Assembly: GCA_016866215.1 (NCBI GenBank)
Contig: VGNE01000032.1
Coordinates: forward strand, 1-42,885
From: Chloroflexota bacterium
GTDB lineage: Bacteria; Chloroflexota; Anaerolineae; Anaerolineales; Villigracilaceae
Reading direction: 5' to 3'
Length of the DNA stretch: 42,885 nt
Below, piece after piece: positions 1-42,885 of this stretch. The notes under the pieces are model-generated. The model was not told the DNA's origin. It saw only the letters and a program-made list of their open reading frames with translations, and did not search any database. The first letter of the stretch is position 1. Every line of letters begins with the position of its first letter. The position numbers and the translations under genes were made by a program.

Positions 1-362
1 TGACCGCGCATGGGTTGGAGAAGCCGTAATAACACGATATTTATCCTAATCACTAACCTTACGCAATGTCATTCTGAGCTTATCGTAGAGACCCTTCGCT
101 GTCGCTCACATCGTCCCGATGTCCTTCGGGAGGGTGACATGCCTACGGGTATTTTGTTGAGTAACGGAAACGTCCTTGACCTAAAGCGCACGTTCCACGT
201 TTTTGCCGCAAATTGGAAAAACGATAATCGTGGGTTGCCGTTGTATTGTGAGATACTGAATGAAGTCTGTCTTCGCACACCAATTACCATTTACCAATTA
301 CTCACCACTGAAAACTGACCACTGATAACTGATTACTTTCTTCATCCTTTAAAGGAGTCTCT
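1..362. other. Repeat-rich region upstream of the chimeric aroF/trpB gene
   Basis: I see no convincing gene here. The short open frames have no family resemblance and overlap repeat-like DNA. Positions 66-160 contain a TCATTCTGAGC...GGGTGACATG style element. Positions 278-340 are a low-complexity run of ACCAATTACC, CACTGATAACTGATTAC type, like the junction repeats further along the window. An AAAGGAG Shine-Dalgarno at about 350-356 serves the ATG at 363. Confidence 0.5.
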
Positions 363-1014
363 ATGTTAATCATCATGAAGCCCAATTCCACGCGTCAGCA
401 AATTGAAACGGTGTTGAATACCGCCAAAGCGCATGGACTGACTCCGCATATCACACACGCCGAAGAGACCACTATCATCGCCGCAGTTGGGGGACTCCAT
501 ACCGCTTCCATGGATGCCTTTGAAGCTTTGGAAGAGGTGGAGAGCGTCAAAAGAATCTCACAGCCCTACAAACTTGGTTCACGTCAGGTGCATCCAGAAA
601 ATTCCGTCTTTCCGATTGATGGAATACAAGTCGGCGGGGATGACATCGTTATCATGGCTGGACCATGTTCCGTTGAATCCCGCTCACAGATTCTTGAAAC
701 CGCCCACGCTGTCCGCGAAGCAGGCGCGAATGTATTACGCGGCGGTTGGTCCCGCACACGCTATGATGAGAGACAACGAGCGCGCATTTTACACATCTGC
801 GACAGATGTGGAGGCGTTGAGCGCTTTCCAAACTTTGTGCCACACTGAAGGAATTATCCCTGCGCTCGAGTCATCTCATGCCGTGGCAGAGGTCATCAAG
901 CGCGCGCCGAAGATGAAGAAGGACCAGGTGATTCTGGTCAATTTATCTGGAAGAGGGGATAAGGATTTGAATACGGTAATTAAAGAGATTGGAGAATTGG
1001 AGACTAGAGATTAG
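363..1014 (+). pseudogene. Chimeric remnant: DAHP synthase N-terminus joined out of frame to TrpB C-terminus
   Basis: Codons from ATG 363 encode about 128 residues closely matching the start of the intact DAHP synthase at 4910: the ferredoxin-like regulatory domain, then [19 protein letters not shown] and ANVLRGG. At about 741-748 the similarity stops. Downstream, in a different frame (from about 742 to the stop at 1014), the sequence is a tryptophan synthase beta C-terminus: [29 protein letters not shown] and the PLP-phosphate loop NLSGRGDKD. The aroF frame runs into a stop at 848. Neither half can be active: the DAHP synthase lacks most of its barrel and the TrpB half lacks its PLP lysine domain. 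trpA follows at 1144, where trpB would normally precede it. The likely origin is a deletion between an aroF copy and trpB with microhomology around GCGGCGG, or a misassembly. Confidence 0.85.
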
Positions 1015-1143
1015 AGATTGGATGTTGGTGTGATTCCCCAAAAGGCATGACCGTTTTTACCGAAGTTTTTCTTTGGATATGACGAGCAAAAAAACCGTGA
1101 GTCGTGAAGTCTCCAGTCTCTAATCTCCAGTTATGAGGAACCT
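1015..1143. repeat. Imperfect inverted repeat between trpB remnant and trpA
   Basis: About 998-1022 (GGAGACTAGAGATTAGAG) and 1106-1131 (GTCTCCAGTCTCTAATCTCC) are near-complementary low-complexity arms. The left arm forms the last codons of the trpB remnant. The element looks like the other junction repeats of this genome. A GAGGA motif just before 1144 is the probable trpA ribosome-binding site. Confidence 0.5.
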
Positions 1144-1938
1144 ATGAATCGAATTGAATCTGCTTTTCAAAACGACCCGATCTTCATGCCCTACTTTCCG
1201 TTGGGCTATCCTGATTTGGAGACATCCATTGACGTGATTGAAGCGCTGGCAAAAAACGGCGCGGACTTGATCGAAGTGGGCTTGTCATTCTCCGATCCGC
1301 TCGCGGATGGACCTGTCATTCAAAAGGCTACACAGATCGCACTTGAAAAAGGAATCACGGTCAAGAAATCGCTCGCGGCTGTTGCGGAATTACGCAGACG
1401 CGGTGTGACCATCCCATTGATTCTGATGGGTTACTTCAATCCCATGCTGGCGTATGGACTGGAGAAATTTGTCCACGACGCGCGCGACGCAGGTGCGGAT
1501 GGATTTATCATCCCCGATCTTCCATTGGAAGAAGCAGGGGAGTTTGAAGCATTGGTGGGCGATATGCCGTTGATCCAGATGCTTGCGCCGACATCGCCGA
1601 ATGAACGCATGGAAATGATTGCCCGCAATGCAAAGGGATTTATATATCTGGTTTCAGTTACAGGCGTGACGGGAGCGCGCACGCCCATTTCAGATGGACT
1701 TGGCGATTTGATCGCCCGCGTGCGAGAGCACACGTCTGTGCCTGTATGCGTGGGATTTGGCATTGGCACACCTGAGCAAGCCAAACAAGTCGGCGCGCTG
1801 GCGGACGGAGTCATTGTCGGCTCGGCGTGTGTGGAAACGATTGGGGAGAGTATGACTCCCGTCGAAACAGCAAAACGATTTGCAGCGGAGTTTCGAAGCG
1901 CTTTATCATCTATTCAGTGGGTCATTACATCATGGTAA
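1144..1938 (+). CDS. trpA: Tryptophan synthase alpha chain
   Basis: TrpA cleaves indole-3-glycerol phosphate to indole and glyceraldehyde 3-phosphate in the cytosolic TrpAB complex. The 264-residue protein has the usual family length and TIM-barrel order. The catalytic Glu44 sits in LIEVGLSFSDPLADGP and the catalytic Asp55 in the same block. Further on are MGYFNPML, GFIIPDLPLEE, the phosphate-binding YLVSVTGVTGAR loop and VGFGIGTPEQA. The start ATG is preceded by GAGGA. Its normal partner TrpB survives upstream only as a C-terminal fragment, so TrpA would lack its activator unless another trpB exists elsewhere. The C-terminal residues run into the next gene's first possible start (ATG 1932). 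Confidence 0.96.
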   Translation: MNRIESAFQNDPIFMPYFPLGYPDLETSIDVIEALAKNGADLIEVGLSFSDPLADGPVIQKATQIALEKGITVKKSLAAVAELRRRGVTIPLILMGYFNPMLAYGLEKFVHDARDAGADGFIIPDLPLEEAGEFEALVGDMPLIQMLAPTSPNERMEMIARNAKGFIYLVSVTGVTGARTPISDGLGDLIARVREHTSVPVCVGFGIGTPEQAKQVGALADGVIVGSACVETIGESMTPVETAKRFAAEFRSALSSIQWVITSW

Positions 1939-1976
1939 ATTCGGCAAACCGCAAGTTTAAACGGAAATTTTACGCG

Positions 1977-3167
1977 ATGGACTCAGCCATGAATCTCAAC
2001 CAGCAATTTGAACTCATCCGCCAGTCATCTACTGTTGCCATATTCGACCGCATTAGTGCCATGAAAGTCGGCGGACAAAAAATCGTAGGCCTGCATGTTG
2101 GCGATCCTGATTTTGGGACTCCGCAAGAGATTCTGGATGTTGCCATCAAAGCCATGCAAGATGGTTTGACTCACTATGGTCCTTCACGCGGCTTCCTGGA
2201 CCTCAGGCAGGCTATCGCCTCCAAACTGATGCGCGACGAAGGCGTGACCTACGACCCGCACACGGAAATCCTGGTGACACACGGAGGCATTCATGGCTAT
2301 TACACCGCGACGCAGTCCATCTTGAATCCCGGCGATGATGTTTTAATTCCCGATCCCTCATGGGCAACTCATTCCAACATGGCCATCATGTTGCGTGGAA
2401 ATGTTATCCGCATACCTGCTCCAGCAGAAAATGGATTCATCCCATATTTTGAAGCCTGGGAAAAAGCATTGACTCCAAAGACCCGAGTCATCGTCTTGAC
2501 TAATCCATCCAACCCAACGGGCGCATATCCCATGCGTGAGTATGTGCAAAAACTACAAGACTTTGCCGCCAAAAATAACTTATGGATTGTCAGTGATGAA
2601 GTTTATGGAAGTTTATATTATGGCGAACGTCCAACCTGCGCAGCAGCCTTTGACGGCGCAAAAGAACGGACATTACTCGTCAACAGCCTCTCCAAATCCT
2701 ATGCCATGACGGGCTGGCGCGTTGGCTATCTCGCCGCGTCTGCGCGAGTCATTGAGAATGCGTTAAAGGCAAGTCAAAACTCCATCACCTGTGTCGCGCC
2801 ATTCATTCAAAAAGCTGCGGCTTTCGCATTGAGCGACCCCGCGATTCAAGAAGTCACCGCAAACATGCGTGCCGCTTACGCGCGTCGCCGTGATTTGGTC
2901 TTGCGCCTGTCGCATGAATTGGAAAGCGAAAAGGTACTAGTCACGCCTCCGCAGGGCGCGTTTTATTTCTTCCTTGATTTTCGTCCGCTGAAAATGGCCT
3001 CCACCGAAATCTGCGAACGGATTCTCGAAGAAGCAGGCGTGGGTCTCGTCCCCGGCTCCGCGTTTGGCGAACAGGGTGAAGGCTTTGTCCGCATGACGAT
3101 AGCAGCTTCAGATGAAGATGTGGAAGCGGGCTTTAGGAAGATCGTTGAGTGGGCGGAAAAACAGTAA
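1977..3167 (+). CDS. PLP-dependent class I/II aminotransferase (aspartate/aromatic type)
   Basis: Fold-type I aminotransferase of about 396 residues. Family motifs in order are GDPDFGTP (substrate loop), YGPSRGFLDLR, the NPSNPTGA cofactor motif, DEVYGSLYYG, the Schiff-base lysine in NSLSKSYAMTGWRVGY, and a C-terminal GSAFGEQGEGFVRMT carrying the carboxylate-binding Arg. Its place between trpA and pheA suggests transamination of prephenate, phenylpyruvate or hydroxyphenylpyruvate; the exact substrate cannot be read from sequence. ATG 1977 or ATG 1989 both fit the family start. An upstream in-frame ATG at 1932 overlaps trpA and would add an unconserved basic tail. Confidence 0.93.
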   Translation: MDSAMNLNQQFELIRQSSTVAIFDRISAMKVGGQKIVGLHVGDPDFGTPQEILDVAIKAMQDGLTHYGPSRGFLDLRQAIASKLMRDEGVTYDPHTEILVTHGGIHGYYTATQSILNPGDDVLIPDPSWATHSNMAIMLRGNVIRIPAPAENGFIPYFEAWEKALTPKTRVIVLTNPSNPTGAYPMREYVQKLQDFAAKNNLWIVSDEVYGSLYYGERPTCAAAFDGAKERTLLVNSLSKSYAMTGWRVGYLAASARVIENALKASQNSITCVAPFIQKAAAFALSDPAIQEVTANMRAAYARRRDLVLRLSHELESEKVLVTPPQGAFYFFLDFRPLKMASTEICERILEEAGVGLVPGSAFGEQGEGFVRMTIAASDEDVEAGFRKIVEWAEKQ

Positions 3168-3216
3168 TCAGTTATCAGTGAACAGTCGGTGGTCGAGCGT
3201 ATCAAGACCACATACT

Positions 3217-3264
3217 CCGTAATTCGTGATTCGTAAAATGCCTGTTACGCATTACGAATTACGG
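3217..3264. repeat. Palindromic junction repeat upstream of pheA
   Basis: CCGTAATTCGTGATTCGTAA (3217-3236) pairs with TTACGCATTACGAATTACGG (3245-3264): a 20-bp stem with two mismatches and an 8-nt loop. Related ATTACGAATTACG blocks lie inside aroA, aroE and aroC. The preceding stretch from 3168 (TCAGTTATCAGTGAACAG) is another low-complexity junction repeat. Confidence 0.8.
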
Positions 3265-3297
3265 ATTACGAGATAGGAAAAATAAAGGAGTGTAATT

Positions 3298-4110
3298 ATG
3301 CGAGTCGCATTTCAAGGCGAAGCAGGCGCTTATTCTGAGCAGGCAGTTTTTGAGTATTTTGGAAGCGTGGAGACCCTCCCATGCGAGTCGTTCGACGCGG
3401 TCTTCGACGCGGTCAATTCGGGGAAGTGCGAGGCGGCTTTAATCCCGATTGAGAATTCCCTGGCCGGGAGTATTCATCAAAATTATGATTTGTTGTTGCG
3501 GAATAATTTGCACATCGTTGGCGAATATCTTTTGCGCGTGAGACATTGTTTGATTGCAAACCCAGATGTGAAAAAAGAAGATATCAAGAAAGCCATCAGC
3601 CACCCGCAGGCGCTGGGACAATGCGCGGGTTATTTGCGGAATAACGGAATTAAGGTGGAGCAAGTCTACGACACGGCGGGAAGTGTGAAAATGCTCAAGG
3701 AATCTGGCGCACGCAATGTGGCGGCGATTGCTTCACGCCGCGCGGCGGAATTGTATGGGATGCAGATCCTGGAGGAGGGAATTGAAGACAACTCGGAAAA
3801 CTACACGCGCTTCCTTGCCATTCAGCACGAAACGAAAATATCTGAAGGCGAATCAAAAACGTCCATTGTGTTCACGCTCAAGAACGTGCCAGGCGCATTA
3901 TTCAAAGCCTTAAGCGTGTTTGCCCTGCGTGACATTGACCTGACCAAAATCGAATCGCGTCCCTTGCAGGGAAGTCCGTGGGAGTATTTGTTTTACATTG
4001 ACTTCATCGGCGCAGCGCATGAAGATAAAACAAAACGTGCACTCGATCATTTGGGGGAATATGCTGTGATGCTGCGTGTACTGGGATCGTACCCAAGATT
4101 TAGGGGATAA
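3298..4110 (+). CDS. pheA: Prephenate dehydratase with C-terminal ACT domain
   Basis: Converts prephenate to phenylpyruvate, committing carbon to phenylalanine. The 270 residues match the monofunctional family. The catalytic PDT domain runs from MRVAFQGEAGAYSEQA through LIPIENSLAGSIHQNYDLL, ISHPQALGQC and the NYTRFL active-site motif near residue 175. An ACT domain then carries the Phe-binding GALFKALSVFA and IESRP motifs, so feedback inhibition by phenylalanine is expected. A strong AAAGGAG lies 8 nt before ATG 3298. The gene ends in its own terminator and is separate from the aroH-led unit. Confidence 0.97.
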   Translation: MRVAFQGEAGAYSEQAVFEYFGSVETLPCESFDAVFDAVNSGKCEAALIPIENSLAGSIHQNYDLLLRNNLHIVGEYLLRVRHCLIANPDVKKEDIKKAISHPQALGQCAGYLRNNGIKVEQVYDTAGSVKMLKESGARNVAAIASRRAAELYGMQILEEGIEDNSENYTRFLAIQHETKISEGESKTSIVFTLKNVPGALFKALSVFALRDIDLTKIESRPLQGSPWEYLFYIDFIGAAHEDKTKRALDHLGEYAVMLRVLGSYPRFRG

Positions 4111-4122
4111 TGCCGTTCTGAG

Positions 4123-4172
4123 AATCCCATCTGCAGTGAGTGGAGTCGTAGACGGGATTTTGTTTGTTTTTT
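4123..4172 (+). terminator. Intrinsic terminator after pheA
   Basis: AATCCCATCT (4123-4132) pairs with AGACGGGATT (4150-4159) with one mismatch, followed by a T-rich tract to 4172. It sits 13 bp after the pheA stop and separates pheA from the aroH promoter. The arms also resemble a repeat element. Confidence 0.65.
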
Positions 4173-4197
4173 GGGGTAGCCAATCTATATTCACCCC

Positions 4198-4226
4198 TTG
4201 ACGCATCTGCGCGACGAGCATAGAAT
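4198..4226 (+). promoter_or_regulatory. Sigma-70 type promoter of the aroH-led aromatic operon
   Basis: TTGACG (4198-4203), a 17-bp spacer and TAGAAT (4221-4226) match the housekeeping consensus at 5 of 6 bases in each hexamer. The expected transcription start, about 7 bp after the -10 box, is near 4233. That is only about 4 bases before the leader-peptide ATG at 4237. Confidence 0.75.
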
Positions 4227-4236
4227 AGCCCCCAAC

Positions 4237-4314
4237 ATGCTTAAGTCCACTCGTTGGTTTGCGTTTTATTTTTATTACGGTTTCCGAGACTCGGTTGCCG
4301 TTGGTGGCGCTTAA
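4237..4314 (+). CDS. Aromatic-rich attenuator leader peptide (25 codons)
   Basis: The ORF reads MLKSTRWFAFYFYYGF and continues for nine more residues to TAA at 4312. Eight of codons 7-16 are Trp, Phe or Tyr (1 W, 4 F, 3 Y), the composition expected of a translation-monitoring leader for aromatic biosynthesis, comparable with the Phe-rich pheA leader of enterics. The promoter places the transcript start about 4 nt before the ATG, so no Shine-Dalgarno is possible and translation would be leaderless or nearly so. An intrinsic terminator at 4341-4371 follows, and aroH starts at 4426. The function is inferred from composition and position. Confidence 0.75.
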   Translation: MLKSTRWFAFYFYYGFRDSVAVGGA

Positions 4315-4340
4315 GTAGACAGAAAACTCTGTTCACGTAA

Positions 4341-4371
4341 AGAGCGAGGCCAATTGGTCTCGCTCTTTTTT
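4341..4371 (+). terminator. Attenuator terminator upstream of aroH
   Basis: AGAGCGAGGCC (4341-4351), loop AATT, GGTCTCGCTCT (4356-4366) and a run of T to 4371. This is a canonical intrinsic terminator in front of the operon rather than behind it. CGAGAC inside the leader ORF (4285-4290) is complementary to GTCTCG in the 3' arm (4357-4362), a candidate for a competing antiterminator pairing. Confidence 0.8.
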
Positions 4372-4388
4372 ATTACCCCTTACCCTGC

Positions 4389-4407
4389 CCTCTCCCAAAG
4401 GGAGAGG
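4389..4407. repeat. Short palindrome before the aroH ribosome-binding site
   Basis: CCTCTCCC (4389-4396) and GGGAGAGG (4400-4407) form an 8-bp hairpin with an AAA loop. It belongs to the same CCCTCTCC/GGTGAGGGG family that lies in frame inside tyrA at 6136-6180. Confidence 0.65.
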
Positions 4408-4425
4408 AAAAACAAGGAGCAATCA

Positions 4426-4797
4426 ATGGCAATCCGTGGAATTCGTGGCGCGACAACCATCTCAGCAGATGAACCTGAATTAATTCTCGAGGCCACACGG
4501 GAATTACTTGAAGCAATTTTGGACGCGAATGAAAGCATGAAACCCGAAGACGTGGGCAGCGCGCTCTTTACCGTGACTGATGACCTCACATCCACCTTTC
4601 CCGCGGAGGCGGCGAGACAAATGGGATGGGGACTCGTCCCGTTGATGTGCACGATGGAAATTCCTGTCCCAAATAGTTTGCCAAGAGTCATTCGTGTGCT
4701 TGTCCATTGGAACACGGAGATGCCGCAAAATGAAATTACACATGTGTATTTACGTGACGCGGTTAAACTAAGACCCGACTTGGTCACTGCGCAGTGA
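4426..4797 (+). CDS. aroH: Chorismate mutase, AroH type
   Basis: Catalyses chorismate to prephenate, the branch point to Phe and Tyr. The 123 residues match the monofunctional trimeric Bacillus AroH family: IRGIRGATT with the N-terminal catalytic arginine, [46 protein letters not shown] and the conserved [12 protein letters not shown] tail. ATG 4426 is chosen because AAGGAG lies at 4414-4419; the longer open frame from 4354 starts inside the terminator. It is the first structural gene downstream of the aromatic leader, so it and the following genes should be attenuated together. Confidence 0.95.
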
Positions 4798-4909
4798 AAA
4801 AGTAGACAGGGAAACACGTAAACACGATCAACTGACTTGTATACCTGTGTACTTGTTTACGTTCTTCATCCTTCATAATTCATCCTTTGTATTTAGGAGT
4901 TACACCTTG
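4798..4909. repeat. Low-complexity junction repeat between aroH and aroF
   Basis: It contains AGACAGGGAAACACGTAAACACG and a complementary-type CTGTGTACTTGTTTACG block. This is the GTAAACAGGTAAACACG family also found at 8199-8240, 9120-9180 and 26553-26655. No gene is visible. Confidence 0.55.
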
Positions 4910-5953
4910 ATGATCATAATGAAATCCAACGCCACGCCGCAGCAGGTGGAAGCGGTGATCGCACAAATAAAAGCAATGGGATTGGCCGTACACCTTTCGC
5001 AAGGAGTCGAAGCGACGATTATCGGTGCCATCGGCGAGACACATAACATCCCTGTTGACCGCTTCGAAGGCTTGGACGGTGTGGACATCGTTCAGCGCAT
5101 TACCCAGCCGTACAAACTTGCCTCACGACAGTTTCATTCCGAGGATTCAGTTATCCCGATAGATGGTTTCACAGTCGGCGGCAATGATATCATTGTCATC
5201 GCGGGACCCTGCTCGGTGGAATCCCGTTCGCAGATTCTCGAAACCGCGCACGCTGTCCGTGAGGCGGGTGCGAATGCCCTGCGCGGCGGAGTCTTCAAAC
5301 CGCGCACATCGCCGTACGCTTTCCAGGGTCTCGGTGAAGAAGGACTTGAATACCTTGCGGAGGCACGCGAAGAAACTGGAATGCCTATCGTGGTCGAAAT
5401 TATGTCAGAGACTCAACTTGATCTCATGCTGAAATATGTGGATGTTTTTCAGGTTGGCGCACGCAACATGCAAAACTTTAATCTTCTGCGCGCGCTCGGC
5501 GAAACGCGCAAAAGTATTTTACTCAAGCGCGGTCTTTCAGCGACCATCGAAGAACTGCTCATGTCTGCCGAATATCTCCTTGCAGGCGGAAACAAGCAGA
5601 TTATGCTATGTGAGCGCGGTATTCGCACATTTGAAACGACCACGCGTAATACAACCGATATCAACGCCATTCCTGTTTTGAAAAACTTAACTCACCTGCC
5701 TGTTATCCTTGATCCATCGCACGCAACAGGTCACGCCGATTATGTCGCCGCGATCGCGCGGGCCGCAATTGCCGCGGGCGCAGATGGTCTCATCATCGAA
5801 GTGCATCCCGATCCCGCACATGCTGTATCTGACGGCAAACAATCCCTTAAGCCAGAAAAATTTGTCGAGATGGTTAATCAAGTTAAAGCGATTGCCGAGG
5901 TCATGGGTCGCCGCGTTGCGCCCATCCAGAAGCCTGTCACTGCAGGATGGTAA
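4910..5953 (+). CDS. aroF: 3-deoxy-7-phosphoheptulonate (DAHP) synthase, type I-beta with regulatory domain
   Basis: First shikimate step: phosphoenolpyruvate plus erythrose 4-phosphate to DAHP. The 347 residues comprise an N-terminal ferredoxin-like regulatory domain (about 1-75) and a TIM barrel as in Thermotoga-type enzymes. Motifs are [12 protein letters not shown], the RGGVFKPRTSPYAFQG substrate loop, VEIMSETQ, QVGARNMQNF, LLKRGLSATIEE, LCERGIRTFE, ILDPSHATGH and a metal-binding IEVHPDP. Feedback inhibition through the N-terminal domain is expected from the family. ATG 4910 aligns with the start of the broken copy at 363, and AGGAG lies at 4895-4899. Its last codons overlap the tyrA start. 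Confidence 0.97.
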   Translation: MIIMKSNATPQQVEAVIAQIKAMGLAVHLSQGVEATIIGAIGETHNIPVDRFEGLDGVDIVQRITQPYKLASRQFHSEDSVIPIDGFTVGGNDIIVIAGPCSVESRSQILETAHAVREAGANALRGGVFKPRTSPYAFQGLGEEGLEYLAEAREETGMPIVVEIMSETQLDLMLKYVDVFQVGARNMQNFNLLRALGETRKSILLKRGLSATIEELLMSAEYLLAGGNKQIMLCERGIRTFETTTRNTTDINAIPVLKNLTHLPVILDPSHATGHADYVAAIARAAIAAGADGLIIEVHPDPAHAVSDGKQSLKPEKFVEMVNQVKAIAEVMGRRVAPIQKPVTAGW

Positions 5954-6846
5954 ATAAAATGGAGGAAGGCTTTTCGCTGAAAGATTCAACAATTGGAATT
6001 TTTGGATTGGGACTCATGGGCGGCTCCATCGCGCTCGGACTCAAAGGGCATTGCCATACCTTGATCGGATTCGACTCGCATCTTCCCACGCTCGAACTTG
6101 CTCTTTCCAAAAAAATCATTGACCACGCTGAGAGTGTTCCCCCTCTCCTTTTGGGTGAGGGGCAAGGGGTGAGGGAACTCCCGCAAGTGGATTTGCTCAT
6201 CCTCGCGACTCCCGTGCAGTCAATCATAAATATCATTCAGCATTTGCCATCCCTCATGCCTAACGCATGTATCGTGCTTGATCTTGGTTCAACGAAACAA
6301 AATATTGCGCAAGCCATGTCCACCCTGCCAGAGCGATTTGATCCCATCGGCGGGCATCCCATCTGCGGAAAAGAAAAACTTGGCTTGGAAAATGCAGACC
6401 CGAATTTATATCAAACTGCTCCCTTTGTAATTACACCTTTGGAACGAACTACCCAACGAGCAAAATCTGCTGTCAAGCAGGTTATTTTGACAATAGGTGC
6501 GCATCTTATCGAAATGACTGCCGAAGAGCATGACTGCATCCTTGCATCCACAAGTCATTTACCATTTCTTCTCTCCTCTGCTCTCGCGCATTCAACGCCG
6601 CAGGAATTTGGTTCATTGATCGGTCCAGGCTTTCGCTCCGCCAGCCGCCTCGCAGGCACTCCCTCCCACATGATGATGGACATTTTGCAATCAAATCGCC
6701 AAAATGTGTTGCGGTCTCTTCTTGTTTTTCGCGAATCGCTTGATCGGATTGAATCTGCAATTGAAAACGAAGACACGCCTACACTGGCAACTCTTCTCGA
6801 CGAATCACGACACTCTTATGAAAACCTGCTCCACCCCAATCGCTAA
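5947..6846 (+). CDS. tyrA: Prephenate dehydrogenase
   Basis: Oxidatively decarboxylates prephenate to 4-hydroxyphenylpyruvate for tyrosine synthesis. The 299 residues show an N-terminal Rossmann fold (IGIFGLGLMGGSIALGL), ILATPV, DLGSTK, the active-site GGHPICGKEKLGLENA and a C-terminal helical dimerisation domain (SHLPFLLSSALA, GPGFRSASRLAGT). There is no ACT domain. ATG 5947 overlaps aroF by 7 bp; ATG 5959 is an alternative. About residues 64-78 (VPPLLLGEGQGVREL) are encoded by a GC-rich palindromic repeat lying in frame between a helix and the strand VDLLILATPV, where homologues have no such segment. Confidence 0.95.
   Translation: MVNKMEEGFSLKDSTIGIFGLGLMGGSIALGLKGHCHTLIGFDSHLPTLELALSKKIIDHAESVPPLLLGEGQGVRELPQVDLLILATPVQSIINIIQHLPSLMPNACIVLDLGSTKQNIAQAMSTLPERFDPIGGHPICGKEKLGLENADPNLYQTAPFVITPLERTTQRAKSAVKQVILTIGAHLIEMTAEEHDCILASTSHLPFLLSSALAHSTPQEFGSLIGPGFRSASRLAGTPSHMMMDILQSNRQNVLRSLLVFRESLDRIESAIENEDTPTLATLLDESRHSYENLLHPNR
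6136..6180. repeat. In-frame repeat inside tyrA
   Basis: The element starts with GTTCCC (6136-6141) and ends with GGGAAC (6173-6178). Its middle is CCTCTCCTTTTGGGTGAGG, the same family as 4389-4407. It begins exactly on a codon boundary and adds about 15 residues without a stop. Confidence 0.75.
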
Positions 6847-6884
6847 TCTCCAATCTCCAGTCTCCAATCACTCAACCACCTTTT

Positions 6885-8198
6885 ATGCAAATTACCCCCA
6901 TCCCTCACCCCCTTTCCGCCACCATCCGCGTACCGGGCTCCAAGTCGTTGACCAGCCGTGCCTTGCTGATCGCGTCACTCGCAAATGGCACCACGCGCCT
7001 AACCAACGCGCTCTTTTCCGACGACTCGCTTTACTTTGCCAGGGCATTGCAAACTTTAGGATTTGGTGTCCATCTTGATGAAGCCAACCACGAAATGACC
7101 GTCACGGGCTTAGGCGGAAAAATTCCCGCAACCCAAGCCGAACTCTTCATCGGCAACGCAGGCACAGCCGCGCGCTTTCTCTCCGCATTTCTTACTCTTG
7201 GCAACGGCGAATACATTTTGGACGGCGAGCCGCGCATGAGAGAACGTCCCATCGGCGACCTTGTTGATTCTCTTACGCAACTTGGCGCAATCATTCAACC
7301 AATCACGCAACTACACGCTTCGCGTGAGCGCAGTCGAAGGGACGCAACACGCAATACGATTTGTCCCCCCATCAAGATCATCGTAAACGGTTTGCCTGGT
7401 GGAAAAACGCAGATAGCAGGCGATATTTCATCCCAGTTTTTATCTGCCTTGCTCATGGTTGCTCCGTATGCTCAAAACCCGATTGAGGTTACTCTTTCAA
7501 CCGAATTGAACTCCAAACCCTACGTAGACATGACCATCGCTATCATGCGCGACTTCGGCGTGGAGATCGAACGAAACGCATATCAATCTTTTAGAATTCC
7601 AATTACGAATTACGCATCACGAATTACGTATGCCATTGAATCCGATGCCTCTGCCGCCTCCTACTTCTTCGCCGCTCCTGCCATTTGCGGTGGAACTGTC
7701 CGAGTGGAAAACATCTCGCGCAAATCTGTGCAGGGCGATATCGCATTTCTCGATGTTCTGAAACAAATGGGGTGTCAGGTTACAGAAGGGGAGAACTTTA
7801 TCGAAGTTACTGGAACAGAAGCATTGGCTGGTGCCGATGTGGATATGCGCGACATCCCCGACACCGCCCAAACTCTTGCTGCGATTGCGCCTTTCGCTTC
7901 TTCACCCACACGCATTCGCGGAATCGCCTCTGCAAGAGTCAAGGAGACTGACAGAGTTCATGCGACGTGCGCCGAACTTGCAAGACTCGGCATCCGTGTG
8001 GAAGAACATAAAGACGGCATGACCATCAATCCCGTAGAAACGATGCGCCCCGCTTCCATCCAAACCTATAACGATCACCGTATGGCAATGTCCTTTTCGC
8101 TGATCGGCTTGCGCGTGGAAGGCATCACGATTGAAAATCCATCCTGCGTTTCCAAAACATTCCCAAATTATTTTGAGGTACTCAAACAGTTATCGTAG
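6885..8198 (+). CDS. aroA: 3-phosphoshikimate 1-carboxyvinyltransferase (EPSP synthase)
   Basis: Transfers the enolpyruvyl group of PEP to shikimate 3-phosphate. The 437 residues have the two-domain EPSPS order: VPGSKSLTSRALLIASLA, the PEP-loop GNAGTAARFLSAFL, RMRERPIGDLVDSL, GDISSQFLSALLM, ESDASAASYFFAA, RVKETDRVHATCAELARLG and YNDHRMAMSFSL. The NAGTA loop resembles the class I type. Two stretches carry repeat DNA in frame: about residues 143-158 (ASRERSRRDATR region) and about 236-249 (RIPITNYASRITY). No clear Shine-Dalgarno precedes ATG 6885; a TCTCCAGTCTCC repeat fills the 38-bp gap after tyrA. Confidence 0.97.
   Translation: MQITPIPHPLSATIRVPGSKSLTSRALLIASLANGTTRLTNALFSDDSLYFARALQTLGFGVHLDEANHEMTVTGLGGKIPATQAELFIGNAGTAARFLSAFLTLGNGEYILDGEPRMRERPIGDLVDSLTQLGAIIQPITQLHASRERSRRDATRNTICPPIKIIVNGLPGGKTQIAGDISSQFLSALLMVAPYAQNPIEVTLSTELNSKPYVDMTIAIMRDFGVEIERNAYQSFRIPITNYASRITYAIESDASAASYFFAAPAICGGTVRVENISRKSVQGDIAFLDVLKQMGCQVTEGENFIEVTGTEALAGADVDMRDIPDTAQTLAAIAPFASSPTRIRGIASARVKETDRVHATCAELARLGIRVEEHKDGMTINPVETMRPASIQTYNDHRMAMSFSLIGLRVEGITIENPSCVSKTFPNYFEVLKQLS
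7313..7357. repeat. In-frame repeat inside aroA (first)
   Basis: CTTCGCGTGAGCGCAGTCGAAGG with flanking ACGCAAC blocks, a hairpin-prone element of intergenic type, encodes the ASRERSRRDATRN stretch. It falls between LTQLGAIIQ and PPIKI, where EPSP synthases have a much shorter connection. Confidence 0.65.
7592..7630. repeat. ATTACG-family repeat inside aroA (second)
   Basis: AATTACGAATTACGCATCAC followed by GAATTACGTAT encodes TNYASRITY. It matches the intergenic ATTACGAATTACG element at 3245-3264. The total loop length is close to that of homologues, so the repeat may have replaced native codons rather than lengthened the protein. Confidence 0.65.
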
Positions 8199-8276
8199 AA
8201 AGGAAACAGGTAAACAAGTAAACAGGTAAACAACGCAACACGTATCTTGTATCTTGTGACTCGTATCTCGTATTCC

Positions 8277-9119
8277 ATGAATTCATCCTTCCACCTCGGT
8301 CTCATCGGCTACCCCCTCGAACATTCCCTCTCGCCCAAACTCCACATTGCCGCATTGAAAGCATGTGGATTGCAAGGTGACTATTCACTGTTTCCCATTC
8401 ACCCCGATGACAAACAAGGCTTGAAGGATATACTCAACCATGTTCGCGCGGGCGAGATGCAGGGACTTAACGTCACTATTCCACACAAACAAAATGTAAT
8501 TTCGTTGTTGGATGAATTAACAGACACTTCTATATCAATAGGAGCGGTCAATACAATTTATATGCGAGATAATAAGTTGACTGGACATAATACCGACGCG
8601 CAGGGATTTTTGACTGATTTGAAAAGATTCTTAACCACGGTGACACAGAGACACAGAGATTTATTAAATAAAAATGTTCTTGTACTTGGCGCGGGAGGTT
8701 CGGCTCATGCAGTAGTTTACGCCTTGCTCAATGGTGGCTGGAACGTCACAATTGCCGCGCGCCGCATAGAACAAGCCGAACAACTCTTAACTTCATTTCC
8801 GAATTACGAATTACATATTACGCATTCCACCAACCTGCGACTTTCGACCTTCGACCTGTTGGTAAACACTACCCCTCTTGGCATGTCTCCAAACATAGAC
8901 CAATCTCCCCTGCCTGCAAATCTGTCATTGCCTTCAAATACTTTAATTTACGATTTGGTCTACAATCCACGTGAGACAAAGCTGGTGAAAGATGCCCGCG
9001 CAAAAGGTTTATTTGCTACAAATGGATTTGGCATGTTAATCGAACAAGCCGCGCTATCCTTTGAAATCTGGGCAGGTCACAACCCACCGCGTGAAATCAT
9101 GCTATCTTCAATTTCATAA
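8277..9119 (+). CDS. aroE: Shikimate dehydrogenase (NADP+)
   Basis: Reduces 3-dehydroshikimate to shikimate. The 280 residues show the substrate domain (GYPLEHSLSPKLHIAAL, GLNVTIPHK with the catalytic Lys, GAVNTIY, GHNTDAQGF), the Rossmann loop VLGAGGSAHAVVYAL, NTTPLGMSP, YDLVYNPRETKL and GFGMLIEQAA. Two in-frame repeat-derived segments are present: LTTVTQRHRD just before the Rossmann strand, and NYELHITHSTNLRLSTFD before NTTPLG. ATG 8277 is chosen because upstream sequence is junction repeat (GTATCTTGTATCTTG). No strong Shine-Dalgarno is visible. Confidence 0.96.
   Translation: MNSSFHLGLIGYPLEHSLSPKLHIAALKACGLQGDYSLFPIHPDDKQGLKDILNHVRAGEMQGLNVTIPHKQNVISLLDELTDTSISIGAVNTIYMRDNKLTGHNTDAQGFLTDLKRFLTTVTQRHRDLLNKNVLVLGAGGSAHAVVYALLNGGWNVTIAARRIEQAEQLLTSFPNYELHITHSTNLRLSTFDLLVNTTPLGMSPNIDQSPLPANLSLPSNTLIYDLVYNPRETKLVKDARAKGLFATNGFGMLIEQAALSFEIWAGHNPPREIMLSSIS
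8634..8658. repeat. In-frame ACCACGGTGACACAGAG repeat inside aroE
   Basis: The stretch ACCACGGTGACACAGAG followed by ACACAGAG encodes TTVTQRHRD. It lies between the helix after GHNTDAQGF and the Rossmann strand NVLVLGAGG, where homologues have only a short link. Confidence 0.65.
8799..8856. repeat. ATTACG-family plus CTTTCGACCTTCGACC repeat inside aroE
   Basis: GAATTACGAATTACATATTACGC-type DNA followed by CGACTTTCGACCTTCGACC encodes the segment NYELHITHSTNLRLSTFD. Both parts look like junction repeats rather than conserved enzyme sequence. Confidence 0.65.
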
Positions 9120-9182
9120 CGGAACACGCAACACGAAGCACGTAAACAGGTAAACACGTACACAAGGAAACACGGAGAAATT

Positions 9183-10352
9183 ATGCTACGCTTCTTAACC
9201 GCAGGTGAATCGCACGGACCATCACTTACCGCAATTTTAGACGGCATGCCTGCTGGCTTATCTATCACTGCTGAAATTATTAACAAAGAACTTGCCCGCC
9301 GCCAACAAGGCTACGGCTCAGGCGGACGCATGAAGATCGAAAGGGACACTGTTCAAATTCTCGGCGGAGTCATGGCGGGCGAAACTACAGGCGCGCCGAT
9401 TGCCCTGCTCGTCCAAAACAATGATCATCTCAATTGGAAGGGCAAAGCCATTGAGCCGATGACCGCCCCGCGCCCAGGTCATGCGGATTTGACAGGCGCG
9501 GTGAAATACGGTTACAAGGATTTACGCCCAGCCCTTGAGCGCGCCTCTGCACGCGAAACCACGATGCGCGTCGTGGTTGGTGCGGTGTGCAAACATTTCC
9601 TTTTACAATTTGGAATCATCATCGGCGGATACGTTTCATCCATTGGCGAAGTGCAAACCGATTTTGGCAACATGCCTTTTGAAGAACGCTTTACCCGCGC
9701 TGATGAATCCGATGTGCGCTGCCCGGTTGAATCATCCTCCGCAAAAATGCGCGACGAAATCGAGAAGGCCATTCACGGAAAAAATACTTTGGGCGGTATG
9801 CTTGAAATCGTCGCGCTCAACCTTCCCGTCGGTCTCGGCAGTTTTGTGCAATGGGATAAACGCCTCGAAGCCAAACTCGCCATGGCGATCATGTCCGTGC
9901 AAGCCATCAAAGGTGTTGAAATTGGCGATGCGTTTGAGAATGCAAAACGAGTTGGTACACAGGCGCATGACCCAATTCAATTACGTAATACGCAATACGT
10001 GATACGTAATTCGAACCGCGCAGGCGGAATCGAAGGCGGAATCAGCAACGGACAGCCGATTGTCATCCGTGCGGCGATGAAACCAATAGCCACCACGCTT
10101 CTTCCCCAGCCGACAGTTGACCTTGCGTCAGGGATAGAATCTCCCACCCAATATGAACGCTCCGATTTTTGTCCCGTACCACGCGCTGTTCCCATCCTTG
10201 AAGCAATGGTTGCCTTTGTTTTAGCAGACGCGCTGATCGAAAAACTCGGCGGTGATTCAATAAACGAAATGAAACCGAGATTTGAAACATTGAAAAAAGC
10301 AACACTTGAAGACCTGCCAATGGATAATATCGCGCACATATTTTGGGAATAA
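9183..10352 (+). CDS. aroC: Chorismate synthase
   Basis: Final step: EPSP to chorismate, using reduced FMN. The 389 residues carry MLRFLTAGESHGPSLTAILDGMPAGL, RRQQGYGSGGRMKIE, TTGAPIALLVQN, PRPGHADLTGAVKYG, LERASARETTMRVVVGA, NRAGGIEGGISNGQPIV and a C-terminal DFCPVPRAVPILEAM. Residues from about Pro265 in the loop before NRAGG (IQLRNTQYVIRNS) are encoded by a palindromic ATTACG repeat of the same length as the usual variable loop. A GGAG motif lies about 7 nt before ATG 9183. The 5' gap is a GTAAACAGG junction repeat. Confidence 0.97.
   Translation: MLRFLTAGESHGPSLTAILDGMPAGLSITAEIINKELARRQQGYGSGGRMKIERDTVQILGGVMAGETTGAPIALLVQNNDHLNWKGKAIEPMTAPRPGHADLTGAVKYGYKDLRPALERASARETTMRVVVGAVCKHFLLQFGIIIGGYVSSIGEVQTDFGNMPFEERFTRADESDVRCPVESSSAKMRDEIEKAIHGKNTLGGMLEIVALNLPVGLGSFVQWDKRLEAKLAMAIMSVQAIKGVEIGDAFENAKRVGTQAHDPIQLRNTQYVIRNSNRAGGIEGGISNGQPIVIRAAMKPIATTLLPQPTVDLASGIESPTQYERSDFCPVPRAVPILEAMVAFVLADALIEKLGGDSINEMKPRFETLKKATLEDLPMDNIAHIFWE
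9979..10011. repeat. ATTACG palindrome inside aroC
   Basis: AATTACGTAATACG (9979-9992) pairs with CGTGATACGTAATT (9998-10011) with mismatches. It encodes the variable loop before NRAGGIEGG and is related to 3217-3264. Confidence 0.7.
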
Positions 10353-10360
10353 ATATTACG

Positions 10361-10458
10361 CGTCATTGCGAGGGCGGCGCTCTTCCGCCCGAAGCAATCT
10401 CCTTGCGCATGGGGGGATTGCTTCGTCGCGAAGAACAAGAGCGCTCCTCGCAATGACG
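10361..10458. repeat. CGTCATTGCGAG-type palindromic element between aroC and aroKB
   Basis: CGTCATTGCGAG at 10361 is mirrored by CTCGCAATGACG ending at 10458. Inside are the complementary blocks GAAGCAATC and GATTGCTTC, plus GCGCTCTT and AAGAGCGC. Related elements lie at 28884-29004 and 36508-36622. It fills nearly the whole 117-bp gap before aroKB. Confidence 0.85.
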
Positions 10459-10469
10459 GATGGAGAACT

Positions 10470-12044
10470 ATGCCACACATCTTCCTCTACGGTCCCCCAG
10501 GGACAGGCAAATCCACAGTTGGGAAAAAACTTGCGGGCAATCTCAAACTGCCATTCATTGACCTTGACCGCGTGATCGAAACGAACACGGGTATGGCGAT
10601 TTCGCGCATCATGGAACAACAAGGTGAATCCATTTTTCGTGATTTGGAAACAGCTGCGCTAAAAGAAGCCGTAGGTCACGCTTCTAGCGTGACAAATCCC
10701 ACAAACCCTGGCGGGTTACAAACCCGCCCTACCTTGGTAATTGCTCTTGGCGCTGGCGCGCTTTTGCGAGACGAGAACCGCGCTTTTGCGGAGAGCCATG
10801 GCAAAGTGATCCTGCTCATGGCGGAATTGAAAACTCTACTTGGAAGGCTCAACACAGAGTCTGGTAACCGTCCTTTGCTGGTGGGTGATCTGCGTGAAAA
10901 ATTAACGGCATTACTTGTAAAGCGTGGTGACCATTACAATTCCTTTCCTCTGCTTATCCACGTGGATGGAAAAACCGCGGAACAAAACGCGCATCGTGCG
11001 CAGGTGGTATTGGGACGGCATCACTTGTCTGCGATGGGCGAGTATGATGTGGTCGTAGGACAAATTGGCAATTTGTCCTACATGCAAAACCCGATCATTG
11101 TGACCGATGAAAACGTGGCGATGTTTCACCTTGAAAAAATGAAGGCAGTTTTACAGGATGCGGGTTTTGAACCAAAGTCTGTCATTGTTCCCGCAGGCGA
11201 AAAACATAAAAACCTCGAAACCATTTCCTATTTATGGAAATCATTTCTTGAAAATGGACTTGATCGCAAAAGCACAGTCATCGCTTTGGGCGGTGGTGTG
11301 ATTGGAGATATGGCAGGCTTCGCCGCTTCAACCTATATGCGCGGAATTGACTGGGTGGCTGTGCCGACGACATTACTATCAATGGTGGATGCTTCCCTTG
11401 GCAGCAAGACAGGCTTTGACCTGCCCGAAGGCAAGAACTTGATCGGCTCGTTCCATCCACCGAAATTGGTTTTGGCTGATCCGCAATTGCTTGGCACATT
11501 ACCCGAAGCGGAGTTGATCTCCGGCATGGCAGAAGTGGTCAAGCATGGCATTATCTCTGATCCTGAGTTATTCGCATTATGTACGCGAGGACTGGATTGG
11601 GTAAAAAATAACTTGGATGAAATCGTCAAATGCGCGATGGCGGTGAAGATTAAAATCATCGAAGAAGACCCGTATGAAAAAGGATTTCGCGCTGCGTTGA
11701 ATTTGGGTCACACGGTTGGGCACGCGGTTGAACTTGTCAGCAAATTCAACTTGCGGCATGGAGAAGCCATTGCCATCGGGATGGTGGCAGAGGCGAAGTA
11801 TTCTGCCCGGGTTGGGCTGGCAGGCGTCGGGTTGGCGGAGGCGGTGGCTGAGTCATTATCAGCGTTGGGGTTGCCCATCCACATCCCGCAAGATATGCCG
11901 CGCGAGGAAATTATCCGCGCAATGCGGGTGGATAAAAAGAAGAATGCAAAAGCCATCCGCTTTGCGCTGCCAGTTGAGATTGGCAGAGTGGAACTGGTCG
12001 CGGTGCGTGTGACGGATTTAGAGGCAGTGATCAGTGAGCAGTAA
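10470..12044 (+). CDS. aroKB: Bifunctional shikimate kinase / 3-dehydroquinate synthase fusion
   Basis: A 524-residue fusion. The N-terminal shikimate kinase (about 1-180) has Walker A GPPGTGKST at residues 8-16, the DLDRVIE shikimate site, FRDLE, and GAGALLRDENR, where the usual GGG motif reads GAG. The C-terminal dehydroquinate synthase (about 205-524) has TDENV, VPAGEKHKNLE, GGGVIGDMAGFAASTYMRGI, PTTLLSMVDASLGSKTGFDL, KNLIGSFHPP, AEVVKHG, LNLGHTVGHAVE and RHGEAIAIGM, including the metal ligands. AroK-AroB fusions are known, for example in Thermotoga. Repeat DNA adds 21 codons in the kinase and 9 codons in the interdomain linker, both exactly in frame. The last codons (VISEQ) also come from a junction repeat. 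Confidence 0.95.
   Translation: MPHIFLYGPPGTGKSTVGKKLAGNLKLPFIDLDRVIETNTGMAISRIMEQQGESIFRDLETAALKEAVGHASSVTNPTNPGGLQTRPTLVIALGAGALLRDENRAFAESHGKVILLMAELKTLLGRLNTESGNRPLLVGDLREKLTALLVKRGDHYNSFPLLIHVDGKTAEQNAHRAQVVLGRHHLSAMGEYDVVVGQIGNLSYMQNPIIVTDENVAMFHLEKMKAVLQDAGFEPKSVIVPAGEKHKNLETISYLWKSFLENGLDRKSTVIALGGGVIGDMAGFAASTYMRGIDWVAVPTTLLSMVDASLGSKTGFDLPEGKNLIGSFHPPKLVLADPQLLGTLPEAELISGMAEVVKHGIISDPELFALCTRGLDWVKNNLDEIVKCAMAVKIKIIEEDPYEKGFRAALNLGHTVGHAVELVSKFNLRHGEAIAIGMVAEAKYSARVGLAGVGLAEAVAESLSALGLPIHIPQDMPREEIIRAMRVDKKKNAKAIRFALPVEIGRVELVAVRVTDLEAVISEQ
10671..10733. repeat. 63-bp composite palindrome in frame inside the aroK domain
   Basis: Two hairpins, GGTCACGCT-TCT-AGCGTGAC and GGCGGGTT-ACA-AACCCGCC, lie between outer GTAGG and CCTAC ends. 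The element is exactly 21 codons and begins on a codon boundary. It falls between the helix LETAALKEA and the strand TLVIALGAG, where shikimate kinases have only a few residues. Confidence 0.85.
11055..11081. repeat. 27-bp perfect palindrome in the AroK-AroB linker
   Basis: GTAGGACAAATT (11055-11066), GGC, AATTTGTCCTAC (11070-11081): 12-bp perfect arms, exactly 9 codons in frame, encoding VGQIGNLSY. Confidence 0.85.
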
Positions 12045-12072
12045 TTAGTGATCAGTGATGGAAAGGATGAAT

Positions 12073-12507
12073 ATGAAAATTTTGATCTTGCATGGCCCAA
12101 ATTTAAACCTGCTTGGCACGCGCGAACCCGAAGTATATGGTTCGATGACTCTCGATGACATTAATAAAAAGATGATCGAGTTAGGCAAAGAACTGGGCGT
12201 GGAAATAAAATGCATCCAATCGAATCACGAGGGCGCGTTGATTGATGCGTTGCATGATGCGCGCATGTGGGCGAACGGAGTTGTGTTCAACCCTGGCGGA
12301 TATACCCATATATCCGTAGCATTACGTGATGCGATCTCCGCGATTCAAATCCCAGTGATTGAAGTGCATTTATCCAATGTATATGCGCGTGAAGAATTCC
12401 GCCATGTTTCGATGATCTCTGCGGTGTGCAAGGGGAAGGTTGTTGGTTTTGGCTGGAGGTCTTACGAGTTGGGTTTGCATGGGTTGATTGATATAATCAA
12501 GCCGTGA
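12073..12507 (+). CDS. aroQ: 3-dehydroquinate dehydratase, type II
   Basis: Dehydrates 3-dehydroquinate to 3-dehydroshikimate. The 144 residues match the small type II dodecameric family: LHGPNLNLLGTREPEVYG with the catalytic Tyr, CIQSNHEGALIDALH, the FNPGGYTHISVALRDAI loop, EVHLSNVYAREEFRHVS with the catalytic His region, and a GFGWRSYELGLHGL tail. ATG 12073 is chosen because AAAGGA lies at 12062-12067; earlier in-frame starts fall within that signal and a CAGTGATCAGTGA repeat. The stop overlaps the next gene's GTG start. With this gene the locus has all seven shikimate steps. Confidence 0.96.
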   Translation: MKILILHGPNLNLLGTREPEVYGSMTLDDINKKMIELGKELGVEIKCIQSNHEGALIDALHDARMWANGVVFNPGGYTHISVALRDAISAIQIPVIEVHLSNVYAREEFRHVSMISAVCKGKVVGFGWRSYELGLHGLIDIIKP

Positions 12508-13292
12508 AAAATCAAATCATTCCAACTGCCGAGCCTTTTATTCTACAAGGAAATAAAACAGGGGTTTTGCTCGTTCATGGCTTTACTGGCACGCCCAAGG
12601 AAATGCGCTGGATGGGGGAATATCTCAATCAACAAGGATTCACCTGCCTTGGAGTTCGACTCGCCGGACATGCCACAATCCCCGAAGATATGATCGCTTC
12701 ACACTGGACCGACTGGACTGCTTCTGTTGAAGATGGCTTTCATCTCCTCTGTGGCAGTGTGGACCGAGTCTTCCTTGTTGGGCTTTCGATGGGCGGTGTG
12801 TTAAGTTTGCTGATGTCCACACGGTTCGCGCAGCGTGTGGTGGGTGTGGTGGCGATGTCCACGCTGTATAAACTCCCGGATGATCCTCGATTGAGGCACA
12901 TCGAATGGATCAGTAAGATTGTCCCGTTTATGCCGAAGAGCGATGAAGAGCCCGGGGCAGGTTGGTTTGACAAGGAAGCATGGAAGGATCATGTATCTTA
13001 TCCGCAGAATCCCGTCCGTTCGATTGGGGAGTTGAACAAGTTGCTGGGCGAGATGCGCGCCGCGTTGCCTAAAGTCAATGTGCCGGTTTTGCTCATCCAT
13101 TCGCATGATGATAAATACGTCCCGCCGGAAAGCCTGGAGATGATATACGCCGATCTCACAAGCGCGTCAGACAAGACAAAACTTTATGTGACTGGATCAG
13201 GCCACGTTGTTACGCGGGATGCGGCTCGTCGTCAAGTATTTGAAGCCGCTGTGGAGTTCATCCGTAAAGTGGAGAGTCAACTTGAATCGTAA
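12504..13292 (+). CDS. Alpha/beta hydrolase, carboxylesterase/lipase family
   Basis: A 262-residue single-domain alpha/beta hydrolase like the Est30 monoacylglycerol lipase/carboxylesterase group. The oxyanion motif is LLVHGFTGTPKEM, the nucleophile elbow GLSMGG, the acid residue in HSHDDKYVPPE and the histidine in GSGHVVTRD. There is no signal peptide, so it is cytosolic. The GTG start overlaps the aroQ stop by 4 bp, pointing to translational coupling. Its substrate is unknown and its link to aromatic synthesis is not evident. Confidence 0.88.
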   Translation: MKNQIIPTAEPFILQGNKTGVLLVHGFTGTPKEMRWMGEYLNQQGFTCLGVRLAGHATIPEDMIASHWTDWTASVEDGFHLLCGSVDRVFLVGLSMGGVLSLLMSTRFAQRVVGVVAMSTLYKLPDDPRLRHIEWISKIVPFMPKSDEEPGAGWFDKEAWKDHVSYPQNPVRSIGELNKLLGEMRAALPKVNVPVLLIHSHDDKYVPPESLEMIYADLTSASDKTKLYVTGSGHVVTRDAARRQVFEAAVEFIRKVESQLES

Positions 13293-14418
13293 TCTTTTTT
13301 TTGTCGCCGCCGCTTTGTTTCTCTGGGGCTTTGGCGAGGGGATGTTTTTCAATTTTGTGCCGATCTATCTTGATAACCAGTTTCTTGTGGGTAAATATGA
13401 AATTGGTTTGATCCTGGGCGCGTTCGGTTTTTTCATGGCGGTCACGCATATCCCAGCCGGCCGTCTTGCGGATCGAATTGGGCGTAAACCTTTGCTGACC
13501 ATTGCCTGGGCGCTTGGCCTGGTCTCGACTCTGGTAATGGGGTTTGCTCTGGCTTTGCCGCTTTTTCTGATCGGCTTGTTCGGTTATGGACTCACCGCTT
13601 TTGTTTCATCGCCTTTGAGCAGTTATGTGACTGCGGCGCGCGGCAAGTGGCCTGTGGGAACCGTGCTCTCGCTGACCACCGCGACATTCGGCATGGGCAT
13701 GGTATTGGGACCCATCACAGGCGGGTGGATCGGCGATCATTATGGAATGCGGATGAGCTTTCTGGTTGCCGCGGTCGTGTTTGTTTTCTCGAATTTGTTC
13801 ATATTTTTCATTGAGCATCAGCCGATTGACCATCACGATCCTGATGCTCCGCCGCCAAACCTGTTGAGTAATCAACGTTTCATTGCTCTGATGGGTGTTC
13901 TTGCATTTGCAATATTTTCGATGTATCTATCCCAGCCGCTTACGCCAAACTTTCTCGAAGGTGTGCGCGGACTTTCATTAAGTGGAGCCGGGATCATCTT
14001 TACAGCAGGCGCGCTGGGAAATTCATTGTTAGCGATTGCATTCAGCCGTGTCAATCCTCGCCGCGGATTTTTGTTCGCGCAGGCATTGGTGATCTTGTTC
14101 GCCTTGTTCATTTGGAAAGGCACGAGCCTGCCCGTCTTTGCGCTGGGATATTTTCTGCTCGGTGGTTTTCGCGCAGGCCGCCCCATGGCGATGGCGCAGG
14201 CGCGCGAACTCGTGCATGAATCGCAAATGGGAATTACCTACGGAATCATGGAAACCATCAGTGCGGTGATCTTTATTATCACACCGCCGATTGCAGGATT
14301 TTTATTTGAGCGCGATCCATTCATTGTGTATCCGCTTGCAATTGGGTTGATTGTTGTCTCGATTGTTGTCAGTTATTTCTTCTCTCCGCGAAAAGAACAG
14401 GTGACAGTCACTTCTTAA
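13282..14418 (+). CDS. MFS transporter
   Basis: A 378-residue integral membrane protein with about 12 hydrophobic segments and the MFS signature between helices 2 and 3 (GRLADRIGRKPLL). The TTG start at 13282 is chosen because GGAGAG lies at 13271-13276 and the protein then begins directly before helix 1 (NRNLFFVAAALFLWGFGEG). It overlaps the esterase by 11 bp. The substrate cannot be told from sequence. The final codons (QVTVTS) and the stop are supplied by a 15-bp-arm palindrome. Confidence 0.88.
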   Translation: MNRNLFFVAAALFLWGFGEGMFFNFVPIYLDNQFLVGKYEIGLILGAFGFFMAVTHIPAGRLADRIGRKPLLTIAWALGLVSTLVMGFALALPLFLIGLFGYGLTAFVSSPLSSYVTAARGKWPVGTVLSLTTATFGMGMVLGPITGGWIGDHYGMRMSFLVAAVVFVFSNLFIFFIEHQPIDHHDPDAPPPNLLSNQRFIALMGVLAFAIFSMYLSQPLTPNFLEGVRGLSLSGAGIIFTAGALGNSLLAIAFSRVNPRRGFLFAQALVILFALFIWKGTSLPVFALGYFLLGGFRAGRPMAMAQARELVHESQMGITYGIMETISAVIFIITPPIAGFLFERDPFIVYPLAIGLIVVSIVVSYFFSPRKEQVTVTS

Positions 14419-14432
14419 AGTGACTGTCACCT
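14399..14432. repeat. GTGAC palindrome forming the 3' end of the MFS gene
   Basis: AGGTGACAGTCACTT (14399-14413), CTTA, AAGTGACTGTCACCT (14418-14432): a perfect 15-bp stem. The TAA stop at 14416-14418 lies in its loop and arm. A degenerate relative is at 25265-25296. It lacks a T-run, so it is not a clear intrinsic terminator. Confidence 0.85.
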
Positions 14433-14455
14433 TGAACCTGGAAAGGTAAACTATC

Positions 14456-15127
14456 ATGCTTGAAATTGTCTCTTTCACTTTAGGTCCCGCGCAGACCAAT
14501 GCTTATCTTGTGGCTGATCCACAAACCAAAGAAGCGGTTGTGATTGATCCCTCGTGGGATGGCCACATCATCCTTAAAGCCGCACAGGATCGCGGCTGGC
14601 GGATTGGACATTTATGGTATACACACGCGCACTTCGATCACATCGGCGGCGCCGCTGAAATCGCCGATGCGCTGAATCCCCTTCCTCTTGTCGCGCTTCA
14701 CCCCGATGACCATGTCCTCTGGCGCGCGGGCGGAGGTGGCGCGGTCTTTGGTTTTGACATTGACCCCGGGCCCGAACCGACAATTGATTTTTATCAAGGC
14801 CAAATTCTAAAACTTGGTTCTAATGAGTTTGAAGTGCGTTACACACCGGGACATACCAAAGGCCATTGCGTGTTTTATGCTGCAAATATCCGCGCTGAGC
14901 GGAGGGCGGACACCCGTAGTCGAAGCGTTTGTTTTTGTGGCGATTTGATTTTTAACGGAAGTGTTGGTCGCACCGATCTGCCCGGCGGTGATTGGGCTAC
15001 TTTGGAGAATAGTATCCGCACGCAGATTTTCACTATGCCCGATGAGACGAGACTGTTATCAGGTCATGGCCCTGAAACGACGGTGGGCGAGGAGAAGATG
15101 AATAATCCGTTTGTGGGGCTATCATGA
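14456..15127 (+). CDS. Metallo-beta-lactamase-fold hydrolase (glyoxalase II-like)
   Basis: A 223-residue cytosolic protein with the metal-binding THAHFDHIGG motif, the histidine of YTPGHTKGHCVFY, CGDLIFNGSVGRTDLPGGD and the late histidine in LLSGHGPETTVGEEK. This matches hydroxyacylglutathione-hydrolase-like enzymes; the true thioester substrate is unknown. The IRAERRADTRSRS stretch, between the fifth metal histidine and the CGD ligand, is encoded by intergenic-type repeat DNA and is absent from typical homologues. ATG 14456 follows GGAAAGG. The stop overlaps the next ATG by 4 bp. Confidence 0.9.
   Translation: MLEIVSFTLGPAQTNAYLVADPQTKEAVVIDPSWDGHIILKAAQDRGWRIGHLWYTHAHFDHIGGAAEIADALNPLPLVALHPDDHVLWRAGGGGAVFGFDIDPGPEPTIDFYQGQILKLGSNEFEVRYTPGHTKGHCVFYAANIRAERRADTRSRSVCFCGDLIFNGSVGRTDLPGGDWATLENSIRTQIFTMPDETRLLSGHGPETTVGEEKMNNPFVGLS
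14889..14927. repeat. In-frame repeat inside the MBL-fold hydrolase
   Basis: CCGCGCTGAGCGGAGGGCGG followed by ACACCCGTAGTCGAAGCG, a GCTGAGCGG...GTCGAAGCG repeat type also seen at 7313-7357, encodes about 13 extra residues between conserved motifs. Confidence 0.6.
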
Positions 15128-16056
15128 AACACGCAATTAGCATCAGCCTTGGAAGTTCCAAGCGTGATAAAAGTGTGAAGATCAATCTCAACGGGCAGGA
15201 GATTCTTGTTGAGCGTGTTGGTACAGATGGCGATATTGCAAAAGCCCGCCAGCTGTATTTGGATCTGGATGGGAAGATAGATGCCTTCGGTGTCGGCGGT
15301 GTGGATTTATATCTGCGTTTGGATGAAAAGGAATATCCGCTTCATGCCGCGCTGAAACTTGTCTCTGGCGTCAAGCAGACTCCACTCTGTGACGGGAGAG
15401 GACTCAAACACACACTCGAGCGCCGCGTGTTTCAGCTGGCAAAACCCCAATTGGGAGATGCGCATTTCAAACAGGCGTTCGTCCCCGTTGCTATTGATCG
15501 GCTTGGGTTGGCCGAAGCAGTAGCGGAAGTCGCAGATAGTACCGTGTTCGGTGATTTGATGGTCGCGCTGGGAGTCCCAATCCCCATTTATGGAATCCCA
15601 GCCTTCAAACGAGTCGCAAGGGTCATGTTACCTTTTGTCAGTCATTTCCCCATGAGCATGATCTTTTACGGCAGCGACGGCGCGGAGCAGGAACCGAAGT
15701 ATACAAAATACTTTGCAGAATCTGACTTGATCGCGGGTGATTTTCTATTTATGCGGAAATACATGCCGAAAAACATGTCTGGTAAAACAGTGGTGACCAA
15801 CACCACCACCGAAGATAATATCGCATTGCTAAAAGAGCGCGGCGTGAAGACGGTCATCACCACCACGCCGCGTTATGAGGGCCGCTCGTTTGGCACGAAT
15901 ATGCTGGAAGCCGCGCTGACCGCATACGCAGGTAAAGGACGAAGACTGAGCGATAATGAATTGAATGAATTGATAGATGATTTGGAGTTGAAACCGACGG
16001 TAATCCATTTTACGCAGGTTCTACGGTTCAAACCTGTTTTGATGGACGGTGCCTAA
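15124..16056 (+). CDS. Quinate 5-dehydrogenase-like protein of uncertain function
   Basis: A 310-residue protein starting SISLGSSKRDKSVKINLNG, followed by ERVGTDGDIAKA, AFGVGGVDLYL, CDGRGLKHTLERRV, and a C-terminal VVTNTTTEDNIALLKERGVKTVITTTPRYEGRSF. This resembles a family that databases label quinate 5-dehydrogenase in Chloroflexota and Firmicutes. I see no classical dinucleotide-binding GxGxxG loop to support that activity directly. The gene is translationally coupled to the MBL hydrolase (ATGA) and ends the + strand run begun at aroH, so a role touching shikimate/quinate metabolism is possible but unproven. Confidence 0.6.
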   Translation: MKHAISISLGSSKRDKSVKINLNGQEILVERVGTDGDIAKARQLYLDLDGKIDAFGVGGVDLYLRLDEKEYPLHAALKLVSGVKQTPLCDGRGLKHTLERRVFQLAKPQLGDAHFKQAFVPVAIDRLGLAEAVAEVADSTVFGDLMVALGVPIPIYGIPAFKRVARVMLPFVSHFPMSMIFYGSDGAEQEPKYTKYFAESDLIAGDFLFMRKYMPKNMSGKTVVTNTTTEDNIALLKERGVKTVITTTPRYEGRSFGTNMLEAALTAYAGKGRRLSDNELNELIDDLELKPTVIHFTQVLRFKPVLMDGA

Positions 16057-16278
16057 TCACAGTTCAATGTTATTCAGTAAATCTTTCAGCGCCAGCAGTT
16101 CTTCCCTGGAAAGGGTTACACCTTTACCCATCTTCTCGCGGTCCGGTGACCATTCACGGATATCATATTTTGGATCTCTTTCGTTCCAACTCATCAAGTT
16201 GAGCTCCTTGGCCCACCCCGAAGCGGACTTGGAAAGCACGCCTATCTTTTTGATGATTTCATATTTGATTTCTGACAT
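16057..16278 (-). CDS. PC4/YdbC-family ssDNA-binding protein
   Basis: 73 residues matching the YdbC branch of the PC4-like single-stranded nucleic acid binding family: EIKYEIIKKIGVLSKSASGWAKELNLMSWNE, then the PKYDIREWSPDREKMGKGVTL signature and a C-terminal helix. It probably acts as a homodimer on ssDNA or RNA. It converges on the aromatic operon, with the 15124-16056 gene ending one base away, so the two transcripts may overlap. GGAG lies just upstream of its ATG on the minus strand. Confidence 0.85.
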   Translation of the reverse strand: MSEIKYEIIKKIGVLSKSASGWAKELNLMSWNERDPKYDIREWSPDREKMGKGVTLSREELLALKDLLNNIEL

Positions 16279-16299
16279 TTTATATCTCCTAAGATTAGA

Positions 16300-16506
16300 T
16301 TATTCGATTACCATACGTTTCATTACTTCCTTGTTCAGCACTGCGTGTATTTCAGCGTCAATATCATCCTGAGTAATGTTAAACCTATGCACTGTCTCGC
16401 GCGTGTATTTCAGGGATTCTTTGACACCTGCCCTGATCTTTTCACCCTCTGGCAGGCTAATCTTCAAAATGCGGAGTGATGCCAGCACATCTATCTGACG
16501 GGACAC
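16300..16506 (-). CDS. Small hypothetical protein, possibly N-terminally frameshifted
   Basis: 68 residues from a GTG start (SRQIDVLASLRILKISLPEGEKIRAGV...), helical and charged, of unknown family. An ATG with a better context lies upstream on the minus strand at about 16551 and reads MTTFEQPLYAKLP before a stop. A one-base shift near its CCCC run (about 16532-16535) would join MTTFEQP to REVAKLPVSRQIDVLASL and give one continuous protein of about 82 residues. It may be a decayed antitoxin-like gene or a sequencing indel. Confidence 0.4.
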   Translation of the reverse strand: MSRQIDVLASLRILKISLPEGEKIRAGVKESLKYTRETVHRFNITQDDIDAEIHAVLNKEVMKRMVIE

Positions 16507-16631
16507 AGGCAGCTTGGCAACTTCGCGTAGAGGGGTTGTTCAAAAGTAGTCATTGGTTCACCTCTGCTCCAATTATACGATCCCAATCCCTTCCTGCCTT
16601 CCTCAAATCAGATAAGGACAGGGGAAATAAA

Positions 16632-16692
16632 AATTCCTCGCATGAAACTCATGAGTTTCAGTAAAGAAATGAATTACTTCATACGAGGAATT
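16632..16692. repeat. Cloverleaf-like palindromic element
   Basis: The outer arms AATTCCTCGCATGAA (16632-16646) and TTCATACGAGGAATT (16678-16692) pair with one mismatch. Inside lies the perfect palindrome GAAACTCATGAGTTTC (16644-16659) and a small GTAA/TTAC hairpin. The shape is more elaborate than a terminator and resembles REP or transposon-end DNA. Confidence 0.65.
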
Positions 16693-16701
16693 CAGTCAAA
16701 G

Positions 16702-16738
16702 ACAGACCCTAAAGATTAATGAAATCTTTAGGGTCTGT
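16702..16738 (-). terminator. Strong hairpin after rny
   Basis: ACAGACCCTAAAGATT (16702-16717) and AATCTTTAGGGTCTGT (16723-16738) form a 16-bp perfect stem immediately after the rny stop. There is no long T-run on the minus strand, so it may act as a terminator or as a 3'-end stabiliser. Confidence 0.6.
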
Positions 16739-16745
16739 GTTGTTT

Positions 16746-18272
16746 TTATTTCGCGTATTCCGTTGATCTTGTCTCGCGTATCACCGTCACACGGATCTGG
16801 CCGGGATATTGCATGGTCTCTTCGATCTTTTTGGCAATGTCACGCGCCAGCCGCGCGGAGGCGAGATCGTCAATCGAGTCAGGTTTGACGAGGATGCGGA
16901 CTTCGCGTCCCGCTTGAATGGCGAAGGCTTGTTGTACGCCTTCAAAGGATATCGCCATTTCCTCCAGTGAGCGGATGCGCTTGATATAGGCTTCCAGGTC
17001 TTCGCGGCGTGCGCCTGGGCGTGCGCCTGAAATTGCGTCTGCTGATTCAGCGATCACGGCCTCAACGGTCTCTTGATCCACTTCATGGTGATGCGAAGCG
17101 ATGGCGTTCACAACAATCGGGTTGACGCCGTAGCGCTTGCAATATTCCGCGCCAAGTCCTGCGTGTGTGCCATCCTGATTGTGATCCATGGCTTTGCCAA
17201 TATCATGCAGGAAGCCGCCCTGTTTGGAGAGTTCTATATTCGCGCCGAGTTCCGCGGCTAAGATACCCGCGAGCTTGGAGACTTCAACCGCGTGTGCGAG
17301 CTGGTTTTGACCATACGAGGTGCGGAATTTCAACCTGCCCATCATCCGCAGGACTTCGGTGTGCAAGCCCGTGACGTTGGCTTCGTATGCGGCTTGCTCT
17401 CCCGCCTCGTTGATGATCTTCTCGACGGCTTTGGTTTCGTCTTCTATGATCTTTTCGATATGCGCGGGATGAATGCGGCCATCCAATACCAATTTTGCCA
17501 AAGAGCGGCGGCCAATTTCGCGGCGTACCGAGTCAAAGCAGGAGACGGTGACTGAATCGGGTGTATCGTCCACGATCACATCCACACCCGCGGCCTGCTC
17601 GAAGGCTTTGATGTTACGCCCGTTGCGTCCGACGATGCGTCCCTTCATTTCTTCGCTGGGCAGGGTGACGACGGCGCGGGTGACTTCGGCCACATGCTCA
17701 GAGGCCACACGCTGGATCGCATCCGCAATTAATTTACGGGCGCGTTTTTCGCCTTCTTCACGCGCTTCGGTTTCGATCTGGCGGATGATGCGCGCCATGT
17801 CGCCGCGCGCTTCTTTTTCAACTGCCGCAAAAAGCTCTTTACGCGCCTCATCCTGCGTTAATTGCGCGACCTGTTCAAGTTTATTCACTTGATCTTCGTA
17901 AAGTTTTTCGATGTCATTGCCGCGTTTGTCAATTTGAGACTGGCGCTTGTTCAAGGTTTGTTCGCGTTGTTCGATCTTTTCGAAGCGGCTGTCGAGTTCG
18001 GAGCGGCGTTTTTCAAGGCGGTCCGTTTCCTTGTTCATCTCGATGCGGCGTTCTTTGATCTCGGACTCCGCCGCTTGCACGATCTTGGTGGCATTGTCGC
18101 GCGCGCCGCTTTCGATCATGCGCGCCTGCGAGTTGGCCGCTTTTAGTATGTCTTCTGCTTTTTCTTGCTGCCCTTTTGCAGTGCGTTCGGCCTGGTAGCG
18201 GTGAATAAAATACCCAGCCAAAACGCCCACAATGAGCGCAGATATGTCTATTAATAGGTTAAGCGGATTCAT
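16746..18272 (-). CDS. rny: Ribonuclease Y
   Basis: Membrane-anchored endoribonuclease that starts bulk mRNA decay. The 508 residues follow the family layout: an N-terminal membrane helix (about 5-25), a long charged coiled coil (about 28-190), a KH domain with the GRNGRN loop at 215-220, and an HD phosphohydrolase domain with His356-Asp357 in FLHDIGKAMDHNQDGTHAGLG and a second ASHHHEVD motif. The start codon overlaps the recX stop (ATGA), so the two genes form one unit. Confidence 0.97.
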   Translation of the reverse strand: MNPLNLLIDISALIVGVLAGYFIHRYQAERTAKGQQEKAEDILKAANSQARMIESGARDNATKIVQAAESEIKERRIEMNKETDRLEKRRSELDSRFEKIEQREQTLNKRQSQIDKRGNDIEKLYEDQVNKLEQVAQLTQDEARKELFAAVEKEARGDMARIIRQIETEAREEGEKRARKLIADAIQRVASEHVAEVTRAVVTLPSEEMKGRIVGRNGRNIKAFEQAAGVDVIVDDTPDSVTVSCFDSVRREIGRRSLAKLVLDGRIHPAHIEKIIEDETKAVEKIINEAGEQAAYEANVTGLHTEVLRMMGRLKFRTSYGQNQLAHAVEVSKLAGILAAELGANIELSKQGGFLHDIGKAMDHNQDGTHAGLGAEYCKRYGVNPIVVNAIASHHHEVDQETVEAVIAESADAISGARPGARREDLEAYIKRIRSLEEMAISFEGVQQAFAIQAGREVRILVKPDSIDDLASARLARDIAKKIEETMQYPGQIRVTVIRETRSTEYAK

Positions 18273-18922
18273 GTTATATCCTCATCTTTAAAATGGTTTT
18301 CTTCCGCATGCATCTCGTTCCACACCTGGGTGACGACGGGTGCGATCACGGAATAGGGGAAGCCGCGTCGTGCGAGATACTCCGACAGTTTCTTGCGAAA
18401 CTCGCCTCTTTCCAGATCCTTGAACCTGCCTGCTCGTTTATTGGCAGATTCATAGGCAAGGGCATTTTCGTCCACATCTGAAACTGCGGCTTGCACAGTT
18501 TCATCATCGAGTCCTTTTTGACGAAGTTCCATCGTCAATGCACGGCGACTGCGCGGGTGGAAGGTATTGCGATTTTCCACCCAGACGCGGGCAAATTGGT
18601 TGTCGTTGACTAACCCGCTCTGGCGAAGTCTTTCGAGCGTTTGCTCGATGACCGCTTCCGGAATTTCACGCTTGAGCAGGTTTTGCCTTACTTCTTTTTC
18701 GGAACGGGCGCGGCAGCTCAGGAAGAGCATGGCCTGTTGCAGGGCGCGTTCACTCGCATCTTCGGTTTGCAGTTGCGCGACATTCTCATCGCTTAATTCC
18801 TGGCCTCTTTGCAGCCAGGCGGCTGTGATGCGCGCCAGCCCGAAGGCGAACTCTCCATCAAGGTAAATGTTTACCCGATTGGGATTCTTTTTTTGCGCTT
18901 CCAGGGCAGTTATTTTTTTCAT
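18269..18922 (-). CDS. recX: Regulatory protein RecX
   Basis: 217 residues that modulate RecA filaments. They show the three-helix repeat pattern: ALQQAMLFLSCRARSEKEVRQNLLKR, IEQTLERLRQSGLVNDNQFARVWVENR, HPRSRRALTMELRQKGLDDETVQAAV, and a C-terminal FRKKLSEYLARRGFPYSVIAPVV. ATG 18922 (MKKITALEAQKKNPNRVNIYLDGEFAF) is preferred; the longer open frame runs through an inverted repeat and has no family support. Pairing with rny rather than recA is notable. Confidence 0.9.
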   Translation of the reverse strand: MKKITALEAQKKNPNRVNIYLDGEFAFGLARITAAWLQRGQELSDENVAQLQTEDASERALQQAMLFLSCRARSEKEVRQNLLKREIPEAVIEQTLERLRQSGLVNDNQFARVWVENRNTFHPRSRRALTMELRQKGLDDETVQAAVSDVDENALAYESANKRAGRFKDLERGEFRKKLSEYLARRGFPYSVIAPVVTQVWNEMHAEENHFKDEDIT

Positions 18923-19377
18923 ATTAAACGCATACAGCCGAGGCTTCCGTCTGAACGGCCTCGGCTGTGGAAAATGTCTGGGTTGGTTGACCAGTTTCCG
19001 CATCCCGAAGGAAGCGGGAGTTGGGTAGGTCAAAATCGCGTGACAGGTCTTACATCACGTTCGGCATGATAGTTAAGGTGAAGCCAGCTGTTTTCTCAAA
19101 TTCTTTCCTAAATGAGACTTCACAGAGTAACTCCCTAGCGCCTCTAGCGGGGGAGAAATCGTGCGCGAATTACCAGTCAATTTCAAGCAAAGGCCGCGAA
19201 TACGGCGGAAGTTTCTATTTATTGCCTAAATTATACTTGAATTTTAAGATTTGTTAACACAACTTTTTCATGGCAGGGGGGTATAGCGTATATCAGAATC
19301 GTGACAAATGGAACTATGTGGTTTTACAAAAGTTATGCAATAATCAGGGGATTATCACCTAAAATAACGGAGACACT
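18923..19377. other. Divergent intergenic region between recX and maeB
   Basis: About 455 bp without a gene. Near recX an inverted repeat, ACAGCCGAGG (18934-18943) with CCTCGGCTGT (18959-18968), could fold in the recX-rny 5' UTR. The maeB-proximal 170 bp are AT-rich and must hold the maeB promoter, but I cannot single out a convincing -35/-10 pair. CGGAG at 19368-19372 is the maeB ribosome-binding site. Confidence 0.6.
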
Positions 19378-21672
19378 ATGGCAAAGATTACGCGCGAAGA
19401 TGCACTTGAATATCATCATTTGAAAGGCAAACCCGGCAAGATTGCAATTGTGCCGACCAAGCCCATGGATACGCAAAGGGATTTGAGTTTGGCGTATTCA
19501 CCCGGCGTTGCTGAACCTGTTTTGGAGATCGAAAAAAATCCTGAGGATGCTTATGAATATACATCCAAGGGAAATTTAGTGGCGGTTGTTTCCAACGGCA
19601 CGGCAATCCTGGGTCTGGGTGACCGCGGCGCTTTGGCGAGCAAACCCGTGATGGAAGGCAAAGGGGTGCTGTTCAAAAAATTTGCGGATATTGATGTTTT
19701 TGATATTGAGTTGAACTCGCACGACCCTGATGAAATTATCAAAATTGTGGCGGCGATCTCCCCCACGTTTGGGGGGATCAATCTCGAAGACATCAAAGCC
19801 CCTGAATGTTTTTACATTGAGGAAGAATTAAAGAAGATGCTGGATATTCCTGTATTCCATGATGACCAGCATGGCACGGCGATCATCTCTTCGGCGGCTT
19901 TGGCAAATGCGCTGGAGATTGTGGGCAAGAAACATGATGAGATCCGCATTGTCATTTCGGGTGCGGGCGCTTCGGCGATCTCCTGCGCGGAGTTGGCGAT
20001 CCGATGGGGTGTGAAGCGCGAGAACATCATGTTGTGTGACAGCAAGGGTGTGGTCTATAAAGGACGTACAGAGGGGATGAATAAATACAAAGAGCGCTTC
20101 CTGGTTGAGACCGAAGCCCGCACTTTGAAAGATGCCTTACGCGATGCTGATGTATTCTATGGTTTGTCTGTGGCAAATGTGATGACCCCGGATATGGTCA
20201 AGTTGATGGCGCGGGACCCGATCATTTTCGCGATGGCGAATCCGGACCCGGAGATCAAACCTGAGCTGGCCAGAGAAGCGCGCAAGGATGTCATCATTGC
20301 AACGGGCCGTTCGGATTATGCAAATCAAGTCAATAACGTCCTGGGCTTCCCGTTCATCTTCCGTGGCGCGTTGGATGTGCGCGCGAAAAGTATCAATGAA
20401 GAGATGAAGTTCGCTGCCTCGCAGGCGTTAGCCGCATTGACAAAAGAGGACGTCCCAGATTCAGTCATCCGCGCGTATGGCGGCGTGGCGATGAAATTTG
20501 GGCGTGAATATATTTTGCCTACTCCGCTTGATCCGCGAGTGCTGTTGTGGGAAGCGCCCGCTGTCGCTGAGATGGCGATGAAGACCGGTGTTGCGCGCAA
20601 GAATATTGACATTGACGAATATCGCGAACAGTTGGCATATCGTCAGGGCAAGGGTGAACGGATTCGGTATTTCTTCCAAAACAAGGCGCGTTCTTCAGGC
20701 GGCACGAAGCGCGTGGCATTTGCGGAAGGCGAGGAACAGAAGATCATCCGCGCCGCATATCAAATTCAGGAAGAGGGCATCGCCACGCCTGTCTTGATTG
20801 GGCGCAAAAATGTGATCGAAGAACAATTGAAGAATCTCAGCCTGGATTACCAGCCTGAAATTGTTGACCCCGCTGTCTTTAATAAGTTGGATGCCTACGC
20901 CAAAAGCTTTTATGAAATTCGTCAGCGGAAGGGTGTCATGGCAAGTGACACCCTCAAGAAAGTGCAGGACCCCAACGTCTTTGGCTCGTTAATGGTAAAA
21001 ATGGGTGATGCAGACGCCTTCATTTCAGGCTTGACCTATGATTATCCTGACGTGATCCGCCCTGCGTTGCAGATCCACCATACCGCTCAAGGCGCAGCCC
21101 GCGCGGCGGGTGTCTACATCATGATCCTGGAAGATAAAGTTTTCCTCTTTACAGATGCCACCGTGAATATTGACCCGACAGCTGAAGACCTGGCTGAGAT
21201 CGCCTGCCTCGCGGCTGATTATGCAGTGAAACTTGAAATTGAACCGCATGTGGCTTTCCTTTCGTTCTCGAATTTTGGTTCCACACCGCATCCGCTTTCG
21301 GAAAAGGTACGTAAGGCGGTTGCGCTGGTGAAAGAGCGCCGCCCCGACCTGCAAGTGGATGGTGAAATGCAGGCAGATACTGCGGTGGTGCCAGAGATCG
21401 TGGAAGAACGCTATCCATTCAGCGCTGTGAAGGATGCGAATGTGCTGGTGTTCCCTTCGCTTGAATCTGCAAATATTGCCTATAAGTTGCTGGCTCGCTT
21501 GGGCAATGCCAAGGCGATCGGTCCGATCCTGCTGGGGGTGGGTGCGCCCGTGCACGTTCTGCAAACGGGCGATGATGTCAACGCTATTGTGCAGATCGCT
21601 GCCGTTGCTGTTATGGATGTCATGGGGCGGGCAGAGAAGGGCATTGAGAAGAAGGTCGGGAAGAAGAAGTGA
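19378..21672 (+). CDS. maeB: NADP-dependent malic enzyme with phosphotransacetylase-like C-terminal domain
   Basis: Decarboxylates malate to pyruvate with NADP+. The 764 residues match the large MaeB type. The N-terminal malic domain has [45 protein letters not shown] and [10 protein letters not shown]. The NAD(P)-binding domain has [15 protein letters not shown] and [12 protein letters not shown]. From about residue 440 a phosphate-acetyltransferase-like domain follows ([53 protein letters not shown]). In the family that domain is regulatory rather than catalytic. Monocistronic, with its own terminator. Confidence 0.96.
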
Positions 21673-21717
21673 GAAGTAATGCGTAAAACGTAATATGCGA
21701 AACGCAAGTTGTAATTG

Positions 21718-21752
21718 ACTCACCTCGAATGATTATTTCGGGGTGAGTTTTG
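21718..21752 (+). terminator. Intrinsic terminator after maeB
   Basis: ACTCACCTCGAA (21718-21729) and TTCGGGGTGAGT (21737-21748) pair over 12 bp, including one G-T pair, followed by TTTTGTT. Confidence 0.8.
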
Positions 21753-21787
21753 TTATACTCGGCTTTATTTTGAAAACAGGAAATGAT

Positions 21788-23008
21788 ATGAACAATCTCG
21801 AATCCATGGCTCGAAAAATTACAGCGATTCTTTTTGCCCAGCAATCCCTGGCCTCCGCAGGTTTTATTGCGGCGGCGACGCTCAATTCAATTGTGGGAAA
21901 GGAACTCAGTCAAAACCCAAGTTGGGCGGGTGTGCCTACGGCTGTTTATTTGCTGGCGGGCGCATTCTCTGCTTATATGTGGGGATATGTGTTTGACGCA
22001 ATCGGCCGGCGCGGCGGCTTGGTGACTGGTTTAAGCGCGGGTGTGATTGGGTCTGGTATGACGTTTTATGCAATTGCAATTCATTCCTTTGCATTGTTTC
22101 TCGGAGGAATGGTGTTGATGGGAGTCGCAAACGCGGCTGTGCAACTGGGTCGTTTCGCGGCCGCGGAGGTAAACAAACCCGAACATCGCGGACGCGCAAT
22201 TTCAAATGTGGTCATCGGCGGGACGGTTGGTTCGGTGATCGGCCCGTTCGTGGCCGGACCTGCGGGCGGAATTGTAGGATCGTGGGGGATTGATGAATTG
22301 GCTGGCGCATATCTTGTCAGTCTGGTTTTATTTGCAATTGCTGCAGTCGTTGTGTTTATCGGGTTACGCCCCGATCCGCGCGAGATCGGCCAACAAGTCG
22401 CGGAAAAATATCCAGATACAATCATCCGCTCAACGGTAGTGCGAAGCGTGCTTGAGATTCTTCGCCAGCCTGCCGCGCTTGTGGCGGTGGTCAGCATGGT
22501 GCTGGGGCAAATGGTAATGGTGCTGGTCATGGTCATCACTTCGCTTCACATGCGCGAAAATAATCATGGCTTGCCTGATATTTCGCTCGTGATCTCGTCT
22601 CACACTTTTGGCATGTATGCCTTTTCGATCATCTCCGGGCGGCTTGCAGATCGTTGGGGCCGCGGAGTTGTAATATTGATCGGTTCTTCAACTCTGGTGG
22701 TTGCCTGTATTGCCGCCACCATTTCACCCGATGTTTTGCCGCTCGGCGTGGCATTATTTTTGGTTGGGTTGGGATGGAATTTTTGTTTCGTGGGCGGCTC
22801 CGCTTTGCTTGCAGATCAACTTTCTCCATTGGAGCGCGCCCGCACCCAGGGTTTCAATGATCTGCTGATTGGTCTTGCCTCCGCGCTCGGAAGTTTGGGA
22901 AGCGGTTTTATCTTTGCATCCCTAGGATATAACGTGATGGCGTTTGTCAGCGCCGCATTTGCGTTGATCCCATTTACGGTTGTGTTGATCTGGATGCGCA
23001 GGAAATAA
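21788..23008 (+). CDS. MFS transporter
   Basis: A 406-residue integral membrane protein of the major facilitator superfamily with about 12 hydrophobic helices. The signature between helices 2 and 3 is degenerate (WGYVFDAIGRRGGLV) and is repeated in the second half (SGRLADRWGRGVVIL). ATG 21788 follows AGGAAA. The protein begins MNNLESMARKITAILFAQQSLASAGF, with a short cytosolic lead before helix 1. The substrate is unknown. The next gene follows after 5 bp, so the two are probably co-transcribed. Confidence 0.88.
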   Translation: MNNLESMARKITAILFAQQSLASAGFIAAATLNSIVGKELSQNPSWAGVPTAVYLLAGAFSAYMWGYVFDAIGRRGGLVTGLSAGVIGSGMTFYAIAIHSFALFLGGMVLMGVANAAVQLGRFAAAEVNKPEHRGRAISNVVIGGTVGSVIGPFVAGPAGGIVGSWGIDELAGAYLVSLVLFAIAAVVVFIGLRPDPREIGQQVAEKYPDTIIRSTVVRSVLEILRQPAALVAVVSMVLGQMVMVLVMVITSLHMRENNHGLPDISLVISSHTFGMYAFSIISGRLADRWGRGVVILIGSSTLVVACIAATISPDVLPLGVALFLVGLGWNFCFVGGSALLADQLSPLERARTQGFNDLLIGLASALGSLGSGFIFASLGYNVMAFVSAAFALIPFTVVLIWMRRK

Positions 23009-23013
23009 TTTTA

Positions 23014-24567
23014 ATGAAAAAAATTCTTGGCGCTAATTTTAAATGGTTCATTTTATTCTTTGTGCTTGGCGCAGGGTTGACGTTTGCATTGGGGCATTTC
23101 ATTCAATTCCACGCGATGAGCAATGATTTTTGGAATATCCTTTACTATGGTCGCGGCATGACCTTGGCTGAACCCGAGTCTCTTTATAATGGTTTTTTTC
23201 CATTTGGATATGCCTTCCTCGTCGGACAGATGCCATTTACGTATGTTCGTCCACTGGCATATCTTCTCAATGCGCTTCTCGCGGGACTTTTTACTGCTTC
23301 CGTTTCGACGCTGATCGCCTCCACCCGATCCATCCCCGCCACGATCATTGCGTTCTATTGTTCCATTGCCGCGCCTTTTGTTTTTCAAAACGCCAATACG
23401 CTCAGCCCGGATATCGGCAGTGCTGCATTTACGGCTTTCGCTGTATTTTTACTCCGGCGCAACCTTTTAGAGGAAAATCAGAATGAATTAAGTTCCCTGA
23501 ATTCGGTTTTGATCGGCATTTCATTAGGGCTGGCGTTTTTGTGGCGCACACATGCGATTGTGTCCGCCTTCGCAATATTTTTTGGTTATTTCCTGCTGTT
23601 TGGGATTCGTCCCCTTCGTTCGCGTGTTTTGATGCTCTCTGCATTTTTAGCGGTTTTTGCATTGCAAGTGGCTGTAAACCTGATATCAGGGCATGGTGCA
23701 ATTGAAACCGCGCAAGCTTTCAATTTATATAAATATTTCCATGGGGTAAATTGGACAAATCCACCCACGCCCGCTGAGATCGAAAAATTTTCACTTTATG
23801 AAGCCATTGCCAAAGACCGCGCACGTTTTTTTGATTTATACCTGCCTTTGTTCAAATATTTTATTTCACACGCCTGGGCATCCGGCCTTGCCTTTTTATT
23901 ATCTCCCAAAGGGCGGTATTCACGTTATTCCCTTTTTTCGTTCGTATTTATTTTATTGTATGCAATCCCCATCTCACTTGGGGATAGCGCCCGTTCGCCA
24001 GTCATCTTGATGGGTATATATTTGCCTTCTGTGGCAGTGTTGCTGGTGGTTATGACAGACCAAATAAAGGAATACATAAATCCAGGCAGGTGGGTTACAG
24101 GGTTAGTTGGCACCCTGTTTGTTCTGGCTGGTTTTCAAATATTTTATGGATGGGCGGGATATGATAGTGGATTAATTCGCGCCAGCCGCGCTGAGAGCAA
24201 GGTGTTGGTCATCATCGAGCAGACTTTGCTTTCACATGGCATGAAATCTCCAAGCGAAGTTTTCGCAGACCGTTATGATTTTTATACGCCTAATACCATG
24301 CCTTACCGGTCACGTCAAATTGGCAACTGGTCCGAGGACTGGGTTTGGGGCTTCAGCGATGAATTCCCTCCCTTGCCGAATGACACATGGGAAGTTTTTG
24401 CCAGGGCTTCCAAAGAACAGGGAATTCGATTTCTTGCGCTTTCACCGAATAGTTTTTATCGCGGTGAGATTTTTCCGCCCATTTATTATGGTGAAGTGGA
24501 ACTGGAGGCGCTTGGGCTGCGGTTTATTGGTCAAAGGGGCAATATCAGGATCTATCAGTTTCGATAA
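23014..24567 (+). CDS. Polytopic membrane protein, possible GT-C-like glycosyltransferase
   Basis: A 517-residue protein with about 10 hydrophobic segments between residues 8 and 375 and a soluble C-terminal part of about 135 residues (SRAESKVLVIIEQTLLSHG...RIYQFR). The layout, a short N-terminal helix, a loop with acidic residues, many membrane helices and a C-terminal extracytoplasmic domain, resembles GT-C or ArnT-like membrane proteins common in Chloroflexota. I cannot point to a catalytic Asp motif with confidence. It follows the MFS gene by 5 bp and ends at a terminator. Confidence 0.65.
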   Translation: MKKILGANFKWFILFFVLGAGLTFALGHFIQFHAMSNDFWNILYYGRGMTLAEPESLYNGFFPFGYAFLVGQMPFTYVRPLAYLLNALLAGLFTASVSTLIASTRSIPATIIAFYCSIAAPFVFQNANTLSPDIGSAAFTAFAVFLLRRNLLEENQNELSSLNSVLIGISLGLAFLWRTHAIVSAFAIFFGYFLLFGIRPLRSRVLMLSAFLAVFALQVAVNLISGHGAIETAQAFNLYKYFHGVNWTNPPTPAEIEKFSLYEAIAKDRARFFDLYLPLFKYFISHAWASGLAFLLSPKGRYSRYSLFSFVFILLYAIPISLGDSARSPVILMGIYLPSVAVLLVVMTDQIKEYINPGRWVTGLVGTLFVLAGFQIFYGWAGYDSGLIRASRAESKVLVIIEQTLLSHGMKSPSEVFADRYDFYTPNTMPYRSRQIGNWSEDWVWGFSDEFPPLPNDTWEVFARASKEQGIRFLALSPNSFYRGEIFPPIYYGEVELEALGLRFIGQRGNIRIYQFR

Positions 24568-24572
24568 ATATA

Positions 24573-24604
24573 AAAGCAGCGCCATAACGACGCTGCTTTT
24601 TCAT
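24573..24604 (+). terminator. Intrinsic terminator after the membrane protein gene
   Basis: AAAGCAGCG (24573-24581) and CGCTGCTTTT (24591-24600) form a stem followed by T-rich sequence, immediately after the stop at 24567. Confidence 0.8.
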
Positions 24605-24812
24605 TTATAATTTATCCACTTGTTAGTTTGTGCGTTTGGCCTTCACGAAGCCTTTTGAAGCGGCCTTTGAATAGTTTTTCTCCTTATTAATTACAGGACC
24701 TTCGCTTGTCACTAATAACCGTCGCTGGAACAGCGCCTTTTACGCTAAATCACATCATTTTTACCATAGCCGGCGTTCTCTAACCCTGGCTGAGCGAAAA
24801 TCCTGAATTAAA
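24605..24812. other. Gene-free spacer
   Basis: I see no ORF with family resemblance, no tRNA fold and no clear repeat here; it lies between two convergent terminators. Confidence 0.5.
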
Positions 24813-24814
24813 AA

Positions 24815-24840
24815 GAAAGCGCGACATTTGTCGCGTTTTC
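24815..24840 (-). terminator. Intrinsic terminator of the FmdB-like gene
   Basis: On the minus strand GAAAACGCGACA, AA, TGTCGCGCTTTC is followed by TTTTT. It lies 13 bp beyond the stop of the zinc-ribbon gene. Confidence 0.8.
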
Positions 24841-24852
24841 TTAAATCGCGGC

Positions 24853-25161
24853 TCACTCTGATTTTTCGCTTGTAGTGGATCTACCTTCAGAGGATTTACT
24901 TTCCATGGGAGCGCGCTCTTTGGGAGTGCTTTCTTTGCCGTTCTTTTCGGTTTTTTTCGTTTTGGAGCTATCGCCCGAAGGTGATTTGTGGTCTGTGGCG
25001 TAAAACCCGGAACCTTTAAAGATGATCTTGGTGGAAGTAATCACCTTTTTGAGCGCTTTTTTGCGGCATTCGGGGCAGGTCTTCAATGGCGCGTCGGTGA
25101 AGGATTGGTGGCGTTCAAACTGAATTCCACATGATTCACAACGATAAGTATAAACAGGCAT
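24853..25161 (-). CDS. FmdB-family zinc ribbon protein
   Basis: 102 residues. The first 50 are the FmdB/CxxC zinc ribbon: PVYTYRCESCGIQFERHQSFTDAPLKTCPECRKKALKKVI with two CxxC pairs, then IIFKGSGFYATD. The remaining half is a low-complexity, Lys/Ser/Glu-rich tail, probably disordered. Originally described next to formamidase genes, the family has no settled function and is often thought to be regulatory. The ATG is preceded by GGAG on the minus strand. It stands alone, divergent from selW-trpS. Confidence 0.9.
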   Translation of the reverse strand: MPVYTYRCESCGIQFERHQSFTDAPLKTCPECRKKALKKVITSTKIIFKGSGFYATDHKSPSGDSSKTKKTEKNGKESTPKERAPMESKSSEGRSTTSEKSE

Positions 25162-25264
25162 TTATTTTTCTCCTTGCTTTCTTTCGCAAACTACTTGAAG
25201 GATTATAGCGCGGTTGACAGGGTGGGGCAAGCCTTGGACGTGGCATGTTATAATTTTCTAACAA

Positions 25265-25296
25265 TGGTGACAGTCTCATTTCGAGTGACGGTCACC
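25265..25296. repeat. GTGAC-type imperfect palindrome upstream of the selenoprotein gene
   Basis: GGTGACAGTCTC (25265-25276) pairs with GAGTGACGGTCACC (25283-25296) with mismatches. It is a degenerate relative of 14399-14432. Confidence 0.6.
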
Positions 25297-25314
25297 TAAA
25301 TCATGGAGATAAAC

Positions 25315-25554
25315 TTGCTAAAAATAGAAATCACCTACTGCGCAGTTTGACATTACACCAACCGGGCCGTGAGCCTGGTGGAGGAAATCCTTAAGGATTA
25401 TGAGCACCTCGTCGAGTCGCTGTCCCTGATCCCGTCGGACGGAGGCAAGTTCGAGGTCAGCGTGAACGGGCAATTGATCTACTCCAAATTGGATACAAAG
25501 CGCCACGCAGAAGCGGGCGAAATCGTCAACATCATCTCAAAGATGGCTGATTAA
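25315..25554 (+). CDS. SelW/Rdx-family selenoprotein with in-frame TGA (selenocysteine)
   Basis: Reading through TGA at 25348-25350 gives MLKIEITYCAVU-HYTNRAVSLVEEIL and then LIPSDGGKFEVSVNGQLIYSK...AEAGEIVNIISKMAD. That is a complete Rdx (SelT/SelW/SelH) thioredoxin-like protein of 79 residues with the redox motif CxxU at residues 9-12. A hairpin follows directly: ACCGGGC (25361-25367), loop CGTGA, GCCTGGT (25373-25379), with G as the second loop base about 19 nt after the TGA, as in bacterial SECIS elements. The TTG start at 25315 is chosen because GGAG lies at 25305-25308; ATG 25303 is in frame but has no ribosome-binding site. An annotation stopping at TGA would keep only the fragment from 25369. 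trpS follows after 11 bp. Confidence 0.85.
25358..25381 (+). promoter_or_regulatory. Candidate bacterial SECIS hairpin
   Basis: A 7-bp stem (ACCGGGC/GCCTGGT with one G-T pair), extended by CC/GG across a bulged A, and a CGTGA loop. The first arm begins 10 nt after the TGA and the loop guanine is at 25369. This fits the known bacterial rule of a short stem-loop just downstream of UGA with G in the first two loop positions, read by SelB. Confidence 0.75.
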
Positions 25555-25565
25555 GAGGATAACGA

Positions 25566-26552
25566 ATGACCAAAAAGGGCAGAGTTTTTTCGGGCGCACG
25601 TCCGACCGGGCGCCAGCATTTGGGGAATTATCTTGGCGCGATCAGGAATTATGTCTCGTTGCAGGATGAATACGATTGCGTGTATTGCATTGTGGATGTC
25701 CATGCCTTGACGACGGTGGATACCACCCAGGACCTGAAATTGAACACCTTTGAAATGGCGCTGGACTGGCTCGCGGCGGGGATACGTCCTGATGAGTCGA
25801 TCCTGTTTGTGCAGTCGCATGTCCCAGAAGTGATGGAGTTGCACACCTATCTTTCAATGGTGACACAATTAGGCAAGTTGACAGATCTGCCAACCTTCAA
25901 GGAAAAAATTCGCCAACAACCGGAGAATATCAATTATGGACTGGTGGGGTATCCCGTTTTGATGACTGCGGACATCGTGCTTTACAAATCGGATGTTGTC
26001 CCCGTTGGCATTGACCAGGCGCCACACATTGAATTTGCGCGTGAGATCGTGCGTTCTTTCAATTATCGTTACAATACCAAAGCGTTGATCGAGCCGCAGG
26101 TGAAACATACCGAAGTTTTGAAAGTAATGGGCATCGACGGTAAAGACAAGATGAGCAAGAGTTTGAACAATCACATCGAACTTGCCTCCACGCCGGAAGA
26201 GACCATCAAGCGTGTACGTGAAATGGTCACTGATCCTGCGCGCCAGAGACGGACCGACCCGGGCAACCCTGATGTGTGTAATGTTTTTACCATGCACAAG
26301 ATCATGTCGCCGCAAGATGAAGTGGATATGATCAATACTGAATGCCGCACAGCCGGTATAGGCTGTGTGGATTGTAAATTGCGTTTTGCGACTAATTTGA
26401 ACAAACATCTTGAACCGTTCCGCGCCAAACGCGCCGAACTTGTCTCAAAAAAGAGCTACGTCCAGGATGTTGTGCATGATGGCGGCAGACGTGCCCGCGC
26501 CATTGCCCGGAAAACTATGATCGAAGTGCGAGAGGCGATGCAGTTGCCGTGA
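25566..26552 (+). CDS. trpS: Tryptophanyl-tRNA synthetase
   Basis: Class Ic synthetase charging tRNA-Trp. The 328 residues have SGARPTGRQHLGNYLGA with the HIGH-type HLGN at 18-21, IVDVHALT, the tryptophan/dimer region YPVLMTADIVLYKSDVVPVGIDQAPHIEFAREI, and KMSKS at 195-199. A Cys-rich stretch CNVFTMHK...CRTAGIGCVDCK near residues 238-277 fits the subgroup of bacterial TrpRS with extra cysteines. Reads downstream of the selenoprotein gene with GAGGA before ATG 25566. No T-box is visible upstream. Confidence 0.97.
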   Translation: MTKKGRVFSGARPTGRQHLGNYLGAIRNYVSLQDEYDCVYCIVDVHALTTVDTTQDLKLNTFEMALDWLAAGIRPDESILFVQSHVPEVMELHTYLSMVTQLGKLTDLPTFKEKIRQQPENINYGLVGYPVLMTADIVLYKSDVVPVGIDQAPHIEFAREIVRSFNYRYNTKALIEPQVKHTEVLKVMGIDGKDKMSKSLNNHIELASTPEETIKRVREMVTDPARQRRTDPGNPDVCNVFTMHKIMSPQDEVDMINTECRTAGIGCVDCKLRFATNLNKHLEPFRAKRAELVSKKSYVQDVVHDGGRRARAIARKTMIEVREAMQLP

Positions 26553-26660
26553 TGAAGGTAGACAGGTAGACACGGAGATACGTACACAGGTAGACGCATA
26601 CACACGCAGACAACCTGTCTACCCGTTTACCTGTTTACTTGTTTACTTATTTACATCCTT
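26553..26660. repeat. GTAGACAGGTAGACACG junction repeat
   Basis: A low-complexity stretch of GTAGACAGG/GTACACAGG units whose second half (CTGTCTACCCGTTTACCTG) is complementary, so the RNA could fold back. Same family as 4798-4909, 8199-8240 and 9120-9180. Confidence 0.65.
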
Positions 26661-26669
26661 TCTTCCTCC

Positions 26670-27107
26670 ATGCGTGTTCTCATCCAGCGAGTTTCCCGGG
26701 CAGATGTAACTGTAGAAGGACAGACCATTTCCAAAATAGGAAAAGGTCTGTTGATTTTATTGGGCGTGGGCCATGGGGATGGAGAGGAACACGCCCAATT
26801 CCTTGCGGAGAAGGTGGCCAACCTGCGGATCTTCGAAGATGAACAAGGAAAAACCAATTTATCCGTTTTGGATGTCAAAGGTGAAGCCATCGTCGTGTCA
26901 CAATTTACATTGTATGCCGATACAAGCAAAGGACGCCGCCCATCCTTTATTGATGCGGCTTTGCCCGATATTGCGGCTCCTCTGGTGGATCGTTTCATTG
27001 AGTTCCTGCGCGGGCATGGCGTGCCGACTCAGGCAGGTCAATTTGGCGCACACATGCAAGTGGAAATCCATAACGATGGCCCTGTAACCATCTGGCTGGA
27101 AAAATGA
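26670..27107 (+). CDS. dtd: D-aminoacyl-tRNA deacylase
   Basis: Hydrolyses D-amino acids and glycine mischarged on tRNA. The 145 residues carry [40 protein letters not shown], the catalytic-face [18 protein letters not shown] and the cross-subunit gate motif [20 protein letters not shown] containing the Gly-cisPro-like NDGPVT. Family length is normal. It sits downstream of trpS, a sensible translation quality-control context, and its TGA overlaps the next ATG. Confidence 0.96.
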
Positions 27108-27592
27108 TCAGAAAGCCAAATGCTTTTCAACGGTGTCTGCATCGCTTCTTTATGCTTCGCCCTGTCACTGTTTTCTTTGCTGGCAGAACCCATCGCATAG
27201 ATGGCATGATCCTGAAACTCACCAAGGGAAAATATTCCATCTCTGAAATCTTAGGCTGGAATATTGTTCAGTTGACCACCACAGGTGCAAAGACGGGCAG
27301 GCTGCATACGCTTCCGCTCATTGGCGTGCTGGATGACGAAAAAATTGCCCTGATCGCATCGAGTTTTGGACGGCGGCACAACCCCGGCTGGTACTATAAC
27401 CTTAAAAAGAATCCCGATTGCAGTATTCAACTAAGCGGACTTGCAGGTAAATACCGCGCACGCGAAACGGCCGGGCAGGAACGCGAGAAATACTGGCAGA
27501 TGGCGGTCTCTTGTTATGCGGGATATGAAACATACAAACAACGCGCCTCCCACCGCCGCATTCCCGTTATGGTTTTGGAGCGGGTGAAATAA
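27104..27592 (+). CDS. DDN-type F420/deazaflavin-dependent nitroreductase-family protein
   Basis: 162 residues of the split-barrel DDN family: [56 protein letters not shown]. The TTTGxKTGxxRxxPL and GxxxxPxWYxNLxxNP motifs mark this family, which in actinobacteria uses F420. F420 use in Chloroflexota is plausible but not shown here. It overlaps dtd by 4 bp (ATGA), so it is co-translated with it. The substrate is unknown. Confidence 0.87.
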
Positions 27593-27764
27593 TTGCCAAG
27601 ATGAGAATTCCATGATAAAGTTGCGCTTGTAGGATGCAAGTAGGTTTTCGTTGTGGAAGTATCAAGAAGAATGCTCAAAGCACAACCTTTGAGTCGCTTT
27701 ATTTACACCCGATGAAAGACATACTGCGTCACCTTATTTTTTTTCTTTTGCTTAGGAGGCAAAA

Positions 27765-27974
27765 ATGTCTGAACGTGTCATCGGTACAGTAAAATGGTTC
27801 AATGGAACCAAAGGTTTTGGTTTCATCGAACGCGAAGGCGGCCCGGATGTCTTCGTCCACTTTTCAGCGATCAAAGGTGAAGGTTTCAAGAACCTGCAGG
27901 AAGGCCAGAAGGTTGAATTCACCATCGAACAAGGCCCCAAGGGTTTGCAGGCCGCTGATGTAGTGCCACTCTAA
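27765..27974 (+). CDS. Cold-shock protein (CspA family)
   Basis: A 69-residue OB-fold RNA chaperone with both RNP motifs: [16 protein letters not shown] (RNP1 region KGFGFIE) and DVFVHFSAI (RNP2 VFVHF). A strong AGGAGG lies 7 nt before ATG 27765. The 172-bp leader after the preceding stop is AT-rich with a TTATTTTTTTTC run and could be a long cold-shock 5' UTR. A strong terminator follows the stop. Confidence 0.96.
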
Positions 27975-27988
27975 TTCCGAACTTGACA

Positions 27989-28022
27989 AAAAGAGTCCCG
28001 TCGAAAGGCGGGACTCTTTTTT
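27989..28022 (+). terminator. Intrinsic terminator after the csp gene
   Basis: AAAAGAGTCCCG (27989-28000), loop TCGAAAGG, CGGGACTCTTTT (28009-28020) and more T: a textbook intrinsic terminator. Confidence 0.92.
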
Positions 28023-28099
28023 TATCTGGATGATACATCACACCTGACGGGTGGATCGATTCTACTTATGGAGCAGAATCCTCTTGGTTGATTTTCCTC

Positions 28100-28870
28100 T
28101 TATGGAAGGTGCGACACACTCGCATCACGTGGGACCCATAACTGGGCATCTGTTTCTACAGCCATTGCCCCGGCCTTGAGCATGGACTCTGCGTCTGCAT
28201 CCGTCCACACCCCGCCGGCGCCGATGATGGGAATCCCGATCATAGCCGCCGAGTGGACGACATCCAACGAACGCGGGAATAGTGACTGCCCATATAAACG
28301 CCCGGTGACTAACTTTCCATCTTTATCATATAACGCCCCGCGAGGTGACGCGATACTGATCGCATCCGCGCCGTGCTGGATCAAACGCGGTCCTAAACTT
28401 AATACCTGTTCGTGAGGCAGTGAAAATATCAATGGTATTTCACCCAAACACATTTCCAGATTTAATATAATAATATCGTCTGAAAGCAAAGGTGCAAAGC
28501 CAAGTTCAACAGCCATCACATTCTCGATGTTTTCAAGCCCTCTCACCATTTGCTGTGTTTCTTCGGGCCGATCCGCCATCAAGTGGACAATCATCGGCAG
28601 GTCACTGCGCTTCCATTTTGCGGAATATTTTTTCAACACGTTCTTAAAGCCAGGATTCGGCAGACCGGTATGGAGCAGGAATCCGCCGGGGAATTGGATC
28701 AAGGCCGGCCAGGCAGTCGGCAGGCGCGGGCGCAGCGAGATCGGATTTGTCACAAAAGCGCCAAAGTCGGTAAGACCTCCGAGTTCTTTAAGAACTCGGA
28801 GGTCTGGGCCGAATCCAAGTGACCCCGCCGCGTTGATGAGTGATTTGCTAAAATATAAGTCGCGTTTCAT
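28100..28870 (-). CDS. Dihydroorotate-dehydrogenase-like FMN flavoprotein
   Basis: 256 residues of a class 1 DHODH-like TIM barrel: INAAGSLGF, GAFVTNPISLRPRLP, FPGGFLLHTGLPNPGF, MIVHLMADRPEE, VELGFAP, DAISIASPRGAL, GRLYGQSLFP, and an FMN-phosphate site IPIIGAGGVWTDADAESMLKAGAMAVE. It lacks an obvious catalytic Cys/Ser loop of true PyrD and is shorter, so I call it DHODH-like rather than pyrD. About residues 22-32 (PDLRVLKELGG) are encoded by a 33-bp palindrome almost identical to an intergenic copy at 42507. No partner genes are nearby. Confidence 0.75.
   Translation of the reverse strand: MKRDLYFSKSLINAAGSLGFGPDLRVLKELGGLTDFGAFVTNPISLRPRLPTAWPALIQFPGGFLLHTGLPNPGFKNVLKKYSAKWKRSDLPMIVHLMADRPEETQQMVRGLENIENVMAVELGFAPLLSDDIIILNLEMCLGEIPLIFSLPHEQVLSLGPRLIQHGADAISIASPRGALYDKDGKLVTGRLYGQSLFPRSLDVVHSAAMIGIPIIGAGGVWTDADAESMLKAGAMAVETDAQLWVPRDASVSHLP
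28773..28805. repeat. 33-bp palindrome in frame inside the DHODH-like gene
   Basis: AGACCTCCGAGTTCTT (28773-28788), T, AAGAACTCGGAGGTCT (28790-28805): 16-bp perfect arms, exactly 11 codons long. The intergenic copy at 42507-42539 differs at one base. Confidence 0.92.
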
Positions 28871-28883
28871 AACTGTTATTTTT

Positions 28884-29004
28884 CGTCATTGCAAGGGCTG
28901 ATGGTTGAGTAGTGGCGCCGTTCGTTGGCGCCACGTATCGAAACCCAGCCCGAAGCGATCCTTAACGATGAGGAGATTGCTTTACGAAGTGCGCTCGCAA
29001 TGAC
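28884..29004. repeat. CGTCATTGC-type palindromic element upstream of the CoA-transferase gene
   Basis: CGTCATTGC at 28884 is mirrored by GCAATGAC ending at 29004. It encloses a nested hairpin GTGGCGCC...GGCGCCAC (about 28912-28934) and GAAGCGATC/GATTGCTT blocks. Same family as 10361-10458 and 36508-36622. Confidence 0.8.
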
Positions 29005-29024
29005 ATGGACGATTGAGGAGAATT

Positions 29025-30185
29025 ATGCAACCATTAACTGGAATTCGTGTGTTGGATTTAAGCCGCGTGCTGGCTGGCCCTTATTGTACGATGGTTCTGG
29101 GTGACCTGGGCGCAGAGGTGATCAAAGTGGAGCCGCCCGAAGGCGATGAGACGCGCGAATGGGGACCTCCGTTTGCGGGAGGCGAGAGCGCGTATTATTT
29201 GTGTGTCAATCGCAACAAGCGCAGCATGGTTGTGAATTTGAAAACGGAGGATGGAAAAAATATTTTGCGCGAGCTCGCCGTGCAAAGCGATGTACTGGTC
29301 GAAAACTTCCGCCCCGGCAGGTTGAAAAAATTTGGGTTGGATTTTAAAACCCTGCATAAATTGAATCCGCGTTTGGTTTATTGCTCGATTTCTGGTTTTG
29401 GGCAGACAGGTTCAATGCGCGATAAACCCGGCTATGATTTTATGATCCAGGCCATGGGCGGGGCGATGAGCATCACGGGCGAACCGGAAGGTGAGCCAAT
29501 GAAAGTGGGCGTTGCCGCCGCAGATCTGTTCGCGGGGCAAAATGCGGTCATCGCAATCCTTGCCGCATTGCAAGCGCGCGCGTTGACAGGGCGGGGACAG
29601 CATCTCGATATTTCATTATTCGATTCTCAACTAGGTTGGCTGGCGAATGCAGCCAGCAATTATTTGATTTCGGGTAATCTACCCAGGCGACATGGCAATG
29701 CGCACCCGAATATTGTGCCTTATCAAAGTTTTCAATCGAGTAATGGATGGTTTGCAATTGCAGTGGGGAATGATAAACAGTTCGAAGCCTTGTGCAGGGT
29801 AATTGGTAAATCGGAATTGGTAAGTGATCCGAGATTTGCGAAAAATTCAGCGCGCGTGGAAAATCGCGATGAGTTAATCGCTTTGCTCAAACCCATCTTT
29901 GCGACTCGCAGCGCGAGTGAATGGTTAAATTCTTTGGAGCAGATTGAAATCCCCTGCGGCCCTATCAATAATTTTGAACAGATCTTTTCCATGCCGCAAG
30001 TGAAAGAGCGCGAGATGCTTGTAACAATGAAGCATCCCACAATCGGGGATTTGCCCTTGGTTGGCTCGCCGTTAAAGATGAGCGCTACGCCTGTGGAATA
30101 TCGCCTCCCGCCGCCGTTGATGGGGGAGCATACGGAAGAGGTGTTGAGGGAGTTGGGATTTGGGGATGATGGAAGAAAAGTATAA
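29025..30185 (+). CDS. CaiB/BaiF family CoA-transferase
   Basis: A 386-residue family III (formyl-CoA/carnitine-CoA type) CoA-transferase. Motifs are GIRVLDLSRVLAGPYCTMVLGDLGAEVIKVEPP, NRNKRSMVVNLK, LVENFRPGRLKKFGLD, YCSISGFGQTG, PGYDFMIQAMGGAMSITGE, GRGQHLDISLFDSQL and a C-terminal GEHTEEVLRELGF. These enzymes transfer CoA between carboxylic acids; the acid cannot be told from sequence. ATG 29025 is chosen because GAGGAG precedes it at 29015-29020. It is followed by a sigma-factor operon with a clear gap. Confidence 0.93.
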   Translation: MQPLTGIRVLDLSRVLAGPYCTMVLGDLGAEVIKVEPPEGDETREWGPPFAGGESAYYLCVNRNKRSMVVNLKTEDGKNILRELAVQSDVLVENFRPGRLKKFGLDFKTLHKLNPRLVYCSISGFGQTGSMRDKPGYDFMIQAMGGAMSITGEPEGEPMKVGVAAADLFAGQNAVIAILAALQARALTGRGQHLDISLFDSQLGWLANAASNYLISGNLPRRHGNAHPNIVPYQSFQSSNGWFAIAVGNDKQFEALCRVIGKSELVSDPRFAKNSARVENRDELIALLKPIFATRSASEWLNSLEQIEIPCGPINNFEQIFSMPQVKEREMLVTMKHPTIGDLPLVGSPLKMSATPVEYRLPPPLMGEHTEEVLRELGFGDDGRKV

Positions 30186-30368
30186 AAATGCAATCTCAAA
30201 ATTATCAGAAGGAATAGGGCTGTGGGCAATCCTTTTCACTGCGTTTTTCAACCAGAAGAGAACCGTCGTTTTGAAAAGCCGCCACCGAAAAATACCCCCT
30301 ACAACCACCGAATAAAATCAACGTACATTCCGTTAACTAAGTGAAAGTGAAAAGAAAAGGAATAATAA

Positions 30369-30944
30369 GTGACAAGTCCATACGCAGAAACGGAAGCGCT
30401 CCTCATTGCCAAAGCGCAAAAAGGCGATCGTGACGCCTTCGGAGAACTTGTCCGCCATCACCATCCCGGAGTTGTCAACGTAGTCTATCGCATGTGCGGC
30501 GATGTGGAACTGGCGGAAGATGCAGCCCAGGATGCTTTCATCCAGGCTTGGTTGCACTTGCCTTCTTTTCGACCCGGCACCTCCCTGCGTAACTGGATAT
30601 ACCGCATTGCGGTCAACGCGGCGCTGGATGTCTTGCGGCGCGAACCCAAAACGCCTCTGATTGATCTCGAAACCCTTTCGATGCCAGACTCGGCAGCCGG
30701 CCCCGAAATCGTACTTTTAGAAAAAGAGCGCGCCTTTGCCGTCCAGCGAGCCATCCTGTCGCTGACAGAAACCAACCGAAGCGCCCTGACGCTGCGCGAA
30801 TATGGCGGACTTTCGTATCAGGAAATTGCCGCCACGCTCAATATTCCTCTCGGCACGGTCATGTCGCGCTTGAATTATGCCCGAGACCGCCTTAAAGAAT
30901 TATTGGCGCCTCAATTGATAGATATGGAGATTGCAAATGGTTAA
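30369..30944 (+). CDS. ECF-type RNA polymerase sigma factor
   Basis: About 191 residues with a sigma-2 domain (DAFGELVRHHHPGVVNVVYRMCGDVELAEDAAQDAFIQAW, RNWIYRIAVNAALDVLRR) and a sigma-4 helix-turn-helix (LREYGGLSYQEIAATLNIPLGTVMSRLNYARDRLKELL). The length and missing sigma-3 mark an ECF factor. The start is GTG 30369 with AAAGGA at 30356-30361. The gene overlaps its anti-sigma factor, which normally holds it inactive; the ECF factor probably drives its own operon. Confidence 0.94.
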   Translation: MTSPYAETEALLIAKAQKGDRDAFGELVRHHHPGVVNVVYRMCGDVELAEDAAQDAFIQAWLHLPSFRPGTSLRNWIYRIAVNAALDVLRREPKTPLIDLETLSMPDSAAGPEIVLLEKERAFAVQRAILSLTETNRSALTLREYGGLSYQEIAATLNIPLGTVMSRLNYARDRLKELLAPQLIDMEIANG

Positions 30945-31566
30945 GCATGTTACCCCATGGCTCAACGCATATCTTGACGGTGAATTGCCCGATGCGCAGT
31001 TGCGCCAGGTGGAAAAACATCTGGCAGAGTGTGATGAGTGTCAGGCAGAACTGGAGCAGATGCGGGACCTCTCCGCGCTTTTACATGAGACAGCTCCCGC
31101 GGATGAATTTCTCCCCACCGAGCGCTTCGTCGCCAACCTGACCTTGAACCTGCCTCGCCAGCCCGCGCAGTCTCAACCCCGCAAGGCTCTCGAAATCGGC
31201 TGGTGGCTGATCCCGGTTGGAGCGCTGGGAGTATGGCTCTTTTTCCAGGTTACGTTCTCGCTCAGTTCGGTGGTTTTGACCGTCTCTGAGACTGGCTTGC
31301 TTGGCAATGGTTTATCCTGGCTGCAGGGCGATCCGCCCCAAACCAGATGGTTCTCGATGGCGATGGATCTTTTTGGCGGACAGATCGGCTTCACTGGCAA
31401 ATTCATTTTGTCCGCGTTCAACGATCTCAGCCAGTTTATCCAGGACCTGAAGAGTCGTTTTATCTGGCAGGGGCTTTTCGCAACGCTGTATTTGGGTTGG
31501 CTGGCATCCTGGTGGCTGCGTCAGTCCAATCAGGCAATCCCTGCAAGTACGGTCCCGCAATCTTGA
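30937..31566 (+). CDS. Anti-sigma factor with zinc-finger (zf-HC2) domain
   Basis: A 209-residue membrane protein. The N-terminal HC2 zinc finger has the HxxxCxxC motif in VEKHLAECDECQAEL with the upstream His in KHVTPWLNAYLDGEL. A linker and a membrane helix follow at about 90-112 (WWLIPVGALGVWLFFQVTFSL), with a second hydrophobic stretch near the C-terminus. It should sequester the ECF factor encoded just upstream, which it overlaps by 8 bp. ATG 30937 has GGAGA at 30925-30929. Confidence 0.88.
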   Translation: MVKHVTPWLNAYLDGELPDAQLRQVEKHLAECDECQAELEQMRDLSALLHETAPADEFLPTERFVANLTLNLPRQPAQSQPRKALEIGWWLIPVGALGVWLFFQVTFSLSSVVLTVSETGLLGNGLSWLQGDPPQTRWFSMAMDLFGGQIGFTGKFILSAFNDLSQFIQDLKSRFIWQGLFATLYLGWLASWWLRQSNQAIPASTVPQS

Positions 31567-31640
31567 TGTGGAAATCGGTTCAAAAGAGCTCTTAAGTAAC
31601 CGTTCGAATGTAAAACAATAAATCAAAAGGAGTGTGTACC

Positions 31641-32783
31641 ATGTTAGATATTACAAAAATTCTCAAACGTTCCTGGCATATCCTCTGGAATTACCGAACT
31701 CTATGGATTTTCGGTTTCATCCTGGCTCTTGCCATGGGCGGCAACAACTTTGGCAACAATAACCGTTATTCCGCCAACGACGGAAATAACAACGACCAGC
31801 AGCCCGGCATACAAGCTCCGGATGGATGGGAAGGACTGCGCGGCGATACCCCCTCGGAGAAATTGAACGATGCTTTTCGACAGATCAACGAGGGAATTCA
31901 ACAACTGCGCGCCGAGTACCCTGTCGAATTCCGGATGGGAATCGCTGCGGCAATCACCTTGTTTGTTGTGATCCTAATCGTAAGCATTGTGGTAGCCATT
32001 CTGCGTTACGTCGCTGAGACTGCGACCATCCGCATGGTGGATGAATATGAGCAGACAGATCTCAAGGTTGGTTTCCGGCAGGGTTGGAAGTATGGCTGGT
32101 CGCCCGTTTCATGGCGGCTGTTCCTGATCAACTTCCTCACGCACATCCCGGCACTGGTCCTGTTCGTTATCCTGGGCTTGGTTGCCTGGTGGATCATCTC
32201 CACCGCTTTGAACGGTGCGGAATCGGCGCTCATCAACAGCCTCGTCGCCGGGATCGGCTTGTCCTTCCTGTCCATATTCATCACCGCCATTCTGATGATT
32301 GTGCTGCTTCTGCTGCGTGACTTTGCCTGGCGGATGGCTGTCCTCGAAGAGACTGGTGTGATGGAATCGCTGCGGCTGGCGACCTCTCTGGTGAAACGCA
32401 ACTGGAAAAGCGTTGGCTTGATGTGGCTCGTGATGATTGGCGTCAGAATTGTCTGGGCCGTCGCCTTCTTCATCCTGATCTTCCCATTGCTGATTGTTTC
32501 GATCCTTACCGCAGTGGGTGGCGTGCTTGTTGCGACTGTGCCCACCCTGATGGCTGCCGGAGTCGCCAGCCTGTTCTCTGCCCCGGATTACTGGCCCTGG
32601 ATTTTCGCCGCAATCATCGGGCTGCCGTTCTTCTTCGTTGTGGCTTTCTCACCGATTTTCCTGGTGAGCGGCTGGGGTCTAATCTACCAATCGAGTGTCT
32701 GGACGCTGACTTATCGTGAACTGAAAGCGCTGGATGTGGTTGTCCCCGCAATGATTGAAACCGGATCTCCCAACGGTAACTAA
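31641..32783 (+). CDS. Polytopic membrane protein of the ECF sigma operon
   Basis: 380 residues with about six membrane helices. It starts MLDITKILKRSWHILWNYRTLWIFGFILALAMGGNNFG, followed by an Asn-rich extracytoplasmic stretch and then membrane helices, several in the form seen in DUF7544 or glycerophosphodiester-phosphodiesterase membrane-domain proteins (WRMAVLEETGVMESLRLATSLVKRNWKSVGLMWLV). The AAAAGGAG at 31625-31632 fixes ATG 31641. The 74-bp gap after the anti-sigma factor suggests one transcript. The function is unknown; perhaps an envelope-stress effector. Confidence 0.7.
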   Translation: MLDITKILKRSWHILWNYRTLWIFGFILALAMGGNNFGNNNRYSANDGNNNDQQPGIQAPDGWEGLRGDTPSEKLNDAFRQINEGIQQLRAEYPVEFRMGIAAAITLFVVILIVSIVVAILRYVAETATIRMVDEYEQTDLKVGFRQGWKYGWSPVSWRLFLINFLTHIPALVLFVILGLVAWWIISTALNGAESALINSLVAGIGLSFLSIFITAILMIVLLLLRDFAWRMAVLEETGVMESLRLATSLVKRNWKSVGLMWLVMIGVRIVWAVAFFILIFPLLIVSILTAVGGVLVATVPTLMAAGVASLFSAPDYWPWIFAAIIGLPFFFVVAFSPIFLVSGWGLIYQSSVWTLTYRELKALDVVVPAMIETGSPNGN

Positions 32784-32792
32784 AACCAAAAA

Positions 32793-32818
32793 GGACCAGC
32801 CTCACACGAGGCTGGTCC
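32793..32818 (+). terminator. Hairpin after the membrane protein gene
   Basis: GGACCAGCCTC (32793-32803), ACAC, GAGGCTGGTCC (32808-32818): an 11-bp perfect stem 9 bp after the stop. There is no T-run on the plus strand, so termination efficiency is uncertain. Confidence 0.6.
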
Positions 32819-32827
32819 CTGGCAATT

Positions 32828-32965
32828 ATGTCATATGAGGCGCAAAAAATGAAAGCTATCAAAAAGACCGCAAGAATGACGGGGGCACTGTATCTTCTGC
32901 TGGCCGTGTTTGGTCCCTTCGGCATGTTGTATGTTCCATCCACGCTGATGGCGCCTTTGATCTGA
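32828..32965 (+). pseudogene. Truncated DUF4386-like membrane protein remnant
   Basis: A 45-codon frame reads KKTARMTGALYLLLAVFGPF followed by GMLYVPSTLMAPLI and a stop. That is the first helix and loop of DUF4386 membrane proteins, which are normally over 200 residues with several more helices. No continuation is seen in any frame downstream to 33160. Either ATG 32828 or ATG 32849 would be the start. It is a degraded gene end at the border to the sugar-utilisation region. Confidence 0.6.
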
Positions 32966-33162
32966 CCTGGCTACAACGCGGCTTATTCATTCACCTTACG
33001 CCATGGCATTGCAATGATTATACACGGATCAGCTTGGTTGGTTGCACGCCTTCCAGGGAGGCTCATCATACCCACAATTAATTACTCGTCACGGGAGAAC
33101 CTTTTCTCTCTACCCACTGCCTTAGGCAGTGGTTTTACAAAGATAATAAATCATAATTACGC
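32966..33162. other. Gene-free border between housekeeping and sugar regions
   Basis: No gene is visible. The palindrome CCACTGCC-TTA-GGCAGTGG (33115-33133) lies downstream of the acetylxylan-esterase-like gene and could terminate either strand. Confidence 0.5.
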
Positions 33163-34137
33163 TCATATCCCCATGAGGAATTGAAAACTCTGGTCAAAGA
33201 ATCCAGACAGCATCTCGTGCCCATAATCGGGGTAGATAGCCATTGACTTATGAGAAGTGATCTTATTGTAAGCTGCGAACTGGGATGATGGAGGGCAGAT
33301 AGTATCCATAAGACCAATTCCCCAAAGAACATCTGCTTGTATGCGCGAGGCTAGGTGCTGAATATCAATGTATCCCAGCTTCTCAAAAATGGCATCTTCA
33401 CGCTCATGCATCGGATCAAAGAAACGAAAGTACTCCTGAAGTTCTCTATATGCATCTCTAGCTTGATCCATTTCCCAAACCCGTTTGTAATCACTCAAAA
33501 ATGGATAGACCGGGGCGGCGCGTTTGATGCGCGGTTCCAAAGCAGTACATGCCACGGTCAAAGCTCCTCCCTGGCTTCCACCCGTTGCACCGACTCGTTC
33601 CGCATCAATATCAGGCATTTCCATTACGATCTTAGCCAATTGAGCTGTATCGAGAAATATCTGTCGAAAGAGTAATTTTTCCGGTGCACCTTTTAATGCA
33701 TCATCCAGGCCTCGAACGATATGCCCATGAAGCGTATTTCCAATAACCTCACCATTATCCTCGGATAGCCCCGCCTGACCACGGCAGTCCAAGGCAGCAA
33801 CAGTATATCCTTGAGCAACAAAACCTAACTTTTCTGACCAGTCCCCCGAATTTCCAGAGTAACCGTGGAACATTAGGACTGCTGGATGGGGTGAAGAGAT
33901 CTTGGCAGGTCGTAACAACTTGGCATGAACTCGTGCCCCGCCGACACCTGTGAAATACAAATGAAAACATTCCACGCCAGGTGCCTGAAATTTGGATGGA
34001 ACTAATTCCACCTGTGAATTTACCGATCTCATTTCTGTCAACCCTGTATCCCAGAAAATATCAAAATCATCCGGTCGAGGATTAATTCCCTGATAAAGTT
34101 TTAACTGATCAAATGGAAGATCAAAAGTCAGTGGCAT
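33163..34137 (-). CDS. Acetylxylan esterase / cephalosporin-C deacetylase family (CE7)
   Basis: A 324-residue alpha/beta hydrolase of the AXE1 type, which deacetylates xylo-oligosaccharides or other acetylated sugars. Motifs are PDDFDIFWDTGL near the N-terminus, YFTGVGGARVHAKLLRP, HGYSGNSGDW, DCRGQAGLSED, the GGSQGG nucleophile elbow, the acid residue in GLMDTICPPSSQFAAYN and the histidine in YPDYGHE. No signal peptide is seen, so it acts on imported sugars. It lies 3 bp downstream of the GH13 phosphorylase gene. Composition is more AT-rich than the aromatic region. Confidence 0.93.
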   Translation of the reverse strand: MPLTFDLPFDQLKLYQGINPRPDDFDIFWDTGLTEMRSVNSQVELVPSKFQAPGVECFHLYFTGVGGARVHAKLLRPAKISSPHPAVLMFHGYSGNSGDWSEKLGFVAQGYTVAALDCRGQAGLSEDNGEVIGNTLHGHIVRGLDDALKGAPEKLLFRQIFLDTAQLAKIVMEMPDIDAERVGATGGSQGGALTVACTALEPRIKRAAPVYPFLSDYKRVWEMDQARDAYRELQEYFRFFDPMHEREDAIFEKLGYIDIQHLASRIQADVLWGIGLMDTICPPSSQFAAYNKITSHKSMAIYPDYGHEMLSGFFDQSFQFLMGI

Positions 34138-34140
34138 ATT

Positions 34141-35631
34141 CTACTTATCCTTTTTCACTAACAAATCTATTATTTGAATTTTCCTTGAATTTGGACCAAG
34201 GTAAGATATCTCTGCAGACATATTAAGAAAATCAACATATAACTTGGCAAATAAATCTTGGTAGGTCCAAGTTAATATCAACTCATTATTGCTGCACTCG
34301 ACCACCTCAAAATTACCACTAAATGCAGGATGGGTGTTCCTGAATTCTATTAACTCAACCAACTTCTTAACTACAGGTCGTTGAACTTCCTGAGCAACTT
34401 CATTGACCGAATAATTATGGCGATTGATTTCACGTCCCTCCCCAGTTTGTGCAACCGCATCTGTATCATTCCTTCCAGCCAGCAATCCAACATAGTAAAC
34501 CTGAGGAATGCCGGGTGTAAAGAACTGAATGGCCCTGGCAGCCAGGTAAGCACTATCATTGCAATCCAGCATGGAATAGTAGGCACAGCGGATTTGATGC
34601 ACGTCAAATCCATCCGGATCTTTATGTTTCGGCGAGAAAATCAAACTCAGATTTGCTCCCCTTTTCAAACAGATATCCACCACCCTTCGGGTATCTTCGC
34701 TTAGATAAAGGCCATTCAAATCTGGTTTGATGGGTACGCCATCATGACAATCTAGCGTGGTAAATTGGTTGTGTGGACGAACTTGTAAATACTCTTTCAG
34801 CCTTTTGCTGGTCTTATTTAAGATCGCATCAAGAACAGTGAAGGGGAGGATAAAATCGTAGATCCAATACCCCTTTTCGGCTAATTTGAATTGGGTTTTG
34901 TAATCTGCATGGATTTCAGGCAGGATTTCAATATCAAGGGAACGTGCCAATTCTGAGATCCAGTCCAAGAATTGATAAATCTCTGGCTCTACAAAAAAGC
35001 ATGATGTCCCACGTTTCTTGATCACATACCCCACGGCATCCAATCGGACGATTTTGACATGATTGTTGCTGAAATTTGTCATGAATTCAGTCAGCAGCTG
35101 GCGAGCGATCGGAGAATTCATATCCATATCTATTTGTTCAGATGGGGTCGCTTTCCCAAATGTTGTCCACATCCTCTCTACTTTACCTGTTTTCTCAATA
35201 GTGAAATCGGAAAACGGTTCAGTCCGACGTAAAAATATCTTATTAATTTCCTGGCGTGGTGGGTTGCCTTCTGACCAAATTTTGTCCATCGTAATAAATA
35301 GATCCGAATATTCGGACTTGCGCCCTTTTTTCAAAAAATCCTGAAAATAATATGATTTCGCGGAGATATGATTAACCATCAGATCGAGCAGGATATTATG
35401 CTTTTCACTGATACGCTTGATATCTTCCCAGGTACCGAATTGCGGTTCGATTTCCAAATATGTAAGCGGTGCAAAGCCCCGGTCACCAGAAGATGGAAAT
35501 GGAGGCAAAATATGAATTCCACCCGTAAAAAGACCGGGGAAATAATTCTCAAGAACATAATTAAGCTTCTTTAGATCACCCCCCAATGAATCGGGATATG
35601 TTATTAACTGAACCTGATTTTTAACTTTCAT
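34141..35631 (-). CDS. GH13 sucrose-phosphorylase-family enzyme
   Basis: 496 residues of GH13 subfamily 18. The start VQLITYPDSLGGDLKKLNYVL and HILPPFPSSGDRGFAPLTYLEIEPQFGTW match sucrose phosphorylases. Catalytic residues are the nucleophile Asp in VRLDAVGY, the acid/base Glu in EILPEIHADYKTQ and the transition-state Asp in LDCHDG. QFFTPGIPQVYYVGLLAGRND and EINRHNY follow. The family reversibly phosphorolyses alpha-glucosides such as sucrose, sucrose 6'-phosphate, glucosylglycerol or glucosylglycerate; which one applies cannot be told here. It is cytosolic and translationally close to its neighbours on both sides. Confidence 0.92.
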   Translation of the reverse strand: MKVKNQVQLITYPDSLGGDLKKLNYVLENYFPGLFTGGIHILPPFPSSGDRGFAPLTYLEIEPQFGTWEDIKRISEKHNILLDLMVNHISAKSYYFQDFLKKGRKSEYSDLFITMDKIWSEGNPPRQEINKIFLRRTEPFSDFTIEKTGKVERMWTTFGKATPSEQIDMDMNSPIARQLLTEFMTNFSNNHVKIVRLDAVGYVIKKRGTSCFFVEPEIYQFLDWISELARSLDIEILPEIHADYKTQFKLAEKGYWIYDFILPFTVLDAILNKTSKRLKEYLQVRPHNQFTTLDCHDGVPIKPDLNGLYLSEDTRRVVDICLKRGANLSLIFSPKHKDPDGFDVHQIRCAYYSMLDCNDSAYLAARAIQFFTPGIPQVYYVGLLAGRNDTDAVAQTGEGREINRHNYSVNEVAQEVQRPVVKKLVELIEFRNTHPAFSGNFEVVECSNNELILTWTYQDLFAKLYVDFLNMSAEISYLGPNSRKIQIIDLLVKKDK

Positions 35632-35642
35632 ATCTACCCCTT

Positions 35643-36296
35643 TTATTCAACTTTTATTACATCATATTCATTTGTTATCAAAAAATCGGCTAATTGTCTT
35701 TGGCCGGCAATAATTTTATGTTCTGTGGCTAATATCTGCTCAATAAACGTATCGCCTGCTTCGTTGCCCCGGTTCCTTTTCTGGCGGTGTTCCAGAGTGT
35801 CTAGCCAATTCCTGGTAATGAATATCCTGGTATCTACATTCTTGAGCAACGAAGTGTAAGTGCCCTCAGCAATCACAACTTTTACGCCTTTCAAATAAAT
35901 CGTCTCTTCTTCAATAGTATTTGCATCATAATCAACCAACGGTTTTTTTATCTCATTCTTATCTTGGATAGCGTCTTTTAGATTGTGTTCTAGCACGTCG
36001 AGCTTCACCTCTACATGAGGCCCCAGCCATTCCGGGTCTGCTCTTCGTTTGGCATCGTTTGACTTAGGTGGGAGAATAAAATAATCATCCTGCCCTAAAA
36101 CAACAGATTTAATTCCGTAATTTTCCAATTCGTTGGCTATGGCCTGGCTGGTCTCAGATTTTCCACTACCAGACTCTCCCGCAACCGTGATGATATATCT
36201 GGTGTATTTTCCCCTGACTCTTTCAATGATTTGTGGAATAATTTCACTCGCAGCTCGTTTGTGATATTCCTGAATTACAAGTATGTCGCCTCTCAT
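35643..36296 (-). CDS. Uridine kinase-like P-loop kinase
   Basis: 217 residues with Walker A GESGSGKSE at about 40-48, a substrate/Walker-B-like VVLGQDDYFILPPKSND, DYDANTIEEETIYLKGVKVVIAEGTY and a lid region RNWLDTLEHRQKRNRGNEAGD. This is the uridine kinase/phosphoribulokinase fold, but its operon with a glucoside phosphorylase and a sugar esterase suggests a sugar or polyol kinase role, which is inference. It is the first gene of the three-gene AT-rich unit. ATG 36296 is the first in-frame start and no strong ribosome-binding site is seen. Confidence 0.8.
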   Translation of the reverse strand: MRGDILVIQEYHKRAASEIIPQIIERVRGKYTRYIITVAGESGSGKSETSQAIANELENYGIKSVVLGQDDYFILPPKSNDAKRRADPEWLGPHVEVKLDVLEHNLKDAIQDKNEIKKPLVDYDANTIEEETIYLKGVKVVIAEGTYTSLLKNVDTRIFITRNWLDTLEHRQKRNRGNEAGDTFIEQILATEHKIIAGQRQLADFLITNEYDVIKVE

Positions 36297-36691
36297 GTTG
36301 AACTCTCTATAATTGCTTTGATGTTGAATTCATGAAAGAACCTTGAATATTCAAATAAAGAAATTACAAACGATGTAGATGCCATAACTTGGGCGGGACC
36401 CTGGAGAAACTGATTTTGAAAATAGGACAAGCCGACCAAATAAAGAATCCGGCGTTTGCTTTTTGTCAACAATTGTTATTTGATTCTCTACCGTACATCC
36501 CATAAATTGATGTCGTTGCGAGCCGCCGCTCTTGTTCTTTGGCGGCGTGGCAATCTTCTTTTGAGTTGAAATATCTCATAAAACAGGGGATTGCTTCGGG
36601 CTAATGCCCTCGCAACGACATTTGTACGGTAGAGAATTATTTGATAAAAATGTAATGACACTCGGCACGTTGCTGCTCCGGGTTCCGCTGC
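36297..36691. other. Intergenic region carrying a palindromic element between the two sugar blocks
   Basis: About 395 bp without a gene. Near 36300-36345 on the minus strand are possible promoter bases of the kinase gene (TATAGA at about 36308-36313), but no convincing -35. The rest is dominated by the composite repeat at 36482-36638. Confidence 0.55.
36482..36638. repeat. Composite MITE-like element with nested inverted repeats
   Basis: Outer arms ATTCTCTACCGTACA (36483-36497) and TGTACGGTAGAGAAT (36623-36637) are perfect 15-bp inverted repeats. Nested inside, GATGTCGTTGCGAG (36509-36522) faces CTCGCAACGACAT (36609-36621), with GCAATC and GATTGC blocks between. It is the third member of the CGTCATTGCGAG family, here with additional ends. 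It sits exactly at the boundary between AT-rich and GC-rich sugar genes. Confidence 0.85.
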
Positions 36692-37516
36692 TCATCCCTT
36701 GAGCGAGCCTTGGAGCAGCGCCACGATGATCTGGCGCTGGAACAGGATAAAGACGATGAGGGTGGGGACCAGGATCAGGATCGTGCCGGCGCACAGCAGG
36801 GGGACATTGTTCGCGTAGTGGCCCTGGAACGCTCCCAGCCCTCCGGCCATCGTCCGTTGTGTCGGGTCCTCGACGAGCACCAAGGATAGGAGAAACTGGT
36901 TCCACGTCCAGATGGACGTGAGGATTCCGAGTGAGGCGACCGGCGCTTGCGCCAGCGGGACGTGAATCCGCCAGAATAGGTCCCAGGTGGTCGCCCCATC
37001 GACGCGGGCTGCCTCCGAGAGCTCGCTTGGCATGTTGACGAAGTGGGCGCGCATCCAGAAGACGGCAAAAGGCATGTACAAGGCGATCAGCGGAAGCGCG
37101 ATCGCGACCCGGGTGTTGTAGATACCTATCGCCCGCTCCAGAAAGTAGATAGGGATGATGATCCCCTGGAACGGGAGTGTTAACCCGAACACAAACAGGA
37201 AGAGTAGCACGCTAGCACCGGGGATCCGCAGGAGACCGATGGCGAACCCGGCCATTGTTGAGATGACAAGGGTTGCAGGCACGACAGAAAGGACAATAAA
37301 TATGCTCGACGCGAGGAGCTTGGGCATTTCCGCCATGTTGAACGCTGTCACGAAATTGATCCACTGCGGGTTCTCAGGCCATTCGAGTCCGCCGGGTACA
37401 GTACCGGACGGATGCAGTGCGGTCATGAAGATGCTGATGAAGGGCAGGATCGTGAACGCCATCAGTGCTAGGAGAAGAAACCGGCCTGCCCAGAGCTCGC
37501 CGCGAGCAACCTTCAT
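36692..37516 (-). CDS. Carbohydrate ABC transporter permease (MalG-like)
   Basis: 274 residues with six membrane helices and the EAA loop EAARVDGATTWDLFWRIHVPLAQ that docks the ATPase. It forms the inner-membrane channel with the permease encoded just upstream. The start at 37516 overlaps that gene's stop (ATGA); an upstream start at 37540 would add eight unconserved residues. GC content is clearly higher than in the esterase/phosphorylase genes next door. No ATPase gene is present, as is usual for systems sharing a general sugar ATPase. Confidence 0.93.
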   Translation of the reverse strand: MKVARGELWAGRFLLLALMAFTILPFISIFMTALHPSGTVPGGLEWPENPQWINFVTAFNMAEMPKLLASSIFIVLSVVPATLVISTMAGFAIGLLRIPGASVLLFLFVFGLTLPFQGIIIPIYFLERAIGIYNTRVAIALPLIALYMPFAVFWMRAHFVNMPSELSEAARVDGATTWDLFWRIHVPLAQAPVASLGILTSIWTWNQFLLSLVLVEDPTQRTMAGGLGAFQGHYANNVPLLCAGTILILVPTLIVFILFQRQIIVALLQGSLKG

Positions 37517-38460
37517 TGTGCACTCTCCCGAGTCAGCCACTGGATCGGGAGGATGACGATGACTACTAGGATCATGAGCATGACGGCCAGAGCAGACGCC
37601 GGACCTATAGCTCGCTGGGTGAATGCAAGGATGTAGATCTGGATCCCGGGAACCGACGTCGAGTTGCCAGGCCCACCGGCTGTCGTGACCCAGATGATGT
37701 CAAACGCGGCGAGCGCGGCGATCACCGTGACGGTCAGGCACACACCGATCTCGTGTCGGAGAAGAGGGATAGTGATCGCGAGGAACTCCTGGAACCAGCT
37801 CGCGCCGTCGAGCCTTGCAGATTCATAGAGGGCAGGGTCGATTTTTGTCATACCCGTCTGAAGCAGGACGATGCAGAATCCCAGCAGCACCCAGACTCCG
37901 ACCATGCCGACGGCCGAGAGTGCCCAGTTGAAGTCGCCGAGCCAGGCACGAGTGAGCGCGCCGAGCCCGACGGTCCTGAGCGCCTGGTTGATCAAGCCCG
38001 GGAGAGCCAGCAGCCAACCCCAGATGATGCCGGCAGCGACGAGCGCGATGACCTGGGGTAGGAACAGAACGGTCCGGGCGACCGCTCCGAACCTCCCGGT
38101 CGCCACACGATGGATCACGCTTGCGACAATGAGCCCAAGTCCCACCGGAATGAAGCTGAACCACACGACCAGCCAGAATGCGTTGAAGATCGTCCCAATC
38201 AGGTTGGGCACCTGGAAGACATACACGTAGTTCTTCACCCCCACCCAGGTCATCGGCCCGACGCCATTCCAGCGAAAGAACGAGTACACGATGGTCAACA
38301 GGAAAGGCACGAGCACGAAGAACGCGTACATGAACAGCGCCGGCAGGGTGAATAGCCAGCCAACAAAGGTCTCCCGACGGACCCGTTTACTGAGGTAGGT
38401 CCGCCGGGAGGTCATGAAAGCCGCAGGGCGTTTGTCTGAAGTCATCATCAATATTACCAT
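37513..38460 (-). CDS. Carbohydrate ABC transporter permease (MalF/UgpA-like)
   Basis: A 315-residue inner-membrane subunit with six helices after a basic N-terminus (KRVRRETFVGWLFTLPALFMYAFFVLVPF) and an EAA-type loop YESARLDGASWFQEFLAITIPLLRHE. AGGPGNSTSV lies before the last helices. ATG 38460 is the first start; ATG 38448 or 38445 (MTSDKRPAAF) is equally possible since no ribosome-binding site decides. Downstream of the solute-binding protein gene and coupled to the second permease. GC-rich. Confidence 0.92.
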   Translation of the reverse strand: MVILMMTSDKRPAAFMTSRRTYLSKRVRRETFVGWLFTLPALFMYAFFVLVPFLLTIVYSFFRWNGVGPMTWVGVKNYVYVFQVPNLIGTIFNAFWLVVWFSFIPVGLGLIVASVIHRVATGRFGAVARTVLFLPQVIALVAAGIIWGWLLALPGLINQALRTVGLGALTRAWLGDFNWALSAVGMVGVWVLLGFCIVLLQTGMTKIDPALYESARLDGASWFQEFLAITIPLLRHEIGVCLTVTVIAALAAFDIIWVTTAGGPGNSTSVPGIQIYILAFTQRAIGPASALAVMLMILVVIVILPIQWLTRESAQ

Positions 38461-38500
38461 TGATCAGGCAGGCGCACTCATCGTCCTGCGGTTACCACCA

Positions 38501-39883
38501 CTATTGTGAGATTTCTCTTTCGTATTCTGCTTGAACAGCCTTGAGGAGACCAGCAGCGTCTTGCTCACCAGCAACCATCTTCTGGAGCTCGGGCGTCCAG
38601 CCCTGGGCGAAGATCGAGCTCGTCGCGTTGGCTATGAAGTCCATCGCACCGCTTAACTTAGGTCCTGCGGAAAGTGTATCGATGGTGACCGAGCCGGCAG
38701 CAACTGTTGGTACTGAGGCATCAGCCGGTCCGCCAGGGTTTGATCCCATTCCATCGACGTTAATCTGTCGAGCCGTTTCGTTCGTGGCAGCCCAGTTGAA
38801 GAAGAATGCGGCGCAGTCTGCGTGCTTGGCATTGGCGGCGATACCGTACGTTAGCGGAGCGGACATAGCAGCATACCCTCCCCCAGCCTCAGCGGGCGGG
38901 AACAGGAAGAATCCGACATTGCCGGGCATGGCTGCGTCGTAGCCGCCGTTCTGCCAGTCGCCGTTAAAGGTGAAGACACCTTCACCATTACCGAAACGGC
39001 TGGCGGCGTCAGTGTATTCGATAGCATTGATATCGGGCGGGAAGTAGCCGTTCTGGATCCACATTTCAAGGTGCTGGGCAGCGATGAGGTTCGTCGGGGT
39101 ATCGATTGTCGCGCCGGGCTTCTGGAAGATCCAGTCGTTAATCGGTCCGACCAGGCCGTAGGCGGCCATCAGGTTCTGAAGCGGGAACGCAAGCCCCATG
39201 CCGCTCTTGGCGCTACCCCACTCCATGATCGGTTGGAGCCCGGCGGCTTTGGCCGCGGCGAGCAGGGCTTCGAACTCGGCGACCGTCTGGGGCGGCTCGG
39301 TCATGCCAATCTGCGCCGCCAGCGTTTTGTTGTAGAAGACGCCGGTCATGCTGTAGTTGAGACCCATGGCGTAAAGCGTGCCGGAACCGCGGATCCAGTT
39401 TGCATCCAACCGGTTCTGGTTAAGCTGTGGCACCGGCCACTCGTTCCAGCCGAAAGCCGTCGCGTAGTTGTCCAAGTTCAACAAGAGGCCGTCCTGCGCG
39501 AACGAGACCATCGTCGGCAGCCGGATCAGGTCGGGCGGGTTGTCACTCGCGAGAAGCAGTGGCGTCGTGGTGATGAGATTCGCGAACTGTTCCATGCTGA
39601 TGTCCCAGGTGACGTTCGGGAACTGCTTCGTGAACTCTTCGGTCAGCTGTGTGGGCATATCCCAGCCAGTCTCGAAGGTGACTTTCATCACGACAGGATC
39701 CGTCCCGCAGTTCGGGACCGTAGTAGCCGGAGGCTCCGTCGGCACTTCCGTTGACGGAGCCACAGTAGCAGGAGCTACAGTAGCTGGAACCTCAGTTGTT
39801 GCTGGTGCTCCACAGGAAGAAAGCAACATGGATGCCAAAACCAGCAAGCTTACCAAAGAATATAACACGGTTTTTTTGATCAT
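38501..39883 (-). CDS. Extracellular sugar-binding lipoprotein of an ABC transporter (family 1)
   Basis: 460 residues. The signal peptide MIKKTVLYSLVSLLVLASMLLSSCGAP has a lipobox LSSC, so the mature protein is lipid-anchored at Cys24. A Thr/Pro/Val-rich linker (about 27-57) follows. The family 1 fold then shows VTWDISMEQFANLITTTPLLLASDNPPDLIRLP, YNKTLAAQIG, MEWGSAKSG, FTFNGDWQNGGYDAA and YGIAANAKHADCAAFFFNWAA. AAGGAG precedes the ATG. It is expressed from a LacI-controlled promoter at 40041-40069. The ligand is probably an oligosaccharide, but no residue identifies it. Confidence 0.94.
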   Translation of the reverse strand: MIKKTVLYSLVSLLVLASMLLSSCGAPATTEVPATVAPATVAPSTEVPTEPPATTVPNCGTDPVVMKVTFETGWDMPTQLTEEFTKQFPNVTWDISMEQFANLITTTPLLLASDNPPDLIRLPTMVSFAQDGLLLNLDNYATAFGWNEWPVPQLNQNRLDANWIRGSGTLYAMGLNYSMTGVFYNKTLAAQIGMTEPPQTVAEFEALLAAAKAAGLQPIMEWGSAKSGMGLAFPLQNLMAAYGLVGPINDWIFQKPGATIDTPTNLIAAQHLEMWIQNGYFPPDINAIEYTDAASRFGNGEGVFTFNGDWQNGGYDAAMPGNVGFFLFPPAEAGGGYAAMSAPLTYGIAANAKHADCAAFFFNWAATNETARQINVDGMGSNPGGPADASVPTVAAGSVTIDTLSAGPKLSGAMDFIANATSSIFAQGWTPELQKMVAGEQDAAGLLKAVQAEYEREISQ

Positions 39884-40021
39884 TTCTCAATCTCCTTTGT
39901 GAGTTTGAACAAGGATTCAATATGAGGATGGGGATCTTGGTGTTTTAAATTCTCAATTAGATATACCTCCTGATCTTTTAAAATGGGAAGGACATGAATG
40001 GCGCTTATGTTAGTGGTATCC

Positions 40022-40069
40022 TGAAAGCACTTTCATAACGAGTATACCACTTTTCAATTTGAGAGTCAA
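40022..40069 (-). promoter_or_regulatory. LacI-regulated promoter of the sugar transporter operon
   Basis: On the minus strand TTGACT (40069-40064), a 17-bp spacer and TATACT (40046-40041) form a near-consensus promoter. Immediately downstream lies TGAAAGTGCTTTCA (40035-40022), a LacI-family operator over the expected transcription start. Repressor binding would block initiation. Confidence 0.85.
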
Positions 40070-40080
40070 TAACCAGATTT

Positions 40081-41085
40081 TTATGCAGTTTGACGTTCGA
40101 TTAAGGTGAGGGGAAGCTTGACATGCCTTGTTGGTCTGGAAGGTGATTCGATCTGGGAAAGTAATATTTCCACCGCCAACCTTCCCGACTCGTCCAAGTG
40201 CTGATGGATGGTGGTCAGGTCGGCATATTCAGCCAAATCGAGGTCATCAAAACCTACTACTGCGAGTTGCTCGGGTACCTGGATTTTCAACTGGCGGGCG
40301 GCTTTCAGCACACCCAGGGCTTGGAAGTCTGTTGCAACAAATATGGCAGTAGGTGGCTGGGGCATACTGAGCAATTCCGCAGCGACCTTGCGGGTTTGCT
40401 CTTGTGAATACGGGGCGAGCCTTACAAACGCATCGGGGAGCTCGATCCCAGCCTCTTGCAGACCCTGACGAAACCCGACCAGGCGCTGGCTGACAGGGTG
40501 GAGGGAATATTCAGGCAAATCAGTGTCGCCCAAAAAAGCGATTCGGCGATGGCCTTTTTTTAGCAAATATTGTGCCGCCATGCGTCCCCCCATGACGTCA
40601 TCGATCTCCACGCTGCTCAGGTTCGGGTGCGGGAACTCAACCAACACGGTAGGTAAGCCATGGTCCACAAGGCGGCGAGCATCGGCGTCATCAACCGGCA
40701 GTGAAAGTATGATGAGGCCATCCAAATTGCCAGTCAGCGGCACGGAGGAGAGAAGACTTTTCAGGCGTTCCGCCGAATCAACCGTGTAAATGACCAACTC
40801 AAATTTCTTGGCAGATAACGCCTCGGCAATTCCCCGTAAACGCTGGACAAAAGATGGTGCAGTGAAAAATGGCGAGATAACTCCAATCCGCCCAGTTCCT
40901 CGCATGGCGCGGGCACGGGCTTCCGCTTTGGGTACGAAACCAAGCGCGTCGATGGCAGCCAGGATTCGAACGCGTGTATCGCCGTTAACTTTATCGGGTG
41001 TGTTAATCATCCGTGAGACCGTAGTGATGCTTACTCCGGCATGCCTGGCAACATCATAAATGGTGGGGGGCTTGTTAGGTGGCAT
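40081..41085 (-). CDS. LacI-family transcriptional regulator
   Basis: 334 residues: an N-terminal helix-turn-helix (TIYDVARHAGVSITTVSRMINTPDKVNGDTRVRILAAIDALGFVP), then a periplasmic-binding-protein-like effector domain with GRIGVISPFF, GLIILSLPVD, VEIDDVMGGRMAAQYLLKKGHRRIAFLG and PTAIFVATDFQALGVLKAARQLKIQVPEQLAVVGFDDLDLAEY. It probably senses the imported sugar or a metabolite of it. The same operator sequence lies in its own promoter and in the transporter promoter, so it should repress both. The core hinge-helix region (KAEARARAMRG) is slightly atypical. Confidence 0.95.
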   Translation of the reverse strand: MPPNKPPTIYDVARHAGVSITTVSRMINTPDKVNGDTRVRILAAIDALGFVPKAEARARAMRGTGRIGVISPFFTAPSFVQRLRGIAEALSAKKFELVIYTVDSAERLKSLLSSVPLTGNLDGLIILSLPVDDADARRLVDHGLPTVLVEFPHPNLSSVEIDDVMGGRMAAQYLLKKGHRRIAFLGDTDLPEYSLHPVSQRLVGFRQGLQEAGIELPDAFVRLAPYSQEQTRKVAAELLSMPQPPTAIFVATDFQALGVLKAARQLKIQVPEQLAVVGFDDLDLAEYADLTTIHQHLDESGRLAVEILLSQIESPSRPTRHVKLPLTLIERQTA

Positions 41086-41110
41086 AGAATCCTTGAATGA
41101 AAGAAAAAAA

Positions 41111-41153
41111 ATGAAAGCACTTTCATTATAATTACTTCAAGCATGGTTGTCAA
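41111..41153 (-). promoter_or_regulatory. Autoregulated consensus promoter and operator of the LacI gene
   Basis: On the minus strand TTGACA (41153-41148), a 17-bp spacer and TATAAT (41130-41125) are a perfect sigma-70 promoter. The operator TGAAAGTGCTTTCA (41125-41112) abuts the -10 box and is identical to the one at 40022-40035. Confidence 0.9.
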
Positions 41154-41249
41154 ATGAAAAGGAAGATATATTTTCTAACCATACATGACTCCACTGCAAA
41201 AAGGGTAGCGGGCCTCCTCAAAACAGCGAAACCTTAATATAATCGGCGC

Positions 41250-41933
41250 ATGTTCAAGAAAAACACCAAACACCAGCAACCGGCGCTAATCAGCGCCGCC
41301 AGCGAACTGCCAGAGAAGCAACCCAGGCGCCTGGAGCATTTCTGGGCAGGCACATTCTACCGTGAATTCTTCTGCCGCATTGATGAAGAAGCCTTTGCAG
41401 TTCTGTATTCCGAGGTGGATTCCCGTCCGAACGCGCCGGTCAACGTGCTGGTCGGATTGGAAGCGCTGAAAGCCGGATTTGGCTGGAGCGACCTGGAATT
41501 GTACGAACACTTTTGTTACGATCTGCAAGTGCGCTACGCCCTGGGATACGATCGCTTGGGCGATGGCGACTTCGAGATCCGCACGTTGTATTACTTTCGA
41601 GAACGCCTGAGCCGGTACAATGCCGAGCACGGCATCAACCTGCTGGAAAAAGCGTTCGAGAATATCACCGACGCGCAGATTGTGGACTTGAAAGTCCGCA
41701 CGGGGATGCAGCGCATGGACTCGACCCAAATCGCCAGCAACATCGTTTCCGCCAGCCGCCTGCAATTGCTGGTCGAAGCCCTGCAACGCCTCGAACGCAT
41801 CTTGAGCGAAGCAGATCAGGTTCGGCTGGCAGAGACCTTTGCGCCAATCAGGAATGTGGTAAAGCATGCCGAACATCCTTGCTTTCATTCCCAAATTGAC
41901 TTAAGTCCTCGGCATCTTGAATCAAAAACTTGA
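41250..41933 (+). pseudogene. Truncated IS1182/IS5-like transposase
   Basis: The first 210 residues or so match the N-terminal part of DDE transposases with a DUF772/InsH-type domain: FFCRIDEEAFAVLYSEVDSRPNAPVNVLVGLEALKAGFGWSDLELYEH, LGDGDFEIRTLYYFRERL, and DLKVRTGMQRMDSTQIASNI. Full-length members have about twice the length and include the catalytic DDE core, which is missing. At about 41880 the frame enters antisense methyltransferase sequence, so the last 18 residues are not transposase. ATG 41250 follows a possible TATAAT (41239-41244). Confidence 0.8.
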
Positions 41934-42180
41934 ATTTCGGGTAGTTCTTTCGTGCCAATTCAACTTGCTAGTTCATTACATCCAACCCAATATAACTTTT
42001 AGGTTGAAGTTGAATCAACAAAAATGCGCCGTAGCCAGGGCAACATCCGATCTCAAGTACATCTTTGTCTTGCAACTCCAGTCCCATTTGATGGAAGATG
42101 GGCATTTCAAAGAATCGTTGTCCAAATTTGCGAGGTAACGACTGCATGGCGCGGAATTCAGTTGTTGAGAGTTTCAGAGT
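41881..42180 (-). pseudogene. Class I SAM-dependent methyltransferase remnant with in-frame TAG
   Basis: Minus-strand codons read QSLPRKFGQRFFEMPIFHQM, then VLEIGCCPGYGAFLLIQLQP and YIGLDVMN, TAG (41970-41968), QVELARKNYPKFKFLIQDAE, DLSQFGNES. This is motif I and the following half of a methyltransferase. The TAG stands where homologues have a sense codon, usually Glu. The gene is cut at about 41880, where the truncated transposase begins, so the substrate domain is gone. A possible start is ATG 42147 or further upstream. Confidence 0.75.
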
Positions 42181-42188
42181 TTTAAAAC

Positions 42189-42210
42189 CCTCCCCGTTTG
42201 GTCGGGGAGG
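42189..42210 (-). terminator. Intrinsic terminator of the 42222-42485 gene
   Basis: CCTCCCCG (42189-42196) and CGGGGAGG (42203-42210) form a stem. On the minus strand it is followed by GTTTTAAAA, just beyond the stop of the small gene. Confidence 0.7.
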
Positions 42211-42221
42211 ACGGTGTGGGG

Positions 42222-42485
42222 CTACGCTGTCTCTGCCAAGCCCATAGCTTGAAGCATTTCTTCGTTGCTTGCGAATTTGAATTCCTCAAGTCCGCGCTTT
42301 TTGGCTTCCTCCGCCTCGATTGCTTCGAGGCGTTTGATGGCATCTTTCGTGATGATCGGTTTGTTGAGTTCCTTCACCTTTGCAGCAAGTGCTTCTGAAT
42401 TTACATTGGCAGATGGTTTGGTCTGCAAATATTGCCAGACGGCTTTTGCTGCGCTGATCCCGTCTTTGCGGGCATACCCGACCAA
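42222..42485 (-). CDS. Small hypothetical protein, N-terminus probably lost
   Basis: About 87 residues from a TTG start: VGYARKDGISAAKAVWQYLQT, then an alanine/lysine-rich helical stretch and EEFKFASNEEMLQAMGLAETA. The family is not recognised. The frame is open upstream for another 20 codons, through the palindrome at 42507-42539, with no better start, which suggests that the original 5' end was disrupted by the repeat. A terminator follows the stop. Confidence 0.5.
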   Translation of the reverse strand: MVGYARKDGISAAKAVWQYLQTKPSANVNSEALAAKVKELNKPIITKDAIKRLEAIEAEEAKKRGLEEFKFASNEEMLQAMGLAETA

Positions 42486-42506
42486 TCCCTCGCTGGCTTT
42501 AAACTC

Positions 42507-42539
42507 AGACCTCCGAGTTCTTTGAGAACTCGGAGGTCT
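42507..42539. repeat. 33-bp palindrome, intergenic copy
   Basis: AGACCTCCGAGTTCTT (42507-42522) opens the palindrome, which closes with GAACTCGGAGGTCT and is followed by TTTTTT. It could serve as an intrinsic terminator on the plus strand. It is 32/33 identical to the copy inside the DHODH-like gene at 28773-28805. Confidence 0.92.
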
Positions 42540-42546
42540 TTTTTAT

Positions 42547-42756
42547 CTACACTGCCGCGTCTGCGGAAATTCTCTGGTACAAAAACTCTTCCACATTTGT
42601 GGATTGACTGGCGTGTTCAATGGTCATACTCACTACGCGCCCCTGACTGTCGAGGTCAAGATAAATATTTTCATTCAACTCCTGTGTTTCCTCGGGCGGG
42701 TTGGTTGAAAATTCCAATAAAGTTGTATCCGTGTCTGCAAAATATTTAATTCTCAT
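42547..42756 (-). CDS. DUF2283 domain-containing protein
   Basis: 69 residues: MRIKYFADTDTTLLEFSTN followed by ENIYLDLDSQGRVVSMTIEHAS. This is the DUF2283 pattern of a short beta-rich protein (YxxxxDxLxIxF...xVxxDxDxxGxVvgiEI). Such genes are often found next to toxin-antitoxin or mobile DNA, and the function is unknown. The 42222-42485 gene follows it on the same strand. Confidence 0.8.
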   Translation of the reverse strand: MRIKYFADTDTTLLEFSTNPPEETQELNENIYLDLDSQGRVVSMTIEHASQSTNVEEFLYQRISADAAV

Positions 42757-42786
42757 GGTTGATTAACTTACAGAAAGGCTAAAGAG

Positions 42787-42853
42787 CTACTGCTCACCGA
42801 ATACGGCATAATTTGGTTGCTTCACGACCAAAGGAGGCCGCCGATGAGCAGTA
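42787..42853. repeat. Inverted repeat flanking the start of the last gene
   Basis: CTACTGCTCACCGA (42787-42800) and CGATGAGCAGTAG (42841-42853) are near-complementary, about 40 bp apart. The right arm includes the ATG of the next ORF. It may be part of an insertion-sequence end. Confidence 0.55.
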
Positions 42854-42885
42854 GTCAGGAATTGTACAACCAACTGAGTGAAAAA
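42843..42885 (+). CDS. Partial CDS, probable transposase start
   Basis: ATG 42843, preceded by AAAGGAGG, opens MSSSQELYNQLSEK and runs off the window. The N-terminus resembles IS4-type transposases, and the inverted repeat next to it supports a mobile element, but 14 residues are too few for certainty. Confidence 0.4.

Follow-up and report, generated by a model that had tools for sequence, protein, structure and literature searches.

A conserved leader with Phe and Tyr codons ahead of the shikimate genes of Anaerolineales, very probably a transcription attenuator

Results

Shikimate locus and leader element

The stretch of DNA that was analyzed (the window, 42,885 nt) is one entire contig of a genome made up of 128 contigs. 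A single strand carries, in order, genes annotated as trpA, an aminotransferase, and pheA, then a leader element, and then aroH, aroF, tyrA, aroA, aroE, aroC, an aroK-aroB fusion, and aroQ. The gene annotated as trpA was identified by reading and from its neighbors, and the other genes of the run were identified with NCBIfam models. The first gene of the shikimate run, aroH (4414 to 4797 with its Shine-Dalgarno sequence, forward strand), encodes a monofunctional chorismate mutase (TIGR01796, 148.9 bits; cutoff, 82) and starts with an ATG at 4426, preceded by AAGGAG at 4414 to 4419. The presumed remainder of the operon, from aroF (DAHP synthase) through aroQ, lies at 4910 to 12507 on the same strand, with tyrA named from prephenate dehydrogenase matches that scored under their cutoffs. 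Weak terminator-like and promoter-like sites among the genes from aroH to aroQ showed no excess over shuffled sequences, and control of this entire one-strand run by the leader is plausible from the gene arrangement. Elsewhere in the window, at 363 to 1014, the 5' portion of another DAHP synthase gene (profile positions 1 to 128 of 338) is fused near 760, in a different frame, to the 3' terminus of trpB (positions 308 to 384 of 385), a junction that represents either a deletion or an assembly chimera; no trpE match over its cutoff was found in the genome of the window.

The leader element begins with a predicted promoter, TTGACG-N17-TAGAAT (4198 to 4226, forward strand), in which a −35 box (4198 to 4203) and a −10 box (4221 to 4226) are separated by 17 nt, with a predicted transcription start at about 4233. 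The leader ORF, MLKSTRWFAFYFYYGFRDSVAVGGA, contains 25 codons (4237 to 4314, forward strand), and its ATG (4237 to 4239) is located 10 nt past the −10 box and hence about 4 nt past the predicted start. Its aromatic residues are W7, F8, F10, Y11, F12, Y13, Y14, and F16, and the Phe and Tyr codons at positions of approximately 11 to 16 are the predicted sensor.

Several competing RNA structures were predicted within and after this ORF, all on the forward strand. Region 1, ACGGUUUCCGA (4277 to 4287), would form the 5' arm of a pause hairpin (1:2; −11.5 kcal/mol), whose 3' arm, UCGGUUGCCGU (4291 to 4301), was placed by folding and covariation and overlaps region 2. Region 2, GCCGUUGGUGGCGCUUA (4297 to 4313), spans codons 21 to 25 plus the initial two bases of the stop codon and is the predicted 5' side of an antiterminator. 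The predicted 3' side is region 3, GAGCGAGGCCAAUUGGU (4342 to 4358), which includes the 5' arm, the loop, and the first 3'-arm bases of an intrinsic terminator (3:4; 4339 to 4375). The terminator has a 13-bp stem (4339 to 4351 with 4356 to 4368), an AATT loop, and a T-rich tail (−21.5 kcal/mol). Positions 4297 to 4358, which would be transcribed before the terminator is complete, fold as the antiterminator (−23.3 kcal/mol). That fold also contains a small hairpin, GACAGA/UCUGUU (4318 to 4333), between regions 2 and 3; it would draw the antiterminator arms together, and a similar sequence occurs in many leaders of the same genus.

An earlier sequence-only reading of this DNA had described the promoter and an ATG about 4 nt after the predicted start, a 25-codon ORF with W, F, or Y at eight of codons 7 to 16, and aroH with its own Shine-Dalgarno sequence, and in these respects its coordinates and description were correct. 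The terminator that it reported is also present, with a gap of 27 nt when counted from the first base of the leader stop codon and of 24 nt when counted from the last.

The aromatic ORF was distinct from background. On neither strand of the window (42,885 nt) did any other ORF of 8 to 60 codons contain at least 6 aromatic residues per 10, and when the upstream region (315 nt) was shuffled 3,000 times with its dinucleotides preserved, at least 8 aromatic residues were reached in 0, at least 7 in 3, and at least 6 in 27. The leader RNA fold was 6.25 standard deviations more stable than the folds of shuffled sequences. Pattern scans recovered promoter-like sites (3, versus 2.8 expected) and terminator-like sites (3, versus 4.4 expected) without excess, so such scans carry no weight alone, and the strength and conservation of the sites count instead. 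No T-box, riboswitch, or other Rfam family reached its gathering score over the leader element, and assignment as a T-box leader was rejected on this basis. The only Rfam match in the whole window was RF01766, the cspA thermoregulator (27648 to 28021; 94.5 bits; cutoff, 78), which overlies an apparent cold-shock protein gene (27765 to 27974) and may therefore reflect the coding sequence only.

Conservation of the leader in relatives

Relatives of aroH were present in 52 of 61 genomes and at 34 loci on named contigs, the genomes of which are partly shared with that set; the named relatives of the window were mostly Chloroflexi and Anaerolineales MAGs. The starting set of 84 loci was reduced to 83 by removal of one without an aroH start (L063) and then to 73 distinct upstream regions. 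Leaders were defined as short ORFs starting with ATG and containing at least 5 aromatic residues per 10, and by this rule 68 of the 73 regions upstream of aroH (window included) contained a leader ORF. Conservation in relatives had been named beforehand as a point on which the sequence-only reading could fail, and this result leaves that reading standing. Among the five regions lacking a leader by rule, the contig of L019 starts within a visible leader, and no leader was seen in the 170 nt of L021 up to the contig edge. At L064, L077, and L079, aroH stands in another upstream context, in which no aromatic leader was seen. The leader starts of L030, L058, and L084 were shifted by the script to an inner ATG.

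A terminator followed the leader ORF in all 68 cases. Promoters scoring at least 9 of 12 were found for 61 of the 68 leaders, with a spacer of 17 nt in 58 of them and a distance from the −10 box to the ATG of exactly 10 nt in 53. In the cultured Leptolinea tardivitalis YMTK-2 (L061), which also carries the element, the scan for close promoters reached only 5/12, and inspection by eye showed TTGACT-N16-TACAAT located 17 nt ahead of the ATG. A motif resembling a Shine-Dalgarno sequence preceded the leader ATG in a single case (1/68). From this promoter geometry and the missing motif, the leader ORF is predicted to be nearly leaderless, with a very short 5' leader, as had been proposed from the window.

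In the reading frame of the ORF, the aromatic fraction of the codon block was 0.739, whereas the two alternative frames gave 0.202 and 0.132. The order of Phe and Tyr differed between leaders (for example, AFYFYYG and AYFYFYG), which suits a codon class better than a fixed sequence. Past the aromatic run, the peptides of L046, L059, and L067 come from a different frame, and several loci added later were likewise frame-shifted, with endings resembling LPLVALK. The RNA was retained in each of these cases, which argues against a role for the C-terminal part of the peptide.

RNA secondary structure

In an alignment of the 68 leaders (A1), 92.5% of the cells in the pause hairpin and terminator were paired, and 15 of the 21 base pairs showed double-sided changes. 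None of 500 shuffles equaled this covariation on any of five measures, in a test that does not model relatedness. For the pause hairpin alone, 87.3% of cells were paired, with double-sided changes in 6 of 9 pairs; the terminator alone had such changes in 9 of 12. Coding sequence makes up the tip of the pause hairpin, and this tip occurred as CCGA:TCGG in 26 rows, CCGG:CCGG in 4, CCAG:CTGG in 3, and other versions. These versions pair although the encoded residues differ, indicating that the residues change jointly in a way that preserves pairing. Compensatory changes in the hairpins of relatives, another point raised beforehand, were thus observed for both structures.

Evidence for the antiterminator was supportive but weaker. 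Its two sides, region 2 (leader codons 21 to 26) and the terminator 5' arm plus loop, were paired in 88.7% of cells. On the fixed columns of A1, covariation was not above chance, with 8 cells showing double-sided changes (reached by 419 of 500 shuffles) and a score reached by 417. When each region 2 from 61 divergent leaders was matched either with the region 3 of the same leader or with that of another, none of 20,000 re-pairings was as good as the natural one (mean, −19.9 versus −18.3 kcal/mol); among 21 divergent leaders, which are included in the 61, 26 of 20,000 permutations were as good. This test models composition only in part and relatedness not at all. After double centering, 40 of the 61 natural combinations of regions 2 and 3 were better than expected. 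Compared with shuffled region 2 sequences, the antiterminator was in the best 5% for 81 of 108 leaders (best 1% for 42) and outside the best 5% for 27.

Two other pairings were rejected. CGAGAC (4285 to 4290), which the sequence-only reading had paired with GTCTCG in the 3' arm of the terminator, is present in the window as described, but the two sequences occurred together in just 6 of 68 leaders, window included, and the pairing was discarded as the antiterminator. The long pairing between the start and end of the ORF in the minimum-energy fold of the free RNA was not conserved either; it uses CTTAAG at the start of the ORF, and the pairing is missing from the clade with leaders of the RFYFAYYF type.

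Codons within the predicted stall window

The stall window was defined as codons with a first base between 12 nt before and 6 nt after the start of region 1. After exclusion of three repeats (L145, L151, and L176) and a Thr leader (L206), 44 newly scanned leaders contributed 40, giving 108 with the original 68; two of these (L172 and L204) had no region 1 anchor, leaving 106. Phe codons were found in the stall window of 102 leaders, Tyr codons in 104, both in 100, and Trp codons in 5, of which two (L149 and L166) appear to have misplaced anchors. Trp occurred anywhere in the leader in 46 of 106. Trp at codon 7, as in the window, was a feature of one clade.

Codon 7 begins 22 nt upstream of region 1, and the footprint of a ribosome extends approximately 12 nt beyond the A site. 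The leader is therefore read here as a putative sensor of Phe plus Tyr, with W7 too far upstream, and Trp was rejected as a general signal. The claim that one leader senses all three aromatic amino acids was thus not upheld. Sensing of Phe and Tyr fits the operon because chorismate mutase, encoded by the first gene, and tyrA belong to the Phe/Tyr branch. Given the distance and the footprint, a ribosome stalled at codon 7 should leave region 1 free and favor termination; as a more speculative possibility, a shortage of Trp in the clade of the window may even act through this early codon with the reverse sign and stop transcription.

Distribution and related leaders

Model R1 was run on a draw of 400 genomes from the order and matched 198 of them; the 202 without a match in part reflect genome incompleteness and stringent filtering. 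Matches were found in 127 of 210 good-quality genomes and in 74 of 130 genera of the order, counts that include genomes used in building R1. In a draw of 400 genomes from the phylum there were 29 matches, 2 of them outside the order with E values of 4e-4 and 8e-4 per genome, at which chance hits are possible. Forty stretches (41 leaders) were picked from about 150 places among the R1 matches listed, favoring divergent genera. Among 92 loci derived from R1 (window and model-building loci included), 86 carried aroH and 4 more carried aroF without aroH. Outside the order, the leader of L204 (MQRFATFFFYFFYFTS...) precedes aroH, and that of L205 (MNSVRTYYWNYYFLG...) precedes an AroFGH-type DAHP synthase gene (TIGR00034, 469.8 bits; cutoff, 173.2); the antiterminator of L205 was the least supported of the 108. 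Genome G364 has tandem DAHP synthase genes (L175, G364:C143:34900-38400), each with its own leader, and the two leader peptides are identical except for FFFFW versus FFYYF.

Leader ORFs rich in other amino acids were found ahead of other biosynthetic genes. Thr-rich, often Thr/Met, leader ORFs, predicted to be nearly leaderless, preceded aspartokinase genes (L236 to L265; for example, MHNLLKSTKHGLGTMTTTSGKRRGAFVLGQR). Among these 30 loci, which include one from the genome of the window itself (L244, contig C50), 20 had a Thr-rich ORF, a terminator, and a promoter scoring at least 9 of 12, 4 more had the ORF and terminator without such a promoter, and 6 had no leader. The Thr leader at L206 likewise has a Thr-rich ORF starting with ATG. 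A His-rich leader ORF and a terminator preceded hisG at 11 of 14 loci (L266, L268, L269, L271 to L277, and L279; for example, MNTLCTRKHHHHIQPPHGREVCACVPVKG), a count that leaves out one partial locus of 15 (L280), and in 10 the distance from the −10 box to the ATG was 10 nt. That distance was mostly 10 to 11 nt in aro, thr, and his leaders alike. No branched-chain leader was recognized before ilvB in 21 of 25 loci scanned, where one doubtful ORF passed the filter. The loose filter applied to 21 trpE loci let some short ORFs through, but no convincing Trp leader was among them; trpE may not be the first gene of its operon, so the right region may have been missed.

Model R2, built from the aro leaders minus their sensor codons, landed just before aspartokinase genes in at least five genomes (G039, G052, G038, G046, and G045; E values, 5e-10 to 6e-4). 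The weakest of these E values (6e-4) is within the range of ordinary terminators. Many weak R2 matches resemble ordinary terminators, and only those directly before aspartokinase were therefore used. A shared near-leaderless attenuation code in Anaerolineales, with similar promoter-to-ATG units for Phe/Tyr, Thr, and His leaders and with the aro and thr leaders of some families made from one scaffold by exchange of sensor codons, is a tentative and rather speculative extension of these observations.

Discussion

The element ahead of aroH is, with high probability, a transcription attenuator of the classical ribosome-mediated kind, with charged Phe-tRNA and Tyr-tRNA as its signals. Comparison among relatives establishes the predicted ORF, its codons, the promoter geometry, the pause hairpin, and the terminator as conserved features. 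The earlier proposal of an aromatic-codon leader and attenuator at this position is supported by the conserved ORF, the terminator, and the covarying hairpins, and the attenuator is very probably real and operates broadly along the proposed lines, once its sensor and antiterminator are corrected. In the proposed mechanism, transcription would start a few bases before the leader ATG, at a site that is a prediction, as is the site of termination, and a ribosome would initiate at this nearly leaderless end of the transcript. With Phe-tRNA or Tyr-tRNA in short supply, the ribosome would halt at codons of approximately 11 to 16 and cover region 1, region 2 would then pair with region 3, and RNA polymerase would continue on to transcribe aroH and the shikimate genes. 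With both amino acids plentiful, translation would proceed as far as the stop codon, which lies within region 2, and the terminator would form; without translation, the 1:2 hairpin would form and so would the terminator. Translation, stalling, the direction of this response, and the extent of the operon are what we infer from the arrangement of these parts.

Equal-sign sensing of all three aromatic amino acids would suit an operon that supplies all three aromatic pathways, and W is present at codon 7 here and somewhere in nearly half of the leaders (46/106), but the near absence of W from the stall window (5/106, two of them probably from misplaced anchors) and its complete absence from the RFYFAYYF-type clade make this unlikely. 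The peptide itself might instead act, by nascent arrest or as a functional small peptide, with no sensing of codons. The leader peptide is hydrophobic, and many leaders of the same genus share an ending similar to SVAVGGA; changes of C-terminal frame that leave the RNA intact, the variable order of F and Y residues, and substitutions that track base pairing make a peptide function of this kind very improbable.

Control by a T-box, a riboswitch, or a protein-bound attenuator, with the ORF incidental, would likewise make use of the terminator and alternative folds found here. Such an element would hardly be expected to conserve in-frame aromatic codons and promoter-to-ATG spacing, and the locus gave no Rfam family at gathering score. 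It is equally hard to credit that the hairpin merely terminates the upstream pheA unit, unrelated to the ORF. The pheA gene does end at 4110 on the same strand, but a conserved promoter lies between it and the hairpin, pheA was beside aroH in only 10 of 86 model-matched loci (many of which are too short upstream to tell), and trpA takes the place of pheA at L190 to L192.

If attenuation by Phe and Tyr is correct, classical ribosome-mediated attenuation would be conserved across an order in a phylum with little genetics. It would suggest that, at the least, the synthesis of aromatic amino acids, threonine, and histidine is under attenuation control in Chloroflexota. It would also require coupling of transcription and translation on nearly leaderless RNAs, making such coupling testable in Chloroflexota, and many unannotated short ORFs could be named. 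The natural variants (order of F and Y, frame-shifted tails, and tandem DAHP synthase leaders) provide ready experiments on the specificity of sensor codons.

Comparison with known systems

Ribosome-mediated attenuation governs the trp, pheA, his, and thr operons of Proteobacteria. The pheA and pheST leaders of that phylum combine Phe codons with a pause hairpin, an antiterminator, and a terminator, the set of parts predicted here, whereas the element described here has mixed Phe and Tyr codons, no Shine-Dalgarno sequence on the leader ORF, and chorismate mutase and shikimate genes downstream. The Rfam family Phe_leader (RF01859) aligned to it end to end at 19.5 bits, below the gathering score of 55, and membership in that family was rejected.

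Outside Proteobacteria, a 2010 study states that, to the knowledge of its authors, no leader peptide system outside Proteobacteria and Actinobacteria had been demonstrated until its own Firmicutes case (PMC2965389). His leaders in Firmicutes were found by comparison (PMC2965389, PMC9413887); like the leaders presented here, they are classical leaders beyond those two phyla, although they concern histidine only. In Actinobacteria, a 2005 study found no such leaders at Phe or Tyr operons (PMC1262725). A survey of short leader genes covered Chloroflexi, and its text on that group calls the signal insignificant (PMC4833913). No report of leader-peptide attenuation in Chloroflexota was found in the open-licence literature, which is without most subscription papers, and the broad survey of Lopatovskaya et al. 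(2010) could contain cases.

The sequence-only reading had called a combined leader translated without a Shine-Dalgarno sequence apparently undescribed. The phylum part of that claim stands, as far as the open-licence literature goes, in which we found no case described for Chloroflexota; the mechanism is not new, and attenuator leaders lacking a Shine-Dalgarno sequence are known. The latter include the leaderless trpL, leuL, ilvL, and other leaders of Streptomyces lividans (PMC8079986), the leaderless trpL of Sinorhizobium meliloti (PMC7298713), and formation of the ilvBNC leader of Corynebacterium glutamicum without a ribosome binding site, according to a title cited in PMC4046766. The Streptomyces and Sinorhizobium leaders have an ORF at or near the transcript start and no Shine-Dalgarno sequence, as is predicted for those described here; they belong to other phyla and other amino acids, and their starts were mapped by experiment, whereas the present starts are predicted.

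A mixed Phe/Tyr leader is described before aroF in C. glutamicum (PMC4046766, PMC11802643). This leader, aroR, contains Phe-Tyr-Phe, and stalling on it raises transcription (Neshat et al. 2014, as described in PMC11802643); the account given there reports an effect on transcription for Phe only and not for Tyr. From these descriptions of its content, aroR is like the leader presented here in having a short Phe/Tyr leader peptide ahead of a DAHP synthase gene, and the Anaerolineales leaders differ from it in belonging to another phylum, in preceding aroH first and then aroF, and in having longer runs of F and Y.
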